64,000 nt of DNA from Trichocoleus sp. FACHB-40 (lineage in GTDB: Bacteria > Cyanobacteriota > Cyanobacteriia > Cyanobacteriales > FACHB-T130): NCBI RefSeq assembly GCF_014695915.1, contig NZ_JACJPF010000100.1, forward strand, positions 62,001 through 126,000. The letters run 5' to 3'. Made by a program: the position numbers and the translations under genes. The notes below the pieces were generated by a model. It had not been told where the DNA came from, searched no databases, and was given only the letters and a program-made list of their open reading frames with translations. This document shows positions 1-64,000 of the stretch, piece by piece; the stretch's first letter is position 1, and each line of letters begins with the position of its first letter.

Positions 1-91
1 AAAAATGAAGCAATATTTCGGTATTATGAGAAAGTTGTCATGCCTTTAAGGTAACAACATTCAGCCTTTCCCGTCTGGAGTAGATATCGGT

Positions 92-208
92 ATGCTGACC
101 CTCAAAATAGTTGTTTATATAGTCGTTGCCTTCTTCGTCCTGCTCTTTATGTTTGGATTTTTGTCCAATGATCCGGCTCGTAACCCGAAACGTCGGGATT
201 TAGAATAA
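92..208 (+). CDS. psbI: Photosystem II reaction centre protein I (PsbI)
   Basis: A 38-residue single-pass thylakoid membrane protein of the photosystem II core, which in the known complex lies beside D1 and helps stabilise early assembly intermediates. The translation begins [20 protein letters not shown] and ends in the charged tail [13 protein letters not shown]; that combination (one helix at about residues 4-24, then a basic/acidic tail) is diagnostic of PsbI. Length equals the family norm. The ATG is preceded by CTGGAG about 12 bases upstream. It stands alone, about 120 bases ahead of the DUF3769 gene on the same strand, with a HIP1 site between them. Identification is by recalled family sequence and I consider it secure. 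Confidence 0.95.
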
Positions 209-328
209 ACAGCGATCGCTTAATGCCTCAGGCCAATGTCGGGACAGCAGCCCAATGTGAGGCACGCTGCTCAGAATGCAGTTGAGAATAGGCATTTGTG
301 CTGTCCGCTCGACTCCTGTTGCTAGAAA

Positions 329-2824
329 ATGCCCCAACCAGTCCCGCCGCCTGAACCACCTTCAATTGTCAGTACCTCACAGCCAGGGGAATTCGCTCCT
401 CTGGCTGCTTCAACTCCAACTCTTTTCTCGGTTTCCACCAGAACCATGCAAACCGGGGCGGTTGCTGCTCCGACTCCGCCGGAAACCCTACCGCCGGAGT
501 CTTCCTCATCTATATCTATCCCTAAAAGAAGTGCCGTCCTGCTTGGTTCTCCGATTTCAGTGGGGCATTCTGTCGTTGGAGCAAAGCAGCCGCCTGCGAA
601 AAATCGAAATTCTGAAAATAAGACAGAACCAGTAAAAGAACGGGCAGCAGCACCTGTTTTGCAAAAGTCGCTGTCCGTATCCCAGTTACCAAGTGTAGAT
701 CAACAGCCAAAAGAGCCGCCGCCAGAGCCGAATCCGACGGAAGCCGAAGATGACAGGCTATCCCCACTCCCACCGTCAGAGGGAACTGGGAGAGAATCCG
801 AAGATGATAGGCTACCCCTAGAATTACCGCCAGAAACTCCGAGAGAATCCGATACACCCGTTGCCCCCTCCCCCTTGGAGGGCGAACCCTGGAGTGAGGA
901 GGAATTAGTACCTGTCTCACCACCACCCAAGACACAGACACAGCAACCTTCCCCCGTAACACCCACTACTGAGAGTAATGGTAGTGTCGTGGAATTAACT
1001 TCAGACCGTCAGGAGTACGAGGTAGATCGGCAAGTTGTGACAGCCGAAGGCGATGTTTTATTGCGATACCAGGGATCGGTAGTAGATGCCGACCGGGTGC
1101 AGCTGAACTTGCCAAATCGGATTGTGGTAGGCGAGGGGAATATAGCCTTGAAGCGGGGCGATCAAACAATCAGAGGCGATCGCTTAGAATACTTCTTTGC
1201 CCAAGATAGCGGTTTTGTCTTAAATGCCAGTGGGGAAATTTATCAGCCCACAGCTGGGACGGATTTTTCTGGGCCATTACCAAATGATACCCGTGCCTTT
1301 GCCCGACCGTTAAGCGATCGCATCCTCGCCAACCAACCGTTATCGAATATCAGCAGCCCCGGTGGCTTTGGCGCTGTATTTGGTGCTGGCAGAACTATTC
1401 AAAACCAGTCTGCCTTTCAACAGGGAGGCACCCTGAATCGGCTGCGCTTTCAAGCGGATCGAATTGATTTCGACTCCGAAGGCGCGATCGCTAAAAACGT
1501 TCGCTTTACCAACGACCCCTTCTCACCGCCAGAGTTAGAGGTACGGGCAGACACAGCTAGATTCAGAAGAATTTCGCCCCTTGTAGATGAAATTACCAGC
1601 ACTAACTCCCGCCTAGTTTTCGACCAGGGGTTCTCCATTCCCATATTTCAAGATCGCCGACTGATTGACCGGAGAGAGCGCGAACCTGGAATCGTCACCT
1701 TCGGGTATGATGATGGCGATCGCGGTGGTGTGTTTGCCGAGCGCACCTTTCAACTTATTTCCACTGACAAGATTTTATTTCGCGTCACACCGCAGTATTT
1801 TATCCAGAAAGCAATTACTGAGGGCGACTACATCGATCCATCGGTATTTGGTGTCCGGTCTAGGCTGGATGCCACCCTGAGTCCCACTACCACTTTGAGG
1901 GGGACGGCAGTTTTCACCAGTCTAGATCCCGAAGAGATAGCAGAAGACGAGTTGCGGGCAAGTCTGCGCTTGCGCCAAACCATCGGCACCCGTTACCCCC
2001 ACACCCTGAACCTGGAATATAGCTATCGCGATCGCCTCTTCAACGGCTCCCTCGGCTTTCAAACCGTCCAGAGTAGTATAGGCGCAGTCCTAACTTCCCC
2101 TGTAATTCCTCTAGGAAACACAGGCATTAACCTCAGCTATCAAGCAGGCGCTCAAATTATTAACGCCGACACCGACCGCATAGACTTGCTCGACCCGGTG
2201 CGGACAAACAACCGCGTCACTCTCAACCGCTACCAAGGTAGTGCGACCCTTAGCCGTGCCTTTACACTGTGGCGGGGTGAAGCCTTACCCGCCACCCCTA
2301 CCGAAGGATTGCGATATACACCAGTACCAATTGTTCCCTACCTGCAACTGACTACTAGCGCTACTGGCGTATACAGTGGTTACAGCAGTAGCGATACCCA
2401 AGCATCCTTGAGTGCAGACATCGGACTACAAGGGCAAATTGGTCATTTTTCTAAGCCTTTCTTAGATTACACCGGGTTTAATGTCAGCTTGTCTCAGGTT
2501 GCCCGTAATGGCACATCGCCTTTCTTGTTTGACCGTTTAGTTGATACTAAAGTCCTTTACGCTGGTATCACCCAGCAAATTTATGGGCCATTTCGCGCTG
2601 GTTTTCAAACAGCTATCAGTTTAGATACCGGTGATAGCATCAGTACCGACTATTTTCTGGAATACAGCCGCCGCACCTATAACGTCATCTTGCGTTATAA
2701 CCCAGTCCTAGAGTTGGGTTCCATCAGCTTGCGGATTAATGACTTCAACTGGTTAGGTAATCCAGATCCATTCCCAGGTTCTGGTGTCCGTCCAGTTATC
2801 CAAGGTGTTCCCGCTACAGACTGA
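329..2824 (+). CDS. DUF3769 / LptD-like outer-membrane beta-barrel protein
   Basis: 831 residues. Residues 1-220 are low-complexity and rich in Pro, Ser and Glu. Residues about 222-300 (VVELTSDRQEYEVDRQ..., then AEGDVLLRYQG and IVVGEGNIALKRGDQTIRGD) form an OstA/LptA-like beta-jellyroll, and residues about 330-825 are a long beta-rich region matching the cyanobacterial DUF3769 barrel. By family knowledge it is the cyanobacterial counterpart of LptD, which inserts lipopolysaccharide into the outer membrane. A TAG codon sits two codons before the ATG, so this start is the first in frame; I see no Shine-Dalgarno and no classical signal peptide. The segment APSPLEGEPWSEEE (about residues 184-197) looks like a translated dispersed repeat. 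The last 11 bases overlap the convergent kinase gene. Confidence 0.8.
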   Translation: MPQPVPPPEPPSIVSTSQPGEFAPLAASTPTLFSVSTRTMQTGAVAAPTPPETLPPESSSSISIPKRSAVLLGSPISVGHSVVGAKQPPAKNRNSENKTEPVKERAAAPVLQKSLSVSQLPSVDQQPKEPPPEPNPTEAEDDRLSPLPPSEGTGRESEDDRLPLELPPETPRESDTPVAPSPLEGEPWSEEELVPVSPPPKTQTQQPSPVTPTTESNGSVVELTSDRQEYEVDRQVVTAEGDVLLRYQGSVVDADRVQLNLPNRIVVGEGNIALKRGDQTIRGDRLEYFFAQDSGFVLNASGEIYQPTAGTDFSGPLPNDTRAFARPLSDRILANQPLSNISSPGGFGAVFGAGRTIQNQSAFQQGGTLNRLRFQADRIDFDSEGAIAKNVRFTNDPFSPPELEVRADTARFRRISPLVDEITSTNSRLVFDQGFSIPIFQDRRLIDRREREPGIVTFGYDDGDRGGVFAERTFQLISTDKILFRVTPQYFIQKAITEGDYIDPSVFGVRSRLDATLSPTTTLRGTAVFTSLDPEEIAEDELRASLRLRQTIGTRYPHTLNLEYSYRDRLFNGSLGFQTVQSSIGAVLTSPVIPLGNTGINLSYQAGAQIINADTDRIDLLDPVRTNNRVTLNRYQGSATLSRAFTLWRGEALPATPTEGLRYTPVPIVPYLQLTTSATGVYSGYSSSDTQASLSADIGLQGQIGHFSKPFLDYTGFNVSLSQVARNGTSPFLFDRLVDTKVLYAGITQQIYGPFRAGFQTAISLDTGDSISTDYFLEYSRRTYNVILRYNPVLELGSISLRINDFNWLGNPDPFPGSGVRPVIQGVPATD

Positions 2825-5800
2825 GTGGAATTGCGATCGCAAACTCTGCCCCTTCCCCAATTGATGAAAAACACTGCAATGTCCCGCTGTGCTTTTCTGT
2901 AACAATTTGGTGGCTAATCGAAAGTCCTAGTCCAGTTCCTTTACCCTGCGGCTTAGTGGTGAAAAATGGGTCAAATAGCCGTTGGCGTACTGACTCAGAC
3001 ATTCCTAATCCATTGTCTTTTATCCGAATCTCCACCTGATGGTTATTGGTTACGAATGTGCGAATTGTAATCAGGTTCGGATGCTGCTCAATTTCAGCAT
3101 AAGTTTTAAGGGCGTTAGACTCCTCTAGCGCCTCAATCGCATTCGAGAGCAAATTCATAAATACCTGGTTGAGTTGTCCGGCGTAGCACTCAACCATAGG
3201 CAAATCTCCATACTCTTTAAGCACCTGAATCGCTGGACGGTCTGATTTAGCTTTCAGGCGGTGCTGCAAGATCATCAGCGTACTTTCTAAACCATCGTGA
3301 ATATTCACAGCCTTTTTCCCAGCATCATCTGCCCGCGAAAAGTTGCGTAAAGACTGCATAATATCCCGAATGCGGTCAGTACCAAGTTTCATTGAGGAAA
3401 TCATCTTGGGTAAATCTTTCAGCAAATATTCTAAGTCAATCGCCTCAATTTCTTCGGCAATTTCTCCTGGCGGATTCGGCATATGCTTTTGATATAAATT
3501 CACCAGATTACTCAAGTCTTGAACATACTCTTTAGCATGGTGCAAATTGCCCGCAATGAAGCTGACCGGATTGTTAACTTCGTGGGCAACACCAGCGACA
3601 AATTGACCCAAAGAGGATATTTTTTCAGTCTGTATTAGTTGAGCTTGCGTTTGCTGAAGTTTTTCTAAAAATTGTTGCAACTGCTGAGATTTCTCTTTTT
3701 CCCGCGCATATAAACGGGCATTTTCTAAAGCTATAGCGACTTGCGAAACTAAGACTTTTAAGACTTCTATCCGCTCTTGGGTAAAAGCTCCTGCTGCCAA
3801 GTTATTTTCCAGGTAAAGAATTCCTTGCACCTGGGATTGATAAATAATTGGTAGACAGAGAATTGATTTTGGTTGATTTTTCTGAATGTAGGGATCTGTG
3901 TTGAAAGGCTCTGCTTGAGTCACGTCATTAAAGACGAGATGATTTTGACTTCTGAAGACGTAGTTTATAACGCAAAGGGGTAGATCCTCACTGGTTTCAA
4001 GAGAAATCGATTTTAAAACTGTCACTTCATTGTTTGTAGCAGTACCAGCAGCTTCGATGAACAGTTGGTTATCTTTAACTAGCAGTAGCACTCCTTTTTG
4101 AGCAGCGGCATTTTCCAGCAGAATTTTGATTAACTTGCTCTGCAATTTTTCTAAGACAATTTCACTAGCGATCGCTTGCGAAGATTTGATAAAAGTAGCT
4201 AAGTCTAAAAAGTTGGTCAAATTGCTACCAGTAGTGGTAGTCGTAGTCGTAGTGATGGTGACATCCAGGGTCGGGTCTTCTATAGTACGACTTTGTGCTA
4301 CCAGAATTGGATGTTTGGATTCTAAGTCTTTGACTTTGGCTATAGCTCCCCAACGGATATAGGCATAGTATGCTTTCGTTATGTATGCCTGATAAATTAT
4401 TTCTTTCCCTAAAGATTTATACAATTTCCCAGCTAATTCATAAGCCAGTGCTTCTTCTTGAATATAACCATTTTCGGCGGCTCCTTTGATGGCGCGATCG
4501 TAGTAATCCATCGCCTGATAATTCTCGCCAATCACCCGATATTGTTCTGCTTCGACCAGATATAATTTATGTAAAAAATTCATTGGGGCATGATTTGCCC
4601 AGTGCTGCATTTTCTCCTGGTTGGCTTGCACTTTGTCCAGTACACAGTCTTGTTCTGGCTTTGATAGGGAGGCATACATCGCCAACCGGACTAGAGAATC
4701 GTAGAAATCGAGGAGAGGAATAACTGGCTGTGCTGTTACACCGCCTAAATAGTTTATTGCTAAAGCTGCATTTTCCAGCGCTAGGGGATACTGTCCAAAC
4801 AGATAGTGAAGGATCAGTTTGTAAAGGTGCAGATAGTAAAGCGCCATTACATCATTTGCTTCTTGATGTTGCGGTAGCGATCGCTCCTCGTCGTAAGTTT
4901 CACCGATTAAACGGCACGGATCGACAGAACGCCCCATCAAATTTAGAACGGCCTGCCGTAGCATCTCGCTGTAGTTTAACTGAAGTTCCTGCTTGATTTG
5001 GCGGATAGCATTACTATAGGTTGCTAGCTTGGGTTCCAAAGCAGCTAGTTCCTGACCCATTAAGTATAAAGATTGACATTCAAAAAAGTAATTCCAAGCA
5101 GTAGATTCTAAATTTCCAGTTTCTAGTCCGCGTTGATGCCCTAGCTGAAAAAGTGATAAAGTTTCCCTCAGATGAAACTTCCAGTGATTTACGAAGAGTG
5201 CAACGGCACAAAATACTTTGGTATCGATTGCTTTATCACTAAAGTGTGACAACAAATTTAACGCCAATTTGCCAAATTGGTAGCCAGATTCAATGTCATT
5301 GACTATACCGCAAAGGATAACACCATAAGTAGCATAAGCAACGGCAGACACGGGCGCATTACCGTGAGTAATAGACAAATTAACCTGTGATAATGTAATC
5401 AGCGGATACAGCCTGGGAGCGGCTACGTAAGTAGCAGCAGCTATTGTATACAAAATCCGCATAGCTGCCAGCGCGTAAACATCAGTCATTTTGGGCAGAT
5501 TCATTAAGTCTTCAATGCCCTTTTCTGGGAGTAGAGCAGCCGTTTTGAAGAGCGCCTGACCGATGTCTGCATCTGTAGGTTCTCCGGGAAAGTCTACCCC
5601 CAGCAACTTCAGCGCTTGTAGCCCGATTTTAATAGCTTCTAGCAGTTTATTCTGGGCTACATAGGTGAGGATTGTGACTTCATAAACCTTGACTTTATCG
5701 AGCTGATTTCTTGCTTGTTGCAGCACAATCTCAGCGTGTTTTTGCATCTGTTCAAACTCACCACTGAGGTAAGCTGCTTCTGCTGCTTGTTCATATAATA

Positions 5801-8222
5801 CCAAGGTAAAATTATAAGCATTTTCCCAGGTATCAACGCTTAAAAGTTTTACTCCTGTGTTCAAATACTTGAAAGCAGGTTCATAAGCAGTAGCAGCTTT
5901 TGCCTTACGTCCCGCAATTAAATTTAATCGCGCCAATTCATGTTTTTCAGACTCTTGGGTGAGCGTGTCAATTCCGAAATTCAACTGATTAATAATATCA
6001 AAAATGTTTAATTCTATTTCCTCAATTGGCGTATTTTGCAAGAGCAATTGACCAATTTTTAAATGGATAGCTTTCTTTTGAGTATTAGGAATCAGGGAAT
6101 ATGCTGCTTGCTGGACGCGGTCGTGCAAGAATTTATAACCAACCCGCGAAGTATCGAAAGTCAAATCAACCGCTTCTGACTGGTTAAAGACTAAGGGAAC
6201 GCGGTACGCTTCACTCAAGGGAAGTATTAACGCCGCTTGTAAAGCTGGATACAGTTCGCTGGCAGTGACGGAGGGTGACTGTTCATTGACAATTGAAAGA
6301 ACATCTAGGGTAAATCTGTCCCCCACACAAGCAGCTAATTTCAATACTTCTTGTGTTGATTTCGGCAGCTTTTCAATACGAGAAGCAATCAGTTCCACTA
6401 CACTTTTATCGGTGATGCCAATCGCCTGTATCTTTTCAATACTCCACTGCCATTCCCCCTGTGTCCCTCCTTGGTAAGGAGGAATTAAGGGGTTGAAATC
6501 AAATTTCAAAAGCTTTTCTTGATATATCGCCTGGAGTAATTGCGTTATAAAAAATGGGTTTCCGGCAGTTTTATTACAAATTAACTCTGCTAGAGGTTTA
6601 ACTCTTCCCGTATCATTTAAGGTATCAGCAATTAGCTGATTTATATGAAATAAATCTAACGCTTGCAGAACAATATTATTAACAACTGCGCCTGCCTTAC
6701 GAATTTCTTCTACTGTTTGAATTAAAGGATGAGTGGGACTAACTTCATTATCCCGATACGCGCCGATGAATAGCAGATATTTGCTATCTGGGTCAGCAAT
6801 TAGCACTTGCATTAACTTCAATGTGGCTGAATCTGCCCATTGCAAATCATCTAAAAATATGACTAAAGGATGCTCTTTTTGAGCGAAGACGTGAATAAAT
6901 TCTTTAAAAACTCGATTAAATCTGTTTTGCGATTCGGTTGCCCCAAGTTGTGGCACTTCTGGCTGTTTGCCAATGATTAGTTCTACTTCGGGAATCAAGT
7001 CAATAATTACTTGCCCATTTGACTCGACAGCGCTTATGATTTTAGTTTTCCATCTTGACAGTCGGGCAGCACTTTCAGTTAGTAATTGGCGCATCAATGA
7101 GCCGAAGGCTTGAATCAATGACGCATAAGGAATATTCCGCTTTAATTGGTCAAATTTACCGGATATAAAATAACCCCGTTGTCGGGTAATAGGCTTATTA
7201 ACTTCATTTACTACGGCAGATTTACCGATGCCAGAGTAACCAGAAACTAGCATCAATTCACTGGTTCCTTGACTGATGCGATCGCAAGCGGCTAAAAGTA
7301 ATTTTACCTGAGTTTCTCTGCCGTATAATTTTTGTGGGATCAGCAACTGACTCAAGACATCTCGCCGTCCTGGTATGAAATCAGTAATCTCACCCTTTGT
7401 TTTTAACTGGTGAAAACAAATTTCTAAATCTGCTAATAGTCCCGCTGCACTTTGATATCTATCTTCGGCATTTTTCCCCATCAACTTCATCACAACTTCT
7501 GAGATGGCTGGGGAAATTTCAGAATTTAATTCGTGGGGAGATTTGGGTTGAGCAGCAATATGGCTGTAAACTATCTCCAACGGATCGTCACTCGGAAATG
7601 GCAACCTCCCGGTGGTCATTTCATACAAGGTGACACCGAGAGAATAAAAGTCTGTGCGATAGTCGAGAGTGCGATTCATTCTCCCAGTTTGTTCGGGAGA
7701 CATATAAGCAAGGGTGCCTTCGACTGAATTGGGATTATTAATTAGTGGGCTTTCTTTAGTTAGGCGTGAAGCGATGCCGAAGTCGGTAAGTTTAACAATT
7801 CCGGTTTGGGAATTAATGATGATGTTACTGGGTTTAATATCTTTATGAATAATCTGATTTTTATGCAGATAGTCTAAGGCTTTAGCGAGTTGGATGCTAA
7901 TGCTTAAACAGGTAGTGAGGTTGAGTTTCTCTATTCGCAGCAGTTGTGCGAGGGAGTTACCACCAAAGTCTTCTAAAAGTAGTGCCTGACGATTGTTGAA
8001 GGTTTCGAGGCTAAGGACTTTGACGATGCCTGGATGGTCTAAGCTTTGCCGGATTTGATATTCGTGTTTGAGGCGGGTGATGGCTTCGAGGGTGGGATAT
8101 TCCGCTTTGAGGAGTTTGAGGATCGTTGGCTGTTGGTGGGTTGGGGTCTGCCCCCGATAGATAATCGTTTGGATACCTTCGTGCAGAGTCGATTGGATTT
8201 GATATTCGGAGATTGTCTGCAT
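2814..8222 (-). CDS. Ser/Thr kinase - AAA ATPase - GAF - histidine kinase fusion protein
   Basis: 1802 residues, a cytoplasmic signalling protein of the multidomain type common in filamentous cyanobacteria. Order: Ser/Thr kinase about residues 7-270 (ATP lysine K36, catalytic HKDIKPSN near 126-133, DFG at 147-149, APE-like SPEQ); AAA/STAND-type ATPase about 300-560 with Walker A GYSGIGKS at 328-335 and Walker B VIFLDDLQWAD; a long TPR-like helical region to about 1300; a GAF domain about 1340-1500; a coiled coil; then a histidine kinase whose H-box is GVAHEVNNPVSF and whose ATPase carries the N box NLLSNAIEAL and the G boxes DNGLGMS and GKGTGLGLS. No receiver or output partner is adjacent, so signal and targets are unknown. 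Residues around FNPLIPPYQGGTQGEW look like an in-frame dispersed repeat. It converges on and overlaps the DUF3769 gene. Confidence 0.93.
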   Translation of the reverse strand: MQTISEYQIQSTLHEGIQTIIYRGQTPTHQQPTILKLLKAEYPTLEAITRLKHEYQIRQSLDHPGIVKVLSLETFNNRQALLLEDFGGNSLAQLLRIEKLNLTTCLSISIQLAKALDYLHKNQIIHKDIKPSNIIINSQTGIVKLTDFGIASRLTKESPLINNPNSVEGTLAYMSPEQTGRMNRTLDYRTDFYSLGVTLYEMTTGRLPFPSDDPLEIVYSHIAAQPKSPHELNSEISPAISEVVMKLMGKNAEDRYQSAAGLLADLEICFHQLKTKGEITDFIPGRRDVLSQLLIPQKLYGRETQVKLLLAACDRISQGTSELMLVSGYSGIGKSAVVNEVNKPITRQRGYFISGKFDQLKRNIPYASLIQAFGSLMRQLLTESAARLSRWKTKIISAVESNGQVIIDLIPEVELIIGKQPEVPQLGATESQNRFNRVFKEFIHVFAQKEHPLVIFLDDLQWADSATLKLMQVLIADPDSKYLLFIGAYRDNEVSPTHPLIQTVEEIRKAGAVVNNIVLQALDLFHINQLIADTLNDTGRVKPLAELICNKTAGNPFFITQLLQAIYQEKLLKFDFNPLIPPYQGGTQGEWQWSIEKIQAIGITDKSVVELIASRIEKLPKSTQEVLKLAACVGDRFTLDVLSIVNEQSPSVTASELYPALQAALILPLSEAYRVPLVFNQSEAVDLTFDTSRVGYKFLHDRVQQAAYSLIPNTQKKAIHLKIGQLLLQNTPIEEIELNIFDIINQLNFGIDTLTQESEKHELARLNLIAGRKAKAATAYEPAFKYLNTGVKLLSVDTWENAYNFTLVLYEQAAEAAYLSGEFEQMQKHAEIVLQQARNQLDKVKVYEVTILTYVAQNKLLEAIKIGLQALKLLGVDFPGEPTDADIGQALFKTAALLPEKGIEDLMNLPKMTDVYALAAMRILYTIAAATYVAAPRLYPLITLSQVNLSITHGNAPVSAVAYATYGVILCGIVNDIESGYQFGKLALNLLSHFSDKAIDTKVFCAVALFVNHWKFHLRETLSLFQLGHQRGLETGNLESTAWNYFFECQSLYLMGQELAALEPKLATYSNAIRQIKQELQLNYSEMLRQAVLNLMGRSVDPCRLIGETYDEERSLPQHQEANDVMALYYLHLYKLILHYLFGQYPLALENAALAINYLGGVTAQPVIPLLDFYDSLVRLAMYASLSKPEQDCVLDKVQANQEKMQHWANHAPMNFLHKLYLVEAEQYRVIGENYQAMDYYDRAIKGAAENGYIQEEALAYELAGKLYKSLGKEIIYQAYITKAYYAYIRWGAIAKVKDLESKHPILVAQSRTIEDPTLDVTITTTTTTTTGSNLTNFLDLATFIKSSQAIASEIVLEKLQSKLIKILLENAAAQKGVLLLVKDNQLFIEAAGTATNNEVTVLKSISLETSEDLPLCVINYVFRSQNHLVFNDVTQAEPFNTDPYIQKNQPKSILCLPIIYQSQVQGILYLENNLAAGAFTQERIEVLKVLVSQVAIALENARLYAREKEKSQQLQQFLEKLQQTQAQLIQTEKISSLGQFVAGVAHEVNNPVSFIAGNLHHAKEYVQDLSNLVNLYQKHMPNPPGEIAEEIEAIDLEYLLKDLPKMISSMKLGTDRIRDIMQSLRNFSRADDAGKKAVNIHDGLESTLMILQHRLKAKSDRPAIQVLKEYGDLPMVECYAGQLNQVFMNLLSNAIEALEESNALKTYAEIEQHPNLITIRTFVTNNHQVEIRIKDNGLGMSESVRQRLFDPFFTTKPQGKGTGLGLSISHQIVTEKHSGTLQCFSSIGEGAEFAIAIPLSL

Positions 8223-8384
8223 AAAGCCCTAAAAGTTACCTAAGTTATTAATATCCTGCCATCTAGAACTATGCTCAACAATGGGGAAAATACGCGATCG
8301 CACGCGCTAACAGTAACCAATTTAAGCAATTTTCGCGGTGATCGCTGCAAGTAATAGGTAGCTAATATCACTTTTTTCGCTGCC

Positions 8385-8423
8385 CAGTTAAAGAAAACTG
8401 GCACAGCGATCGCATCTTTCAAT
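8385..8423. repeat. Imperfect direct repeat, copy A (hairpin plus HIP1)
   Basis: CAGTTAAAGAAAACTG, an inverted repeat, is followed by a HIP1 octamer and ATCTTTCAAT. A near-copy lies at 8473-8510. Both are in the gap upstream of the kinase gene. The function is not apparent. Confidence 0.6.
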
Positions 8424-8425
8424 CG

Positions 8426-8450
8426 CCTCAAACCATTGGTTTGAGGTTTT
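8426..8450 (+). terminator. Hairpin followed by TTTT in the kinase upstream region
   Basis: CCTCAAACC-ATT-GGTTTGAGG is a perfect 9-bp stem with a 3-base loop followed by TTTT on the plus strand. It has the form of an intrinsic terminator, but no plus-strand gene precedes it. It may end an unrecognised antisense or small RNA, or simply be a structured repeat. Confidence 0.4.
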
Positions 8451-8472
8451 GGGAACGAGAGTTTTCTGCCTA

Positions 8473-8510
8473 CAGTTTAAAAAACTGTCACGGCGATCGC
8501 ATTTTTCAAT
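8473..8510. repeat. Imperfect direct repeat, copy B (hairpin plus HIP1)
   Basis: CAGTTTAAAAAACTG followed by a HIP1 octamer and ATTTTTCAAT. Second copy of the element at 8385-8423. The rest of the 8223-8645 gap is AT-rich and I see no convincing gene in it. Confidence 0.6.
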
Positions 8511-8645
8511 TAACATTAGTTAATAATTATCGCTTATCAAGAATTTTATCTAATCATAGATTAATTTAAAATATTAGTTCAGTTGGAGGCTATAGCAGCT
8601 ATCCAACCACTTGCCCCACAAAAAGACACCATAGTTTATAAAGCT

Positions 8646-8685
8646 AAAAACCCTCAACAGCCGAATGCGGTTGAGGGTTTTTTAG
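8646..8685. terminator. Bidirectional intrinsic terminator after the ferredoxin gene
   Basis: AAAAACCCTCAAC and GTTGAGGGTTTTT pair in a 13-bp stem around an 11-base loop, with a T tract available on each strand. It lies about 30 bases past the ferredoxin stop codon and is the likely end of the minus-strand ycf35-ferredoxin transcript. Confidence 0.8.
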
Positions 8686-8711
8686 GAAGACAACCATGTG
8701 CGCGAGCTTTG

Positions 8712-9170
8712 CTAATTACCTGGCTTTCGCTTTTTCTTGAGCTTTTGCTGCCGCTTTTTGGTAGCAGTAACAGCATGGTCAATCGGAAATCCAGCGATGG
8801 GTATGACTTGATACTGCCGCTCTTCTTCGAGCTTTTTCAGCTCCGTGTAATCGACCCAATGGATGCAATCAACAGGACAGGTATCAATGGCTTCTTGAAC
8901 TACCTCTTCTAAATCTCCATCCTGGCGAACTACACGCGATCGCCCATATTCTGGCTCAATATAAAATGTATTCCGGGCAACATGGGCGCAGTGCTTACAA
9001 CCAATACAAACTATTTCGTCAACATAGACTCCCTTTTGTCGCAGGTTGCCACCCAACTCCGGCTCCAAACCAGAACGTTCCGGTGCATCCCGCCAAATAC
9101 CACCTAACTCTGGCTCTAGACCAGAACGCTCAGGAGTCTGCTCTATCCCAGAGGGTGCTTCCTCAGACAT
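8712..9170 (-). CDS. 4Fe-4S ferredoxin of the ycf35 cluster
   Basis: 152 residues. An N-terminal extension carries two copies of PERSGLEPELGG (about residues 13-24 and 30-41), then a ferredoxin domain with VCIGCKHCAHVARNTF (about 54-69) and CPVDCI (about 99-104), enough cysteines for a single 4Fe-4S cluster, and a Lys/Arg-rich tail. It is soluble and presumably an electron carrier; the partner is unknown. The start codon overlaps the ycf35 stop by one base, indicating translational coupling, and the DUF2997 gene lies just upstream. This three-gene group is a known conserved cyanobacterial neighbourhood. The duplicated N-terminal motif is a property of the family as I remember it. Confidence 0.9.
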   Translation of the reverse strand: MSEEAPSGIEQTPERSGLEPELGGIWRDAPERSGLEPELGGNLRQKGVYVDEIVCIGCKHCAHVARNTFYIEPEYGRSRVVRQDGDLEEVVQEAIDTCPVDCIHWVDYTELKKLEEERQYQVIPIAGFPIDHAVTATKKRQQKLKKKRKPGN

Positions 9171-9556
9171 TAGGCACTCCAGCGCTGCACGACTAGGCGG
9201 ATAGAACCATCCTCATTTTGTTTTTGCTCAGCAACTTGAAAGCCCTGGTTAGCAGATTCTTTGATAACCGTATGGTAAGCGTAACGCTGAGTTATTTTAT
9301 TAAGAAAACGATCCACAGACCCGACTTGCTGCCAATACTGTAGGTCAGCGACCAGTTCGTATTCTTGGCCATTCCAGCTAAAGCCGAGGTCAGAACCATT
9401 GTCCTGCTCAATGACAACTTCGGCAGTACGGGTCTGACCGCGATAGCCTCGTACTGTGCTAGGGCCAGATTTCCAGTCAATTCCCAAGTCTGTCAAAGCA
9501 GCTTCTAAGGAGGAAAGGTTACGGATTTGAGTTTTGATGTTGCTAAAGTGTGACAT
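9170..9556 (-). CDS. ycf35: DUF1257 family protein Ycf35
   Basis: 128 residues, full length for the family, which is conserved in cyanobacteria and some algal plastids. The start MSHFSNIKTQIRNLSSLEAAL and the central segment VVIEQDNGSDLGFSWNGQEYELVADL are typical Ycf35 sequence. No enzymatic motif or membrane segment is visible and the biochemical role is not established. Its stop overlaps the ferredoxin start and its start is about 40 bases after the DUF2997 stop, so the three genes are probably one operon and may serve one redox-linked process. Confidence 0.9.
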   Translation of the reverse strand: MSHFSNIKTQIRNLSSLEAALTDLGIDWKSGPSTVRGYRGQTRTAEVVIEQDNGSDLGFSWNGQEYELVADLQYWQQVGSVDRFLNKITQRYAYHTVIKESANQGFQVAEQKQNEDGSIRLVVQRWSA

Positions 9557-9598
9557 GGTGGTTTTTTCAAATGAATAAAGATGGATTAAACAAAAAAA

Positions 9599-9907
9599 TT
9601 ACCATTCGCTATAGGTGGCTTGGGTTGTCGCCACCGCATTTTGCTCAACAGCTAAGGCAAAAAATTCCGAAGTTGGCTCATTAGTGAGTACCACACCAAG
9701 CTGCGCTTCAATAGCGGCAGTCACTTCAGCGCAGGAAGCCCCGATGATTCCCGTGACTTTTTCCTGCACCCGGCCATCCGGATAAATGACAAACTCTAAT
9801 GATTCCATGCTCATTGCTTTAGAAATCCAAGAAGTTAGGGGGCGGCAATAACCATAGTGCTGATGTTGCCGTATAAGACATCTTTCTAGGGACTGACTCA
9901 GGGGCAT
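9599..9907 (-). CDS. DUF2997 domain protein
   Basis: Small protein whose core, MESLEFVIYPDGRVQEKVTG followed by IIGASCAEVTAAIEAQLG, is the DUF2997 domain found beside ycf35 in cyanobacteria. The function is unknown. The frame given starts at the outermost ATG (102 residues). Internal ATGs at 9814 and 9808 would give a product of about 70 residues, closer to the usual family length; no strong ribosome site distinguishes them, so the start is uncertain. First gene of the DUF2997-ycf35-ferredoxin group. Confidence 0.75.
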   Translation of the reverse strand: MPLSQSLERCLIRQHQHYGYCRPLTSWISKAMSMESLEFVIYPDGRVQEKVTGIIGASCAEVTAAIEAQLGVVLTNEPTSEFFALAVEQNAVATTQATYSEW

Positions 9908-10279
9908 CTCACTAAATTAATGTTGTTCGATTGAATCAAAGCGACGCAAAACGTAACATAACTTAATGATTTGAGTGAGTCGTACTTTTATTATTTGTCA
10001 GTGTCGCTTAACTTTACATCTCCGTCAAGATAGAGAATTATTTCAAAATCTGGTAAAAAAGCTAACAAGCATCTTGATCCCAGAGCTTGCCAGAGGAATA
10101 GCAATAATACTTAGTCAGTGAGACGGGGAATTTAGGAGTTGGTAAGAATAAATCCTCATGGTTGAAATAGGGAAAAAATTTGTTTGTTCTTTATGAACAA
10201 ATTTCAGGGCTTGTATTGATTTTGGGATTGGGTCAATCAGCCTGGATAATTAAAGTTTGTTCAGTTTCGGTAAGACGCT
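9908..10279. other. Intergenic region between divergent genes
   Basis: 372 bases between the DUF2997 gene (minus) and the oxidoreductase gene (plus). It is AT-rich and must carry both promoters. I see no RNA gene, clear operator or ORF of note. Confidence 0.4.
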
Positions 10280-11344
10280 ATGAGTGTTTCCATCAATCCA
10301 ACTACCTTGCACCCTCACCCCCAGCCCCTCTCTGATCAAGGGATACGGGAGGAAAACCCTAATCCTATTCGAGTGGGCGTTCTGGGCTTCGGGGGACTGG
10401 GGCAGGCTGCTGCCAGAGTTCTTGCACCAAAACGCGAGATGATTTTGGTGGCGGCTGCTGACCAACAAGGCTATGCCTACGCTGCCGCTGGGTTAGAGCC
10501 AGATGCCAGCATTGCGACTTATCAAGCTCAAGGTTCGCTTGGTTATTTAGAGTCAGCAGGCACCCTCAGCAGCCAGAGCATTCAAGATTTAATCGAACAA
10601 GCAAACCCCGTGGATGGCTATTTTCTGGCGCTGCCAAATTTGCCCAACACCTTTATGGCATCTGTGGCGCAGCAATTTATCCAGTCAGGTTGGCGGGGTG
10701 TTCTGGTAGATGCTATGAAGCGCACGAGTGCCGTCCAACAGATGTTGGCGCTCTCGGAGGAACTGCAAGCGGCTGGTATTACTTATATGACTGGCTGCGG
10801 TGCGACACCGGGCTTGTTGACGGCGGCAGCTGCCTTAGCCGCGCAGAGTTATTCAGAAATCCACAGTGTCAAAATTACGTTTGGGGTAGGAATTGCCAAT
10901 TGGGAAGCTTACCGGGCGACTATCCGTGAGGATATTGCCCATTTACCAGGTTACGATGTGGAACGCGCCAGAGGGATGAGCGATCGCGAGGTGGAAGCGT
11001 TGTTGGATGAAACCAATGGCATCCTGACTTTGGAGAATATGGAACACGCTGATGATGTAATGCTGGAACTGGCGGGAATTGTTGAACGCGATCGCGTCAC
11101 GGTGGGCGGCGTTGTTGATACCCGCAATCCCAAAAAGCCACTCAGCACCAATGTCCAAGTAACGGGGCGCACCTTTGAGGGCAAGATTTCCACCCATACC
11201 TTTACCCTTGGGGATGAAACCAGTATGGCAGCAAATGTTTGCGGCCCTGCCTTCGGTTATCTCAAAGCTGGCGTAGCGTTGCATCGGCGAGGCATTTACG
11301 GTTTGTTTACCGCTGCCGAAGTCATGCCACAATTTGTAAAATAA
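10280..11344 (+). CDS. Saccharopine-dehydrogenase-like oxidoreductase
   Basis: 354 residues. The Rossmann glycine motif [15 protein letters not shown] is at about residues 29-43 and is followed by a C-terminal catalytic-type domain ([22 protein letters not shown]-dependent dehydrogenase fold). Cyanobacterial homologues are usually named saccharopine dehydrogenase-like; the real substrate is not evident from sequence. Residues 9-28 ([20 protein letters not shown]) precede the domain and look like a translated copy of a dispersed genomic repeat, so the N-terminus may be an extension or may not be translated; there is no better in-frame ATG before the Rossmann motif. Monocistronic, ended by the hairpin at 11352-11399. 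Confidence 0.8.
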
Positions 11345-11351
11345 AAATCCA

Positions 11352-11399
11352 AAAAACTAATTGCTAATTGTTTTTTATTACCATTAGCAATTAGCTTTT
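11352..11399. terminator. Hairpin between convergent genes
   Basis: CTAATTGCTAAT (11357-11368) and ATTAGCAATTAG (11383-11394) form a perfect 12-bp stem, flanked by A and T runs. It lies 12 bases after the oxidoreductase stop and just past the stop of the minus-strand gene, so it could end both transcripts. It is built from the intergenic TTAGCAATTAG repeat family. Confidence 0.6.
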
Positions 11400-11413
11400 G
11401 TTACTTTTTGCCT

Positions 11414-12031
11414 TTATGAAGCTGGTGGACTTTTCGGCAAGAAGGTTTCCGATGTCTCCTCTTCAATATCCAACATTGGTGTCTGGATAACAAAGGGGAG
11501 ACTTGCCCCCATTAAGCCCCGCTTAATCCTTTCTGGAGTTTCTTCAAAGACTACGAATAGGGGATAAATCTTTTGCGCCCCTTCGCTGAATATGTGCTTA
11601 TAGCGGTGAGGCATCACCCACTCATAATCTTTATCTAGCCACACTTGAGTTTGCCGCCAGCGACTCAGCAAGTCGGAAAAGTCTTCTTGGGGACGGTGGA
11701 TAAAGACAAATATTTCCACCCCCATTTTGATTTTCCACTCTGGATCGCACATCAAAATGGCGACATCAGAGGGTAGGCGAATTGCTTCATCTGTGTGCCT
11801 GACAACGCCCATATCTCCCTTTGGTACGCTGTGGCGAATACGTACTATTGGCAGAGGTATAGCGATCGCGCTTTCGTCGGCTCGCCGCATACTAGGAATC
11901 ATCTCTAGATATGGGCGGTACTGCTTGAGCAATGCGATCGCGCCTGAGTGGTTACTGTACTCCGCCAAACTAGCTTCGTAATGGGATTGTTTAACAGACA
12001 TATTTTTATTTTCAATTTTATCTCGGAACAT
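11414..12031 (-). CDS. Hypothetical protein
   Basis: 205 residues, no family recognised. It is soluble with no signal peptide or membrane helix. Visible features: an N-terminal helical part (HYEASLAEYSNHSGAIALLKQYRPYLEM), a beta-rich middle (SAIAIPLPIVRIRHSVPKGDMG, then VAILMCDPEWKIKMGVEIFVFIH) and a C-terminal part with IYPLFVVFEETPERIKRG. Alternation of strands and charged loops suggests a folded globular protein. ATG at 12001 (MSVKQSHYEAS) is an alternative start. It is on the same strand as the pil genes but separated from pilC by about 380 bases of pilC-downstream and repeat-like sequence, so a pilus role is not implied. Confidence 0.6.
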   Translation of the reverse strand: MFRDKIENKNMSVKQSHYEASLAEYSNHSGAIALLKQYRPYLEMIPSMRRADESAIAIPLPIVRIRHSVPKGDMGVVRHTDEAIRLPSDVAILMCDPEWKIKMGVEIFVFIHRPQEDFSDLLSRWRQTQVWLDKDYEWVMPHRYKHIFSEGAQKIYPLFVVFEETPERIKRGLMGASLPFVIQTPMLDIEEETSETFLPKSPPAS

Positions 12032-12161
12032 TTTTGATTATGTCCCTCAAAAAGCATAAGACAAAAGACACAAAAAATCAGAAATATTGGATTTCAAATA
12101 AATATCAAAATCTATTTTACCCTTCATCCTTTCTTTTGCCTTTTGCCTTTTGCCTTTTTAT

Positions 12162-13388
12162 TTAGCCTAGTTTGTCAAACACTGCAAACATCGGCAGATA
12201 CATGGAAAGCAAAATCACCGCTACCATCCCGGCTAACACCACCATCATGATAGGTTCGAGAATGCTGGTGAGTGCTTTCACAGCTTGCTCCACCTCATCT
12301 TCGTAGAAGTCTGCCACTTTCATCATCATGGCATCTAGCTGACCAGTTTCTTCCCCAATACTAATCATTTGAATTGCTAGAACTGGGAAAACCTGCTCTT
12401 TTTGCAAAGCTAAGCTCATCATTCCACCCTGTTGAATGTCCAGCTTAGCTGCATCCACTGCATTCGCAATTACCTGGTTTCCGGCCGTATCTCTAACAAT
12501 GTCCATACAAGTTAGAATTGGCACGCCAGAACGAGTTAAAGTGCCAAAAATGCGGCAAAAACGAGCGACGCATGATTTTTCATTCAAGTCACCCAACAGC
12601 GGCATTTTCAAGAAAAAACGATCCATAGTCAGACGACCAACGGGTGTCTTGTAGTACCATCTGTAGACGATGGAGATAATTATCACAGCAGCTATGGGAA
12701 TGATAATCCTCCAACTTCTAAGAATTCCGCTGATCCACAGCATGAACAAAGTTAGCGCGGGTAATTCTGTTCCCAAATCTTGGAAAATGCCTGCAAAAAT
12801 TGGGATTAAAAACACCGTCATACAGATAAATACAACGACTGCCAAAAATCCCACAGCCATTGGGTAAGCCATAGCCCCTTTGATTTGGTTTTGCAGTCGC
12901 GCCATATCCTCTAGTACCTTGGCTAAGCGGTTGAGTACCTCATCAAGGACACCTCCGACCTCACCAGCTTGTACCATACTGACGTAGAGATTATCGAAGC
13001 ACTCCGGATGTTTACGCATAGCATCAGAGAGATTGACACCCTGCTGCACCTCAGAGCTAATTTCCACAAGAGCTTTTTTCAGCTTAGGATTGCTGCATTG
13101 CTCAGATAAAACGCCCAGACATCTCACAATAGCCACACCCGCATTGACCATAGCGGCAAATTGACGGGAAAAGACGGCTTTGTCCTTGACTGTAACTGAG
13201 GCTAAGGAAGTTTTGATGTCTTCCAGGCTTATTTTGCTGATGTCAAAGCTTTTACTTTCTCTAATATTTCCAACAGAAACCCACTTTTCGCGAAAGGCAT
13301 CACGCGCATTAGCAACGGAGTCGGCAACAATTTTGTCTTTTTTAGCGGCTCCTGTAGAGTCACGCACATCAGCAATGTAGGTAGGCAT
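12162..13388 (-). CDS. pilC: Type IV pilus inner-membrane platform protein PilC
   Basis: 408 residues, normal for PilC/GspF. Two T2SF/GspF domains: about residues 70-195 (FSRQFAAMVNAGVAIVRCL) and about 275-400 (CVARFCRIFGTLTRSGVPIL). Three membrane helices: AMAYPMAVGFLAVVVFICMT region, IIPIAAVIIISIVY, and the C-terminal MMVVLAGMVAVILLSMYLP. PilC couples the cytoplasmic ATPases PilB and PilT to pilin assembly and retraction, for motility, adhesion and DNA uptake. It is the third gene of the minus-strand order pilB-pilT-pilC, about 190 bases after pilT. Confidence 0.96.
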   Translation of the reverse strand: MPTYIADVRDSTGAAKKDKIVADSVANARDAFREKWVSVGNIRESKSFDISKISLEDIKTSLASVTVKDKAVFSRQFAAMVNAGVAIVRCLGVLSEQCSNPKLKKALVEISSEVQQGVNLSDAMRKHPECFDNLYVSMVQAGEVGGVLDEVLNRLAKVLEDMARLQNQIKGAMAYPMAVGFLAVVVFICMTVFLIPIFAGIFQDLGTELPALTLFMLWISGILRSWRIIIPIAAVIIISIVYRWYYKTPVGRLTMDRFFLKMPLLGDLNEKSCVARFCRIFGTLTRSGVPILTCMDIVRDTAGNQVIANAVDAAKLDIQQGGMMSLALQKEQVFPVLAIQMISIGEETGQLDAMMMKVADFYEDEVEQAVKALTSILEPIMMVVLAGMVAVILLSMYLPMFAVFDKLG

Positions 13389-13576
13389 AGCTCACCTCTG
13401 GATGAGAGAAGAAAGGTTAATGGAAGAATGAAAGACGATCGCATATCGCCTGTTACGGTAGGATGAAGGTCAGAATTGGGAAACATAAAGCTATATGGAA
13501 GAATCTGATTGAGAGTTGATTCTTTTTTGTTCTTCCGTCTTTTTTTATCCTTCAGCCCTCAGCCTTCATCCTTTAA

Positions 13577-14680
13577 TTATCGAGCGCCTGCTTTAGCTCC
13601 GGCTGGAGCTGCACCGATGATCCGCTGTAGTTCGTCAGGTTTAGACGATTTGCCCATCGCCGCTTCAAAGGAGATGGAACCGGCTTTAACGTAGTTAGCT
13701 AGAGCCTGTTCCATCGTCTGCATCCCCAATTTTGCTCCGGTCTGGATCGCCGAGTAAATTTGAGCGGTTTTGCCTTCTCGAATCAAGTTAGCGATCGCAG
13801 GTGTCACAAGCATGATTTCCTGAGCCATCACCCGACCATATTCACCGGCTTTCGGGTTATGCTTAGGCACCAAACATTGGCTGAAGACTGCTAACAATGA
13901 CCCAGACAACTGAGCGCGGATTTGCGGCTGTTGCTCTGGAGGGAACACGTCCAGTATCCGGTCGATGGTGCCAGCAGCTGAGCTGGTGTGCAACGTACCG
14001 AACACCAAGTGACCAGTTTCAGCCGCTGAAACCGCTAGAGAAATCGTCTCCAAGTCCCGCATTTCCCCCACCAGAATAATATCTGGGTCTTCCCGGAGCG
14101 CCGCTTTCAAAGCATTAGCAAAGCTCTTGGTATCTTCGCCTTTTTGACGCTGGTGAAACAAGCTCTTGATGTTTGGGAAAACATATTCAATCGGGTCTTC
14201 CACTGTTAAAATGTGTTCCGCCCGCGTCCGGTTGATCAAGTCGATCATCGCAGCGAGAGTGGTGGTTTTCCCGGAACCCGTCTGTCCTGTCACCAATACC
14301 AATCCCCTTGGTCTGTGAGTCAATTCCCGTACAACATCTGGCAAACCCAGTTGATCAAAGTTAGGAATTTTAGAAGACAAAGCTCTCAGACACGCTGCGT
14401 AGTAACCCCGTTCTTTGTAAACATTGACCCGGAAGCGAGCTAAACCTTTTACCCCATAAGAGCAATCCAGTTCCCAGTTTTGTTCCAAATCTTTACGCTG
14501 CGTGTTGTTCAGCATACTAAAAATCAGTTTCTGGCACTCTTGGGGGGGAAGCGGTTCGGTACCGATAGGGGTCAATTTCCCACTGATGCGGAAGTATACT
14601 GGCGCTCCTGCTTGGAGGTGCATATCTGAGCCACCCATTTCGATGAGTTGCTCCATCAAGTCTTCAATCATTAATTCCAT
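13577..14680 (-). CDS. pilT: Type IV pilus retraction ATPase PilT
   Basis: 367 residues. The N-terminal PAS-like domain (IEDLMEQLIEMGGSDMHLQAG) is followed by a RecA-type ATPase with Walker A GQTGSGKT at 132-139, Asp box TVEDPIEYVF, Walker B DPDIILVGEMRD and the His box GHLVFGTLHTSSA; AGAITRIDR-like VIRE sequence (LIREGKTAQI) near the C-terminus fits PilT. A hexameric cytoplasmic motor that depolymerises pili. It sits between pilB (52 bases upstream) and pilC. The C-terminal tail ends in Ala/Gly/Lys repeats (AAPAGAKAGAR), variable in the family. Confidence 0.96.
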   Translation of the reverse strand: MELMIEDLMEQLIEMGGSDMHLQAGAPVYFRISGKLTPIGTEPLPPQECQKLIFSMLNNTQRKDLEQNWELDCSYGVKGLARFRVNVYKERGYYAACLRALSSKIPNFDQLGLPDVVRELTHRPRGLVLVTGQTGSGKTTTLAAMIDLINRTRAEHILTVEDPIEYVFPNIKSLFHQRQKGEDTKSFANALKAALREDPDIILVGEMRDLETISLAVSAAETGHLVFGTLHTSSAAGTIDRILDVFPPEQQPQIRAQLSGSLLAVFSQCLVPKHNPKAGEYGRVMAQEIMLVTPAIANLIREGKTAQIYSAIQTGAKLGMQTMEQALANYVKAGSISFEAAMGKSSKPDELQRIIGAAPAGAKAGAR

Positions 14681-14732
14681 TAGGCTGTCTCCTTTGTTTG
14701 TCCGTTGCTAATTGCTAATTTGTTTAGTACGT

Positions 14733-16724
14733 TTAGTCTGCAAAGCGAGGTGTCATACAGTAAGGACAATCTAACCACTCTGGTTTTAACTCAGCAGTGC
14801 AAGTTTTACACTCAAGACCGCTCTTGCGCTTGGCTTTAAGTTCTGCCTCCAGGCCGGCATCAGTAAACGTTACCCGTTCTACTTCTTCAAGAGTGGTATG
14901 GCCCTCGCGTACCAGCTGTAAGCTGTATGCCAACAAGGTCTTCATTCCCTGTTCCACAGCCAGTTCCTTGATGCGCTCTGTGGGCGCACCTTGGCTGATT
15001 AAGGTTTGCAGCTCCTCGGTCACGCGCATGACTTCATAGACACCTACGCGACCTTTGTAGCCGATACCATTACATTTTTGGCACAAGTTGCCTTGGGCTT
15101 TGGCTTCCTTAGCTTCATCGGGTGCTAAGGTATTGGCTTTGTAGAAGGTAATATCTTCAAGGTTAGAAGCCGATAGACCAAATCGCTCCAGTTCAGCTTT
15201 GCTGGGGGTATAGGAATCGCGACAATCGCTACAAACGCGCCTCATCAGACGTTGTGCTAAGACTCCAATCAAGGAACCGGATACCATGAATGGCTCGATG
15301 CCCATTTCGTCTAAGCGAGCGATCGCACCGGCTGCATCATTGGTGTGTAGCGTTGTCAGTACCAAGTGTCCGGTAAGTGCTGCTTCAATTGCCGTTTTTG
15401 CCGTTTCTTTGTCCCGCGTCTCGCCCACCAGAATCACATCCGGGTCTTGTCGCATGAACGCCCGCAAAATCGAAGAAAAGTCCATTCCCTTTTCTCGAAT
15501 CACCTGCACCTGGGTAATCCCCGGCAAGGCATACTCGATCGGGTCTTCCGCCGTACTGATATTAATTCCCGGATCGTTCCGTTCTGCCAAAACTGAGTAC
15601 AAGGTGGTAGACTTACCAGACCCGGTTGGCCCTGTCACCAAAATCAATCCAAAGGGACGGCTTGCCATCTCTCTGACAATATCTAGGGATTCTTGATCGG
15701 AAATTAATTTATCCAAACCCAGCTGAGTAGCAGAGTTATCCAAAATCCGCAATACTACCTTTTCACCGTAGCGACTAGGTAAGGTGTTCACCCGAAAGTC
15801 AACTTTGCGTCCCTCAAACACCCGCCGGATACGACCATCTTGGGGCATCCGCCGCTCGGCGATGTCTAGCTCAGCAATAATTTTGAAGCGGGCAGTGACA
15901 GCTGGGATGATTTGTTTGGGCAAGTGATCGAAGGCTTGCTGTAACACCCCATCTTTACGAAAGCGAATGCGTAAGTATTCTTCTTGGGGTTCAACGTGAA
16001 TGTCTGAAACCTTTTCTTGCAGAGCCTTGAGCAGGATTTTATTGACCAAGTTAATGATCGGTTTATCTTCTGCCTGCTCCTTACTGATGTCACCATCATC
16101 TTCATCAGGTGCATCTTCTAAAACGCCAAAACTTTCAATAACGTCTGAGACATCAGTCTGCTTTTGAAGTCGAGCTGCTTCCTCGTTTTTTACTTTTTCA
16201 TCTCGATATTGGTTAATCAGATGCAAATAGTCTTCCCGCGTAATCACCATTCGCTGCAACCCAATTCCTTGAGGTCGCAAGATGCGGTTAAGGTCGTCTT
16301 GAGCGGCTAGATTATCGGGATCGACCATTGCCACTAGCACAGAGGGCGGCTCGGAGTCGTTTTTGGATAATGGCACCAGTTGATAGCGACTACAAATATC
16401 AATTGGAATCAGGGTTTCAATCAAAGCGCGCAGCTGCCCAGTCGGAATCTGGCTGATTTCCGGATCTAGCGATTCCACACCGTAAAGTATTTTTAGCTCA
16501 AACAGCTGTTGTTTCTTGTATTGGCGCAGTAAATCTGGGGGCAAAGCCCGCCCTGTAATCGATTCTAGGACTTCTGTTAGGGGTCTACCAGACTTCCGGC
16601 TTTCGACCATAGCCTGCCGCATCTGGTCGGCATCAACTAAGCCCTGCTGAATCACCTTCATGCCGAAGGGCGAAAATTCGTTGCGGACAGCAAGGGCGCG
16701 ATTTCGTGGTGAAGATTGAGTCAT
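14733..16724 (-). CDS. pilB: Type IV pilus extension ATPase PilB (GspE family)
   Basis: 663 residues from the ATG at 16724 (MTQSSPRNRALAVRNEFSPF); an ATG 51 bases further upstream would add 17 unconserved residues and was not chosen. An N-terminal MshE/GspE-N region is followed by the GspE motor domain: Walker A GPTGSGKST, Asp box ISTAEDPIEYAL, Walker B DPDVILVGETRD, His box GHLVLTTLHTNDA, and the tetracysteine zinc loop CSDC...CQKC. A second C-terminal Cys pair set (CKTC...CPYC) adds a zinc-ribbon-like tail typical of cyanobacterial PilB. It powers pilin polymerisation. First gene of the pilB-pilT-pilC group and divergent from grpE, the usual cyanobacterial arrangement. Confidence 0.96.
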   Translation of the reverse strand: MTQSSPRNRALAVRNEFSPFGMKVIQQGLVDADQMRQAMVESRKSGRPLTEVLESITGRALPPDLLRQYKKQQLFELKILYGVESLDPEISQIPTGQLRALIETLIPIDICSRYQLVPLSKNDSEPPSVLVAMVDPDNLAAQDDLNRILRPQGIGLQRMVITREDYLHLINQYRDEKVKNEEAARLQKQTDVSDVIESFGVLEDAPDEDDGDISKEQAEDKPIINLVNKILLKALQEKVSDIHVEPQEEYLRIRFRKDGVLQQAFDHLPKQIIPAVTARFKIIAELDIAERRMPQDGRIRRVFEGRKVDFRVNTLPSRYGEKVVLRILDNSATQLGLDKLISDQESLDIVREMASRPFGLILVTGPTGSGKSTTLYSVLAERNDPGINISTAEDPIEYALPGITQVQVIREKGMDFSSILRAFMRQDPDVILVGETRDKETAKTAIEAALTGHLVLTTLHTNDAAGAIARLDEMGIEPFMVSGSLIGVLAQRLMRRVCSDCRDSYTPSKAELERFGLSASNLEDITFYKANTLAPDEAKEAKAQGNLCQKCNGIGYKGRVGVYEVMRVTEELQTLISQGAPTERIKELAVEQGMKTLLAYSLQLVREGHTTLEEVERVTFTDAGLEAELKAKRKSGLECKTCTAELKPEWLDCPYCMTPRFAD

Positions 16725-17548
16725 AGAGGCGCGATCATACCTTATATTACAGATTGTTCCCAAAACGATCAGCAAAATTGCAATTTTTCAGTTAAAACTA
16801 CTTTGTTGTTGGGCAACCAAGTTGGGGTTGTTCCAGGCAGCAGTATTAAAGACCATACCTTCATCCATTTTGAGCGGTTACGGTGCTTTTATGGGAAAAG
16901 TACCGCTTTCAAAGCAGATGGTGCTTTTAAGAGCAGTAAGCAGTAATACCTGTAGAAGGGCGCTGTACGTTTAAGATGTAGGACAAGCCGGACGATTTTG
17001 ATTCCGGGATGGCTTAAATATTGGTGTCAGCACAAACGCTTTTATTTGTCTAGGGATGCAACATTCTCGATGATAGCCAAAAGCCCAGTATTACGAGCAA
17101 GATTGTTTTAATATATTATTTTGCAATAAAACCATAGTGGAATGTCTAGATTCTCGTATCTAGTAGCCGCGCTTAGTTAATGGGCATAAGCGGATTCGTT
17201 ACACTAATGTTACACAAGTCCAGTTTATACTAGCGTATTACGCCCAAATGCCAGCGGAGGGAGTAGGTTGGCTCAATGCCAATAAAAGCGCCCTGATATC
17301 GGTTGTATAACTTGTTAGTTTTAGACAAGTAAAGCGATCGCAGTGTCCAAAAGTGTTGGCATGATGCCCTGGAACACTATTCTAGAAAAAGGAGGTTCCT
17401 GTCGCACCCCTTTACCAACTATTCCGATCTACTCCGGCTGCTGGCCACTGACCCAGATTCCTTATCATAAGATGGTACGGGCGATAGTCAAGACAGGACT
17501 AACAAACAAGTAAGTGTGAGCAGTCTCAAAACTTGGGATGAGAGCCGA
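16725..17548. other. Divergent pilB / grpE intergenic region
   Basis: About 820 bases holding the promoters of the pil operon (minus) and the chaperone operon (plus). A TATACT at 17226-17231 is a possible -10 element. GGTGCTTTTA occurs twice (near 16879 and 16920), the first within an imperfect AGCGGT/ACCGCT inverted repeat. I looked for a CIRCE operator (TTAGCACTC-N9-GAGTGCTAA) and saw none. A 50-codon frame at 17361-17513 is not convincing as a gene. Confidence 0.4.
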
Positions 17549-18319
17549 ATGAACGAGGAAGAAAATCAGCAAGATAACACTTCACTTCGGGTTGATGACC
17601 CAATGGTGGTAGAGGGAATGGGGAATGAACCATTATCTGAAACAGGAAACATGAGTGGAGAACTGGATTTAGACGTGCAAGTAGAAGGCGACCAAGTATC
17701 TGATGCAGTACCAGAAGCCTCTGCAACATCAAGGGAAGCGGAAGCCGATCAAAACGCACAAGAGGGCGATTCATCTGCTAGTGAGGCATTGAAGCGGGAA
17801 CTAGAGGCAACCAGAGCGCAACTGGAAGAGCGCACCCAGCAGTGTGAGTCTTTCAAAACGCAGTATATGAGGATTGCGGCAGATTTTGAAAATTTCCGCA
17901 AGCGGAACCTCAAAGAAAAAGAAGACTCGGAGGTGCAAGTAAAACGCGCCATGATAACAGAATTACTGCCAGTGGTGGATAATTTTGAAAGGGCGCGATC
18001 GCAAATCAAACCTCAAACAGATGGAGAATGGAGCATTCACAAAAGCTACCAAGGGGTATACAAACAGCTGGCAGACGGACTCAAGCGGATTGGAGTATCT
18101 CCCATGCGTCCGGAAGGACAAGAATTTGATCCGAATCTCCACGAAGCGGTGATGCGCGAACCAACTGATGAATATCCAGAAGGAGCCGTGATCGAACAGC
18201 TGGTTCGGGGATATTTTATAGGCGATCGCGTCTTGCGCCACGCCCTAGTTAAAGTTGCTGCGGCTCGTGACCCCGTGGTACCCTCAGAGGAAGGCAATCG
18301 GTCAGAGCAGGAAAGTTAA
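17549..18319 (+). CDS. grpE: Nucleotide exchange factor GrpE
   Basis: 256 residues from the ATG at 17549 (MNEEENQQ), with GATGAGAG just upstream. A GTG at 17516 would add 11 residues and remains possible. After an acidic disordered N-terminus comes a long coiled coil ([24 protein letters not shown]) and the GrpE core: [15 protein letters not shown], then [37 protein letters not shown] and the closing beta domain [19 protein letters not shown]. It promotes ADP release from DnaK. First gene of grpE-dnaK-dnaJ, as in other cyanobacteria. Confidence 0.96.
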
Positions 18320-18465
18320 TGGACTTTGACGCACTGGATCGACGCTTATTGGCATTAGTAATTACAATCAAGTTGATGGAAATCTTGGGCGAAGTCAGAA
18401 TCGTCCAAGGTAAACAATTTAACGGTTACTCAACAAATCTTCTTGCACACCTTCACTACAGCTAG
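18319..18465 (+). CDS. Possible small protein filling the grpE-dnaK gap
   Basis: A 48-codon frame whose ATG overlaps the grpE stop (TAATG) and whose TAG ends two bases before the dnaK ATG. The product starts [20 protein letters not shown], an amphipathic-to-hydrophobic helix-like stretch, then [19 protein letters not shown] recognise no family. The exact coupling at both ends is what suggests translation; alternatively it is an untranslated spacer with a chance frame. A 48-codon frame alone is weak evidence. Confidence 0.35.
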
Positions 18466-18467
18466 CT

Positions 18468-20432
18468 ATGGGAAAAGTCATTGGCATCGACCTCGGCACG
18501 ACCAATAGTTGCGTGGCTGTTTTAGAGGGGGGTCAACCGATCGTCATCTCTAACACAGAAGGTGGAAGAACGACCCCTAGTATGGTGGGATTTGGGAAAG
18601 GGGGCGATCGCTTAGTAGGACAACTGGCAAAGCGGCAAGCTGTAACCAATGCCGAAAACACAGTTTACAGCATCAAACGCTTTATCGGTCGCCGCTGGGA
18701 TGACACCGAAATAGAGCGATCGCGCGTACCCTACACCTGCATCAAAGGTCGGGACGATACCGTTGATGTTCAGATTCGGGGACGCAACTACACCCCTCAG
18801 GAAATCTCCGCGATGATCCTGCAAAAACTCAAGCAGGATGCCGAAAACTTTCTGGGCGAACAAGTAGATCAGGCAGTAATCACAGTACCTGCCTACTTTA
18901 CAGATGCCCAACGGCAAGCCACAAAAGATGCTGGAACCATTGCCGGTCTAGAAGTTCTACGGATCATCAACGAACCCACAGCAGCTGCACTCGCCTACGG
19001 ACTGGATAAACAAGATCAAGAACAGCGCATCCTAGTATTTGACTTAGGCGGCGGCACCTTCGACGTTTCCGTTCTGCAACTCGGTGATGGCGTTTTTGAA
19101 GTCAAAGCCACAAGCGGTAACAACCATCTAGGCGGAGATGACTTTGACAACTGCATCGTCCTCTGGATGATAGAAAACTTCAAAAAGCAAGAGAAAATTG
19201 ACCTGGGAACCGATAAAATGGCTCTCCAGCGGCTGCGAGAAGCAGCTGAAAAAGCCAAGATTGAGCTTTCCAACATGGGCAGCACCTCCATAAATTTGCC
19301 CTTCATCACCGCCGATGACACTGGGCCAAAACATTTGGAGATGGAACTAAGCCGTGCCCAGTTTGAAGAACTGGTAAATTATCTGGTAGAAGGCACAATT
19401 GAGCCGGTTAGTCAAGCCATTAAGGACAGTGGTTTAACGCCAAATGAAATTGACCGCATTATCCTGGTGGGAGGTTCCACCCGGATTCCAGCCGTTCAGG
19501 ATGCTATCAAGAAGTTTTTTGGCGGCAAAACACCCGATCGCTCAGTCAACCCCGACGAAGCAGTAGCACTGGGAGCAGCAATTCAAGGCGGCGTGTTAAG
19601 CGGCGAAGTTGAGGATCTGCTGCTATTAGACGTTGCCCCCCTGAGCTTGGGTATCGAAACTTTGGGAGAAGTGTTCACAAAAATTATTGAACGCAATACC
19701 ACAATTCCCACCACAAAATCCCAAGTCTTTTCCACCGCCACAGACGGACAAACAAGCGTGGAAATTCACGTCTTGCAGGGTGAACGGGCAATGGCTCGTG
19801 ACAACAAAAGTTTGGGCAAATTCCTCCTAGCAGGAATTCCCCCTGCCCCCAGAGGCGTACCCCAAATTGAAGTGTCCTTTGAAATCGGCGTTGACGGGAT
19901 TCTCAAAGTATTAGCTCAAGACAAAGGTACTGGGCGAGAGCAGAGTATCCGAATTACCAATACAGGCGGCTTGAGTGCTACCGAAGTTGAACGGATGCGG
20001 CTAGAAGCTGAAACCTTTGCCGAAGACGACCGTCGTCGGGTGCAAGTGGTTGAGTTGAAAAACCAGCTTGATAGCCTGTTCTACAGCTATGAATCGACGT
20101 TAAATGACAACGGAGATCTCGTTAGCGAGGATTTGAAGACGCAGGTGAATCAAAAGGGCATACAGGCAAGAACCGCACTGGCGAATCCCTCGATTAGTGT
20201 TGAGGAGATAAAACAGCAAATTGAAGAGTTTCAACAGGCGCTGTTTGCTATTGGGGCTGCTGTTTACCAGAAAGCTAACAACGGACGCGAGTCAGTGCAG
20301 GATTACGAGAGTGTAGAAGGTGGTATAGCCCCATTCCAAAACACGCCTGACGGCACAATAAACGAAGAAGACGATTTCATCAATTTTGATGATGACAACA
20401 CTGTAACTGCCGACTACGAGGCAGTTGACTAA
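18468..20432 (+). CDS. dnaK: Hsp70 chaperone DnaK
   Basis: 654 residues. The ATPase domain begins [21 protein letters not shown] with phosphate loops [12 protein letters not shown] and [11 protein letters not shown]; the linker VLLLDV-like [16 protein letters not shown] precedes the peptide-binding domain ([19 protein letters not shown]), followed by the helical lid and an acidic tail ([13 protein letters not shown]). The mid-domain insertion and the signature [11 protein letters not shown] are standard. It acts in the cytoplasm with GrpE (upstream) and DnaJ (downstream). The product does not end in the EEVD of eukaryotic forms, as expected. The grpE-dnaK-dnaJ linkage is typical of the essential cyanobacterial DnaK2 lineage; that assignment is inference. 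Confidence 0.97.
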
Positions 20433-20435
20433 AAG

Positions 20436-21915
<1,480 letters not shown>

Positions 21916-21925
21916 GTTATGAGTT

Positions 21926-23011
21926 ATGAGTTCTGAGTTAGAAGAACCACTCAGTACTCAAGACTCGGCACTCAGCACTGTGTTGGGTACTGTGCTGGCT
22001 GTGCAGGCAAATTTCTATCAGGTGAGGTTGGAGGAGAGCCGGGACGCGATTCAGGAATTGCTGTGTACTAGGCGATCGCGTCTGAAAAAAATTGGTCAGA
22101 AGGTGATGGTGGGCGATCGCGTAATTGTAGAGGAACCAGATTGGGCTGGCGGACGAGGCGCAATATCGCAAGTTTTGCCCCGACAAACGGAACTGGATCG
22201 TCCCCCAATTGCCAATGCTAATCAAATTCTGCTGGTTTTTGCTTTGGCAGATCCACCGTTAGATCCCTACCAACTCAGTAAATTTCTCGTGAAGGCAGAA
22301 TCTACCGATTTGGATGTCTGTCTTTGTCTCAATAAAAGCGATTTAGTCTCAGAGGAGCAAGTCCAGCAGTGGCGCGATCGCTTGCACGGATGGGGCTACC
22401 AACCTATCTTTATCAGCGTCCATGTTCGCATGGGGATGGACGAACTGCAAGCCCAACTCAATGACAAAATTACCGTCTTTGCTGGGCTTTCTGGAGTTGG
22501 AAAGTCTAGCATTATAAACTATTTTATTGAAGATGTCAATTTGAGAGTAGCGGAAGTTTCTGGGAAACTCAGCCGGGGTCGTCACACGACGCGACACGTA
22601 GAACTGTTTGAACTACCGACAGGTGGACTGCTGGCAGATACTCCAGGCTTCAATCAGCCAGATTTGGACTGTCTGCCAGAGGAGTTAGTCGAGTATTTTC
22701 CCGAAGCGCAGAAGCGGCTAGAAGTGGGAAGATGTCAATTTAGCGACTGTCTGCATCGCGATGAGCCGAATTGTGCAGTTAGGGGAGATTGGGAGCGTTA
22801 CGAGCATTATCTAGATTTTTTGGAAGATGCGATCGCTCGCAGCGAACATCTCCACCAACAATCCGATCCCGATGCCGCTATGAAGGAGAAAACCAAAGGC
22901 AAAGGGCAAAACCAATACGAACCCAGGCTGAACACTAAAAAATATCGTCGTCCTTCCCGTCGCACTCAACAGCAAGCGCTACAAGAATTTTATCAAGACC
23001 CGGATAATTGA
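21926..23011 (+). CDS. rsgA: Ribosome small-subunit-dependent GTPase A (RsgA)
   Basis: 361 residues. OB fold about 20-90 (GTVLAVQANFYQVRL), then a circularly permuted GTPase with motif order NKSD (G4), GLSGVGKSS (G1), and DTPG (G3), then a zinc knuckle CQFSDCLHRDEPNCAV. RsgA assists late 30S ribosome maturation. The first about 18 residues (SSELEEPLSTQDSALST) are encoded by the ACTCAGCACT-type intergenic repeat; a GTG at 21980 directly ahead of LGTVLAVQ is an alternative start. Last gene of the grpE-dnaK-dnaJ-tusA-rsgA group. Confidence 0.94.
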   Translation: MSSELEEPLSTQDSALSTVLGTVLAVQANFYQVRLEESRDAIQELLCTRRSRLKKIGQKVMVGDRVIVEEPDWAGGRGAISQVLPRQTELDRPPIANANQILLVFALADPPLDPYQLSKFLVKAESTDLDVCLCLNKSDLVSEEQVQQWRDRLHGWGYQPIFISVHVRMGMDELQAQLNDKITVFAGLSGVGKSSIINYFIEDVNLRVAEVSGKLSRGRHTTRHVELFELPTGGLLADTPGFNQPDLDCLPEELVEYFPEAQKRLEVGRCQFSDCLHRDEPNCAVRGDWERYEHYLDFLEDAIARSEHLHQQSDPDAAMKEKTKGKGQNQYEPRLNTKKYRRPSRRTQQQALQEFYQDPDN

Positions 23012-23028
23012 CGTGAGCGATCGCTAGG

Positions 23029-23136
23029 ACACCCAACTTGATAGGGATTTAAGAGTTTTCCGGCTGTATTTGTTCATGGAGATGGACGATTTAATGAAAC
23101 GTTTCAATCCCTGATAGGGATTTAGGAGTTTTCCGG
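23029..23136 (-). CRISPR. Detached two-repeat CRISPR remnant
   Basis: A degenerate repeat (about 23029-23064; its GATAGGGATTT, AGAGTTTTCCGGC half is intact with one substitution) is followed by a 36-base spacer (23065-23100) and a full repeat at 23101-23136, identical to the two leftmost repeats of the main array over 36 bases. The spacer length matches the main array. Strand given is the inferred transcription direction. It is separated from the main array by 543 bases containing a gene. Confidence 0.8.
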
Positions 23137-23532
23137 TGGTTCATCCTGGTTATCAACATTTTTTTCAGGATAACCGCAAATCTGCATCAGATTCTCCTGA
23201 CTCACCTCTAGCGCATCTTCTAGATCCATAAGTTCATTTACCGTTGGTAAAGCGCCAGCTAGGAATTCCTTAAGCCGCCGCAGTGGAATATCAGAGAGTT
23301 CATGCACTTCAATCAAATCTTTTGCTGCCAAGAGACTTGCAAGCGTGGGCGGGTCTTTGGATAAGAATATTTCACCCTTGCCCAGCGCTTCTAATAAAGC
23401 TGATGCGTCTCGGTATCCCCAGAACTTGAATAGTCTGCCGATACCATCCCGCGCTATTTGCGTGAGGCTGAAGTTCCAGCGCTTTTTTAGATTGTCATCG
23501 CCAGCGGCTGAAACGCCTTTTACGCGGGGCAT
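23122..23532 (-). CDS. Putative small DNA-binding protein inside the CRISPR locus
   Basis: 136 residues. Residues about 17-55 (KKRWNFSLTQIARDGIGRLF, then YRDASALLEALGKGEI) resemble ribbon-helix-helix proteins of the SLTxxAxxGL...SxSELIExIGRGE type. Residues about 80-118 (IPLRRLKEFLAGALPTVNEL, then LEVSQENLMQI) resemble the recognition end of an XRE helix-turn-helix. Both are pattern inferences, not firm hits. The last residues PENS and the stop codon lie inside a CRISPR repeat. Two palindromes (23605-23626 and 23651-23668) sit upstream of its start and could be operators. It is flanked on both sides by CRISPR repeats; no toxin partner or cas gene is adjacent. Confidence 0.6.
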   Translation of the reverse strand: MPRVKGVSAAGDDNLKKRWNFSLTQIARDGIGRLFKFWGYRDASALLEALGKGEIFLSKDPPTLASLLAAKDLIEVHELSDIPLRRLKEFLAGALPTVNELMDLEDALEVSQENLMQICGYPEKNVDNQDEPPENS

Positions 23533-23604
23533 ACAGTTCCTCTACTTAAACTACTTCAATCTTAATCCCAATCCCTTTCAAGACAGCTAAGTTGCGCTAT
23601 CTGG

Positions 23605-23626
23605 GAAAATATGCGTATATTTTCCT
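23605..23626. promoter_or_regulatory. Palindrome upstream of the CRISPR-embedded gene
   Basis: GGAAAATAT-GCGT-ATATTTTCC, a perfect 9-bp inverted repeat with a 4-base centre, about 73 bases upstream of the minus-strand start at 23532. A candidate operator or promoter-region structure; inference only. Confidence 0.4.
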
Positions 23627-23650
23627 TCCTTATAAGTTAACATTCCTGAG

Positions 23651-23668
23651 AAAGTATGTGCATACTTT
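23651..23668. promoter_or_regulatory. Second palindrome next to the CRISPR array end
   Basis: AAAGTATG-TG-CATACTTT, a perfect 8-bp inverted repeat 12 bases before the first repeat of the main array. With the palindrome at 23605 it may form a regulator-binding region; not proven. Confidence 0.4.
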
Positions 23669-23679
23669 GAGATAGCGAC

Positions 23680-24224
23680 GTTTCAATCCCTGATAGGGAT
23701 TTAGGAGTTTTCCGGCTTGCGGGAGACTTGCTGGATGCTGGTGTGGATATCGCGTTTCAATCCCTGATAGGGATTTAGGAGTTTTCCGGCCTTCGCGTTC
23801 TTGTTCGTCCGCTACACCCATAATTTCAATCCCTGATAGGGATTTAGGAGTCTTCCGGCGAACTGGGTCTGCGGTCTGTGCCATAACAGGTTTCTGCAAT
23901 ATTTCAATCCCTGATAGGGATTTAGGAGTCTTCCGGCAGTTAGGAGTAATCCAAGTATCCAAAGTTACGCATTTCAATCCCTGATAGGGATTTAGGAGTC
24001 TTCCGGCAACCCAAAAACATTTGTAGAAACACCCGTAACCTTCGAATTTCAATCCCTGATAGGGATTTAGGAGTCTTCCGGCGCGATCGCCGCCAACGCC
24101 ACGCTAACGATCAACTATATTTCAATCCCTGATAGGGATTTAGGAGTCTTCCGGCGTGACGGTGACGACTGTGCAGCCCAAATACTTATTTCAATCCCTG
24201 ATAGGGATTTAGGAGTCTTCCGGC
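23680..24224 (-). CRISPR. Orphan CRISPR array, 8 repeats and 7 spacers
   Basis: Repeats of 36-37 bases, consensus RTTTCAATCCCTGATAGGG + ATTTAGGAGTYTTCCGGC, begin at 23680, 23754, 23823, 23901, 23971, 24046, 24119 and 24188. Spacers are 32-41 bases, all different. On the minus strand the repeat ends ATTGAAAC or ATTGAAAT, the usual 3' end (crRNA 5' handle), so transcription is probably minus and the leader lies at about 24225-24490. The two leftmost repeats have GTTTC and GAGTTTTCC; the six rightmost have ATTTC and GAGTCTTCC. No cas gene is present in the window, so the type cannot be assigned. Confidence 0.95.
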
Positions 24225-24494
24225 GGCCGATATCTGAAAGGCTCACTGTATGTAGTTTTCGAGGTGCAATTGCGTCAATCTGTGGAATCTTATCATCCTG
24301 GCGCGGATTAGGCAAGAGTCTCATTTAGTGAAAATGTCTGAAAAGCTCGGTGCGAGAGCAATACAGCAGATGCGTCAACCGTAAAATTTGATTGCATCAG
24401 TTAAATCCTTACCCACAGAAGGATTCAGCCATTTTTTAGCTTTGGTGAATTTCAACACCTACAGGTTGACGCACTGAACTAAAAATCGCGCTTA
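24225..24494 (-). promoter_or_regulatory. Probable CRISPR leader region
   Basis: 270 bases between the array and the methyltransferase stop. It is AT-rich with no gene. TGCGTCAA or its complement TTGACGCA occurs three times (near 24270, 24372 and 24465), which might be leader motifs. Its identity as leader follows from the inferred array direction. Confidence 0.45.
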
Positions 24495-25418
24495 TTATTG
24501 ACGCTTGGCTACCCAATCGCGGCGCTGTGCTTCATTGCCACCCAAATCGACACTACCAGCGATCGCATCCTCCTGAATTTTCCCATCAAACTGCATCGTT
24601 ACCTTAGTTCCATTCACCGACTCCACGGTCTTGAAACTGAGACGGTCGCCTGTTAACTTGGCATCAGTCAACTTGATTACGCGATCGCCTATACTTAGGG
24701 TTCCCTTGACTCGCTGGAACTCTTGGGTTAATTGCAGCTTGTAACGTTCTTCACCAGAAGCAGTTGGCATATTCCATTCCCAAGTTCCCGATACTTGTGC
24801 TGGAACCACCCAGTAGTAAACCAGATGCGGACGCGAACCTACCTGCACCAGTTCAGTTTGATCCGGTTTCCATTCCCTCATATCGAACTGGTGGGAGACA
24901 AGGCGCGTCCCCGGTTTGAGTTGGAGTAGAGTAGGTCGCAGCTGTAAATTAACTTTAGGCAACAGGTAAAGCGTTATTACTGTAGCCGGAGTGAGGTCAG
25001 TTTTGAACAAATCTTGCTCGATAAACCTAACGCGATCTCTTACACCCGCCGATATAGCATTTTCCCTACTCTCCACAACTAGCCGCGTGTTAAGCTCTAC
25101 ACCAACACCCTTCGCGCCGAGTTTCGCCGCCTCGATAACCAGTCTTCCATCGCCAGAACCGAGATCGTAGACGACATCATCTTTGGTGACACTCCCCAGC
25201 TGCAACATTTTTGTTACCACCTCTTTAGGCGTTGGCACATACGGCACATCTTTCTGTGCTAAAACCTCCTCTGACAGTGGTGCAGGTTCAGCTTGCGAGA
25301 CGGGTGCCAATTGACCCTCTCTCCAGATGAAGACGCTGCTAACACCCACACACAACACCAAAAAGCCAAAGATTCGCTTCAAACGCATAGCAAGTGATGA
25401 CCTTTGTGAATGCGACAC
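24495..25418 (-). CDS. Exported or membrane-anchored class I SAM methyltransferase
   Basis: 307 residues. N-terminal hydrophobic segment (IFGFLVLCVGVSSVFIW, about 15-31) looks like a signal anchor. Then a Rossmann methyltransferase: VVYDLGSGDGRLVIEAA (SAM motif I), GVGVELNTRLV and FIEQDLFKTDL. The C-terminal about 100 residues (SGTWEWNMPTASGEERYKLQ...) are beta-rich and of lipocalin-like character, without a recognised name. A methyltransferase on the far side of the membrane would lack SAM, so a cytoplasmic-facing anchor is more likely. The frame starts at a GTG with AAGGAGAA just ahead; an ATG 30 bases inside is an alternative. The substrate is unknown. Confidence 0.75.
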   Translation of the reverse strand: MSHSQRSSLAMRLKRIFGFLVLCVGVSSVFIWREGQLAPVSQAEPAPLSEEVLAQKDVPYVPTPKEVVTKMLQLGSVTKDDVVYDLGSGDGRLVIEAAKLGAKGVGVELNTRLVVESRENAISAGVRDRVRFIEQDLFKTDLTPATVITLYLLPKVNLQLRPTLLQLKPGTRLVSHQFDMREWKPDQTELVQVGSRPHLVYYWVVPAQVSGTWEWNMPTASGEERYKLQLTQEFQRVKGTLSIGDRVIKLTDAKLTGDRLSFKTVESVNGTKVTMQFDGKIQEDAIAGSVDLGGNEAQRRDWVAKRQ

Positions 25419-25611
25419 TTCTCCTTATCTTGCCAGATGCGATCGCTTGTGAACACTTGGATTCCCACTCCCAAAGATTTCCTCAGATGACGCAAGCGTT
25501 GGCGAAAGAATCATTAACTTGTTTAAGGTAGTATTTAACGGGTTTCTAATGCGGGTTGATAAATCCCGTTGTACCCACGCACCAAAGTGCGACGGGATCG
25601 AAATGCACACG

Positions 25612-26841
25612 CTAACGCAGCAGCAGCACAACCGTCTGGAACAACCCCACCACAAACCCCAAAATACCGCCTAAATTGACAATAGCTTGCAACTCATTTT
25701 TCACAATTCCTTGAATTGATGTTTCCAGTTCCGCCGCAGATGTCGCCTTCACTCGGTCAATAATTACCTGATCGATATTCAAAATGGGAATCACTTGAGC
25801 GACAATATTTTCTAAATCTCGCTCCAAATAACGCTCTAAAACTAAAGCCAATTCTTTGCTGACCACTCCCAAAGAATTAGTTATAGCCGCAGAAGTTCGC
25901 AAACGATTAAGCAGCAACGAGGCAATATTTTCCCAATCTAAAGATTGACTCAATCCCTGCATTAATTCAGTGCCACGCTCTTGAACATATTGGCGGACAC
26001 CATCGCGTAAAGTTTTACGCAGCTGTCGCACTGTTGAAACTGGCAAATTTTGCATAGAGAGATTTTGCAGCCATTCTTGCAAACGTTGTCGAATCGCTAG
26101 GGAAACTATTAACTCTGCCAGACGTGCATTACTCGCCTCTTTTTCATCCAGGCAAAACGTCCGCAAGCGTGTTAGCGTATTGCGAAGACCAAACAAATTC
26201 GCTACTACCCAGTAAGTACCACTGGCCTTTTCTCGAAAGCCTTCATCAATAATTTGAATATTGCGATCTGTCAAGAAATCTACTATAGTTTGTCGCAAAA
26301 CATCTGGTGGCAGTACCACCTGCAATATCCAATCAGAAAGCTTTTTAGCTTGGTCTTCACTAAGCTGAAAATCCAGCAAAATCTGGTCAAAAATTTGGTT
26401 TAATTGAGCTTCCAGAAAATCTTCGCGACGAGCTAAAACTTTGATAATGCGGGGTAAGGACTGACCGAGCAAATCCCGAAGAATTCCAGCCAGAACTTTG
26501 CTGGTTTTCTGCGATTTATCGGGTTTAATTTGCTCTAGTGCCAGTTTGAGCAACCAGAGAATTGCCGCCTGGACGCGCTCAGTATGCAACAGCCGCCGCG
26601 CCAGGTTTTGCAGTTCTTGGGGTGTCAGCAGCGACCCCATAATTGTCGCAGAAACCCGATTAGCTAGGCGCTCTTGATTTCGGGGAATCAAGCCGGGAGT
26701 GAAAGGTACACGCCGCCCTCCTATGTAAAGAGTACGATAGGGGCGGAATAACATTTTAATAGCAATATCGTTGGTGAAATAGCCAATAATTGCACCAACT
26801 ATGGGGGGGCTGACGTAAAGCCAGAAGTTAGACCAATTCAA
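25612..26841 (-). CDS. DUF445 family membrane protein
   Basis: 409 residues. Hydrophobic N-terminus ([27 protein letters not shown], with the family motif [19 protein letters not shown]), a following loop [18 protein letters not shown], a long helical middle, and a hydrophobic C-terminus ([20 protein letters not shown]). This is the full DUF445/YheB architecture. Function is undetermined; the second half GxxxGxxQ helix mirrors the first, suggesting both ends sit in the membrane. No operon link to its neighbours is evident. Confidence 0.88.
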
Positions 26842-27099
26842 GGTAGCGATCCAGTTAGACAGGGCTTAGGGATAGGGGAGTGAGTAGGCGAGGAGTTTTA
26901 TTCACTCTAATTCACGCCGAGTGCAACTTTCAGTCTTTGTCTCACCCCTTTTGAAAGGCGGCTAGGCAGGATATTGTCGCTTATGTCTAGCGTTTCGATC
27001 CCTCTAACCCTCTTTACAAGCGGCTGTTCAGAAAAAGCTGCATATCGCGCTAATTTATAACGCTTAACTCTTAACTCTCCACTCCCCCTAATTCCCATA

Positions 27100-27801
27100 T
27101 TAGGCTTTGGCTACGACTAAAATGCCCATCATCCCACTAGCAATTTGATAGTGAGTAGCTTTGTCAAATCCAGCTTGACGGGCTAAATGAACTTGTTCGC
27201 TGCCTATGGGAAATTTATCTAGGCTGGGACTAATGTAGGCGTATTCTTCGGTCAATCCTAGTTCTTTGGCATTTGGGACGACGATGTTATCCAGATACCA
27301 CTGCTGAAAGCTTCGCAGTAGGGGACTGCTGGGGCGATGGAAGTCTAACATAGCGGCTTTGGCACCAGGCTTGAGGACGCGGTGCAACTCTTGGAGACAC
27401 CGGGGAATATTGGTGACGTTGCGGAGTCCGTAGCCCATTGTGGCGCAGTCGAAGTGGTTGTCGGGAAAGGGGAGATTTAGTGCGTCTGCTTCGATCCAGG
27501 TGATGGGTAGAGGCGGGTGTTGATTTTGGGAGCGTTGGCGAGCGATCGCTAACTGCTCTGATGAAAAATCTACCCCAAAAACTTGCCCGGTTTCTCCGAC
27601 GCGCTGTGCCACTAGCTGAGCTAGATCGCCACTGCCACAGCATACATCCAAGCAAACATCACCAATACTTAAATCAATCCACTTCACTGTCATCAGCTTC
27701 CAGACGCGATGCTGCCCTAAACTCAAGCGATCGTTAAGCTGGTCGTAAACTGGGGCAATGCGGTCAAATATGGCTTGAATTTGCTTTTGGTCAGTAGTCA
27801 T
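27100..27801 (-). CDS. menG: Demethyl-(phyllo)quinone methyltransferase MenG/UbiE
   Basis: 233 residues from the ATG at 27801 (MTTDQKQIQAIFDRIAPVYDQLN); an upstream start would add 12 residues encoded by intergenic repeat and was rejected. UbiE family signatures: FDRIAPVYDQLNDRLSLGQHRVWK, SAM motif LDVCCGSGDLAQL, and YGLRNVTNIPRCLQELHRVLKPG. In cyanobacteria this enzyme does the last methylation of phylloquinone, the quinone of photosystem I, and may also be needed for other quinones. No quinone genes are adjacent. Confidence 0.93.
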   Translation of the reverse strand: MTTDQKQIQAIFDRIAPVYDQLNDRLSLGQHRVWKLMTVKWIDLSIGDVCLDVCCGSGDLAQLVAQRVGETGQVFGVDFSSEQLAIARQRSQNQHPPLPITWIEADALNLPFPDNHFDCATMGYGLRNVTNIPRCLQELHRVLKPGAKAAMLDFHRPSSPLLRSFQQWYLDNIVVPNAKELGLTEEYAYISPSLDKFPIGSEQVHLARQAGFDKATHYQIASGMMGILVVAKA

Positions 27802-27868
27802 TAGTCTGTTGCTAATTGCTAATTGTTTAAAAGCCATTAGCCATTAGCCAATGACTAATGACCAATGA
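27802..27868. repeat. Short tandem repeat cluster (TTGCTAA / CCATTAG / CAATGACTAATGA)
   Basis: Consecutive degenerate heptamers such as GCTAATTGCTAATTG, GCCATTAGCCATTAGCC and ATGACTAATGACCAATGACT fill the gap between the regulator and menG. Similar blocks occur at about 14700-14730, 32206-32280, 41705-41770, 46765-46830, 49676-49750 and 62810-62850. They are the short tandemly repeated sequences common in cyanobacterial intergenes. Confidence 0.7.
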
Positions 27869-28816
27869 CTACTTATGGTATCGGGTACTGGTGAGGACTA
27901 GACCAACTTGCTGCGCGGATAAGTGAATCAGTTTCAGCTCATCTTCTCGCAATTTGCAGGGGCGTTTCCACTGGAGTGATAGCACCGCCAGCACTTCACC
28001 CCGATAGACGATGGGGATAACTAGATGCGCCTGAAGGCCTGAAGCTTGGTATTGGTCAATACCAGCTGGAACGGTATTTCCCGGAGCATTCACCCAAGCC
28101 TGAACTTGTCGGGATGCGATCGCCTCCTCTACTCTGGGGTCTAAAGAGAGCCAGTTTTCTGTGTCAAGAGCGGAACTGTAAATTCCTTGAGCCTCAGTCA
28201 GCGCCTCACCGTCCACTAGCTGCAAAATGCAGCCATCTGCCCAAAAGCTTTTGCCAAAAGCATCAGCAATTGGCTCTAGCGTCGCTTCTAAGCTGGGGGA
28301 CTCCTGTGCTACCTGCACAATCGTTGCTAGAAGTGCTGTTTGTGCCTGAGCGCGATGCAGCTCCTCCGTGCGTTGCTTCAACAAATCATAAGTATCTGCT
28401 GCCCGTTGCACCACGGCTTTGAGTTCATTGGGGTCCCAAGGCTTCGTGATGTACTTGTAAACTTGTCCAGAGTTAATCGCTTCTACCAAATCCTCAACGT
28501 CTGTAAAACCCGTGAGGATGATTCGCACCGTATCTGGGAACTTGGGAACTGTTCTGCTCAAAAATTCGGTTCCCTTCATTTCTGGCATCCGCTGGTCAGA
28601 GATAATTACGGCAACTTCCCCTTCTGCTGACAAAACTTCCAGGGCGTGAATACCGCTTTCGGCTCTCAGAACATTGAAATCTCGGCGGAAAGTGCGGTAG
28701 AGCAGATCGAGATTATCTGGCTCATCGTCTACCACCAACATTTTAGGCTTTTTTGGTCGCTCTAGACTCATTAACTGACGGCTGATAGTATCAAGATCCG
28801 TAATAGCATTGTCCAT
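27869..28816 (-). CDS. Response regulator with C-terminal GAF domain
   Basis: 315 residues. Receiver domain about 23-145: acid pocket D30/D31, phospho-acceptor D74 (IISDQRMPEMKG), conserved Thr in ILTGFTD and Lys in ITKPW. A short coiled coil (LLKQRTEELHRAQAQ) leads to a GAF domain about 165-312 that lacks an obvious bilin cysteine motif. No DNA-binding or enzymatic output is present, so it probably acts by protein interaction. No cognate kinase is adjacent. It is separated from menG only by repeat sequence. Confidence 0.9.
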   Translation of the reverse strand: MDNAITDLDTISRQLMSLERPKKPKMLVVDDEPDNLDLLYRTFRRDFNVLRAESGIHALEVLSAEGEVAVIISDQRMPEMKGTEFLSRTVPKFPDTVRIILTGFTDVEDLVEAINSGQVYKYITKPWDPNELKAVVQRAADTYDLLKQRTEELHRAQAQTALLATIVQVAQESPSLEATLEPIADAFGKSFWADGCILQLVDGEALTEAQGIYSSALDTENWLSLDPRVEEAIASRQVQAWVNAPGNTVPAGIDQYQASGLQAHLVIPIVYRGEVLAVLSLQWKRPCKLREDELKLIHLSAQQVGLVLTSTRYHK

Positions 28817-29111
28817 AAAGATACAATAAACTCTTGGTCAACTTCTTGGTGCAGATTGGGACGTACAAATCATTTTTAACTAGAGGTTAATTATTAGTAG
28901 CATCTTTGTAACGAAGAATGTAACCAGGAATTTACGGTTTTTGCCTAATCAAAGGGACACTGGGAGTGGGGGCTAGGGAATGGGGTCTGGGGATTCCCAA
29001 TTCTCAATTCTCAATTTTAAATTCTCAATTTCTAAATTAGTGACCCGAACGCGATACATTGAAGAACGTCGCTTGTAACTTGATAGCTTGTGAAAGCTCC
29101 TTGCGGTAATT

Positions 29112-30209
29112 ATGACTGAAACATCTTCCTCAGACACTCCCGATCGTAACCCTCAACCAGAGCAAGCGAAAGAGAATATCGAAGATTTACTGCTTAGTCT
29201 TCGGCGCAAAGAAGGCAGCTGGGTTGAGTGGGGACAAGCCTGTGCCACATTGCAAAAAGCAGGTTACACTCCCCAGGCGATTTTTGAGGCAACTGGTTTT
29301 GAGCCTATACAGCAGAATCAAGTTATTGTCGGCTCTCAAGTTTATACGTCATTGGTGAATGGTGAAGCGTCCCTGGAAGCGCGATCGCACTATTTTCGCA
29401 AAGGTAGCGATATTTTGTATGAATTGCGTATTCTTACCCAGCTAGAACGAGTTGCGACGGCAGAATTTATATTATCCAGAAATCTGGATGCCGATGTTGC
29501 CCGTGAAGTCGCAAAAGACGTGAAAGAGCTTTCCCGGATGCGGACGTTACCGCAGGGATTTTCTAACCATCCCGGAGATGCGGTAGCCTACCAATATTGG
29601 AGACGGGCAAAACAACAAACGGATTTGGCAGAGCGATCGCGTTTTATTGCTCGTGGCTTAATGTTCGCCCACAGCCAAAGCGCCCGACAACAGATAGAAC
29701 AGCTGCTTACTGAAGTTGTAGGCACTTCCAAGCGGAAAGCCCCTATTTTACCCGTGTATCGGCAGGATGAAGACGAGCAACAACCCCGCATAATCCCAGT
29801 AGCGGGCGTCCTCCCTCTAAAATCCGCTGACTTGCAAAATATCCCGCTAGTCGAACCAATTAAGCCATTCGAGCTAGTGAAGATATCTTGGAATGGATCT
29901 TGGGTTTCTCTACCCGGTTGGCAAGTCGTTTTGAAAGCCCAAGAGCCAGTAGTAATTCTCTGCGATAGTAGCTATTTACCCAATCAATTAAGCAGCAATT
30001 CTGAACCAATCCTGCTGCTGATAGATCGAGCTAAACAGGAATGGGATGCTGATAGCTACTTTTTATTTGAAGAGTCAGGAGAATTGCAATTTCAGTGGTT
30101 CCCAGATGCTCCCAGTTTCCCTCTTTTAGGACAAGTTATCTTGGTGCTGCGTCCGAAAAAAATTCTGGATGAAGAAATGAGCAAGGATCAATGGGAACTG
30201 GAAGATTAG
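29112..30209 (+). CDS. raf1: RuBisCO accumulation factor 1 (Raf1)
   Basis: 365 residues. N-terminal alpha domain with DLLLSLRRKEGSWVEWGQAC and GYTPQAIFEATGFEPIQQNQ, a middle LPQGFSNHPGDAVAYQYWR, a variable linker, and C-terminal beta domain SWNGSWVSLPGWQVVL ... WFPDAPSFPLLGQVILVLRP. This matches Raf1, the dimeric chaperone that clamps RbcL dimers for assembly of Rubisco in cyanobacteria and plants. It is a single gene ended by the strong hairpin at 30260-30295. Confidence 0.94.
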   Translation: MTETSSSDTPDRNPQPEQAKENIEDLLLSLRRKEGSWVEWGQACATLQKAGYTPQAIFEATGFEPIQQNQVIVGSQVYTSLVNGEASLEARSHYFRKGSDILYELRILTQLERVATAEFILSRNLDADVAREVAKDVKELSRMRTLPQGFSNHPGDAVAYQYWRRAKQQTDLAERSRFIARGLMFAHSQSARQQIEQLLTEVVGTSKRKAPILPVYRQDEDEQQPRIIPVAGVLPLKSADLQNIPLVEPIKPFELVKISWNGSWVSLPGWQVVLKAQEPVVILCDSSYLPNQLSSNSEPILLLIDRAKQEWDADSYFLFEESGELQFQWFPDAPSFPLLGQVILVLRPKKILDEEMSKDQWELED

Positions 30210-30259
30210 TCATTGGTCATTAGACATTTGTAAAAACGCCTGACGATTAAAGTCGCACC

Positions 30260-30295
30260 TATAGAAAAAGCCCGCGCAGGCGGGCTTTTTCTATA
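30260..30295. terminator. Strong bidirectional terminator between raf1 and ycf37
   Basis: TATAGAAAAAGCCCGC (30260-30275) pairs perfectly with GCGGGCTTTTTCTATA (30280-30295) around a 4-base loop. The GC core is flanked by A5/T5, so it works on both strands. It lies between convergent raf1 and ycf37. Confidence 0.9.
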
Positions 30296-30357
30296 GCCTC
30301 TGTAGGTAGGCTTGGTTTATGTAGCCACAGGCTAGAGTCTGTGGGGTATATTTGCAA

Positions 30358-30888
30358 TTAACTAGAGGGAACCAACCTTCTACGTAAGGATTCGGCGCGA
30401 CGCTTGGCAGTAGGATTGTTCGGTGCGTGTTTGAGCGATTCCTCATACATTTCTAAGGCTTGAGAAGTTAATTTCTTCTTCTCATAAACATGGCCCAGGT
30501 TATTGAGCGCTGTGACATAATCTGGATCTAGCTTCAAGGCTTCTTTGTAGTTGCGAATTGCTACGTCATACTGCTCTTGAGAGAAGTTAGCAAAGCCAAG
30601 AGCATTGTATACAGGTGCAAGGTTTTCTGATTCAGCATCTTCAGCTTTTAGGGCTTTTTGAAACTGGTTTATCGCCTGTACGTACAATTTTTTATCGAGA
30701 TAGATGCTGCCCAGTTCGTAATACTCTTGAGTTGTTCCTTGGTTATCTTTCAGATTCTTTTGCAGCCGCGAGAGGGCGCTTTCAATTTTGCGAGTTTTGA
30801 AAATCTGGCGCACAATTGCCACAGCAGCAGCACCAAGCAGTACCAGCAAGAACGAGAGATAGAAAATTGGCAGAATTTCGTTATCCAT
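30358..30888 (-). CDS. ycf37: TPR membrane protein Ycf37 (photosystem I assembly factor)
   Basis: 176 residues, about the length of Synechocystis Ycf37. One N-terminal membrane helix (IFYLSFLLVLLGAAAVAIV, residues 8-26), a basic linker (FKTRKIESALSRLQKNLKD), then three TPR units: YYELGSIYLDKKLYVQAINQ, APVYNALGFANFSQEQYDVA and VTALNNLGHVYEKKKLTSQA. Ycf37 supports assembly or stability of photosystem I. The name rests on helix-plus-TPR layout and recalled sequence; a generic TPR protein is the alternative. Confidence 0.8.
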   Translation of the reverse strand: MDNEILPIFYLSFLLVLLGAAAVAIVRQIFKTRKIESALSRLQKNLKDNQGTTQEYYELGSIYLDKKLYVQAINQFQKALKAEDAESENLAPVYNALGFANFSQEQYDVAIRNYKEALKLDPDYVTALNNLGHVYEKKKLTSQALEMYEESLKHAPNNPTAKRRAESLRRRLVPSS

Positions 30889-30946
30889 GCCCTTCCATTA
30901 GAGAGATTAAAATTTTGCTTCTAACTTTATTATGATGAGATGCGAT

Positions 30947-31831
30947 TCATCGTGTCTGGAACCGTGGAGTATCGCTCTGAGGTAGCCCCCAATACTTAAT
31001 CCGTTCCTGTAGCCATCCTTCTGCCTTCCAACGGGCGATCGCATCATTCACCCGCTGCCGCAAACTATCGTACTGCAATCCCTTGGGCATTACTACAGCT
31101 AAGGGGAGTCCTGAGAGTCGCACACTTAGTAGTCGATACTGAGGATACTCCTGCACCCAGCCTGTGAGAACGCTGGCATCGGCGGCAAAGGCACTGGCAC
31201 CACCGGATTCTAGAAGCGATCGCGCCTCTTCATAAGAATCTACACCAACTAGCTCAACTTGTGGTATAATAAAACGCACCTGCGAAATCGTATCAGAACC
31301 TTTCAGGACGGCAATCTTTTGATTTTGCACATCATCTAGCTTCTGTAAAGATGCGTCCTTGGTAACTAAGGCAGTGCCATCCAGATAGTAGGGAAGGCTG
31401 AAGTTAACTAAGCGATCGCGCGATGAGGTTGCCGTTACTCTGGCAATCGTCAGATCGACTTTACCCTCCAGCACTACCGAGATGCGATCGCGGTTTGCCA
31501 CTGGCTGCAACCTCACCGCATCCGGTTTCCCCAGAATTTCCGCCGCCAAACGTCTAGCTAAGTCAATTTCTAACCCTTGCAGTTTGCCACTGGCATCTGT
31601 GAAACCTAGAGGCCGCACATTATCTTTAACTGCAACAATCAGATAGCCACGCTCTTGAATCTCTTTGAGTTCAGCGGCATTAGAAGAGGCGATACCCCCA
31701 ACCACCCACCAATAAATTTTTCTGATTTCTCCCCCGCCAGCGCGGGAGTCGGAGGGGGTGGGGGGTTGCAAAAGGCACAAAGAAAAAGAAAATAGGCAAA
31801 AGGCAATAGGCAAAATTAATTTATCCTTCAT
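30947..31831 (-). CDS. Family 3 extracellular solute-binding protein (amino-acid type)
   Basis: 294 residues. The SBP_bac_3 domain covers about residues 58-285: GYLIVAVKDNVRPLGFTDAS, then LQGLEIDLARRLAAEIL, and ARVTATSSRDRLVNFSLPYY. Such proteins bind amino acids for ABC uptake; no permease or ATPase gene is adjacent, so it may use a remote transporter. The N-terminus is odd: a first hydrophobic stretch (ILPIAFCLFSFSLCLL), then PPTPSDSRAGGGE, which looks like a translated dispersed repeat, then a second hydrophobic stretch ending in AAEL. A repeat inserted into the original signal peptide would explain this. It follows rplT by 16 bases on the same strand. Confidence 0.85.
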   Translation of the reverse strand: MKDKLILPIAFCLFSFSLCLLQPPTPSDSRAGGGEIRKIYWWVVGGIASSNAAELKEIQERGYLIVAVKDNVRPLGFTDASGKLQGLEIDLARRLAAEILGKPDAVRLQPVANRDRISVVLEGKVDLTIARVTATSSRDRLVNFSLPYYLDGTALVTKDASLQKLDDVQNQKIAVLKGSDTISQVRFIIPQVELVGVDSYEEARSLLESGGASAFAADASVLTGWVQEYPQYRLLSVRLSGLPLAVVMPKGLQYDSLRQRVNDAIARWKAEGWLQERIKYWGLPQSDTPRFQTR

Positions 31832-31847
31832 CCTTTTGCCTTCATCC

Positions 31848-32198
31848 CTAATCTTTAGTAGCTAATTGCAGCACTTGGTCAAAACTAGATGGATCGAGGA
31901 CAGCCATCTGCGCCAGCATCTTACGATTTATCTGAACATTAGCTTTTTTCAATTTACCCATAAGTTGGCTATAGCTAATGCCGTGCTGACGTGCTGCTGC
32001 ATTGATGCGCGTAATCCACAGACTGCGGAAATCGCGCTTGCGCTTCTTGCGATCGCGATAAGCGTTACGCAGCGCCTTCATTACCTGTTGATTGGCCGTC
32101 CGGAACAGAGTTGAGTGTGAACCTCGGAAGCCTTTGGCTAGTTTGAGAATTTTGTTGCGGCGTTTACGAGCAACATTACCGCGTTTTACCCGTGTCAT
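31848..32198 (-). CDS. rplT: Ribosomal protein bL20
   Basis: 116 residues, exact family length. [20 protein letters not shown] and [20 protein letters not shown] are diagnostic. It binds 23S rRNA early in 50S assembly. It follows rpmI, the usual L35-L20 order. infC, often upstream in bacteria, is not next to it. Confidence 0.98.
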
Positions 32199-32295
32199 GG
32201 CTAGTCGTTAGTGGTTAAGGGTCAGTAGTCAGTAGTTCGTAGTATTAGTCAGTAGTTATTAGTTATTAGCTAAAAACTAGCGACTAATTGCTTCC

Positions 32296-32493
32296 TTACA
32301 AATACGGCAGCATCAAGCGTACATTTTCTTCATCGCGTTCATGCACCACCGCCATTTTAGACATCCGCCGTTTCCGGTCAGAAGACTTGTGCTGTAGCAA
32401 GTGGCTTTTAAAGGCTTTGCGGCGTACTATTTTACCGCTGCCAGTAGCTCTGAAACGCTTTGCCGCTGCTTTGCGGGTTTTCAGTTTGGGCAT
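32296..32493 (-). CDS. rpmI: Ribosomal protein bL35
   Basis: 65 residues, starting [20 protein letters not shown] and containing the typical [17 protein letters not shown] 50S subunit protein. Upstream of rplT with a gap of about 100 bases filled by short repeats. Confidence 0.98.
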
Positions 32494-32560
32494 AACCTTG
32501 TTTTAATTCGACACAATCTACAATATTAGCACTATTATGTGGTTTCCGACAAGTAATGGG

Positions 32561-32613
32561 GGATTGGGGCTGGATAAGACTTTTTCCCAATTCCCAATCC
32601 CCAATCCTTTTTT
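32561..32613 (+). terminator. Terminator-like hairpin made of CCCAATCC repeats
   Basis: GGATTGGGG (32561-32569) pairs with CCCCAATCC (32599-32607), followed by T6 on the plus strand. No plus-strand gene precedes it, so this may be chance use of the CCCAATCC repeat family, or the end of read-through RNA. Confidence 0.4.
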
Positions 32614-33239
32614 ATGTCATATAAGGATATTAACTAAGCAAATCAAACCTTCCATTCCCATTTTTGCAGTGTAGACAATCTGTCTGCCCTCAACACCTCT
32701 TAAATCTTCAAAATGTTTTTGAATACGAGTTACACCGCTATTTCTTAAAGCCGTTAAAAATTTCTATAGTTATTTTGACGTATATCCTGAAATCAAGAGT
32801 GACACTTTGCACACCAGTTAGGTTTCACAGGAGCCATCGGCTACTTCCTCTGTGTGCCACCGCTTAAGAAAAGCTAACTTTCACGCATCTACCTTAAGTC
32901 CATACCTTACTCAGCTTTACTACAACTTCATATACTTTCAGTATAACCACTTAGAGCTAGATTTCCTCCCAGGTAAAGGCTTTGGTGTTTTTCTTTGCCT
33001 GGGTGGGCGTTTTAAAGTTTATTGTTTTGATAAAGATTCAGTATAACTACTAGCATTTCGTTTGAAGAATATGTGAAGATTCCATGATAATGCGAAGTAA
33101 CCCTGAAAACAAATCACCGCAAGATTGTCAGAGTATCTAATTTCCGCAAAGATTTATAGCTTTTGTTGAACGCCAGAGATATACACGGTTTCTGTTGACA
33201 CGAAAATTGTAGCGATCGCGCTTTGGAACATTTCTCATA

Positions 33240-33272
33240 CAAACATCCAGCCTTCGGGAGGATGAATGTTTG
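33240..33272 (+). promoter_or_regulatory. Possible 5'-leader hairpin of the first PEP-CTERM gene
   Basis: AAACAT-CC-AG-CC-TTCG-GG-A-GG-ATGA-ATGTTT folds on the plus strand with a UUCG-type loop, about 60 bases ahead of the ATG. It could be a leader structure or the end of an upstream transcript. Confidence 0.3.
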
Positions 33273-33332
33273 CCTAATTGATTATTAGGAAACAATTGAC
33301 GTTATTTACCTAAATGCAGGAGAAAAATAGCC

Positions 33333-34565
33333 ATGAAATTACACTTGAGCCTTCCCGCAGCATTGATGGGATTATGCCTCAGTTTAGTAGTAACCGGAGA
33401 AGCACAAGCTGCCAGCTTCACCTTTACCAAGATTGCTGATAACAGCGGCTCGTTTAGCTCTTTTTTTGAAGCTCCCGTCATCAATAATCAAGGAACTGTC
33501 GCCTTCAGAACAAGCGAAGGAATTTTTACGGGAAATGGAGAAACAATTACTACCATTTCCAACACCACCGTTTCCTCGCAATCCGCCATTAGGGCCTTTA
33601 GTGATATCTCTATCAATGATGAAGGAAGCGTTGCCTTTAATGCTGATCTAGAGCCAATATTCATAATGACCGGCCCAGAAAGTGGCATTCAAATATTCAG
33701 GAAAGGCATTTTTACAAGCAACGGAACCACAACAAACATTATTAGGGAGTTGGCGACCGATGGACGTACCCGCGTTACCATCGATTCTCCATCAATCAAT
33801 AATCAAGGAACTGTCGCCTTCTCATATAGCTTTTTAGGAACCTCTGAATCAGATGACAGCACAGTTGTGACAACGAATGGAACCACCACCACGACTATTG
33901 CCCGTGGTAAAGCTCCTAATGTCGATGACACTCTCGGTCTTTCCGTCGAGTCCAACTCGCTCAATGATCAAGGAATCGTGGCTTTCAGAAGAGGTTTAAG
34001 TGGGGGAGGTAGCGGAATTTTCACAGGCAATGGCACCACAACAACTACCATTGCCGACACCAACGGCATCTTTAGTAACGTTGGTGCTGCCTCCATCAAC
34101 AACGAGGGAACAGTAGCCTTCAACGCTGACTTAGATGCCGGGGGAGAAGGCATCTTTACAGGCAACGGCACCACAACCAACACCATTGCCGATACTAGCG
34201 GCATCTTTAGCAACTTTGGTGCTGCCTCTATCAACGATGCAGGAATAGTAGCCTTTTTAGCGGGTCTAGATGCGGGAGGGACAGGTATCTTTACTGGCTC
34301 CAATCCTTTAACTGATAAGGTTATCAGCACTGGTGACACCTTATTTGGTTCCACCGTAACGTCGCTTGGCTTTTTCCGGGAAGGATTAAATAATCCCGGT
34401 CAGGTGGCGTTCTTTGCCAGCCTTGCTGATGGCACTACCGGCATTTTCCGTGCCGATCATCAGGGAGTGCCTGGCCAACCACCAAAAGATGTTCCGGAAC
34501 CTGCTTCTATGTTAGGTTTACTGGCATTTGGTACTTTCGGTGCTTTTGTCAAGCGGCGCAAATAG
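33333..34565 (+). CDS. PEP-CTERM protein with seven NxxGxxAF repeats, copy 1
   Basis: 410 residues. Signal peptide MKLHLSLPAALMGLCLSLVV ending at about AQA-A; seven repeat marks INNQGTVAF, INDEGSVAF, INNQGTVAF, LNDQGIVAF, INNEGTVAF, INDAGIVAF and LNNPGQVAF spaced roughly 45-60 residues, each followed by a GIFTGNG...TTTIAD type loop; C-terminal sorting tag VPEPASMLGLLAFGTFGAFV then RRK. PEP-CTERM tags are processed by an exosortase, so the product is expected to reach the cell surface or outside; biological role unknown. Start has GCAGGAGAAAAATAGCC ahead of the ATG. First of four tandem paralogues. Confidence 0.9.
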   Translation: MKLHLSLPAALMGLCLSLVVTGEAQAASFTFTKIADNSGSFSSFFEAPVINNQGTVAFRTSEGIFTGNGETITTISNTTVSSQSAIRAFSDISINDEGSVAFNADLEPIFIMTGPESGIQIFRKGIFTSNGTTTNIIRELATDGRTRVTIDSPSINNQGTVAFSYSFLGTSESDDSTVVTTNGTTTTTIARGKAPNVDDTLGLSVESNSLNDQGIVAFRRGLSGGGSGIFTGNGTTTTTIADTNGIFSNVGAASINNEGTVAFNADLDAGGEGIFTGNGTTTNTIADTSGIFSNFGAASINDAGIVAFLAGLDAGGTGIFTGSNPLTDKVISTGDTLFGSTVTSLGFFREGLNNPGQVAFFASLADGTTGIFRADHQGVPGQPPKDVPEPASMLGLLAFGTFGAFVKRRK

Positions 34566-34584
34566 AAATAAGAGAAAATTAGCC

Positions 34585-35868
34585 ATGAAATTACACTTAA
34601 GCGCATCGACTGTAATCATGGGCTTGTGTTTGGGCTTCCTGGCAGCTGGAGAAGCACAAGCTGCCAGTTTCACTTTTACAAAGATTGCCGATACAAGTGG
34701 CTCGTTTGACAGTTTTCGTGGCGAAGGCATTGGTGGTTACGAGCCAATTTCTGCCGCTCCCGCTATCAATAATCAAGGAACAGTAGCCTTTTTTGCTGTT
34801 CTAGATGCGGGGGGTGAAGGTATATTCACAGGCAACGGTATCACAACTACTACTATTATCGATACCAACACTCCCTTTCCGGTCGAATCCGCTGAGTCTA
34901 GCTCCGGTTTTTTCGTTGACAACCTTGGTTCTTTCTCCATCAATGATGTAGGTAACGTGGCTTTTAGCGGTTATTTTGGAACTTCAGGAATTTTTACCAG
35001 CGAATTAAAAAACGTAATAGAGGGTGCGGTTGGAGATAGTTTTACGCGCGTTTATTCTCCTTCGATCAATAACGTCGGAACTGTAGCTTTCTTACAAACA
35101 ATCTCAAGATTTAATGGGCTGACCAGGATTGTGACTGGTAAAGAATCGGTTGACGATTTTATTGCTTCTACACGTTTCTACACCGAACCAGTAGCTGTGG
35201 GTGTCTTTGAAAGCATCAGCACTCCTATGATTAATGATCAAGGAACTGTAGCCTTTAAAGCTGATGTATATCAGTCTGATAATGAAAGTGCTATAGCAAG
35301 TGGAATTTTCACAGGCAACGGCACAAGAGATGATGGAGAAATTATCACCAACACCATTGCTGACAGCAATGGTGCCTTTAACAGTTTTAGCGACCCCTCC
35401 ATTAATAATTTAGGAACCGTAGCCTTTAGTGCTGTCCTAGATACGGGACGTAGCGGAGTTTTTACGGGCAACGGCACGACAACGACCACTATTGCCGATA
35501 GCAGGGGCGCTTTTAACAGCTTTTTTAGTACCCCCTCAATTAATGATTTTGGAACAGTAGCTTTTTTGGCAGGCTTAGATGCTGGAGGAAGTGGCATTTT
35601 CACTGGAAACAATCCTCTCAAAGATAAGGTAATTGTTACTGGTGACACCCTATTTGGTTCGACAGTGCAAGAGTTAAGTTTTTACCGAGAGGGGTTGAAT
35701 AATTCCGGTCAGGTGGCGTTTTTTGCCAGTCTTGCTAATGGCACTGGCGGAATTTTTCGCGCCGATCCAATAGTAGTTGAACCACCAAAAGATGTTCCGG
35801 AACCTGCTTCCGGCTTAGGTTTACTGGCATTTGGTGCTTTGGGTGCTTTTGTCAAGCGGCGTAAATAG
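34585..35868 (+). CDS. PEP-CTERM protein with seven NxxGxxAF repeats, copy 2
   Basis: 427 residues from the ATG at 34585 (MKLHLSASTVIMG), chosen over an upstream in-frame ATG inside copy 1 because the signal peptide and leader match the other copies. Seven marks: INNQGTVAF, INDVGNVAF, INNVGTVAF, INDQGTVAF, INNLGTVAF, INDFGTVAF and LNNSGQVAF. Tag VPEPASGLGLLAFGALGAFV then RRK. The gap to copy 1 is only 19 bases and repeats the copy 1 leader (AAGAGAAAATTAGCC), so the genes are probably cotranscribed. Very similar to copy 3 over its full length. Confidence 0.9.
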   Translation: MKLHLSASTVIMGLCLGFLAAGEAQAASFTFTKIADTSGSFDSFRGEGIGGYEPISAAPAINNQGTVAFFAVLDAGGEGIFTGNGITTTTIIDTNTPFPVESAESSSGFFVDNLGSFSINDVGNVAFSGYFGTSGIFTSELKNVIEGAVGDSFTRVYSPSINNVGTVAFLQTISRFNGLTRIVTGKESVDDFIASTRFYTEPVAVGVFESISTPMINDQGTVAFKADVYQSDNESAIASGIFTGNGTRDDGEIITNTIADSNGAFNSFSDPSINNLGTVAFSAVLDTGRSGVFTGNGTTTTTIADSRGAFNSFFSTPSINDFGTVAFLAGLDAGGSGIFTGNNPLKDKVIVTGDTLFGSTVQELSFYREGLNNSGQVAFFASLANGTGGIFRADPIVVEPPKDVPEPASGLGLLAFGALGAFVKRRK

Positions 35869-35887
35869 AAATAGGAGAAAAATAGCC

Positions 35888-37180
35888 ATGAAATTACACT
35901 TGAGCCTTCCAGCAGCATTGATGGGTTTGTGTCTGGGGTTGCTAGGAACTGGAGAAGCACAAGCTGCCAGTTTCACTTTTACAAAGATTGCTGATACAAG
36001 TGGCTTTTTTGACAGTTTTCGTGGGGAAGGCATGGGTGATTACGAGCCAATTTTTGCCACTCCCGCTATCAATAATCAAGGCACCGTAGCTTTTTCGGCT
36101 TTTCTAGATGCAGGGGGTAAAGGTATCTTTACGGGCAACGGCACCACAACGACCAGCATTGCCAATACGAACAACCTTTTTGGCAGCCCCCCTGGCAGTC
36201 CAACGGTAGGCTATACTCTTAGTGAACTTGGTTCCTTCTCTATAAATGATGTAGGGAACGTAGCTTTTAGTGCTAATTTTGGAAGAACAGGAATTTTTAC
36301 CAGCGAATTACAAAACGAAATAGAGGGTGCGGCTGGAGATAGTTTTACGCGCATTGATTATCCCTCGATCAATAACGTCGGAACTGTAGCTTTCTTACGA
36401 ACAATCTCAAGGTTTAGTGGGCTGACCACAATTTTGACTGGTAAAGAATCGGTTGAGGGTGTTATTGCTTCCACCCGCTTCTATACCGAACCACCAGCTG
36501 CGGGTGTCTTTGAAAAGATTAGCGCGCCTATGATTAATGATCAAGGAACCGTAGTCTTTAGTGCTGACGTATATCAGTCTGATAGCTTCTATGATGACCT
36601 AAGTAGCGGCATTTTCACAGGCAACGGCACCAGAGATAATGGAGAAATTATCACCAACACCATTGCTGACAGCAATGGTGCCTTTAACAGTTTTAGCGAC
36701 CCCTCCATTAATAATTCAGGAACCGTAGCCTTTAGTGCTGCCCTAGATACGGGAAGTAGGGGAGTTTTTACGGGCAACGGCACGACAACAACCACTATTG
36801 CCGATAGCAGTGGCGCTTTTAACAGCTTTGGTACTCCCTCAATTAATGATTTTGGAACAGTGGCTTTTTTGGCAGGCTTAGATACGGGAGGAAGTGGCAT
36901 TTTCACTGGAAACAATCCTTTCAAAGATAAGGTAATTGTTACTGGTGACACCCTATTTGGTTCCACAGTGCAAGGGTTAAGTTTTTACCGAGAAGGGTTG
37001 AATAATTCCGGTCAGGTAGCGTTTTTTGCCAGTCTTGCTAATGGCACTAGCGGAATTTTTCGCGCCGATCCAATAGTAGTTGAACCGCCAAAAGATGTTC
37101 CGGAACCTGCTGGCTTGTTGGGTTTACTGGCTTTTGGTACTTTCGGTGCTACTTCAGTGATGAAACGCAAACAGAAATAG
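35888..37180 (+). CDS. PEP-CTERM protein with seven NxxGxxAF repeats, copy 3
   Basis: 430 residues from the ATG at 35888 (MKLHLSLPAALMGLCLGLLG). Seven marks: INNQGTVAF, INDVGNVAF, INNVGTVAF, INDQGTVVF, INNSGTVAF, INDFGTVAF and LNNSGQVAF. Tag VPEPAGLLGLLAFGTFGAT, ending MKRKQK rather than the VKRRK of copies 1 and 2. Signal peptide is nearly that of copy 1, while the body is nearly that of copy 2. Gap to copy 2 is 19 bases (AATAGGAGAAAAATAGCC before the ATG). Confidence 0.9.
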   Translation: MKLHLSLPAALMGLCLGLLGTGEAQAASFTFTKIADTSGFFDSFRGEGMGDYEPIFATPAINNQGTVAFSAFLDAGGKGIFTGNGTTTTSIANTNNLFGSPPGSPTVGYTLSELGSFSINDVGNVAFSANFGRTGIFTSELQNEIEGAAGDSFTRIDYPSINNVGTVAFLRTISRFSGLTTILTGKESVEGVIASTRFYTEPPAAGVFEKISAPMINDQGTVVFSADVYQSDSFYDDLSSGIFTGNGTRDNGEIITNTIADSNGAFNSFSDPSINNSGTVAFSAALDTGSRGVFTGNGTTTTTIADSSGAFNSFGTPSINDFGTVAFLAGLDTGGSGIFTGNNPFKDKVIVTGDTLFGSTVQGLSFYREGLNNSGQVAFFASLANGTSGIFRADPIVVEPPKDVPEPAGLLGLLAFGTFGATSVMKRKQK

Positions 37181-37218
37181 CAGATAAACAGTTACCTAAT
37201 TGCTGGATAAAAATAGCC

Positions 37219-38517
37219 ATGAAATTACACTTTAACATACCAGCAGCGTTGATGGGTTTGTGTCTGGGTTTGCTAGCAACTGGAGAAGCACAAGCTGCCA
37301 GTTTCAATTTTACAAAAATTGCTGACACCAACAGTTCTTTTAGCAGCTTTAGTAATAGTAACCCCAATGATAACTTCTTTGGTAGCCCTGCCCTTAATAA
37401 TACAGGAACCGTCGCCTTTTATGCTGCACTAGATGTGGGTGGCGAAGGGATATTCACGAGCAACGGCACAACAACTACCACCGTTGTTGACACTAATAAC
37501 AGCTATGGCAATCCTAGCGGAGAGCCTATATTTAATAGCTTTAGTTCCCTCTCCATTAATGACGCAAAAACCGTAGCCTTTTTTACTAAACTTCGCTCTA
37601 GTATATCTACTACATTAATTTTTAAGGGTGAGGATGAAACCAACTTTGAATTGGTTGTGATTGCTACCCCCCGAGAGGCCGTTTTCTTCCCCTCCATCAA
37701 TAACGCTGGAACTGTAGCTTTCTTAGAAGAATTCACAGGAGTTTTCGTGCAAACCAGGATTCGTATAAGTAACGGAGGCTCTATTTCCAGCCGTTCCTGC
37801 GGCGGCGTTTTTTGCCAGCCCATTGCACCTGGTGTCTTTGAAAGCATTAGCATTCCTATGCTCAACGATGCCGGAACCGTAGCCTTTAGAGGGGGCGTAT
37901 ATCAGTCTGATAATGAAAGTGATATAGCAGGTGGAATTTTCACAGGCAACGATAACCCATTTGGCTCTGAGCCTATTATCACGACCATTGCTGATACTAG
38001 CGGCATTTTTAGCGGTTTTAGCGACCCCTCCATTAATAATTCAGGCAATGTAGCCTTTATTGCGGGTCTAGATACGGGAAGTATCGGAGTTTTTACGGGC
38101 AACGGCACAACAACAACCACCATTGCTGATAGCAGTGGCGCTTTTAACAACTTTTTTAGTACTCCCTCAATTAATGATTTTGGAACAGTAGCTTTTTTGG
38201 CAGGCTTAGATGCTGGAGGAAGTGGCATTTTCACTGGAAACAATCCTCTCAAAGATAAGGTAACTGTTACTGGTGACACCCTATTTGGTTCGACAGTGCA
38301 AGAGTTAAGTTTTTACCGAGAGGGATTGAATAATTCCGGTCAGGTGGCGTTTTTTGCCAGTCTTGCTAATGGCACTAGCGGGATTTTTCGCGCCGATCCA
38401 ATAGTAGTTGAACCGCCAAAAGATGTTCCGGAGCCTGCTGGCTTTTTGGGGTTATGGGCGGTTGGTGTATGGAGTGCAACTTCAGCACTAAAGCGCAAAC
38501 AGAAACAGCCTTCTTAA
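37219..38517 (+). CDS. PEP-CTERM protein with seven NxxGxxAF repeats, copy 4
   Basis: 432 residues. Seven marks: LNNTGTVAF, INDAKTVAF (glycine replaced by Lys), INNAGTVAF, LNDAGTVAF, INNSGNVAF, INDFGTVAF and LNNSGQVAF. The first half diverges from the other copies and has a Cys pair (SRSCGGVFCQP), while the second half is nearly identical to copy 2, including the STPSINDFGTVAFLAGLDAG segment. Tag VPEPAGFLGLWAVGVWSATS then KRKQKQPS. The sorting helix is less regular than in copies 1-3. Gap to copy 3 is 38 bases. Confidence 0.9.
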   Translation: MKLHFNIPAALMGLCLGLLATGEAQAASFNFTKIADTNSSFSSFSNSNPNDNFFGSPALNNTGTVAFYAALDVGGEGIFTSNGTTTTTVVDTNNSYGNPSGEPIFNSFSSLSINDAKTVAFFTKLRSSISTTLIFKGEDETNFELVVIATPREAVFFPSINNAGTVAFLEEFTGVFVQTRIRISNGGSISSRSCGGVFCQPIAPGVFESISIPMLNDAGTVAFRGGVYQSDNESDIAGGIFTGNDNPFGSEPIITTIADTSGIFSGFSDPSINNSGNVAFIAGLDTGSIGVFTGNGTTTTTIADSSGAFNNFFSTPSINDFGTVAFLAGLDAGGSGIFTGNNPLKDKVTVTGDTLFGSTVQELSFYREGLNNSGQVAFFASLANGTSGIFRADPIVVEPPKDVPEPAGFLGLWAVGVWSATSALKRKQKQPS

Positions 38518-38581
38518 CGGCTGATGGTATGCGATCGCATTGCACTTTTATCAACTTATAACTTTTGGAGAAATAACTCGT

Positions 38582-39319
38582 ATGGCTACCTTAAGAAAAA
38601 CATTTTCAGCCTTAACCTTCAGCACAATCTGCTCAGTTTCTTTATCTACGCTGATGGCACCTGAAAGTGTGCAGGCTGCTACATTGACCAAATTAACTTT
38701 CGATGAGCTACCGACTCAACCAGTAGATGATTTAAGTTTTAAGGGAGTCACCTTTGATTTCAAGGTAGATGGAATAGACTCAACTGCTGCCACCTACAAT
38801 GTTGTAAGAACTTGGGATCTATCAGAAATAGGAGGTCTCCCGCCAGGAACTCTACTCTATAATTTGGATTTATCACCCCCCGTCTTAGCAACCGATGCCC
38901 CTGGTATCCTTACACTTGATTTCACCATGCCGACGGCAGAACTTATGTTCGACGTGGCAAGGCTAGTGAGTTTTCTTGAGCCTATGCCTACATTTACTAT
39001 TGAACTCTTTAATGAGGCGTTAAGTTCTATTAGCATCCAGCAGGTGATTCTGGATGAAGACACAATCGGCATTATTTTCCCCTCTCCGATAAGAGCGGCT
39101 GTTGTGGGTAAAACTTTTGCCTATAGCGGAACTTCAGTAAAACGGGCAGTTATAGATTTCAGTAACACAGGTTCAGTTGGATTTGACAACCTAACTTATC
39201 AAGTTGCCACTCAAACCACTCCGGTTCCCGAACCTGCTTCAGTGTTGGGTTTATTAGCCTTTGGTGCTTTGGGTGCAACGAAAGTAATGAAGCGCAAGCA
39301 AATTAACTCCGCATCCTAG
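38582..39319 (+). CDS. PEP-CTERM protein, unrelated body
   Basis: 245 residues from the ATG at 38582 (MATLRKTFSALTFSTICSVS), preceded by TTTGGAGAAATAACTCGT. Signal peptide to about VQAA, then a beta-rich body (LTFDELPTQPVDDLSFKGVT, DGILTLDFTMPTAELMFD-like, GSVGFDNLTYQV) resembling secreted PEP-CTERM lectin-like or choice-of-anchor domains, no NxxGxxAF repeats, and a tag VPEPASVLGLLAFGALGATK then VMKRKQ. It probably shares the exosortase route with the four genes upstream. Its 3' end overlaps the convergent helicase gene by 17 bases. Confidence 0.85.
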   Translation: MATLRKTFSALTFSTICSVSLSTLMAPESVQAATLTKLTFDELPTQPVDDLSFKGVTFDFKVDGIDSTAATYNVVRTWDLSEIGGLPPGTLLYNLDLSPPVLATDAPGILTLDFTMPTAELMFDVARLVSFLEPMPTFTIELFNEALSSISIQQVILDEDTIGIIFPSPIRAAVVGKTFAYSGTSVKRAVIDFSNTGSVGFDNLTYQVATQTTPVPEPASVLGLLAFGALGATKVMKRKQINSAS

Positions 39320-41702
39320 ATAAGGTGACTACCGATTTCGGAAACTGACTCTTCAGCGCGGGTATGACTGGGCAAGGTTTTTTCTCCTGTAAGCTGTCTT
39401 GATGGCTCCAGTTGAAGGTGTTCCAGCGGAAAGGGCCTTTTTGGGAGGCGGACATCCAGAGTAGGCGCTTTGCCCGTGTCATGGCTACATAGAGGAGGCG
39501 GAATTCTTCTGCGGCTTTGAGTTGTCCTGCTTGTTCCCAGGCGAGGGGTGCTACTGGCGGTACTTGACCGTGGAGATGGGCGCGAATTTGCGCCCTAGCT
39601 ACTTCTGCTAAGGTAAAATCACCCAAAAACTGGGCAGCTGTTGGCACCCAAGGACTACCAGGAATGCTATCCTCGTGCAGAAACGGGATAAACACGTAAT
39701 CCCAATCTAGCCCTTTGGCTTTGTGCATGGTGATGATGGTGACTTGACCGGAACGGATATAACGAGCGTCTGTGTCTTCCGTTTCTACGGGTTCAAATCG
39801 TTCCGAGTTCACAATTTCGCTCAGTACCTCTAGTGTGGCGCTCATGGAACTGTTGCCAGAGGTAGCGATCGCAATTCGTTCTGCTAATTTATCTGCTGTG
39901 GCTAGCTCGGATTGGCCATATTTTAAGGTTAGCGCCAGGAAAGTTGGCAGTTGGTACTGGGGGAGTTCTAGGCGGGCGCGAAGTAAACTGCGACAGTAAC
40001 GCGCCGCCTGCTGCACTGGTGGTGTCTGTGCTGGGTCGAGGGGGCCTGGATAGAGAAATTGCTCTGGGAAGGTGGCGAGGGCGTTCAGATCTTGGGTGGG
40101 AATTAGTTCGCGTTTGACGAGGACTTCTAGTGCGGCTTTTAAGTAGTCTGGGGAATGAGGGCGGTCGAGAAATTGCAGCATGGCGAGGATTTCAGCGGGA
40201 ACGCGGGAGTGGCGATCGCTTTCTCCTACCTCGAACACTTTAATATCGTGCTGACGTTCCAGATAATCTAGTTTCTCTTTAACAAATCGGGCTTGCCGAT
40301 TTTCCCGCACCAAAACAGCTGCCCGACTATTTGGGGTTTTCCCAAATAATTCAATAACTCGCTCTCCAATTAACTCAACTGTATGGTAAACATCGCGGGG
40401 ACTATAAATTTCCAGTCCCCGACCTGTGGCGCTAGGATTGGCATCAGTCTGCGGATCGTCTGCATCAACGGGGCGAATTTCTTGCTCACGAAACGGGAGT
40501 TCGGCTGTTGGTTGTTTGTTGTCTCTTGTTCGTTGTCGGTTGACTGCTGCCGATTGTTGATTCACCCAGCCTAGAACAAAGTTAGCGGCGGCGATGATAA
40601 TAGGGGTACTACGACCAGCTCGATCCATTGTTGCCAAGCGGTTGAGGTGCTGACAATCTTCGCAGAACCGCCGGAAATAAATGGGGTCGGCTGGGGTGAA
40701 GGTGGAGTTGATGGCTTGGTTAGGATCTCCTACCCGCACCAAATTAAGATTGTAGAGACGGGATACATTGCTCTGGTTTGAATCTAAGGCGGTTGGGTAA
40801 TCTGTAGTAGCGAGAATTTCTAACAGCTGACTCTGGAGGGGGCTGGAGTCTTGGGCTTCGTCTTCAAAGACGGCAAAAACTTGATTCTGCCACAATTGGC
40901 GGGCGCTGTCGTTTTTCAGTACGCGCAGTGCGCCTAAAATCATTTCGTCGTAGTCGATTAAGTCACGCGATCGCAATAATGCTTGATACTGCTCGTACAA
41001 TCCAGCTGCTACGCTCAAAATCCCATAATCATCCGGTGTCTGCCTTGCCAATGCCCACAAATCTTGCGGCAAGAGACCAGAACTTTTCGCTTCGTGAATC
41101 ACTGTGTTGGCGATGCTAGGCAGCACCTCAGTCCGTAAAACTGCCTGACGGCGCAACCGCTCAGTTTCTTCCCCATCAAATTGAATGCCCTCTAGCAGCG
41201 TCCCGTAACGCCCATGATTAGCAGAAATCCATCGCTCTACACAGTCTCGAATTAACCGATGACTTTGGTTGGGAGAAACCACCGTCGCCGTTTCCAAATT
41301 CAAACCCGATAACTCTGGATGGCGAGTGGCAATATTCAGCGCCAAACCGTGTAAAGTATGGACAATAAAGCCTGTTTGTGGTAGCAGTAAATCTTCCCGG
41401 AGACACTGACGAATTTTCGCTTTGATATTAGCAGCAGCAGAGCGGGTAAAGGTGACGATGACTAAATAGCGTCGCGTATGCAGCTGTTCGCGAGCAATCG
41501 CTAAAGCAGCTGCTACTGCCATCCCCGTTGATTTACCTGCGCCAGGGACAGCAGAAACCGCCAACGGCCCAGAACGCCAGTCAGCCATGCTTTGCTGCCC
41601 TTCCCGCAGCCCATCGCGGAGTCGCAGCATCGCCTCTTCCCGCACAGGTGCAATAGACGGCTGGGGTGTACCATCGGGTGAAATTAGATTATCGTCGTTC
41701 AT
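39303..41702 (-). CDS. UvrD/Rep-family ATP-dependent DNA helicase
   Basis: 799 residues, superfamily 1A. Walker A VSAVPGAGKSTGMA (about 49-62), motif Ia VTFTRSAAANIKAKI, motif II VFEDEAQDSSPLQ (DEAQ in place of the usual DExQ), motif III VRVGDPNQAI, motif V ITMHKAKGLDWDYVFIP and motif VI EEFRLLYVAMTRAKRLLW. It unwinds DNA from 3' ends in repair or recombination; not clearly PcrA or UvrD itself. A segment QQSAAVNRQRTRDNKQ looks repeat-derived. No nuclease domain is apparent. No partner genes adjacent. Confidence 0.92.
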   Translation of the reverse strand: MNDDNLISPDGTPQPSIAPVREEAMLRLRDGLREGQQSMADWRSGPLAVSAVPGAGKSTGMAVAAALAIAREQLHTRRYLVIVTFTRSAAANIKAKIRQCLREDLLLPQTGFIVHTLHGLALNIATRHPELSGLNLETATVVSPNQSHRLIRDCVERWISANHGRYGTLLEGIQFDGEETERLRRQAVLRTEVLPSIANTVIHEAKSSGLLPQDLWALARQTPDDYGILSVAAGLYEQYQALLRSRDLIDYDEMILGALRVLKNDSARQLWQNQVFAVFEDEAQDSSPLQSQLLEILATTDYPTALDSNQSNVSRLYNLNLVRVGDPNQAINSTFTPADPIYFRRFCEDCQHLNRLATMDRAGRSTPIIIAAANFVLGWVNQQSAAVNRQRTRDNKQPTAELPFREQEIRPVDADDPQTDANPSATGRGLEIYSPRDVYHTVELIGERVIELFGKTPNSRAAVLVRENRQARFVKEKLDYLERQHDIKVFEVGESDRHSRVPAEILAMLQFLDRPHSPDYLKAALEVLVKRELIPTQDLNALATFPEQFLYPGPLDPAQTPPVQQAARYCRSLLRARLELPQYQLPTFLALTLKYGQSELATADKLAERIAIATSGNSSMSATLEVLSEIVNSERFEPVETEDTDARYIRSGQVTIITMHKAKGLDWDYVFIPFLHEDSIPGSPWVPTAAQFLGDFTLAEVARAQIRAHLHGQVPPVAPLAWEQAGQLKAAEEFRLLYVAMTRAKRLLWMSASQKGPFRWNTFNWSHQDSLQEKKPCPVIPALKSQFPKSVVTLSRMRS

Positions 41703-41746
41703 GGAAGGATGGCTAATGGCTAATGGCTAATGGCTGATGGCTTTTG

Positions 41747-41766
41747 AACAAGCGAGCAATTAGCAA
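41747..41766. repeat. Exact 20-base dispersed repeat, copy 1
   Basis: AACAAGCGAGCAATTAGCAA, found again as its exact reverse complement at 59917-59936. It lies in a repeat-rich gap between divergent genes. Confidence 0.7.
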
Positions 41767-41782
41767 TGGACAACGGACAAAA

Positions 41783-43564
41783 ATGAATCAATCTATTAAT
41801 TTCTTTCTACATTATTTAGCGCTGGCTGCGGTAATTGGTGTGGGAGCTGCTTTGCGGTTTTGGCATCTCGACCTGAAACCTCTTTGGTTGGATGAGGTAA
41901 TTACGGCGTTATTTAGCTTGGGACGCACCTATGATGACGTACCGCTAAATGTAGCTTTTCCCCTCTCAACATTAGAGCAAATTTTCACGCTTAACCCAGA
42001 AGTCACATGGTCGGAAATTGCACAAACACTTGCTACTCAGTCTACCCATCCTCCCTTATTTTTTTGCTTAATGCACAGCTGGCTTTCCTGGTTAAACTCA
42101 GTTGATGCCGATGCTTTAAAGTCGTGGGTGTGGGCTGTGCGATCGCTTCCAGCAATATTTGGAGTAATTGCGATCGCGGCAATTTACTGGCTGGGTAGCG
42201 TTGCTTTCTCCAGAACCACTGGTTTAATTACCGCCGCTATAATGGCTGTTTCCCCTTTTGGAGTTTACCTTTCCCAAGAGGCAAGACACTATACTTTGCC
42301 AGTATTACTAATTACCTTAGCTCTTTTAGGATTAATTCAAATCCAGCAAAACCGGGAAAAGGGTATTTCAACACAAGTCCTTGTTTGTCTAGCCTGGGGA
42401 ATATTTAACAGCATTGGTTTCTACGTCCACTACTTTTTTATCCTCGCTTTCATCGCCCAAATCTTCGCCCTTATTTTCATGCAAGTTACAAGGCTTCATG
42501 GGATATCCCCAACTTCCTTTAACGATGGGCGCGGCAAAACTAAGAATATAAGACTTTTATTTTTACCTCTTGCCTTTGCTTGCTTGCCTTTTTTATTCTA
42601 TCTGCCGTGGTTGCAAGTTTTAATGGCACATTTCAACCGCCCAGAAACCAGTTGGCTACCTTCTCCACATAATATTGCTCCCCTATATCAAACTCTTGCT
42701 GGCTGGCTGGTGATGGTGGTTTCTCTACCAGTAGAAAACCAACCTCTCTGGATTGCAGTTACAAATGGACTGCTGATGCTTCTATTTGGTGTTTGGCTCT
42801 TAAAATACGTTATTTTTGATGCTTTCAGGGTAAAGTCAAAATTTATTCCCAATATAAGTCGTTATTGGGCAATTTTAACTTTTGTTATTTTCAGCCTGTG
42901 TGTGCTGCTCCAATTCTTCGCTGTTATCTACCTTTTGGACAAAGATATCACTATTGCTCCTCGTTATAACTTTGTTTATTATCCCGCTATGTGCGCTATT
43001 TTGGGAGCTATTTTTACTATTCATCTGAGCAAGGTAAAAATTAAAAAGGCAACCGGATATAGAAACGCGAATGGCTTCTTTACATTTTACTTTTTAGTTT
43101 CCTTTATAAGTTGTGTGTTTGTGGTTTTTAACCTAACCTTTCAAAAACCCTTCAACCCGCAGCGAGTCGCCCAGAACATGAACATAGAACCTGATGCTGG
43201 TTTGATGGTTGTGGTGGGATACGAAAGTTCTCAGGATGTAGCGTTGGGATTAAGCTTTGCACTAGCACTCGACAAACTACGGACACCTAATATAGATGCT
43301 TTAGAGTCGAAGCGATCGCTTGAAAATGAAAAAGCGTATTTTGCTTTCTTAGACAGAAAAACTGGTTATGATAACGTTTGGCAAGAGGTGTCTGTGCTCC
43401 AAACTCCCTTAGAAAAACCGCTCAACTTGTGGGTGGTTGCCCCTGGACTCAAGCGGAGGGATTATCCCCAAGATTTAGCCCTTTCTGATAAATACACTTG
43501 TAATATTGAGCAAACTGAACATTATCGGATCGGGGTTCCGTATCAACTGTATCGGTGTCGTTAG
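41783..43564 (+). CDS. GT-C/GT39-type membrane glycosyltransferase
   Basis: 593 residues from the ATG at 41783 (MNQSINFFLHYLALAAVIGV); an earlier TTG in repeat sequence was rejected. Many membrane helices (about ten or more), with the first luminal loop carrying the acidic motif KPLWLDEVITALF typical of PMT/ArnT-like GT-C enzymes, and SQEARHYTLPV further on. The C-terminal about 120 residues are soluble. Such enzymes move sugars from polyprenyl-phosphate donors onto lipids or proteins; acceptor unknown. Could modify surface polysaccharide, an inference from class only. Confidence 0.82.
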   Translation: MNQSINFFLHYLALAAVIGVGAALRFWHLDLKPLWLDEVITALFSLGRTYDDVPLNVAFPLSTLEQIFTLNPEVTWSEIAQTLATQSTHPPLFFCLMHSWLSWLNSVDADALKSWVWAVRSLPAIFGVIAIAAIYWLGSVAFSRTTGLITAAIMAVSPFGVYLSQEARHYTLPVLLITLALLGLIQIQQNREKGISTQVLVCLAWGIFNSIGFYVHYFFILAFIAQIFALIFMQVTRLHGISPTSFNDGRGKTKNIRLLFLPLAFACLPFLFYLPWLQVLMAHFNRPETSWLPSPHNIAPLYQTLAGWLVMVVSLPVENQPLWIAVTNGLLMLLFGVWLLKYVIFDAFRVKSKFIPNISRYWAILTFVIFSLCVLLQFFAVIYLLDKDITIAPRYNFVYYPAMCAILGAIFTIHLSKVKIKKATGYRNANGFFTFYFLVSFISCVFVVFNLTFQKPFNPQRVAQNMNIEPDAGLMVVVGYESSQDVALGLSFALALDKLRTPNIDALESKRSLENEKAYFAFLDRKTGYDNVWQEVSVLQTPLEKPLNLWVVAPGLKRRDYPQDLALSDKYTCNIEQTEHYRIGVPYQLYRCR

Positions 43565-43621
43565 TTCTTATGTTTATTCGGTGATTAAAACAGTTTTTTT
43601 CGGAGTCTAGGCATCCCAATT

Positions 43622-44560
43622 ATGAATCTTTGCTCTTTGCCACCAGCCCTACAACCAGGGGATTTGCTACGAGTAATTGCCCCCAGTGGTGCAATGCGTG
43701 AAGTTGAGGCGTTTGAAAAGGGTGTGGAGATATGGCGATCGCGTGGGTATCAAGTAAAAGTAGATGATAATGTGAGCGATCGCTATGGCTACCTTGCTGG
43801 AACAGATGAGAACCGTCGTCGCCAGTTGCGAGAAGCATGGCATGACCCAGAATGTAAGGGTATCCTTTGTGCTAGAGGTGGTTACGGTAGTGCCAGATTA
43901 TTAGAAGATTGGACTTGGCAAGCCAGGGACAAGCAAGTCCCAATCCCCAATCCCCAATCCCCAATCCCCAATCCCAAGTGGTTAATCGGCTTTTCTGACG
44001 TTACAGGCTTGCTATGGAGTCTTAGCAAGGAGGGGATTGCAGGCGTTCATGGGCCGCTGTTGACGACGATTGCAGCTGAGCCTGAGTGGTCAAAACAGCG
44101 ACTATTTGACTTGGTGGAAGGGCGTTCTGTAGAACCTTTGAAAGGTACAGGTTGGGGTGGTGGCCAAGCGAGTGGCATTTTGCTACCAGCAAATCTGACA
44201 GTAGCGACGCATTTTTTAAACACACCGATACAACCTGAACTTGATGGCGTTATTTTGGCACTGGAAGATGTGACTGAAGTTCCTTACCGCATCGACAGAT
44301 TGCTGACCCAATGGCGACTTTCTGGTGCTTTTAAGAAAGTCCGAGGAATTGCTTTGGGACGCTTTAGCCGATGTGAGGCTCCGCCTAATATTCCTAGTTT
44401 GACAATTGAGGAAGTTTTGCGCGATCGCTTGTCTCTTCTCAACATTCCGATTGTCTCCGATCTCCCTTTTGGTCACGATGGTTGCAACGCAGCTCTACCT
44501 ATAGGAATACTCGGTTTACTAGACGCAGACGAAGGCATTTTAAGCCTACGATCCCAGTAA
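43622..44560 (+). CDS. LD-carboxypeptidase, S66 family
   Basis: 312 residues. The S66 Ser/Glu/His set is visible: Ser125 in GFSDVTGL, Glu in LEDVTEVPYRIDR, and His in PFGHDG. It trims the terminal D-Ala from murein tetrapeptides during peptidoglycan recycling, in the cytoplasm since no signal peptide is present. Residues 106-119 (VPIPNPQSPIPNPK) are an in-frame copy of the CCCAATCCCCAAT intergenic repeat placed six residues before the catalytic region; the reading frame remains open, so the protein probably tolerates the loop. Confidence 0.9.
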   Translation: MNLCSLPPALQPGDLLRVIAPSGAMREVEAFEKGVEIWRSRGYQVKVDDNVSDRYGYLAGTDENRRRQLREAWHDPECKGILCARGGYGSARLLEDWTWQARDKQVPIPNPQSPIPNPKWLIGFSDVTGLLWSLSKEGIAGVHGPLLTTIAAEPEWSKQRLFDLVEGRSVEPLKGTGWGGGQASGILLPANLTVATHFLNTPIQPELDGVILALEDVTEVPYRIDRLLTQWRLSGAFKKVRGIALGRFSRCEAPPNIPSLTIEEVLRDRLSLLNIPIVSDLPFGHDGCNAALPIGILGLLDADEGILSLRSQ

Positions 44561-44576
44561 GAAGAAGTTTTGCTTA

Positions 44577-45572
44577 ATGGGAGATGACAAAATAATGTCC
44601 GGTAAGTTTTTCCAAACACTCGCGACAACCTTTGCTGTCACGGGTTTGATGCTATCAAGCGTCCCGAATATATCGTCTTTAGCAGCAACCCCACTGAAGA
44701 ATGATCAAAGCGTAACTGGGGTGATCCGTCCTATTTCTCCCACATTTCGCTATATAAACACAGCTAGGAGAGGTAATCCGGTTGAGATAGGATTTGGTGA
44801 AGAATACACTCTTAACGCCAAACAAGGTGACACAATCCAAGTCTCAGTTGGAACTGATAACCGCACTAATCTCCAGCCAGTGTTAGTTCTGTTTTCTTCA
44901 GAAGATGGCAGACAAGTTGCTTTTGAAGATAGAAGCAATACGCTGCGATATCAAGTGCCAACAAGTGGAGAATATAGACTATTTGTGTTGGGACAAAATA
45001 ACTCTAAAGGTAGGTATACGCTTTCACTGTCAGGAATTACAGAAACTGCGGCTACTCAAACTCCAACTACTCAACCTACAGCCACAGATCCTCGAAGACA
45101 GGTTTGGCAAAATGAGTATGGTTTAAGAACTTTAGATAACTGTCCTGAAAACAAAAATTCTTTGGTCGCTGTCACTTTCCGGGAATATGGTCAAACGTAT
45201 ACGTACTGTGCCAATCCCAACCGCTTTGTCAAAGCAGGGGAGTATAACTATGACATTAGCAGTGGTGAGTTAAAGCCGAGAACGGTTGCGACTCAAAACC
45301 CAACTACTCAAGCCACAGTCACAGATACCAGAAAACAACGCCTACAAAACGAGTTTGGATTGACAGTTATGGACAATTGTCCGGCTGCAAGGACTTCTTT
45401 AGTTGTCGTGTCTTATCTCGAAGGCGGACAAACGTATACGTACTGTGCCAATCCCAACCGCGTTTTCCCCGCAGGCGAGTACAGCTATAACCCCAACTCT
45501 CGCACCCTAGAAGCTGCTAGAAAACAGCAGCAATGCACGGTGGAAATCGGTGGCGTCTGCTTGGTTAGGTAA
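44577..45572 (+). CDS. Secreted protein with PPC-like domain and duplicated C-terminal module
   Basis: 331 residues; an ATG at 44595 (MSGKFFQTLATTFAVTGLML) gives the better signal peptide and may be the true start. Residues about 45-155 (GEEYTLNAKQGDTIQVSVGT ... SGEYRLFVLGQ) resemble a bacterial pre-peptidase C-terminal (PPC) beta domain. Two copies of a module of about 60 residues follow: QNEYGLRTLDNCPENKNSLV...TYTYCANPNRFVKAGEYNY and QNEFGLTVMDNCPAARTSLV...TYTYCANPNRVFPAGEYSY, each with two cysteines that may form a disulfide, separated by Thr-rich linkers. No family name known to me for the module. Seventeen bases after the LD-carboxypeptidase stop. Confidence 0.75.
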   Translation: MGDDKIMSGKFFQTLATTFAVTGLMLSSVPNISSLAATPLKNDQSVTGVIRPISPTFRYINTARRGNPVEIGFGEEYTLNAKQGDTIQVSVGTDNRTNLQPVLVLFSSEDGRQVAFEDRSNTLRYQVPTSGEYRLFVLGQNNSKGRYTLSLSGITETAATQTPTTQPTATDPRRQVWQNEYGLRTLDNCPENKNSLVAVTFREYGQTYTYCANPNRFVKAGEYNYDISSGELKPRTVATQNPTTQATVTDTRKQRLQNEFGLTVMDNCPAARTSLVVVSYLEGGQTYTYCANPNRVFPAGEYSYNPNSRTLEAARKQQQCTVEIGGVCLVR

Positions 45573-45723
45573 AAAAAGGGGGATTAGCTGCTAGTCTGTC
45601 AAAGGCTAGTGGCGAATAGAGAGTTTAGATTTTGGGTTGTCGAGAGCGGAAATAGTCTAAACGTCCATCCGACAGTGATAAGCTAAACGAATGTGTTTAA
45701 TAAAGTCTTTAGGTGAAGTTTAG

Positions 45724-46770
45724 ATGACCGTTGCAACCCAAGTACCGTATCTGCTGCGGGCAGCTCGTGGAGAAGTTTTAGACCGTCCGCCAGTGTGGAT
45801 GATGCGGCAGGCGGGTAGATATATGAAAGCTTATCGGGATTTAAGAGATAAGTATCCTGCGTTCCGCGATCGCTCTGAAAAAGCAGAACTCGCTATCGAA
45901 ATCTCGCTACAACCGTTTCGCGCCTTTGAGCCAGACGGGGTAATTTTATTTTCCGATATCTTAACCCCCCTGCCAGGACTCGGTATTCCCTTTGATATCA
46001 TCGAAAGTCGTGGCCCAGTAATCGATCCGCCCATCCGCTCTTTGGAGCAAATCGATAAACTGCATCCCCTGGAACCTGAGGAATCTCTGCCTTTCATCCG
46101 CGAAATTTTGCAAACTTTGCGTCAAGAAGTCGGTAATAAGGCAACTGTGTTGGGTTTTGTCGGTGCGCCTTGGACGCTGGCGGCCTATGCAATTGAAGGC
46201 AAAAGCTCGAAAGATTACACGATTATCAAGAGCATGGCTTTCACAGAGCCAGCAATGCTGCATAAATTTTTGGGGAAATTAGCAGACTCAATTGCTACTT
46301 ACGTCCGCTACCAAATCGACTGCGGCGCTCAAGTTGTCCAGATGTTCGACTCTTGGGCGGGGCAACTCAGTCCTCAAGACTACGAAAGTTTTGCTTTACC
46401 ATATCAGCAGCAAGTTGTCAAGCAGGTGAAGGCAACTCATCCAGATACCCCACTGATCCTATACATTAATGGCAGTGCTGGGATACTTGAGAGGATGGCA
46501 CAATCCGGCGTAGATATCGTCAGCGTAGACTGGACGGTGGATATGGCTCAAGCAAGGGCAAGACTTGGCTCTGATATGGGAGTGCAGGGAAATATGGATC
46601 CGTGCGCCTTATTTGGCTCGAAAGAGTTCATACGCGATCGCATTTTAGACACGATTCGCAAAGCTGGGAAAAAAGGTCATATCATGAACCTCGGTCACGG
46701 AGTTTTACCCAGCACCCCCGAAGAAAACGTGGCATTCTTCTTTGAAACTGCCAAATCAGCTAAGAGCTAA
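45724..46770 (+). CDS. hemE: Uroporphyrinogen decarboxylase
   Basis: 348 residues, normal length. Signatures [13 protein letters not shown] near the N-terminus and [19 protein letters not shown] in the middle. It converts uroporphyrinogen III to coproporphyrinogen III, feeding heme and chlorophyll synthesis. Monocistronic by appearance; the stop codon lies at the edge of a repeat hairpin. Confidence 0.97.
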
Positions 46771-46774
46771 TAGC

Positions 46775-46812
46775 TAAGAGCTAAGAGCTTCACGATTAGC
46801 TCTTAGCTCTTA
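46775..46812. terminator. Repeat-derived hairpin after hemE
   Basis: AAGAGCTAAGAGCT (46776-46789) and AGCTCTTAGCTCTT (46798-46811) form a 14-bp perfect stem, extended by one flanking pair, with an 8-base loop. No T run follows, so it may be a processing or stability element rather than a terminator. Confidence 0.45.
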
Positions 46813-46838
46813 AGCAACTTACTAATGACTAACCCCTT

Positions 46839-47816
46839 ATGACCCCGAAGCGGATTTTGGTGACTGGTGCGAGTGGCTGTATTGGTCACTACATTAGCGA
46901 AAGCCTGATTCAAAACACAGAACACGAGCTGTATCTGCTGGTCAGAAACCCAGATAAACTGGGAATTGACTACGAAGCAAGACCGGGCGTTACCATCCTG
47001 CACTATGACCTGCGAGAAGTTGAGCGAATAGGCGATTTGCTCAAGACAATGGATGTTGCAGTTTTGGCAGCTACCGCTTGGGGCGGGTCGCAAGAGGTGT
47101 TTGATGTTAACGTTATCAAAACCATCCGGTTGTTGAACCTGCTTAACCCAGCAGTGTGCCAACAAGTAATTTACTTTTCCACCGCCAGCGTCCTCGACCG
47201 TTCCAACGAACCACTCAAGGAAGCATCACAACTGGGGACAGACTATATCCGTTCTAAGTATGACTGCTTGCAGCGGTTATCGAAACTAGCGATCGCACCC
47301 CGCATCACTACCCTGTTTCCCACCCTGGTACTCGGAGGAGATACCAACAAACCTTACTCCCATCTTTCCTCCGGTTTGCCAGGAGTAGCCAAGTGGATAG
47401 ACATGATTCGCTTTTTCAAAGCTGATGGCAGCTTCCACTTTATCCATGCGCGGGATATTGCGACTGTGGTGCAATACCTCATCGAGCATCCCCCAAAACC
47501 TGGAGAACCGCGACAGTTAGTTTTGGGACAGGAAGCGCTGACGGCAAATCAAGCCGTAGAAGAAGTCTGCGCCTATTTGGATAAAAAGATTTATTTCCGC
47601 GTGCCTTTGACTCTCTCACTTGCCGATTTATTGATCGTCTTGTTCCGAATTCAGATGGCACCTTGGGATCGATTTTGCTTGCGCTACCGTAATTTCACCT
47701 ACCAAGATCCCATAAATCCGACTACCTTTGGTCTGCCGAATTACTGCGCCACCTTCACCGAGGTGCTGAAAATTAGCGGAGTCGAGAGAAAACCGCCCGC
47801 AATTAAAGGTGAGTAG
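46839..47816 (+). CDS. NAD(P)-dependent epimerase/dehydratase (extended SDR)
   Basis: 325 residues. Rossmann motif ILVTGASGCIGHYI near the N-terminus and the catalytic YxxxK in DYIRSKYDCL with upstream Ser-Thr-Ala FSTASV. No signal peptide. The substrate cannot be read; plausible roles are nucleotide-sugar or isoprenoid-linked reductions. 68 bases after hemE, with the hairpin between, so linkage to hemE is uncertain. Confidence 0.85.
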   Translation: MTPKRILVTGASGCIGHYISESLIQNTEHELYLLVRNPDKLGIDYEARPGVTILHYDLREVERIGDLLKTMDVAVLAATAWGGSQEVFDVNVIKTIRLLNLLNPAVCQQVIYFSTASVLDRSNEPLKEASQLGTDYIRSKYDCLQRLSKLAIAPRITTLFPTLVLGGDTNKPYSHLSSGLPGVAKWIDMIRFFKADGSFHFIHARDIATVVQYLIEHPPKPGEPRQLVLGQEALTANQAVEEVCAYLDKKIYFRVPLTLSLADLLIVLFRIQMAPWDRFCLRYRNFTYQDPINPTTFGLPNYCATFTEVLKISGVERKPPAIKGE

Positions 47817-48079
47817 ACACTCAAGAAGGGTTTTTTAACGCAAAGGTAGTGCTGTCGTGCCTCAACCCTTACGCAAAGGCGGCTAGTAAGTAGCGAACAA
47901 AAATAAGGATTAGATTAAAAACCTATAACCTACCCTTTGTGTTCCTTCCGGCGTACCTTTGCTACCAGGAGCCTTAAAAAAACAATTATATTAACCAGAT
48001 TAGCCGGATTCAGCTAAACTCTTATGCTATGAATTAGCTAATAGCTAAAAAATTAGAAGAGTGTGAGGGTTTAGATTCA

Positions 48080-49684
48080 ATGAGAGTTTTATTAGTTTAT
48101 CCTCTTTTTCCTAAAACATTTTGGTCTTACGAGAAAATTCTGGAATTAGTCAACCGTAAGGTTTTGCTACCGCCGTTGGGTTTAGTGACCGTGGCGGCGA
48201 TTTTACCTCAAGAGTGGGAATTTAAACTGGTAGACAGAAATATTCGCTCTGTGACAGACGCAGAGTGGGAATGGGCAGATGTGGTAATTCTCTCCGCTAT
48301 GATTGTCCAAAAGCCAGATTTACTTGACCAAATCCGGGAAGCGAAGCGGCGCGGTAAACTGGTGGCCTGTGGTGGCCCTTATCCAACTTCTGTACCGGAA
48401 GAAGTCCAAGAGGCGGGTGTAGATTTCCTGATTTTAGATGAAGGGGAAATTACTCTGCCGATGTTTGTCGAAGCAATTGAGCGCGGCGAAAAATCGGGCA
48501 TTTTCCGCGCCATCAATGGGGAAAAACCAGATGTCACGACAACTCCAGTTCCCCGCTTTGATTTGCTAGAATTTGATGCTTACGATTCGATGTCGGTGCA
48601 GTTTTCGCGGGGTTGTCCCTTCCAGTGCGAATTTTGCGACATCATTGTGCTATACGGTCGCAAACCCCGCACTAAAACCCCAGCGCAACTTTTGGCAGAG
48701 TTGGAGTATCTCTACCAACTGGGATGGCGGCGCGGTGTGTTTATGGTGGATGACAACTTCATTGGGAATAAGCGCAATGTCAAGTTATTTCTCAAGGAGT
48801 TGAAAGTCTGGCAAGCTGAACACAAATATCCTTTCAAATTTAATACAGAAGCTTCTATTGATTTGGCGCAAGATCCCGAATTGATAGAGCTGATGGTTGA
48901 GTGTTATTTTGATGCTGTGTTTCTGGGAATTGAAACGCCGGATGAGGAAAGTCTGTCGATGACCAAGAAATTCCAAAACACGCGCAGTTCCCTCGCCGAA
49001 GCTGTGGAAATGATTACACGCGCCGGGTTGCGACCAATGGCTGGGTTTATTATTGGCTTTGATGGCGAGAAAAAAGGCGCAGGCGATCGCATTGTCCGAT
49101 TTGCGGAACTGACTGCTATCCCTACCACAACTTTTGGAATGTTGCAAGCCCTCCCCAATACAGCTTTGTGGTACCGGCTAGAGAAAGAAGGGCGACTGGT
49201 GGGCAAAGAAGGCAACCTTAACCAGACCACTTTGATGAATTTTATCCCGACGCGCCCTGTAGAAGACATCGCTAGAGAATATGTCGAGGCATTTAGCGAT
49301 TTGTATGAACCCAGTCGCTATCTGGATCGCATCTATCGCTGTTTCCTAATGCTAGGCGCACCAAAAGTAAAAGCCCCTTTCAAAATGCCCAGCCTGATAG
49401 ATTTGAAGGCACTTTCGATTGTAGTCTGGCGTCAAGGCTTCAAACGCCAGACTCGCTGGAAATTCTGGCATCATTTGTTTAGCATCATTAAGAACAACCC
49501 CGCAGTATGGGAACATTACCTCACCCTCTGCGCCCACAATGAGCATTTCATGGAGTATCGGCAAATTGTTCGCGACGAAATTGAGGCTCAATTAGTTGAA
49601 TATCTAGCACCCCTGACAAAACAGAAACCGGAAGTTTCTGAGGTGAAAATTAAGCCAGAAGAGTCATTAGTTAGTAGCCATTAG
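48080..49684 (+). CDS. B12-binding radical SAM protein, DUF4070 type, copy 1
   Basis: 534 residues. N-terminal B12-binding-like domain about 1-140 (MRVLLVYPLFPKTFWSYEKI); I see no DxHxxG motif, as in many class B radical SAM enzymes. The radical SAM cluster motif CPFQCEFC (C179, C183, C186) follows, then AGLRPMAGFIIGFDGE and the C-terminal DUF4070-like region. Family members include methylases and cyclisation enzymes such as the hopanoid methylase HpnP; I cannot assign the substrate. It is a close tandem paralogue of the next gene, 92 bases downstream. Confidence 0.9.
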   Translation: MRVLLVYPLFPKTFWSYEKILELVNRKVLLPPLGLVTVAAILPQEWEFKLVDRNIRSVTDAEWEWADVVILSAMIVQKPDLLDQIREAKRRGKLVACGGPYPTSVPEEVQEAGVDFLILDEGEITLPMFVEAIERGEKSGIFRAINGEKPDVTTTPVPRFDLLEFDAYDSMSVQFSRGCPFQCEFCDIIVLYGRKPRTKTPAQLLAELEYLYQLGWRRGVFMVDDNFIGNKRNVKLFLKELKVWQAEHKYPFKFNTEASIDLAQDPELIELMVECYFDAVFLGIETPDEESLSMTKKFQNTRSSLAEAVEMITRAGLRPMAGFIIGFDGEKKGAGDRIVRFAELTAIPTTTFGMLQALPNTALWYRLEKEGRLVGKEGNLNQTTLMNFIPTRPVEDIAREYVEAFSDLYEPSRYLDRIYRCFLMLGAPKVKAPFKMPSLIDLKALSIVVWRQGFKRQTRWKFWHHLFSIIKNNPAVWEHYLTLCAHNEHFMEYRQIVRDEIEAQLVEYLAPLTKQKPEVSEVKIKPEESLVSSH

Positions 49685-49776
49685 TTATAGGGACACGGCG
49701 GCCCGTGTCCCTACCAAAAACTAAGAACTAATGACTAATGAATAATGACTTTAAATAAAGTGAGGATGGACATTTC

Positions 49777-51372
49777 ATGCGAATTTTACTTTTATATCCG
49801 CTATTTCCCAAAAGTTTTTGGTCTTTTGAAAAAACCTTAGCTTTGCTAAATCGCAGAGCCATGCTACCGCCTTTAGGTTTAGTAACTGTAGCAGCAATTC
49901 TCCCCCAAGAGTGGGAATTTAAGCTAGTAGATAGAAATATCCGCCCGGTAACTGAAGCTGAGTGGGAATGGGCAGATTTGGTGATTCTCTCAGCAATGAT
50001 TGTCCAGCAGGAAGATTTTATCGACCAAATTCAAGAAGCAAAAAGACGCGGTAAAGCTGTTGCAGTAGGCGGCCCTTATCCAACAGCGTTACCCAAAGAA
50101 GCAGAAGCTGCTGGTGCAGATTATTTGATTTTGGATGAAGGGGAAATCACTCTGCCGATGTTTGTGGAGGCAGTTCAACGGGGCGACACTGGTGGTATTT
50201 TCCGGTCTGGGGGAGAAAGACCAGATGTAACCATTACGCCTATTCCTCGCTTCGATTTACTGGAGTTTGACGCTTATTCGGAGATGTCAGTCCAGTTTTC
50301 TCGCGGGTGTCCTTTTCAGTGCGAATTCTGCGACATTATTGTTCTCTACGGACGCAAACCCCGAACAAAAGCCCCAGCCCAATTAATAGCTGAATTAGAA
50401 CGCCTTTATGAGTTGGGTTGGCGACGCAGCATTTTCATGGTGGACGACAACTTTATTGGGAATAAGCGCAATGTTAAGTTGTTCCTAAAAGAGTTGCAAC
50501 CTTGGATGGTTGAACATCAGTATCCTTTCTCTTTTGCCACAGAAGCATCAGTTGATTTGGCAAAGGATCAAGAACTGATGGATATGATGGTTCAGTGTAA
50601 CTTCGGGGCGGTGTTTTTAGGAATAGAAACGCCCGATGAGGACAGTTTAGCGCTAACGCAGAAGTTTCAAAATACACGAGATTCTTTGAGCGATTCTGTA
50701 GAGGCGATCGCGCGTTCGGGACTGCGGGTGATGGCAGGGTTTATTATTGGCTTTGATGGGGAGAAACAGGGCGCAGGCGATCGCATTGTCCAATTTGTCG
50801 AGAAAACCTCAATTCCCACAGCCATATTTAGTATGCTCCAAGCTTTACCCGATACCGCCCTCTGGCATCGGCTAAAGAAAGAAGGACGACTGCGAGGAGA
50901 ATCAGCGAACATCAATCAAACAACATTGATGAACTATGTCCCAACTCGTCCCCTAGAAGAAATTGCCCGCGAATATATCAACGCCTTCTGGACACTTTAC
51001 GATCCGGAGCGTTTTCTAGACCGTACTTACCGTCACTTCCGCATTTTAGGAGAAGCAACTTATCCTAATAAAGGAAAACGTCCCAAAAAGAAACTAGATT
51101 GGGTGGTAATTCGAGCGTTTCTAACAATTTGTTGGCGACAAGGTGTTGTCCGCAAAACTCGCTTAAAATTCTGGCGCAACCTGTTTAGTATGTATCGGCA
51201 CAATAAGGGTGGAATCAGCAGTTATTTAGCCGTGTGCGCTCAAATCGAGCATTTTGTGGAGTATCGCGAGATTGTTAAAGAGCAGATTGAAGCTCAGTTG
51301 GCTGATTTTATGGCAGAGGAGGCAAAAGTGCAAAAACTCCCACAAGAGGTAAAAACTCCTGTGAGTGCGTAA
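49777..51372 (+). CDS. B12-binding radical SAM protein, DUF4070 type, copy 2
   Basis: 531 residues, same architecture as copy 1 with the motif CPFQCEFC and closely matching sequence through the radical SAM domain (RGCPFQCEFCDIIVLYGRKP). The C-terminal 130 residues differ more, including a Lys-rich insert TYPNKGKRPKKKLDW. The gap to copy 1 is filled by short intergenic repeats. The tandem pair suggests duplication followed by divergence of the C-terminal region. ATG preceded by GTGAGGATGGAC. Confidence 0.9.
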   Translation: MRILLLYPLFPKSFWSFEKTLALLNRRAMLPPLGLVTVAAILPQEWEFKLVDRNIRPVTEAEWEWADLVILSAMIVQQEDFIDQIQEAKRRGKAVAVGGPYPTALPKEAEAAGADYLILDEGEITLPMFVEAVQRGDTGGIFRSGGERPDVTITPIPRFDLLEFDAYSEMSVQFSRGCPFQCEFCDIIVLYGRKPRTKAPAQLIAELERLYELGWRRSIFMVDDNFIGNKRNVKLFLKELQPWMVEHQYPFSFATEASVDLAKDQELMDMMVQCNFGAVFLGIETPDEDSLALTQKFQNTRDSLSDSVEAIARSGLRVMAGFIIGFDGEKQGAGDRIVQFVEKTSIPTAIFSMLQALPDTALWHRLKKEGRLRGESANINQTTLMNYVPTRPLEEIAREYINAFWTLYDPERFLDRTYRHFRILGEATYPNKGKRPKKKLDWVVIRAFLTICWRQGVVRKTRLKFWRNLFSMYRHNKGGISSYLAVCAQIEHFVEYREIVKEQIEAQLADFMAEEAKVQKLPQEVKTPVSA

Positions 51373-51532
51373 TGCAAAATCGTTCATTTTAATTTTTTGG
51401 GGTGCGTTACGAGAAATCGCTTAACGCATCCTAAGCATTTGATGTACGCAGAAAAGGCGATCGCTCTCACCTAATAGTATCTACATCTGAAAGTTGAATT
51501 CTGCGATCGCGGCTGATCAGCGGTACACCATC

Positions 51533-52603
51533 TCAGCAATTCATAGATGTCTCTATGATGTCTTGAAACCAGTTTAAGAAGCGATCGCCCAAAGCCTCCA
51601 ACGAATACTCCGCTTCCGCTTGTTGACGACAGGCTAGGCGGTCAATTTGATCCAATCGTCCAATTGCCTCTACTAAACCTTCCACCCTATCCGGTTCCAC
51701 CAAAAAGCCGGTTTTCCCATCTTGGATAATTTCAGTCGGGCCACCTCGACTGTAGGAAATTACTGGCACCCCACAAGCCAACGCCTCAATTACCACATTG
51801 CCAAACGCTTCCACCCAGCGAGGAGTCATCAACAGCGCCCGACATTTGCCTAATTCTTGCTGCATTTGGGCTGTGGGGAAAAATCCCACATATTCCACAG
51901 GAGCATCTGGATACTCTTGACAAATCTGCTGCCAGTAGGCTTCATCCTGCATTTTTCCCAATATTTTCAGGGGGATGCCAGTTATATTTGCAGCTGCGAC
52001 AGCATCCTCCAAACCTTTTTCGGGAGCGATTCGACCCAGCCAAGCTAAAGCGGGTGAGGGTTCTTTGACAAAATCATACAGGGATAGATCCAGTCCACCA
52101 CCTAGAATCCGACACTGCTGGGCAAAAGGAAACGTTTGTGCCTGGGTGCGAGTGTAGACACCAATAGTACCGGGAAACTCGACAGCAACCTTTCCGGCGA
52201 TTTGATCCATTGCATCGGACAAGGAACCCATACTGATGAAATGAGCGATCGCGCACTCAAAAAATGGTGTCAGGTAAAATGGCAACCAATCGTAGGCAAT
52301 GTTGAAAATCAGATCGTAATCAGCCTGCACTTGCCGCGCGTAGTCGCACATATTGCCTAATACCGAATTTTCCGGCATGACAATCGGCGTACTGCGTCCC
52401 TGACTCTGAGCCGTCGTTTGGAGTTCTCCAGCAATCTCGACAATGGGAATCTCCCCTAAGACAGATCCTTGGGGAGCGACAATTTTTAGACTATGACCCC
52501 GCCGGATCATCTCTTGGGCAACGTTAAGCAGCGTTAGTTCGACACCTCCCCCTAGCCCTGTGCCAAGAGCGCCAACTGGGGTTGAGAGCAATAACAGTTT
52601 CAA
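51533..52603 (-). CDS. Family 4 glycosyltransferase
   Basis: 356 residues, GT-B fold. N-terminal GTGLGGGVELTLLNVAQEM glycine loop; donor-site E-x7-E motif EAFGNVVIEALACGVPVIS; AWLGRIAPEKGLEDAV. Uses a nucleotide sugar donor for a surface polysaccharide, glycolipid or similar; acceptor unknown. Minus strand, 56 bases downstream of the peptidoglycan-binding gene. Confidence 0.88.
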   Translation of the reverse strand: MKLLLLSTPVGALGTGLGGGVELTLLNVAQEMIRRGHSLKIVAPQGSVLGEIPIVEIAGELQTTAQSQGRSTPIVMPENSVLGNMCDYARQVQADYDLIFNIAYDWLPFYLTPFFECAIAHFISMGSLSDAMDQIAGKVAVEFPGTIGVYTRTQAQTFPFAQQCRILGGGLDLSLYDFVKEPSPALAWLGRIAPEKGLEDAVAAANITGIPLKILGKMQDEAYWQQICQEYPDAPVEYVGFFPTAQMQQELGKCRALLMTPRWVEAFGNVVIEALACGVPVISYSRGGPTEIIQDGKTGFLVEPDRVEGLVEAIGRLDQIDRLACRQQAEAEYSLEALGDRFLNWFQDIIETSMNC

Positions 52604-52659
52604 AGAGCGTTGAATGTGTTTTGGGTTGAGTTCTGAGTTATTTTAATTCAATCAAAACT

Positions 52660-53898
52660 CTATTGCGATCGCTCGTCTGATTTGTCTTCAGGGGAATTAG
52701 GCAAAGCTGCCTTATTATCGGCACCAGGGATACTGCGAATCCGATTTAACTGACCCATAGCCCACCGCGCTGTTTCCTGAACATCGGAATTTTGATCCTC
52801 AGCAGCAAGGCGCAACAGTTGGCTAACTTGGGAAATCGTGTCATAGATTCTCGTCAAATCCCGAATCGCATTTTTCCGCACTTCCGGGCTTTCATCTTGC
52901 AATGAAATTGCCAGCGCCCGATTCATAGGTTTGAGAGTGCGCGTGCCAATTTGCGATAGAGCCTCCAATATTAAGCCGCGTTGCTGGGAATCTGAATCCA
53001 TCAACAGATCCACCAATGGCTGTACTGCCCTAGAGTCTCCCCGTTGCGCCAGTTCCCAGATTGCCTTGCGTCGCTTTGTAAGATCGTTTCCCTGTAAATC
53101 TTTGACTAATTCCTCAACAATGTCGATTTTAGCCAGGCGAGTAGTTTCCCTGATCGGCGGTGTTGTTTCTTTAGGCGGCTGGGGAGTTATTCCCTCGTCT
53201 GGATGACGTTTATCTGAAACGGTAAAAACAGAGGAATGAAAGCCGTTTTTGCTGTCGTTTTCTAGCGGTTGAATGTGGGTGTCGATGCCATTATTACTGG
53301 CATTTTCCAAGTCTAGATAACTAATTTCATCGGATACATCAGATGAAGCTTCTGGCTCCTCTTCGTGGCTAGTAGCTTTTTTCAACCATGACACAAAGAA
53401 GTACACTGCCAATCCTACCCCAGCAGATGCTAGAGTCAAGCCCAACAACCACAACAGCGGATTAGGGCGAGGTTTTACCGCTTTGGGTTTTTGTGTAGGG
53501 GATGGTTTGGGCTGTGCAGCTAGAGATGTCTTGATATTCTCCCTAGTTGTTGAGCCAGCAATGCCGTCAGCCGCTAACCCGGCAGATGTTTGAAATTTGG
53601 AAACTGCAACCGCTGTAGTTCGCCCATACACTCCATCAACTGCCCCGTTGTAGTGTCCTAAACGCTTGAGTGCCTTTTGTAATTCGGCTACTTCCAAGCC
53701 TTGAGAGCCAACTGTGAGGACAGGTTCCGCGTCTGCGGCGTTTGGAGAACTTGCCTGAGCTAATTCTAGAGATTGGGAACGGGTTGGTAAAGTGGCGATC
53801 GCTTGCTCAACACCTGAAAAGTTTTTGCCTGAAATGGGGATAAAACCCAGACAGGTGACAGATGTGACTAGAAGCAACGTTGAGCGATAGAGTATCAT
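52660..53898 (-). CDS. Peptidoglycan-binding, transmembrane and HEAT-repeat protein
   Basis: 412 residues. Signal-like N-terminus, then a PG_binding_1 domain about 60-122 (VGSQGLEVAELQKALKRLGH ... TTAVAVSKFQTSAGL), a Pro/Lys linker, a membrane helix about 149-170 (LLWLLGLTLASAGVGLAVYF), an acidic linker, then HEAT repeats about 255-395 (RRKAIWELAQRGDSRAVQPL ...). Topology implies the murein-binding part outside the membrane and the HEAT part in the cytoplasm. It could link the cell wall with a cytoplasmic protein complex; this is inference from domains. Confidence 0.82.
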   Translation of the reverse strand: MILYRSTLLLVTSVTCLGFIPISGKNFSGVEQAIATLPTRSQSLELAQASSPNAADAEPVLTVGSQGLEVAELQKALKRLGHYNGAVDGVYGRTTAVAVSKFQTSAGLAADGIAGSTTRENIKTSLAAQPKPSPTQKPKAVKPRPNPLLWLLGLTLASAGVGLAVYFFVSWLKKATSHEEEPEASSDVSDEISYLDLENASNNGIDTHIQPLENDSKNGFHSSVFTVSDKRHPDEGITPQPPKETTPPIRETTRLAKIDIVEELVKDLQGNDLTKRRKAIWELAQRGDSRAVQPLVDLLMDSDSQQRGLILEALSQIGTRTLKPMNRALAISLQDESPEVRKNAIRDLTRIYDTISQVSQLLRLAAEDQNSDVQETARWAMGQLNRIRSIPGADNKAALPNSPEDKSDERSQ

Positions 53899-54135
53899 TT
53901 TGGGGAAACCTGTCTAAGCGATCAAAACCCGACAAGATCCTTTGCTAAGAGTTTTTTCTTTAGCTTCCAGTGCCAGCATGAAATTATAATTTCTATACAG
54001 TTAGTAAGCTTTTTATCCGCAAAATTTGGGGAAAAAGCTCGTTTGGTGGAATTGAAAATGATGCGCCGATCATAGCAAAAACTATTAATTTGCTCTCACA
54101 TATTAACTTCTGCTGGGGAGCGATCATCTTCATTC

Positions 54136-55284
54136 CTACCGATTTTGCCACATCTCGGCTTCAGATTCTTTCAATTTTATTGGCAGCGACGCATAGGGTC
54201 GTTGTTCTGCGGCACCTAACAGGGGGATTTGCTCCTCAGAGGTGGCTTCCTCACTGGAGACAATAGCCTCAACAGATGTGGATGGCGAAGAGGAAGCCCA
54301 GAAGCTGCGATCGCTCCACTTTTGGGCTAGCGTCTCCCGCTGATTAATTAGATATATACTCACCAGGGTAAGACTGACACCTGCCCATTGGAGGGGAGTC
54401 AGAACTTCTGACAACAGCAGGTTACCAAAGAGTAGGGCAAACACTGGTGTCAGAAAAGTTAGAGAACTGAGACTGGTAAGACTGCCACTAGAGGCAAAGT
54501 AAAAGAATAAACCGTAAGCGATCGCGCTGCCAAATATTGTCGAATAGCTCAACGCCAGCCAGCCTAAGCTATCTAAATGCACCCACTGCTGGGTTTCTCC
54601 CATAGCAGACAGCGCAAATAAAGGCAACCCGCCCAAAATCATGTGCCATCCTGTTGCCATCACCGGGTCGGCATATTGGCACACCTTCCTAATTGTGACC
54701 GTTCCCACAGCCATAGACAGCGCCGCTAACAGCATTAACCACTGCCCATTTTCAAATAGATGCACCAAAGACGCTAAATTTAGCGTCTCTACCATCGATT
54801 GGGCGATCGCGTTTGGGTGTGAAAGATTGAAAATCCACTCTTGGGGCAACCCAATCAAACTAATACCCAGCACTCCCACTAATAATCCCAGCCAACCCCA
54901 CAAACCAATGGTTTCACCAAACAACCAGCACGATAGCAAAGCTACTGCCAGCGGTTGAGAGTCAATCATTACCGATCCCAACCCCGCACCAGTTCTCACT
55001 AATCCCAAAGCCAAAAATCCCTGAAACAAAGCGCCATCAACCAAGGCAAACAAGCTAATCCACAGCCATGCACTAATACCTTTTGGTTGAGGTTTCCCCA
55101 TCAAAAAGCCTGCTATCAATACCAAAACACCCGCAGGCACCAACCGCACACCAGCCATAAACAGAGGTGTCGTGTTTGGGATAACGCCTTTCATCGCTAC
55201 CATAGCCGTTCCCCAGAGAAAAAACGGGGCAATTAGTAGCAACGGTGCGAACGGGATTTTGGATTCTGTGAATTTTAGCTGCAT
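54136..55284 (-). CDS. EamA/DMT-family transporter
   Basis: 382 residues with about ten membrane helices in two EamA halves (LLLIAPFFLWGTAMVAMKGV ... and LAALSMAVGTVTIRKVCQYA ...), then a cytoplasmic Ser-rich tail of about 60 residues. Members export or import metabolites such as amino acids and nucleotides; substrate unknown. The tail beyond YLINQRE is an addition relative to typical members. Confidence 0.88.
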   Translation of the reverse strand: MQLKFTESKIPFAPLLLIAPFFLWGTAMVAMKGVIPNTTPLFMAGVRLVPAGVLVLIAGFLMGKPQPKGISAWLWISLFALVDGALFQGFLALGLVRTGAGLGSVMIDSQPLAVALLSCWLFGETIGLWGWLGLLVGVLGISLIGLPQEWIFNLSHPNAIAQSMVETLNLASLVHLFENGQWLMLLAALSMAVGTVTIRKVCQYADPVMATGWHMILGGLPLFALSAMGETQQWVHLDSLGWLALSYSTIFGSAIAYGLFFYFASSGSLTSLSSLTFLTPVFALLFGNLLLSEVLTPLQWAGVSLTLVSIYLINQRETLAQKWSDRSFWASSSPSTSVEAIVSSEEATSEEQIPLLGAAEQRPYASLPIKLKESEAEMWQNR

Positions 55285-55647
55285 AGAAGGGCTGAGGATT
55301 GGGAATTGGGAATTGGGAATTGGGGAAGAGGAAAAAGTCTTACCTAGTCCCTAGTCCCCAGCCCCCAATCCCCTTATTGTACTTAATATGTATTTCTGTT
55401 AAGCAACTTATATGAATTGTTGTGAGGATTACAAAAATATATATTTGCTATAAAACACCAGCTATGTTAAAGGAGAAATGGAAATAGACAAACAAGCCTA
55501 GGCACCAGTAGCCCACATAAACAGATGCGGATGGTGCAAACTAGAGAAAGGATCGGCATTTGTGTGGAAACGCTTACTGTTTCTAAGATTTGCTCTTTTA
55601 CCTAACTCGGCTCATCCAATAATTCAAGATTCATTGCTTGACTGCTC
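55285..55647. other. Intergenic region with GGGAATT / CCCCAGC repeats
   Basis: Holds ATTGGGAATTGGGAATTGGG and CCTAGTCCCTAGTCCCCAGC, repeats of opposite sense that could fold together, followed by AT-rich promoter-like sequence for sppA. No gene recognised. Confidence 0.5.
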
Positions 55648-56469
55648 ATGATCTGGCCTTTTAAGCCCAAATTTCAAAAACAAATTGCTCGGATTGAAGT
55701 TACAGGCGCGATCGCTGCTGCCACCCGTAAACGGGTTTTGGAAGCTCTGAAAACCATTGAAGAACGACGCTTTCCCGCCTTACTGCTACGCATAGATAGT
55801 CCAGGCGGCACTGTCGGGGATTCGCAAGAAATCTACGAGGCGCTCAAGCGTCTGCGCCAGAAAGTCAAGATTGTTGCCAGCTTCGGCAATATCTCGGCAT
55901 CCGGAGGAGTCTACATCGGCATGGGAGCCGACCACATCGTCGCCAACCCAGGCACGATTACTGGCAGTATCGGTGTAATTCTGCGAGGAAACAACCTGGA
56001 GCGTTTGCTAGAAAAAATCGGCGTATCTTTCAAGGTAATCAAATCCGGCCCCTATAAGGATATTTTGGCTTTTGACCGGGAACTCACAGATCCGGAAAAG
56101 AACATTCTCCAAGATTTGATTGACAACAGTTATCAGCAGTTTGTCGAAACTGTTGCTGAGGGGCGAAAATTAGCAACAGAAAAAGTTAAAAGCTTTGCTG
56201 ATGGTCGCATTTTTACTGGAGCGCAAGCTTTGGAACTAGGCATCGTAGACAGGCTCGGAACTGAGGAAGACGCACGCCGCTGGGCAGCAGAATTGGTGGG
56301 CCTTGACCCGGAGAAAACCAAGTGTTTCACTATTGAAGAACGCAAACCCTTTTGGAATCGCGTGGTATCAAGTAAAGTTCAGGGGGTATCTGGTCTATCA
56401 GCTGGGATAGACTGGTTAGAATTTGAACTATCTACCAGTGGCCAGCCGTTGTGGCTATATCGACCATAG
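55648..56469 (+). CDS. sppA: Signal peptide peptidase SppA, short form
   Basis: 273 residues. S49 peptidase with the nucleophile Ser in NISASGGVYIGMGADHIVAN and the general-base Lys in KSGPYKDILAF, as in short SppA proteins. Degrades remnant signal peptides in or at the membrane; no strong N-terminal anchor is visible, so membrane association may be peripheral. Followed 106 bases later by aroH. Confidence 0.9.
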   Translation: MIWPFKPKFQKQIARIEVTGAIAAATRKRVLEALKTIEERRFPALLLRIDSPGGTVGDSQEIYEALKRLRQKVKIVASFGNISASGGVYIGMGADHIVANPGTITGSIGVILRGNNLERLLEKIGVSFKVIKSGPYKDILAFDRELTDPEKNILQDLIDNSYQQFVETVAEGRKLATEKVKSFADGRIFTGAQALELGIVDRLGTEEDARRWAAELVGLDPEKTKCFTIEERKPFWNRVVSSKVQGVSGLSAGIDWLEFELSTSGQPLWLYRP

Positions 56470-56575
56470 TTAGTGCTGAGTGTTGAGTGTTGAGTAAATT
56501 AAAACTCAGACGCGATATATCGCGTCTGGAACAACTCAAAACTTAAAACTATTTTAATATTCGGAGGACTTTTGC

Positions 56576-56962
56576 GTGGAGTGGCGAGTTAGAGCGATTC
56601 GCGGGGCAACGACTGCCTCAGAAAACACCGTTGAGGCGATGCGAGAAGTGGTGACAGAACTGCTGGATGAATTGGAAAAGCGAAATCAACTGCACCCAGA
56701 TGAGATTATCAGTGCTACGTTCTCGGTTACTCGTGATTTAGATGCTGTCTTTCCCGCAGCGATCGCTCGTTCTCGTCCTGAGTGGGACAATGTTCCCCTG
56801 TTAGATGTTCAACAGATGCACGTAGAGGGCGGACTGGAACGCTGCATCCGGTTCTTAATCCACGTCAATCTTCCAGCTTCTCACCCCCCAATTCACCATC
56901 CCTATCTCCGCGGTGCAAAAACCCTAAGGCCAGATTGGGCCTTAGTCATAGGTAATAGGTAA
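56576..56962 (+). CDS. aroH: Chorismate mutase, AroH type
   Basis: 128 residues from a GTG at 56576 with CGGAGGAC just upstream. Trimeric AroH class: MEWRVRAIRGATTASENTVE, SATFSVTRDLDAVFPAAIAR with the active-site Arg residues, and VPLLDVQQMHVEGGL. Converts chorismate to prephenate for Phe and Tyr synthesis. The last codons and stop (VIGNR) run into GGTAATAGG repeats, so the C-terminus may be repeat-derived. Confidence 0.93.
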   Translation: MEWRVRAIRGATTASENTVEAMREVVTELLDELEKRNQLHPDEIISATFSVTRDLDAVFPAAIARSRPEWDNVPLLDVQQMHVEGGLERCIRFLIHVNLPASHPPIHHPYLRGAKTLRPDWALVIGNR

Positions 56963-57017
56963 TGGGTAATTGGTGAATAGGAAAATATTTTTCCCAATCC
57001 CCAATTCCCAATCCCCA
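56963..57017. repeat. Repeat cluster between aroH and crtR
   Basis: GGTAATGGGTAATTGG followed by TTTCCCAATCCCCAATTCCC, two of the window's intergenic repeat families, in the gap between convergent genes. Confidence 0.6.
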
Positions 57018-57902
57018 TTAGCTAACACTTTTTTTGTGAAAGCGGATACCCAAAAAAACGTCGTATAGGAAGCTCCGGAAATCTTTTCCTTTCAGCAGCC
57101 CTAGCGATTGATGACAGCCTTTTTCGTCTAACAGTGGCTTGGTGGCGTAATAAGCGTTCTGGTAGTTGTACCAGGGGATAGCAGGCCACAAATGATGAAT
57201 TAGATGGTAGTTCTGCCCCATAATCAGCACGTTGAGAACTGAATTGGGGTAAACTCTGGCATTTTTCCAGCGATCGCGCTCTTGATGCGGACGATGCGGT
57301 AGATAATCAAAAAACAATCCTAGTGCCAATCCCACCACGGCAGCCGGTATGAACCAAAAATTCAGAATGTAGCCTAAAAAGTGATACTGAATTGAGATAT
57401 AGAAAATAGACCCGACAAACAAGCGGCTTAAAAACCATTCCCAAAGTTCATGCTTGCGCCACAGCTGCCGTTGAAAGAAAAATATCTCGTGGTACAAAAA
57501 GCGTACCGGAATTAACCACAGGGGCCCTCCCGTAGAAACGTAATGATCCGGGTCGTTTTCCGGGTCATTCACATGAGCATGATGCTGCAAATGCACCCGC
57601 GTAAACACCGGGAAGGCAAAGACTAACATCAGCGCACTGCCATGTCCCATGATGGCATTAACTACCCGGTTACGATGGGCAGAATTGTGGCAGGCATCGT
57701 GAATCACCGTTCCTGCCATGTGCAGGGCAAGTGTATTAGTGGTAAAACAACACCAGTGAGGCCACTCCCACAGCCAGTAACCGAAGTTTGAAACTACTAG
57801 CATCGCTACCGATGATAAAAACATGAGTAGCGTTGGATTGAACTCTCCTGGCGGTTCCAAGTATTCGCGTGGAACTGTCAGCGGCTTTTGTGCCTCCGAC
57901 AT
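57018..57902 (-). CDS. crtR: Beta-carotene hydroxylase CrtR
   Basis: 294 residues, membrane fatty-acid-desaturase fold. Three His boxes: HDACHNSAHRNR, HLQHHAHVND and YHLIHHLWP. CrtR in cyanobacteria hydroxylates beta-carotene to zeaxanthin, acting in the thylakoid or plasma membrane. Size and motif order match. No other carotenoid genes adjacent. Confidence 0.95.
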   Translation of the reverse strand: MSEAQKPLTVPREYLEPPGEFNPTLLMFLSSVAMLVVSNFGYWLWEWPHWCCFTTNTLALHMAGTVIHDACHNSAHRNRVVNAIMGHGSALMLVFAFPVFTRVHLQHHAHVNDPENDPDHYVSTGGPLWLIPVRFLYHEIFFFQRQLWRKHELWEWFLSRLFVGSIFYISIQYHFLGYILNFWFIPAAVVGLALGLFFDYLPHRPHQERDRWKNARVYPNSVLNVLIMGQNYHLIHHLWPAIPWYNYQNAYYATKPLLDEKGCHQSLGLLKGKDFRSFLYDVFLGIRFHKKSVS

Positions 57903-58147
57903 TGGTTTTTTCTCCTTTTATCTTCTATTTAAGGACTGCGCGGGAACTTTAGATCGGTTTTTCCCGTCATTGGTATTTAGGGGACACCGTAGACAATTAC
58001 CGCTTGCCCGGATTTCTTTCAGGGCATAGAGGTTATAGTCGCACCCTCGTAGTATACGCTACAAATGTCCATTTATAAAGATTTGTGAAAACAGCTCATT
58101 TTTTTAATGAGCTGACAATAGTCAAGAAACTTCCTAAGAGGGTTGAT

Positions 58148-58972
58148 ATGTCACCACGGCTGTGTAAGTTGGCTTTCGTGCTTGGGTCTTCAGTTTTTCA
58201 AAGTCTGGCTTTATCCGTTGGCGTAACAATTCTACTGAGTAGCGGTGAAGCCAATGCTGGTTCTCTGATTCAAGCGCAACTACCAGATGTAGAAGACCAA
58301 AAGAAGACATCGCCTGGGGATGTTGAGGTAGAAACCAAGCCTGAGAGTAAAGAGTCTACCACAACCCAACCGGATGCGGAATCAGATAGCAAAACTGCCA
58401 ACGAGTCGCGATTTACCTGTCAGGTTATGAGCGGGCAGTATACGGTGATGTACCATCCCAAGAGCCAACCAAGTCAATCTTATGCTTGGGCAACTCCGAG
58501 TCCTTTAGGCGGTGGTTGGACATCAGAGCGACGCTGTAACGAAATTAGTCGCAGGTTAGAATCTTATAGACCTGATGGTTTGCAAGAGATGCAGGCATCT
58601 GTGGAAAACAACTACAACGTTGTTTGTATCACCACTCAGAAAAACCCAGATTGTCGAATTGTGCTGACAGTACCGCCGGGACAAGATCCACAACAGACAC
58701 GCGATCGCGTCTTCCAAAACATTAGCATCGCCGACAGTGGACAGATAACTCAAGGCGTGAATACTTTTGTCGGCGGTAGGGATGCTCAGATGCTCAGCGA
58801 CTTATTAAACCTGGGTTTGTCTTCCCTGGGCAGCAATTCCCGAAATCGTCCATCTCAAAATATTAACCTGCGACCTTTCTTAGATCCATCTGATGGCGGT
58901 ACTGGCACCCAGTTGAGACGAGGAATACCCGCACGATCCAACCCTCGGCTGAATCCCAATAATTTCCGTTAA
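58148..58972 (+). CDS. COP23-domain secreted protein
   Basis: 274 residues from the ATG at 58148 (MSPRLCKLAFVLGSSVFQSL), chosen for AAGAGGG in front; an upstream GTG adds 21 residues. Signal peptide to about residue 38, an acidic low-complexity stretch, then the COP23 region FTCQVMSGQYTVMYHPKSQP ... DGLQEMQASVENNYNVVCIT ... with two cysteine pairs that may bond. The name comes from a circadian-oscillating protein of Cyanothece; its role is not established. Divergent from crtR across about 245 bases. Confidence 0.82.
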   Translation: MSPRLCKLAFVLGSSVFQSLALSVGVTILLSSGEANAGSLIQAQLPDVEDQKKTSPGDVEVETKPESKESTTTQPDAESDSKTANESRFTCQVMSGQYTVMYHPKSQPSQSYAWATPSPLGGGWTSERRCNEISRRLESYRPDGLQEMQASVENNYNVVCITTQKNPDCRIVLTVPPGQDPQQTRDRVFQNISIADSGQITQGVNTFVGGRDAQMLSDLLNLGLSSLGSNSRNRPSQNINLRPFLDPSDGGTGTQLRRGIPARSNPRLNPNNFR

Positions 58973-59054
58973 AGACTGATCCCTGATTTTTGCTTTGGTT
59001 GAGAAGCGATCGCTTCTCAACTTCTTAAGCTATTGAACGCATATTCTTAGAAAG

Positions 59055-59870
59055 TTAGGATGAAATATTCGCGAGATTTTTTTCTCGACTTTCTAAGAAA
59101 TTTTCCGCTTTCATAATTTCGTAGAGGTTGACATCTGCTTCCAGAAGGCAGGCGTGACCGCAACGAGGCAAGACAAGCATTTTGGCGTTAGGTAGGACGG
59201 AAGCTAAATGTTGAGCCTCAGCTACAGAAGGCAACAGGCGGTCTGCGCCACCAGCGATCGTCAGTACAGGTAAGTTGAGGCTACGCAGCTTGCTTTCCTC
59301 CATGTGAAAGTCTCTCACTAAGGAAATTCGCCAGATAATAGTTTTCGGCGGTACAGACCGGACGGCATCTAGAAGCGCTTGGCGATCGCTTGGTAAAATT
59401 CTTTCCAAATGAGCCAAAAACGGTAAAAGCCAAACTGCTCCCAGACGATAAATTAATTCTGGCACCAAGTGAGTTAGTTGCGATCCCAATCGCAGCCACG
59501 GTCTTTGATTAAGAGAAGAAGCTGGGTTAACCAGAATCATCCGGTCAAACAGTTTAGGCGATCGCAGTGCCACTTTCATCGCTAAGCAGCCGCCAAATGA
59601 CTCGCCGCACAGGTAAACTGACCGATTTGGTTGTTTTTTCACTTCTGCTTCCACCAGAGCCACTACCTGCTCTGTGAGTTCTTCCCAGCTGGTCAAATCA
59701 TCGGCGGGGATCGCCAAACAGCGGATATCAAAGCCTGATTCTAATCCAGTCGTTTGCGATCGCAGCAGCTGACCTGTACCATCCATACCTGGAAGGAACA
59801 CAAACAGCGGGTGGTCTAGATTCATCCGGCTGGGGGTAAGGAAACAAGGACGGCTTTTAACTTCTGGCAT
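59055..59870 (-). CDS. Alpha/beta hydrolase resembling the hydrolase half of plant phytyl ester synthase
   Basis: 271 residues. FVFLPGMDGTGQLL and the nucleophile elbow VYLCGESFGGCLAMKVALRS (Ser in GESFGG), Asp in TIAGGADRLLPS and His in RCGHACLLE complete a Ser-Asp-His triad. The sequence pattern matches the N-terminal hydrolase part of plant PES1/PES2, which esterify phytol and fatty acids. 125 bases downstream of an acyltransferase gene on the same strand. An internal ATG (MNLDHPLFVF, at 59825) is an alternative start. Confidence 0.8.
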   Translation of the reverse strand: MPEVKSRPCFLTPSRMNLDHPLFVFLPGMDGTGQLLRSQTTGLESGFDIRCLAIPADDLTSWEELTEQVVALVEAEVKKQPNRSVYLCGESFGGCLAMKVALRSPKLFDRMILVNPASSLNQRPWLRLGSQLTHLVPELIYRLGAVWLLPFLAHLERILPSDRQALLDAVRSVPPKTIIWRISLVRDFHMEESKLRSLNLPVLTIAGGADRLLPSVAEAQHLASVLPNAKMLVLPRCGHACLLEADVNLYEIMKAENFLESREKNLANISS

Positions 59871-59916
59871 TTTTTAACGTCCGTTTAAAAAACAACTTGT
59901 GAAAAATTAGAATCAG

Positions 59917-59936
59917 TTGCTAATTGCTCGCTTGTT
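59917..59936. repeat. Exact 20-base dispersed repeat, copy 2 (inverted)
   Basis: TTGCTAATTGCTCGCTTGTT, exact reverse complement of 41747-41766, in the gap between the acyltransferase and hydrolase genes. Confidence 0.7.
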
Positions 59937-59995
59937 GAATAGTCAATCTGGTAGGTATTTATCCTCATTCTATGGGATAGCCCCACCCTCTTCCA

Positions 59996-60718
59996 CTAAT
60001 AACAACCCTGACGCAGTAGATCAGCAATTTCCTGATGACAGTAATTAGACAGATCGGCAACAACTGATTTTGCCTGCTTTCCTTGATATTGTTCCCGCAT
60101 TTGGGGAGAAATCCAACGCGGACGACCAATTAAAACGTTAGTCCGACGATAAATAACCATCGGGTGCCAGCCGGGGCCGTCGAAAAGCGGCTCTGATCGG
60201 TCAAAGAAACTTAACAAACGCAGTGGCACCCCTGAATTGATGGTTTCTTCCAAGGATGCGATCGCCACTGGCAAAACCGCTAAATTCTTCACAGGCGCTC
60301 GTAATGCCAGATGAGCAAATCCTCGTTGGAAATCCCCCATTTTATTAGGCGGTGTCACCTGCACCATCGGTTTAGCTCCCTCTGGAAACACCCCAACAAC
60401 CTGACGATGCTGCAACAGTTGAATCGCCTTCTCAAAAAAACCTTTCTGCCGATGTTCAGGGGCTTCTAAAGGAAAACACCCCAACTGATTAACAATCTCC
60501 CGCATCACAGGCACTTGCCCCATATAGTGATGGCAGGCAAAGCGAATCGGACGTTTGATCGCCCCCATCAGTAGCGGTGCATCGATAACACTGCGGTGAT
60601 TGCTCACAACCAGTACAGGACAGTCATGAGGAACCCGATCCTCATGGTATACATACATCCGCGTCGAGAGAGTCGAGAGCAGAAATTGAGAAATTTGTAA
60701 TGGGCTATCTGAAAACAT
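59996..60718 (-). CDS. PlsC-like lysophospholipid acyltransferase
   Basis: 240 residues. Motifs of the LPLAT family: NHRSVIDAPLL (H-x4-D), FPEGAKPMVQ, and VLPVAIAS. No clear membrane helix beyond a hydrophobic N-terminus, so probably peripheral. Transfers acyl groups to lysophospholipid or another alcohol; the neighbouring hydrolase raises the possibility of joint work on prenyl or phytyl esters. The H-x4-D motif is of PlsC kind rather than the DGAT2 kind. Confidence 0.85.
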   Translation of the reverse strand: MFSDSPLQISQFLLSTLSTRMYVYHEDRVPHDCPVLVVSNHRSVIDAPLLMGAIKRPIRFACHHYMGQVPVMREIVNQLGCFPLEAPEHRQKGFFEKAIQLLQHRQVVGVFPEGAKPMVQVTPPNKMGDFQRGFAHLALRAPVKNLAVLPVAIASLEETINSGVPLRLLSFFDRSEPLFDGPGWHPMVIYRRTNVLIGRPRWISPQMREQYQGKQAKSVVADLSNYCHQEIADLLRQGCY

Positions 60719-61162
60719 TCTTTAAATGTAAGCAATAATCAACAGGCGCAAGGAAGAGTAGAGCGGATAGTAAAAGGGCTGGATGCGATCGCAACGCCAC
60801 CTTTAACAGGCAAGACGTCCTGTGCTTAGGCTAGAAGCATTTTCCTCACTTCAGTTAGGGTACGGCACTGCCGTCTTCCAACACTTCGCACTCAACCCTT
60901 ACTTTCCCAACGCCAACTCATTAACTTTTCTTAATACAATTATTAACCTTATTTTCCTGGGGTTTACGAATCTCTTAAGGCAGAACTTTCTAGTAAAGAG
61001 TGTTTAAGTGTTCTGGGCAATTTCTTAGCCACAAAGCGTATAATTTTATACTTGCCTAACTAAATTTACTTAGAAACATCTAGAAAAGGTAACGAAAAAA
61101 TCCAAAATAACCGTACCCTTGGATATGATCGAAAGCAAATAATCTGGTTGTTTTTTATATCT
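60719..61162. other. Intergenic region before metG
   Basis: 444 bases between the divergent acyltransferase and metG genes, AT-rich in the half near metG, one HIP1 site near 60786 and a 5-bp ACGGC/GCCGT hairpin near 60861. No gene or RNA recognised. It should contain the metG promoter. Confidence 0.4.
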
Positions 61163-62770
61163 ATGAGTGTTAACGATACAAGTAAAAGCACATTTGCTAT
61201 TACCACACCGCTGTATTATGTGAACGACGTACCCCATATCGGCAGCGCTTATACAACCATAGCTGCCGATGTCGTGGCTCGGTTTGAGCGACTACGCGGC
61301 AAATCCGTGTTATTGATTACAGGCACGGATGAGCATGGACAGAAAATTCAGCGGACAGCAGAAACTAATGGACTTGCCCCGCAAGCTCACTGCGACAAAA
61401 TTGCTGATACTTTCAATACACTTTGGCAAAAGCTTAACATCAAGCCCGACCGATTTATCCGCACCACAGATTCCCGCCATCAAGCGATAGTCAAAGAATT
61501 TTTCCAGCGAGTCTGGGAGAAAGGCGACATCTACCTTGGTCAACAAAAAGGCTGGTACTGCGTTGCCTGTGAAGAATTCAAAGAAGAACGTGACCTCCTA
61601 GAAGGACACCGCTGCCCTCTGCATCCAAACAAAGAAGCGGAGTGGCGAGACGAACAGAACTACTTCTTTCGACTCTCCAAGTACCAAAGCCAGCTGGAAG
61701 AACTTTATCAAAAGCAACCGGATTTTATCCAGCCAGAAAGCCGCCGCAACGAAGTTTTGAACTTTGTCAGCCAAGGACTTCAAGATTTCTCTATCTCGCG
61801 AGTAAATTTAGACTGGGGTTTTCCAGTACCAGTCGATACCACCCACACCATCTATGTATGGTTTGATGCCTTGGTTGGTTATATAACAGCATTGCTCGAT
61901 CCTGATATAGAACCGACGCTAGAGAATGCTTTATCCAAGTGGTGGCCGATTAATATGCACCTTATTGGTAAAGACATTCTGCGCTTTCATACAGTTTATT
62001 GGCCGGCAATGTTAATGTCAGCTGGTTTGCCTCTACCCGGACGGGTGTTTGGGCATGGCTTTCTCACCAAAGACGGGCGGAAGATTAGTAAAACTCTAGG
62101 TAATACTGTCGATCCGGTCGATTTAGTAAACCGTTACAGCGCTGACGCTATTCGTTACTACTTTCTCAAGGAGATTGAATTTGGACAAGACGGAGATTTT
62201 AATGAAACCCGGTTTATCAATACCCTGAATGCAGACTTAGCAAACGACTTGGGAAACTTGCTTAACCGCACCTTAAACATGTTCAAAAAATATTGTAACA
62301 ACGAGGTTCCGAATTGCTCAGGAGAAGACATTCCCGCTGACAATCACCTCAAAGCGATTGGCTCTGTTCTAGGTGACAAAGTTACTCAAGCTTATGAATC
62401 CCTGGCTTTCAGCCAAGCAAGTGAAGCCATATTCACTTTGATTCGAGCCTGTAATAAATTTATTGATGAGCAGGCTCCCTGGAAGTTATACAAGCAGGGA
62501 CAACAGCAAGCAGTAGAACAAGTGCTGTATGCTGTTCTTGAATCTGTTAGACTGGCAGCTTATCTACTTTCCCCAATTATTCCCAACATCAGCAACGACA
62601 TCTACCAACAGCTAGGCTTTTCAATTGACTTTAACAACAAATCGTTAACAGATGTTACAGAACCGTTCGTTACTCATAGCGCTTGGGGAACACTAACTCC
62701 AAGACAGAAGTTGGGGGAAGCTAAACCAGTCTTCGCCAGACTGGAACAACACCAAGCTGTTTCGTCTTAG
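61163..62770 (+). CDS. metG: Methionyl-tRNA synthetase
   Basis: 535 residues from the ATG at 61163 (MSVNDTSKSTFAITTPLYYV); a TTG 15 bases earlier was rejected. Class I signatures PHIGSAYT (HIGH) and GRKISKTLGN (KMSKS); WYCVACEEF and HRCPLHP supply cysteines in the connective insertion; anticodon-binding helical domain about 370-535. No C-terminal EMAP/tRNA-binding domain. Essential cytoplasmic enzyme. No ribosome-binding site apparent before the ATG. Confidence 0.96.
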   Translation: MSVNDTSKSTFAITTPLYYVNDVPHIGSAYTTIAADVVARFERLRGKSVLLITGTDEHGQKIQRTAETNGLAPQAHCDKIADTFNTLWQKLNIKPDRFIRTTDSRHQAIVKEFFQRVWEKGDIYLGQQKGWYCVACEEFKEERDLLEGHRCPLHPNKEAEWRDEQNYFFRLSKYQSQLEELYQKQPDFIQPESRRNEVLNFVSQGLQDFSISRVNLDWGFPVPVDTTHTIYVWFDALVGYITALLDPDIEPTLENALSKWWPINMHLIGKDILRFHTVYWPAMLMSAGLPLPGRVFGHGFLTKDGRKISKTLGNTVDPVDLVNRYSADAIRYYFLKEIEFGQDGDFNETRFINTLNADLANDLGNLLNRTLNMFKKYCNNEVPNCSGEDIPADNHLKAIGSVLGDKVTQAYESLAFSQASEAIFTLIRACNKFIDEQAPWKLYKQGQQQAVEQVLYAVLESVRLAAYLLSPIIPNISNDIYQQLGFSIDFNNKSLTDVTEPFVTHSAWGTLTPRQKLGEAKPVFARLEQHQAVSS

Positions 62771-62882
62771 CTACTATCTGTTAGCTTTTTTCTGCTGTCT
62801 TTTGTCTTTTGTAGCTTAACTAATGACAATTGACAACTGACAGCTAATTACTTTTTTCATAAAAAACCGAGGCATAACAATC

Positions 62883-63491
62883 ATGTTGAATAATTTCACC
62901 AGTAATGAGTCCGTATTCACGCCGGAACAAGTTTTAGAAAATCGGGGTCGGGTTGCCATTTTTATTGATGGATCAAATCTGTTTTATGCAGCGTTGCAGC
63001 TGGGGATTGAAATTGACTACACGAAGCTGCTGTGCCGATTAACCGCAGGATCTCGGCTGCTGCGCTCTTTTTTCTACACTGGTGTTGACCGCACCAATGA
63101 AAAGCAACAAGGCTTTCTGCTTTGGATGCGTCGCAATGGGTATCGCGTCATTGCTAAAGACTTGGTACAGCTGCCTGATGGCTCTAAGAAAGCCAATCTA
63201 GATGTGGAAATCGCAGTTGATATGATGGCTTTAGTGGGGTCTTACGATACAGCGGTTCTCGTGAGTGGGGATGGCGATCTGGCTTACGCGGTTGATGCTG
63301 TTAGTTATCGGGGTGTCCGGGTCGAGGTTGTGAGTCTGCGTTCAATGACCAGTGACAGTTTGATCAATGTGTCAGACCGTTACATTGACCTCGATGGTAT
63401 CAAAGAAGATATCCAAAAAACGCCCCGACAAAACTACACTTACCGTCCGCTTTCTGGGATTGGGTTTATGGACGATCAGGAAGAAAGGTAA
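62883..63491 (+). CDS. NYN-domain protein, LabA/DUF88 family
   Basis: 202 residues. The NYN/PIN-like acidic residues are seen in VAIFIDGSNLFYAAL, LDVEIAVDMMAL and VLVSGDGDLAYAV. Members are putative RNases or regulators; LabA of Synechococcus acts in negative feedback of KaiC on circadian output. Whether this copy does so is not shown. Probably leads an operon with lptC, which starts 41 bases after its stop. Confidence 0.88.
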   Translation: MLNNFTSNESVFTPEQVLENRGRVAIFIDGSNLFYAALQLGIEIDYTKLLCRLTAGSRLLRSFFYTGVDRTNEKQQGFLLWMRRNGYRVIAKDLVQLPDGSKKANLDVEIAVDMMALVGSYDTAVLVSGDGDLAYAVDAVSYRGVRVEVVSLRSMTSDSLINVSDRYIDLDGIKEDIQKTPRQNYTYRPLSGIGFMDDQEER

Positions 63492-63531
63492 GCTCAAAGA
63501 CAAAAAAATAATTGATATAAAGGCAGAAGGA

Positions 63532-64000
63532 ATGAAAAACTTACAAGTTAGTAAAAAACTATTTCTTTTGCCTTTTGCGTTTTGCCTTTTACCAGTTTTA
63601 TTGGTTGGTTGTAATCCGCAAAAACGTGCAGAAAAAAAGTTACAGAAAGATACTTCCTCTGTGACAGATTTCGAGGGGAGTTTGGTATTTAACGATGTAA
63701 CTTTGGATCAGGCGGATGAGCAGGGCCGACCACTGTGGAAAGTGCAGGCGAAGAAGGCGGTTTACACCAAAGATAAGAAAACTGCCCGCATTCAGAATCC
63801 CATAGGCGATTTGTTTCAGGATGGGAAACTCGTTTTGCAGATCAAGGCAAAGAGTGGAGAAATTCAGGAGGATGGAAAAAAAGTATTTCTCAATGGTCAA
63901 ATTGTAGCTACCGATCCCCGTAATGGTGCGGTGCTGAAGGGAGATCAATTAGAGTGGAGACCGAAGGAAGACCTGTTAATAGTTCGTGACAATTTGGTAG
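63532..64000 (+). CDS. lptC: LptC-family LPS transport protein (partial at window end)
   Basis: At least 156 residues, cut by the window edge. ATG at 63532 preceded by AGAAGGA. Signal-like hydrophobic start with lipobox LPVLLVGC (Cys about residue 27), so it is a lipoprotein or anchored protein, then LptC-type beta structure: FEGSLVFNDVTLDQADEQGR ... LWKVQAKKAVYTKDKKTARI. LptC hands lipopolysaccharide from the LptBFG exporter to LptA. The DUF3769 LptD-like gene lies at the other end of the window. Confidence 0.85.
   Translation, partial: MKNLQVSKKLFLLPFAFCLLPVLLVGCNPQKRAEKKLQKDTSSVTDFEGSLVFNDVTLDQADEQGRPLWKVQAKKAVYTKDKKTARIQNPIGDLFQDGKLVLQIKAKSGEIQEDGKKVFLNGQIVATDPRNGAVLKGDQLEWRPKEDLLIVRDNLV

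Follow-up and report, generated by a model that had tools for sequence, protein, structure and literature searches.

Four tandem NxxGxxAF-repeat proteins of a cyanobacterium with a predicted seven-bladed β-propeller fold

Introduction

What do four adjacent genes encode when each product carries a series of NxxGxxAF repeats between a signal peptide and a PEP-CTERM-like end, and how did four of them come to lie side by side? This question is raised by a locus of Trichocoleus sp. FACHB-40 within the 64,000-nucleotide stretch of DNA analyzed here (the window). An earlier note on the locus, whose products are referred to as A to D, proposed a seven-bladed β-propeller exposed at the cell surface, with a possible part in adhesion or sheath interaction.

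The family of A-D, which the note did not name, is already catalogued, as TIGR05002 in NCBIfam and DUF7453 (PF24251) in Pfam, no function being known for either entry. The NCBIfam entry (choice-of-anchor tandem repeat NxxGxxAF-containing protein) is named after the same motif as that of A-D; its model describes a single repeat, and ring closure by split end repeats, as considered below for A-D, lies outside the model. Pfam likewise assigns no function to DUF7453, which is shared with A-D.

Results and discussion

Layout of the array and family assignment

The four genes were adjacent, head to tail, and all on the plus strand (Table 1). For paralogue B, the ATG was chosen as the start over a TTG at 34528. 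The description of the locus as four tandem PEP-CTERM paralogues was borne out for the four open reading frames, and for the tag it was certain in A and B, dependent on NCBIfam in C, and below the cut-offs in D. A scan for promoters and terminators gave no excess over shuffled sequences (12 against 11.1 and 8 against 7.9, respectively), so that an operon structure would rest on gene spacing only. No open reading frame of at least 90 amino acids was listed at 32199-33332 of the window. Antisense frames of 125-128 amino acids were found opposite the later blades of each copy, and are most likely a side effect of the codon composition of the repeat.

Table 1. Positions of the array, its parts, and associated features (in the window, unless a relative is named)
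Feature	Position	Strand	Description
Paralogue A	33333..34565	+	410 aa; Sec signal peptide, half-repeat (FTFTKIAD...), seven NxxGxxAF repeats, VPEP tag
A-B spacer	34566..34584	+	19 nt; A/G-rich ribosome-site-like stretch AAGAGAAAATTAGCC-ATG; read directly
Paralogue B	34585..35868	+	427 aa; architecture as in A; seven exact marks, VPEP tag
B-C spacer	35869-35887		19 nt; A/G-rich stretch before ATG, similar to A-B spacer
Paralogue C	35888..37180	+	430 aa; architecture as in A; six exact marks and NDQGTVVF
C-D spacer	37181-37218		38 nt; A/G-rich stretch before ATG, similar to A-B spacer
Paralogue D	37219..38517	+	432 aa; architecture as in A; six exact marks and NDAKTVAF; tag-like end
B tract matching D	35538..35691 (B), 38169-38322 (D)	+	29 consecutive polymorphic third positions identical; gene-conversion-like
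B tract matching C	35346..35451 (B), 36652-36757 (C)	+	26 consecutive polymorphic third positions identical
Antisense frames	33968-34354, 35271-35648, 36589-36966, 37902-38279	-	125-128 aa; opposite later blades
Unrelated PEP-CTERM protein	38582..39319	+	245 aa from ATG at 38582; directly downstream of array
Same protein in two relatives	L091:9644-10414, L092:7540-8271		Kept in place
Tandem PEP-CTERM pair in relatives	L091:5503-6886, L092:4639-6049		Immediately upstream of the propeller genes
Membrane glycosyltransferase-like protein	41744-43564		Polytopic; conserved near array
Gene ends of untagged homologues	L019 7164, L020 7122, L022 7155, L018 7086, L023 7095, L015 7841		Stop shortly past last blade (mostly Fischerella group)

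The scores of A, B, C, and D were 131.7, 152.9, 149.3, and 151.9 bits with TIGR05002 (cut-off: 50), with seven matching stretches in each protein, and 85.4, 121.3, 111.1, and 93.9 bits with DUF7453 (gathering cut-off: 26.2), respectively. All of the 20 aligned homologues described below also matched TIGR05002. TIGR05002 repeats were not found elsewhere in the genome, all 23 matches falling in A-D. DUF7453 was present in 10 of the 292 genomes sampled from the phylum; for the phylum to which a planctomycete relative belongs, the count was 11 of 59 sampled genomes.

Number and spacing of the repeats

Exact N..G..AF marks numbered 7, 7, 6, and 6 in A, B, C, and D, respectively, and shuffled versions of the proteins contained 0.04-0.06 on average (maximum, 2). 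The seventh mark of C and D was off by one residue (2 of the 28 marks). Therefore, the claim of exactly seven repeats in each protein was correct for A and B, whereas it applies to C and D only when one-residue variants are counted. The distance from mark to mark was 42-61 residues, with a mean of approximately 51, in agreement with the spacing of about 50 residues noted previously.

Seven repeats had also been expected of homologues, and seven marks in register were observed in 20 of 20 cyanobacterial homologues aligned over their full length, a set that includes A-D and was picked by similarity to B and the presence of at least three marks, and is thus not a blind sample. The asparagine of the mark was conserved at 139 of the 140 positions in this set, which comprises proteins from Fischerella, Westiellopsis, Pelatocladus, Calothrix, Amazonocrinis, and others. 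Two longer relatives outside the set (L025 and L037) had seven units by the repeat profile, and 3-6 units were detectable in weaker, more distant cyanobacterial relatives (L026, L029, L033, L038, and L041). When applied to DUF7453 proteins of planctomycetes, the repeat profile from cyanobacteria detected only 2-3 units.

A repeat split between the two ends, and the predicted ring

The repeat profile (45 positions) was built from internal repeats only. The half-repeat of A-D, which opens with F(T/N)FTKIAD right behind the signal peptide, matched positions 31-45, and the last repeat stopped at about position 26-28; together, the two fragments form one whole repeat. The N-terminal match was better than all 500 shuffles in each of A-D. 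Among the other 16 homologues, six beat all 500 shuffles and eight had 2-14 shuffles as good, while the match was not significant in L024 and L031 (31 and 271 of the 500 shuffles as good, respectively). A repeat divided between both ends is what closure of the ring through an N-terminal strand would predict, and such a role would also account for FTFTKIAD being among the most conserved stretches in spite of carrying no mark. This strand, next to the signal peptide, would pair into the seventh blade and thereby shut the ring.

The earlier note had called for structure prediction of one copy, and a propeller, not another fold, was predicted for both A and B. The AlphaFold2 models, each from 20 aligned sequences, had pLDDT values of 83.7 and 83.6 and pTM values of 0.81 and 0.82, respectively; confidence was low in the signal peptide, in the tag, and in some loops. 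The strands of the A model consisted of residues 29-36, then six groups of four, and a final group of three; strand 29-36 would join the last blade, giving seven four-stranded blades. Structural alignment (VIA-align) covered residues ~26-378 of A and ~26-398 of B, i.e., the whole predicted ring, with Z-scores of 21.5 (rmsd 3.2, 270 aligned) and 21.2 (rmsd 3.4, 291 aligned), respectively. Foldseek TM-scores were modest (~0.4-0.5 by query length), and generic propeller matches were the only ones obtained from a library of viral structures. A sequence search of the PDB with the alignment profile matched no chain at E-values up to 1, so that, with no sequence-related solved structure, the fold rests on prediction from the 20-row alignment.

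The modeled seven four-stranded blades, the Z-scores of ~21 to seven-bladed propellers, and the repeat number fixed in the aligned cyanobacterial homologues all favor the proposed fold, and A-D very probably form a closed seven-bladed β-propeller with one NxxGxxAF repeat per blade. An open solenoid or a string of small β domains with no closed ring, to which the shallow alignment behind the predicted ring and the lack of a relative of known structure leave some room, is highly improbable in view of the pTM values of the two models, their full-length alignment to seven-bladed propellers, the constancy of seven repeats, and the one repeat split between both protein ends. The fold thus supported, a closed ring with a split repeat, shows where the TIGR05002/DUF7453 domain starts and ends, which makes it possible to produce the intact domain for binding assays.

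The top structural targets were an S9-peptidase propeller and a Pyrococcus protease propeller. These and related protease propellers (5yzn, 2gop, and 1ve6) were the best matches over the whole predicted ring (Z ~20-21.5), at ~13% identity, but A-D are without a peptidase domain (α/β-hydrolase) behind the propeller. Membership of the S9 peptidases was rejected: A-D end ~30 residues past the last blade, and no peptidase match was found in Pfam. The WD40 and Gβ propellers WDR5, Tup1, and Gβ (Z 18.6-19.6 against the A and B models) consist of seven four-stranded blades, similar to the predicted fold of A-D, and their ring is also closed by an N-terminal strand. On the other hand, the WD40 repeat signature differs from that of A-D, and no WD40 model was present among the Pfam matches at E-values up to 0.1, so that this family was also discarded.

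Export and the C-terminal tag

A Sec signal peptide was recognized by eye in A-D (a basic start, a hydrophobic core, and an AQA-A cleavage-like site). The PEP-CTERM tags of A and B scored above the cut-offs of both Pfam and NCBIfam, and that of C above the NCBIfam cut-off only (16.8 versus 16). The C-terminus of D scored below both models, but still consists of VPEP, a hydrophobic stretch, and a basic tail. The genome encodes two CrtA-type cyanoexosortases (296 and 249 bits; cut-off, 150) and one CrtB-type (456 bits; cut-off, 300), located in C30, C66, and C86 of the genome (G000), none adjoining the array; at least ten PEP-CTERM matches were found in the genome. Judging from the signal peptides, the tags, and these exosortases, it is likely that A-D are exported with exosortase processing. 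Export would proceed by Sec, with the VPEP-hydrophobic-basic tail as a hold in the cytoplasmic membrane up to processing by a cyanoexosortase, after which the propeller may reach the outer surface or the exopolysaccharide. A-D are concrete candidate cargo for work on cyanobacterial exosortases.

The tag was absent in six homologues (L015, L018, L019, L020, L022, and L023), and no VPEP-like tail was present in any frame of the ~200 bases downstream. A frameshifted tag was thereby ruled out, and the tags are truly missing in these proteins, so that exosortase display cannot be a general rule for the propeller. The untagged proteins belong mostly to the Fischerella group and stop shortly past the last blade (Table 1). 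Their close relatives L016 and L017 retain a PEA-type tail, indicating that the anchor was lost or changed with the propeller unchanged.

Possible roles of the propeller

The conserved propeller shape does not reveal function. In Nostoc punctiforme, crtB is required for motility, biofilm, and scytonemin; hormogonia of the deletion mutant cannot adhere to their own polysaccharide, and its exoproteome is depleted of PEP-CTERM proteins (PMC12188702). PEP-CTERM proteins as a class have been associated with exopolysaccharide (PMC1569441). From this phenotype and this association, an exported module binding the sheath or exopolysaccharide appears the most likely role. By analogy with other PEP-CTERM proteins, we place binding of a surface or polysaccharide by A-D at somewhat better than even; the exported propeller would be a rigid module with no catalytic activity that binds a polysaccharide or surface partner. 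Both the surface location and the binding of a ligand are presumed by this analogy.

A different role, as periplasmic or outer-face helpers (an assembly scaffold, or metal or pigment handling) instead of adhesins, is unlikely but has precedents. ScyE of N. punctiforme, a cyanobacterial protein of the β-propeller clan with a PEP-CTERM domain and in this respect like A-D (likened by description), belongs to the scytonemin cluster, unlike A-D (PMC4870267), and zinc uptake involves the PEP-CTERM exoprotein ZepA (PMC10957091). The occurrence of untagged propeller homologues also fits a helper. However, no metal or pigment genes were recognized near the array in the stretches read, or in the two related genomes described below, and no conserved metal-ligand cluster was noticed among the invariant residues, most of which are structural (N, G, F, A, and I).

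Several seven-bladed propellers are lyases, and the aligned folds included oligogalacturonate lyase (Z 18.9-19.1) and the ulvan lyase PL25 (Z 19.1). Nevertheless, these matches were no stronger than those to WD40 and Gβ propellers, no enzyme family was matched in Pfam or NCBIfam, and the propeller has no invariant set of His, Tyr, Arg, or Lys; a polysaccharide-acting enzyme is, therefore, distinctly improbable.

History of the array

The locus was found in the same setting in two genomes (G294 and G295) of one other genus of the same family, with upstream genes including that of ribosomal protein L20, and downstream genes for PEP-CTERM, helicase, and membrane glycosyltransferase-like proteins. 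The copy number was one in G294, two in G295, and four in the window, and this series at one locus provides a ready comparison for the effect of extra copies. In the tree, support was 100/100 for A with the first copy of G295, 94/95 for the B-C pair, and 88/92 for D joined to B and C.

The synonymous difference between B and D was 0.45-0.66 in blades 1-4 versus 0.04 in blade 6, and D differed from the B/C pair much more in blades 1-4 than in blades 5-7. Runs of identical polymorphic third positions (Table 1) were significant by the longest-run test for B-D (p ~0.0002) and B-C (p ~0.003). Since selection at the protein level would not reduce the synonymous difference so locally, the pattern is more simply explained by conversion or unequal exchange. 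The locus is conserved, but its expansion is specific to this lineage, and B, C, and D have probably undergone gene conversion. The four copies would have arisen by stepwise tandem duplication and been partly homogenized by conversion, so that they differ from one another in blades 1-4, whereas B, C, and D are much more alike in blades 5-7.

The same conversion-like tracts (B-D and B-C), the far higher divergence of blades 1-4 between D and the B/C pair, and the variable copy number between related genomes may be read as signs of a store for surface variants, in which recombination among copies shuffles blades and alters the binding face. This is improbable: every copy is a complete gene with its own start site, with no silent cassette, conversion of tandem repeats needs no selected role, and the species is represented by one genome. 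Still more doubtful is the specific form in which the array generates surface-propeller variants, blades 5-7 being shared by conversion and blades 1-4 diverging and being swapped among copies; if true, a different sheath-binding face would be produced in each cell line. Returning to duplication and conversion as the origin of the array, we regard as moderately probable the overall scheme in which A-D are secreted, exosortase-processed seven-bladed disks that bind a surface or polysaccharide.

Neighboring genes

Directly downstream of the array, a PEP-CTERM protein unrelated to A-D is encoded, and it is kept in place in two relatives, in which an extra tandem PEP-CTERM pair also lies immediately upstream of the propeller genes. 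The polytopic membrane protein encoded farther downstream weakly matched archaeosortase-associated STT3 and Agl23, and is possibly relevant to the glycosylation of exported proteins.
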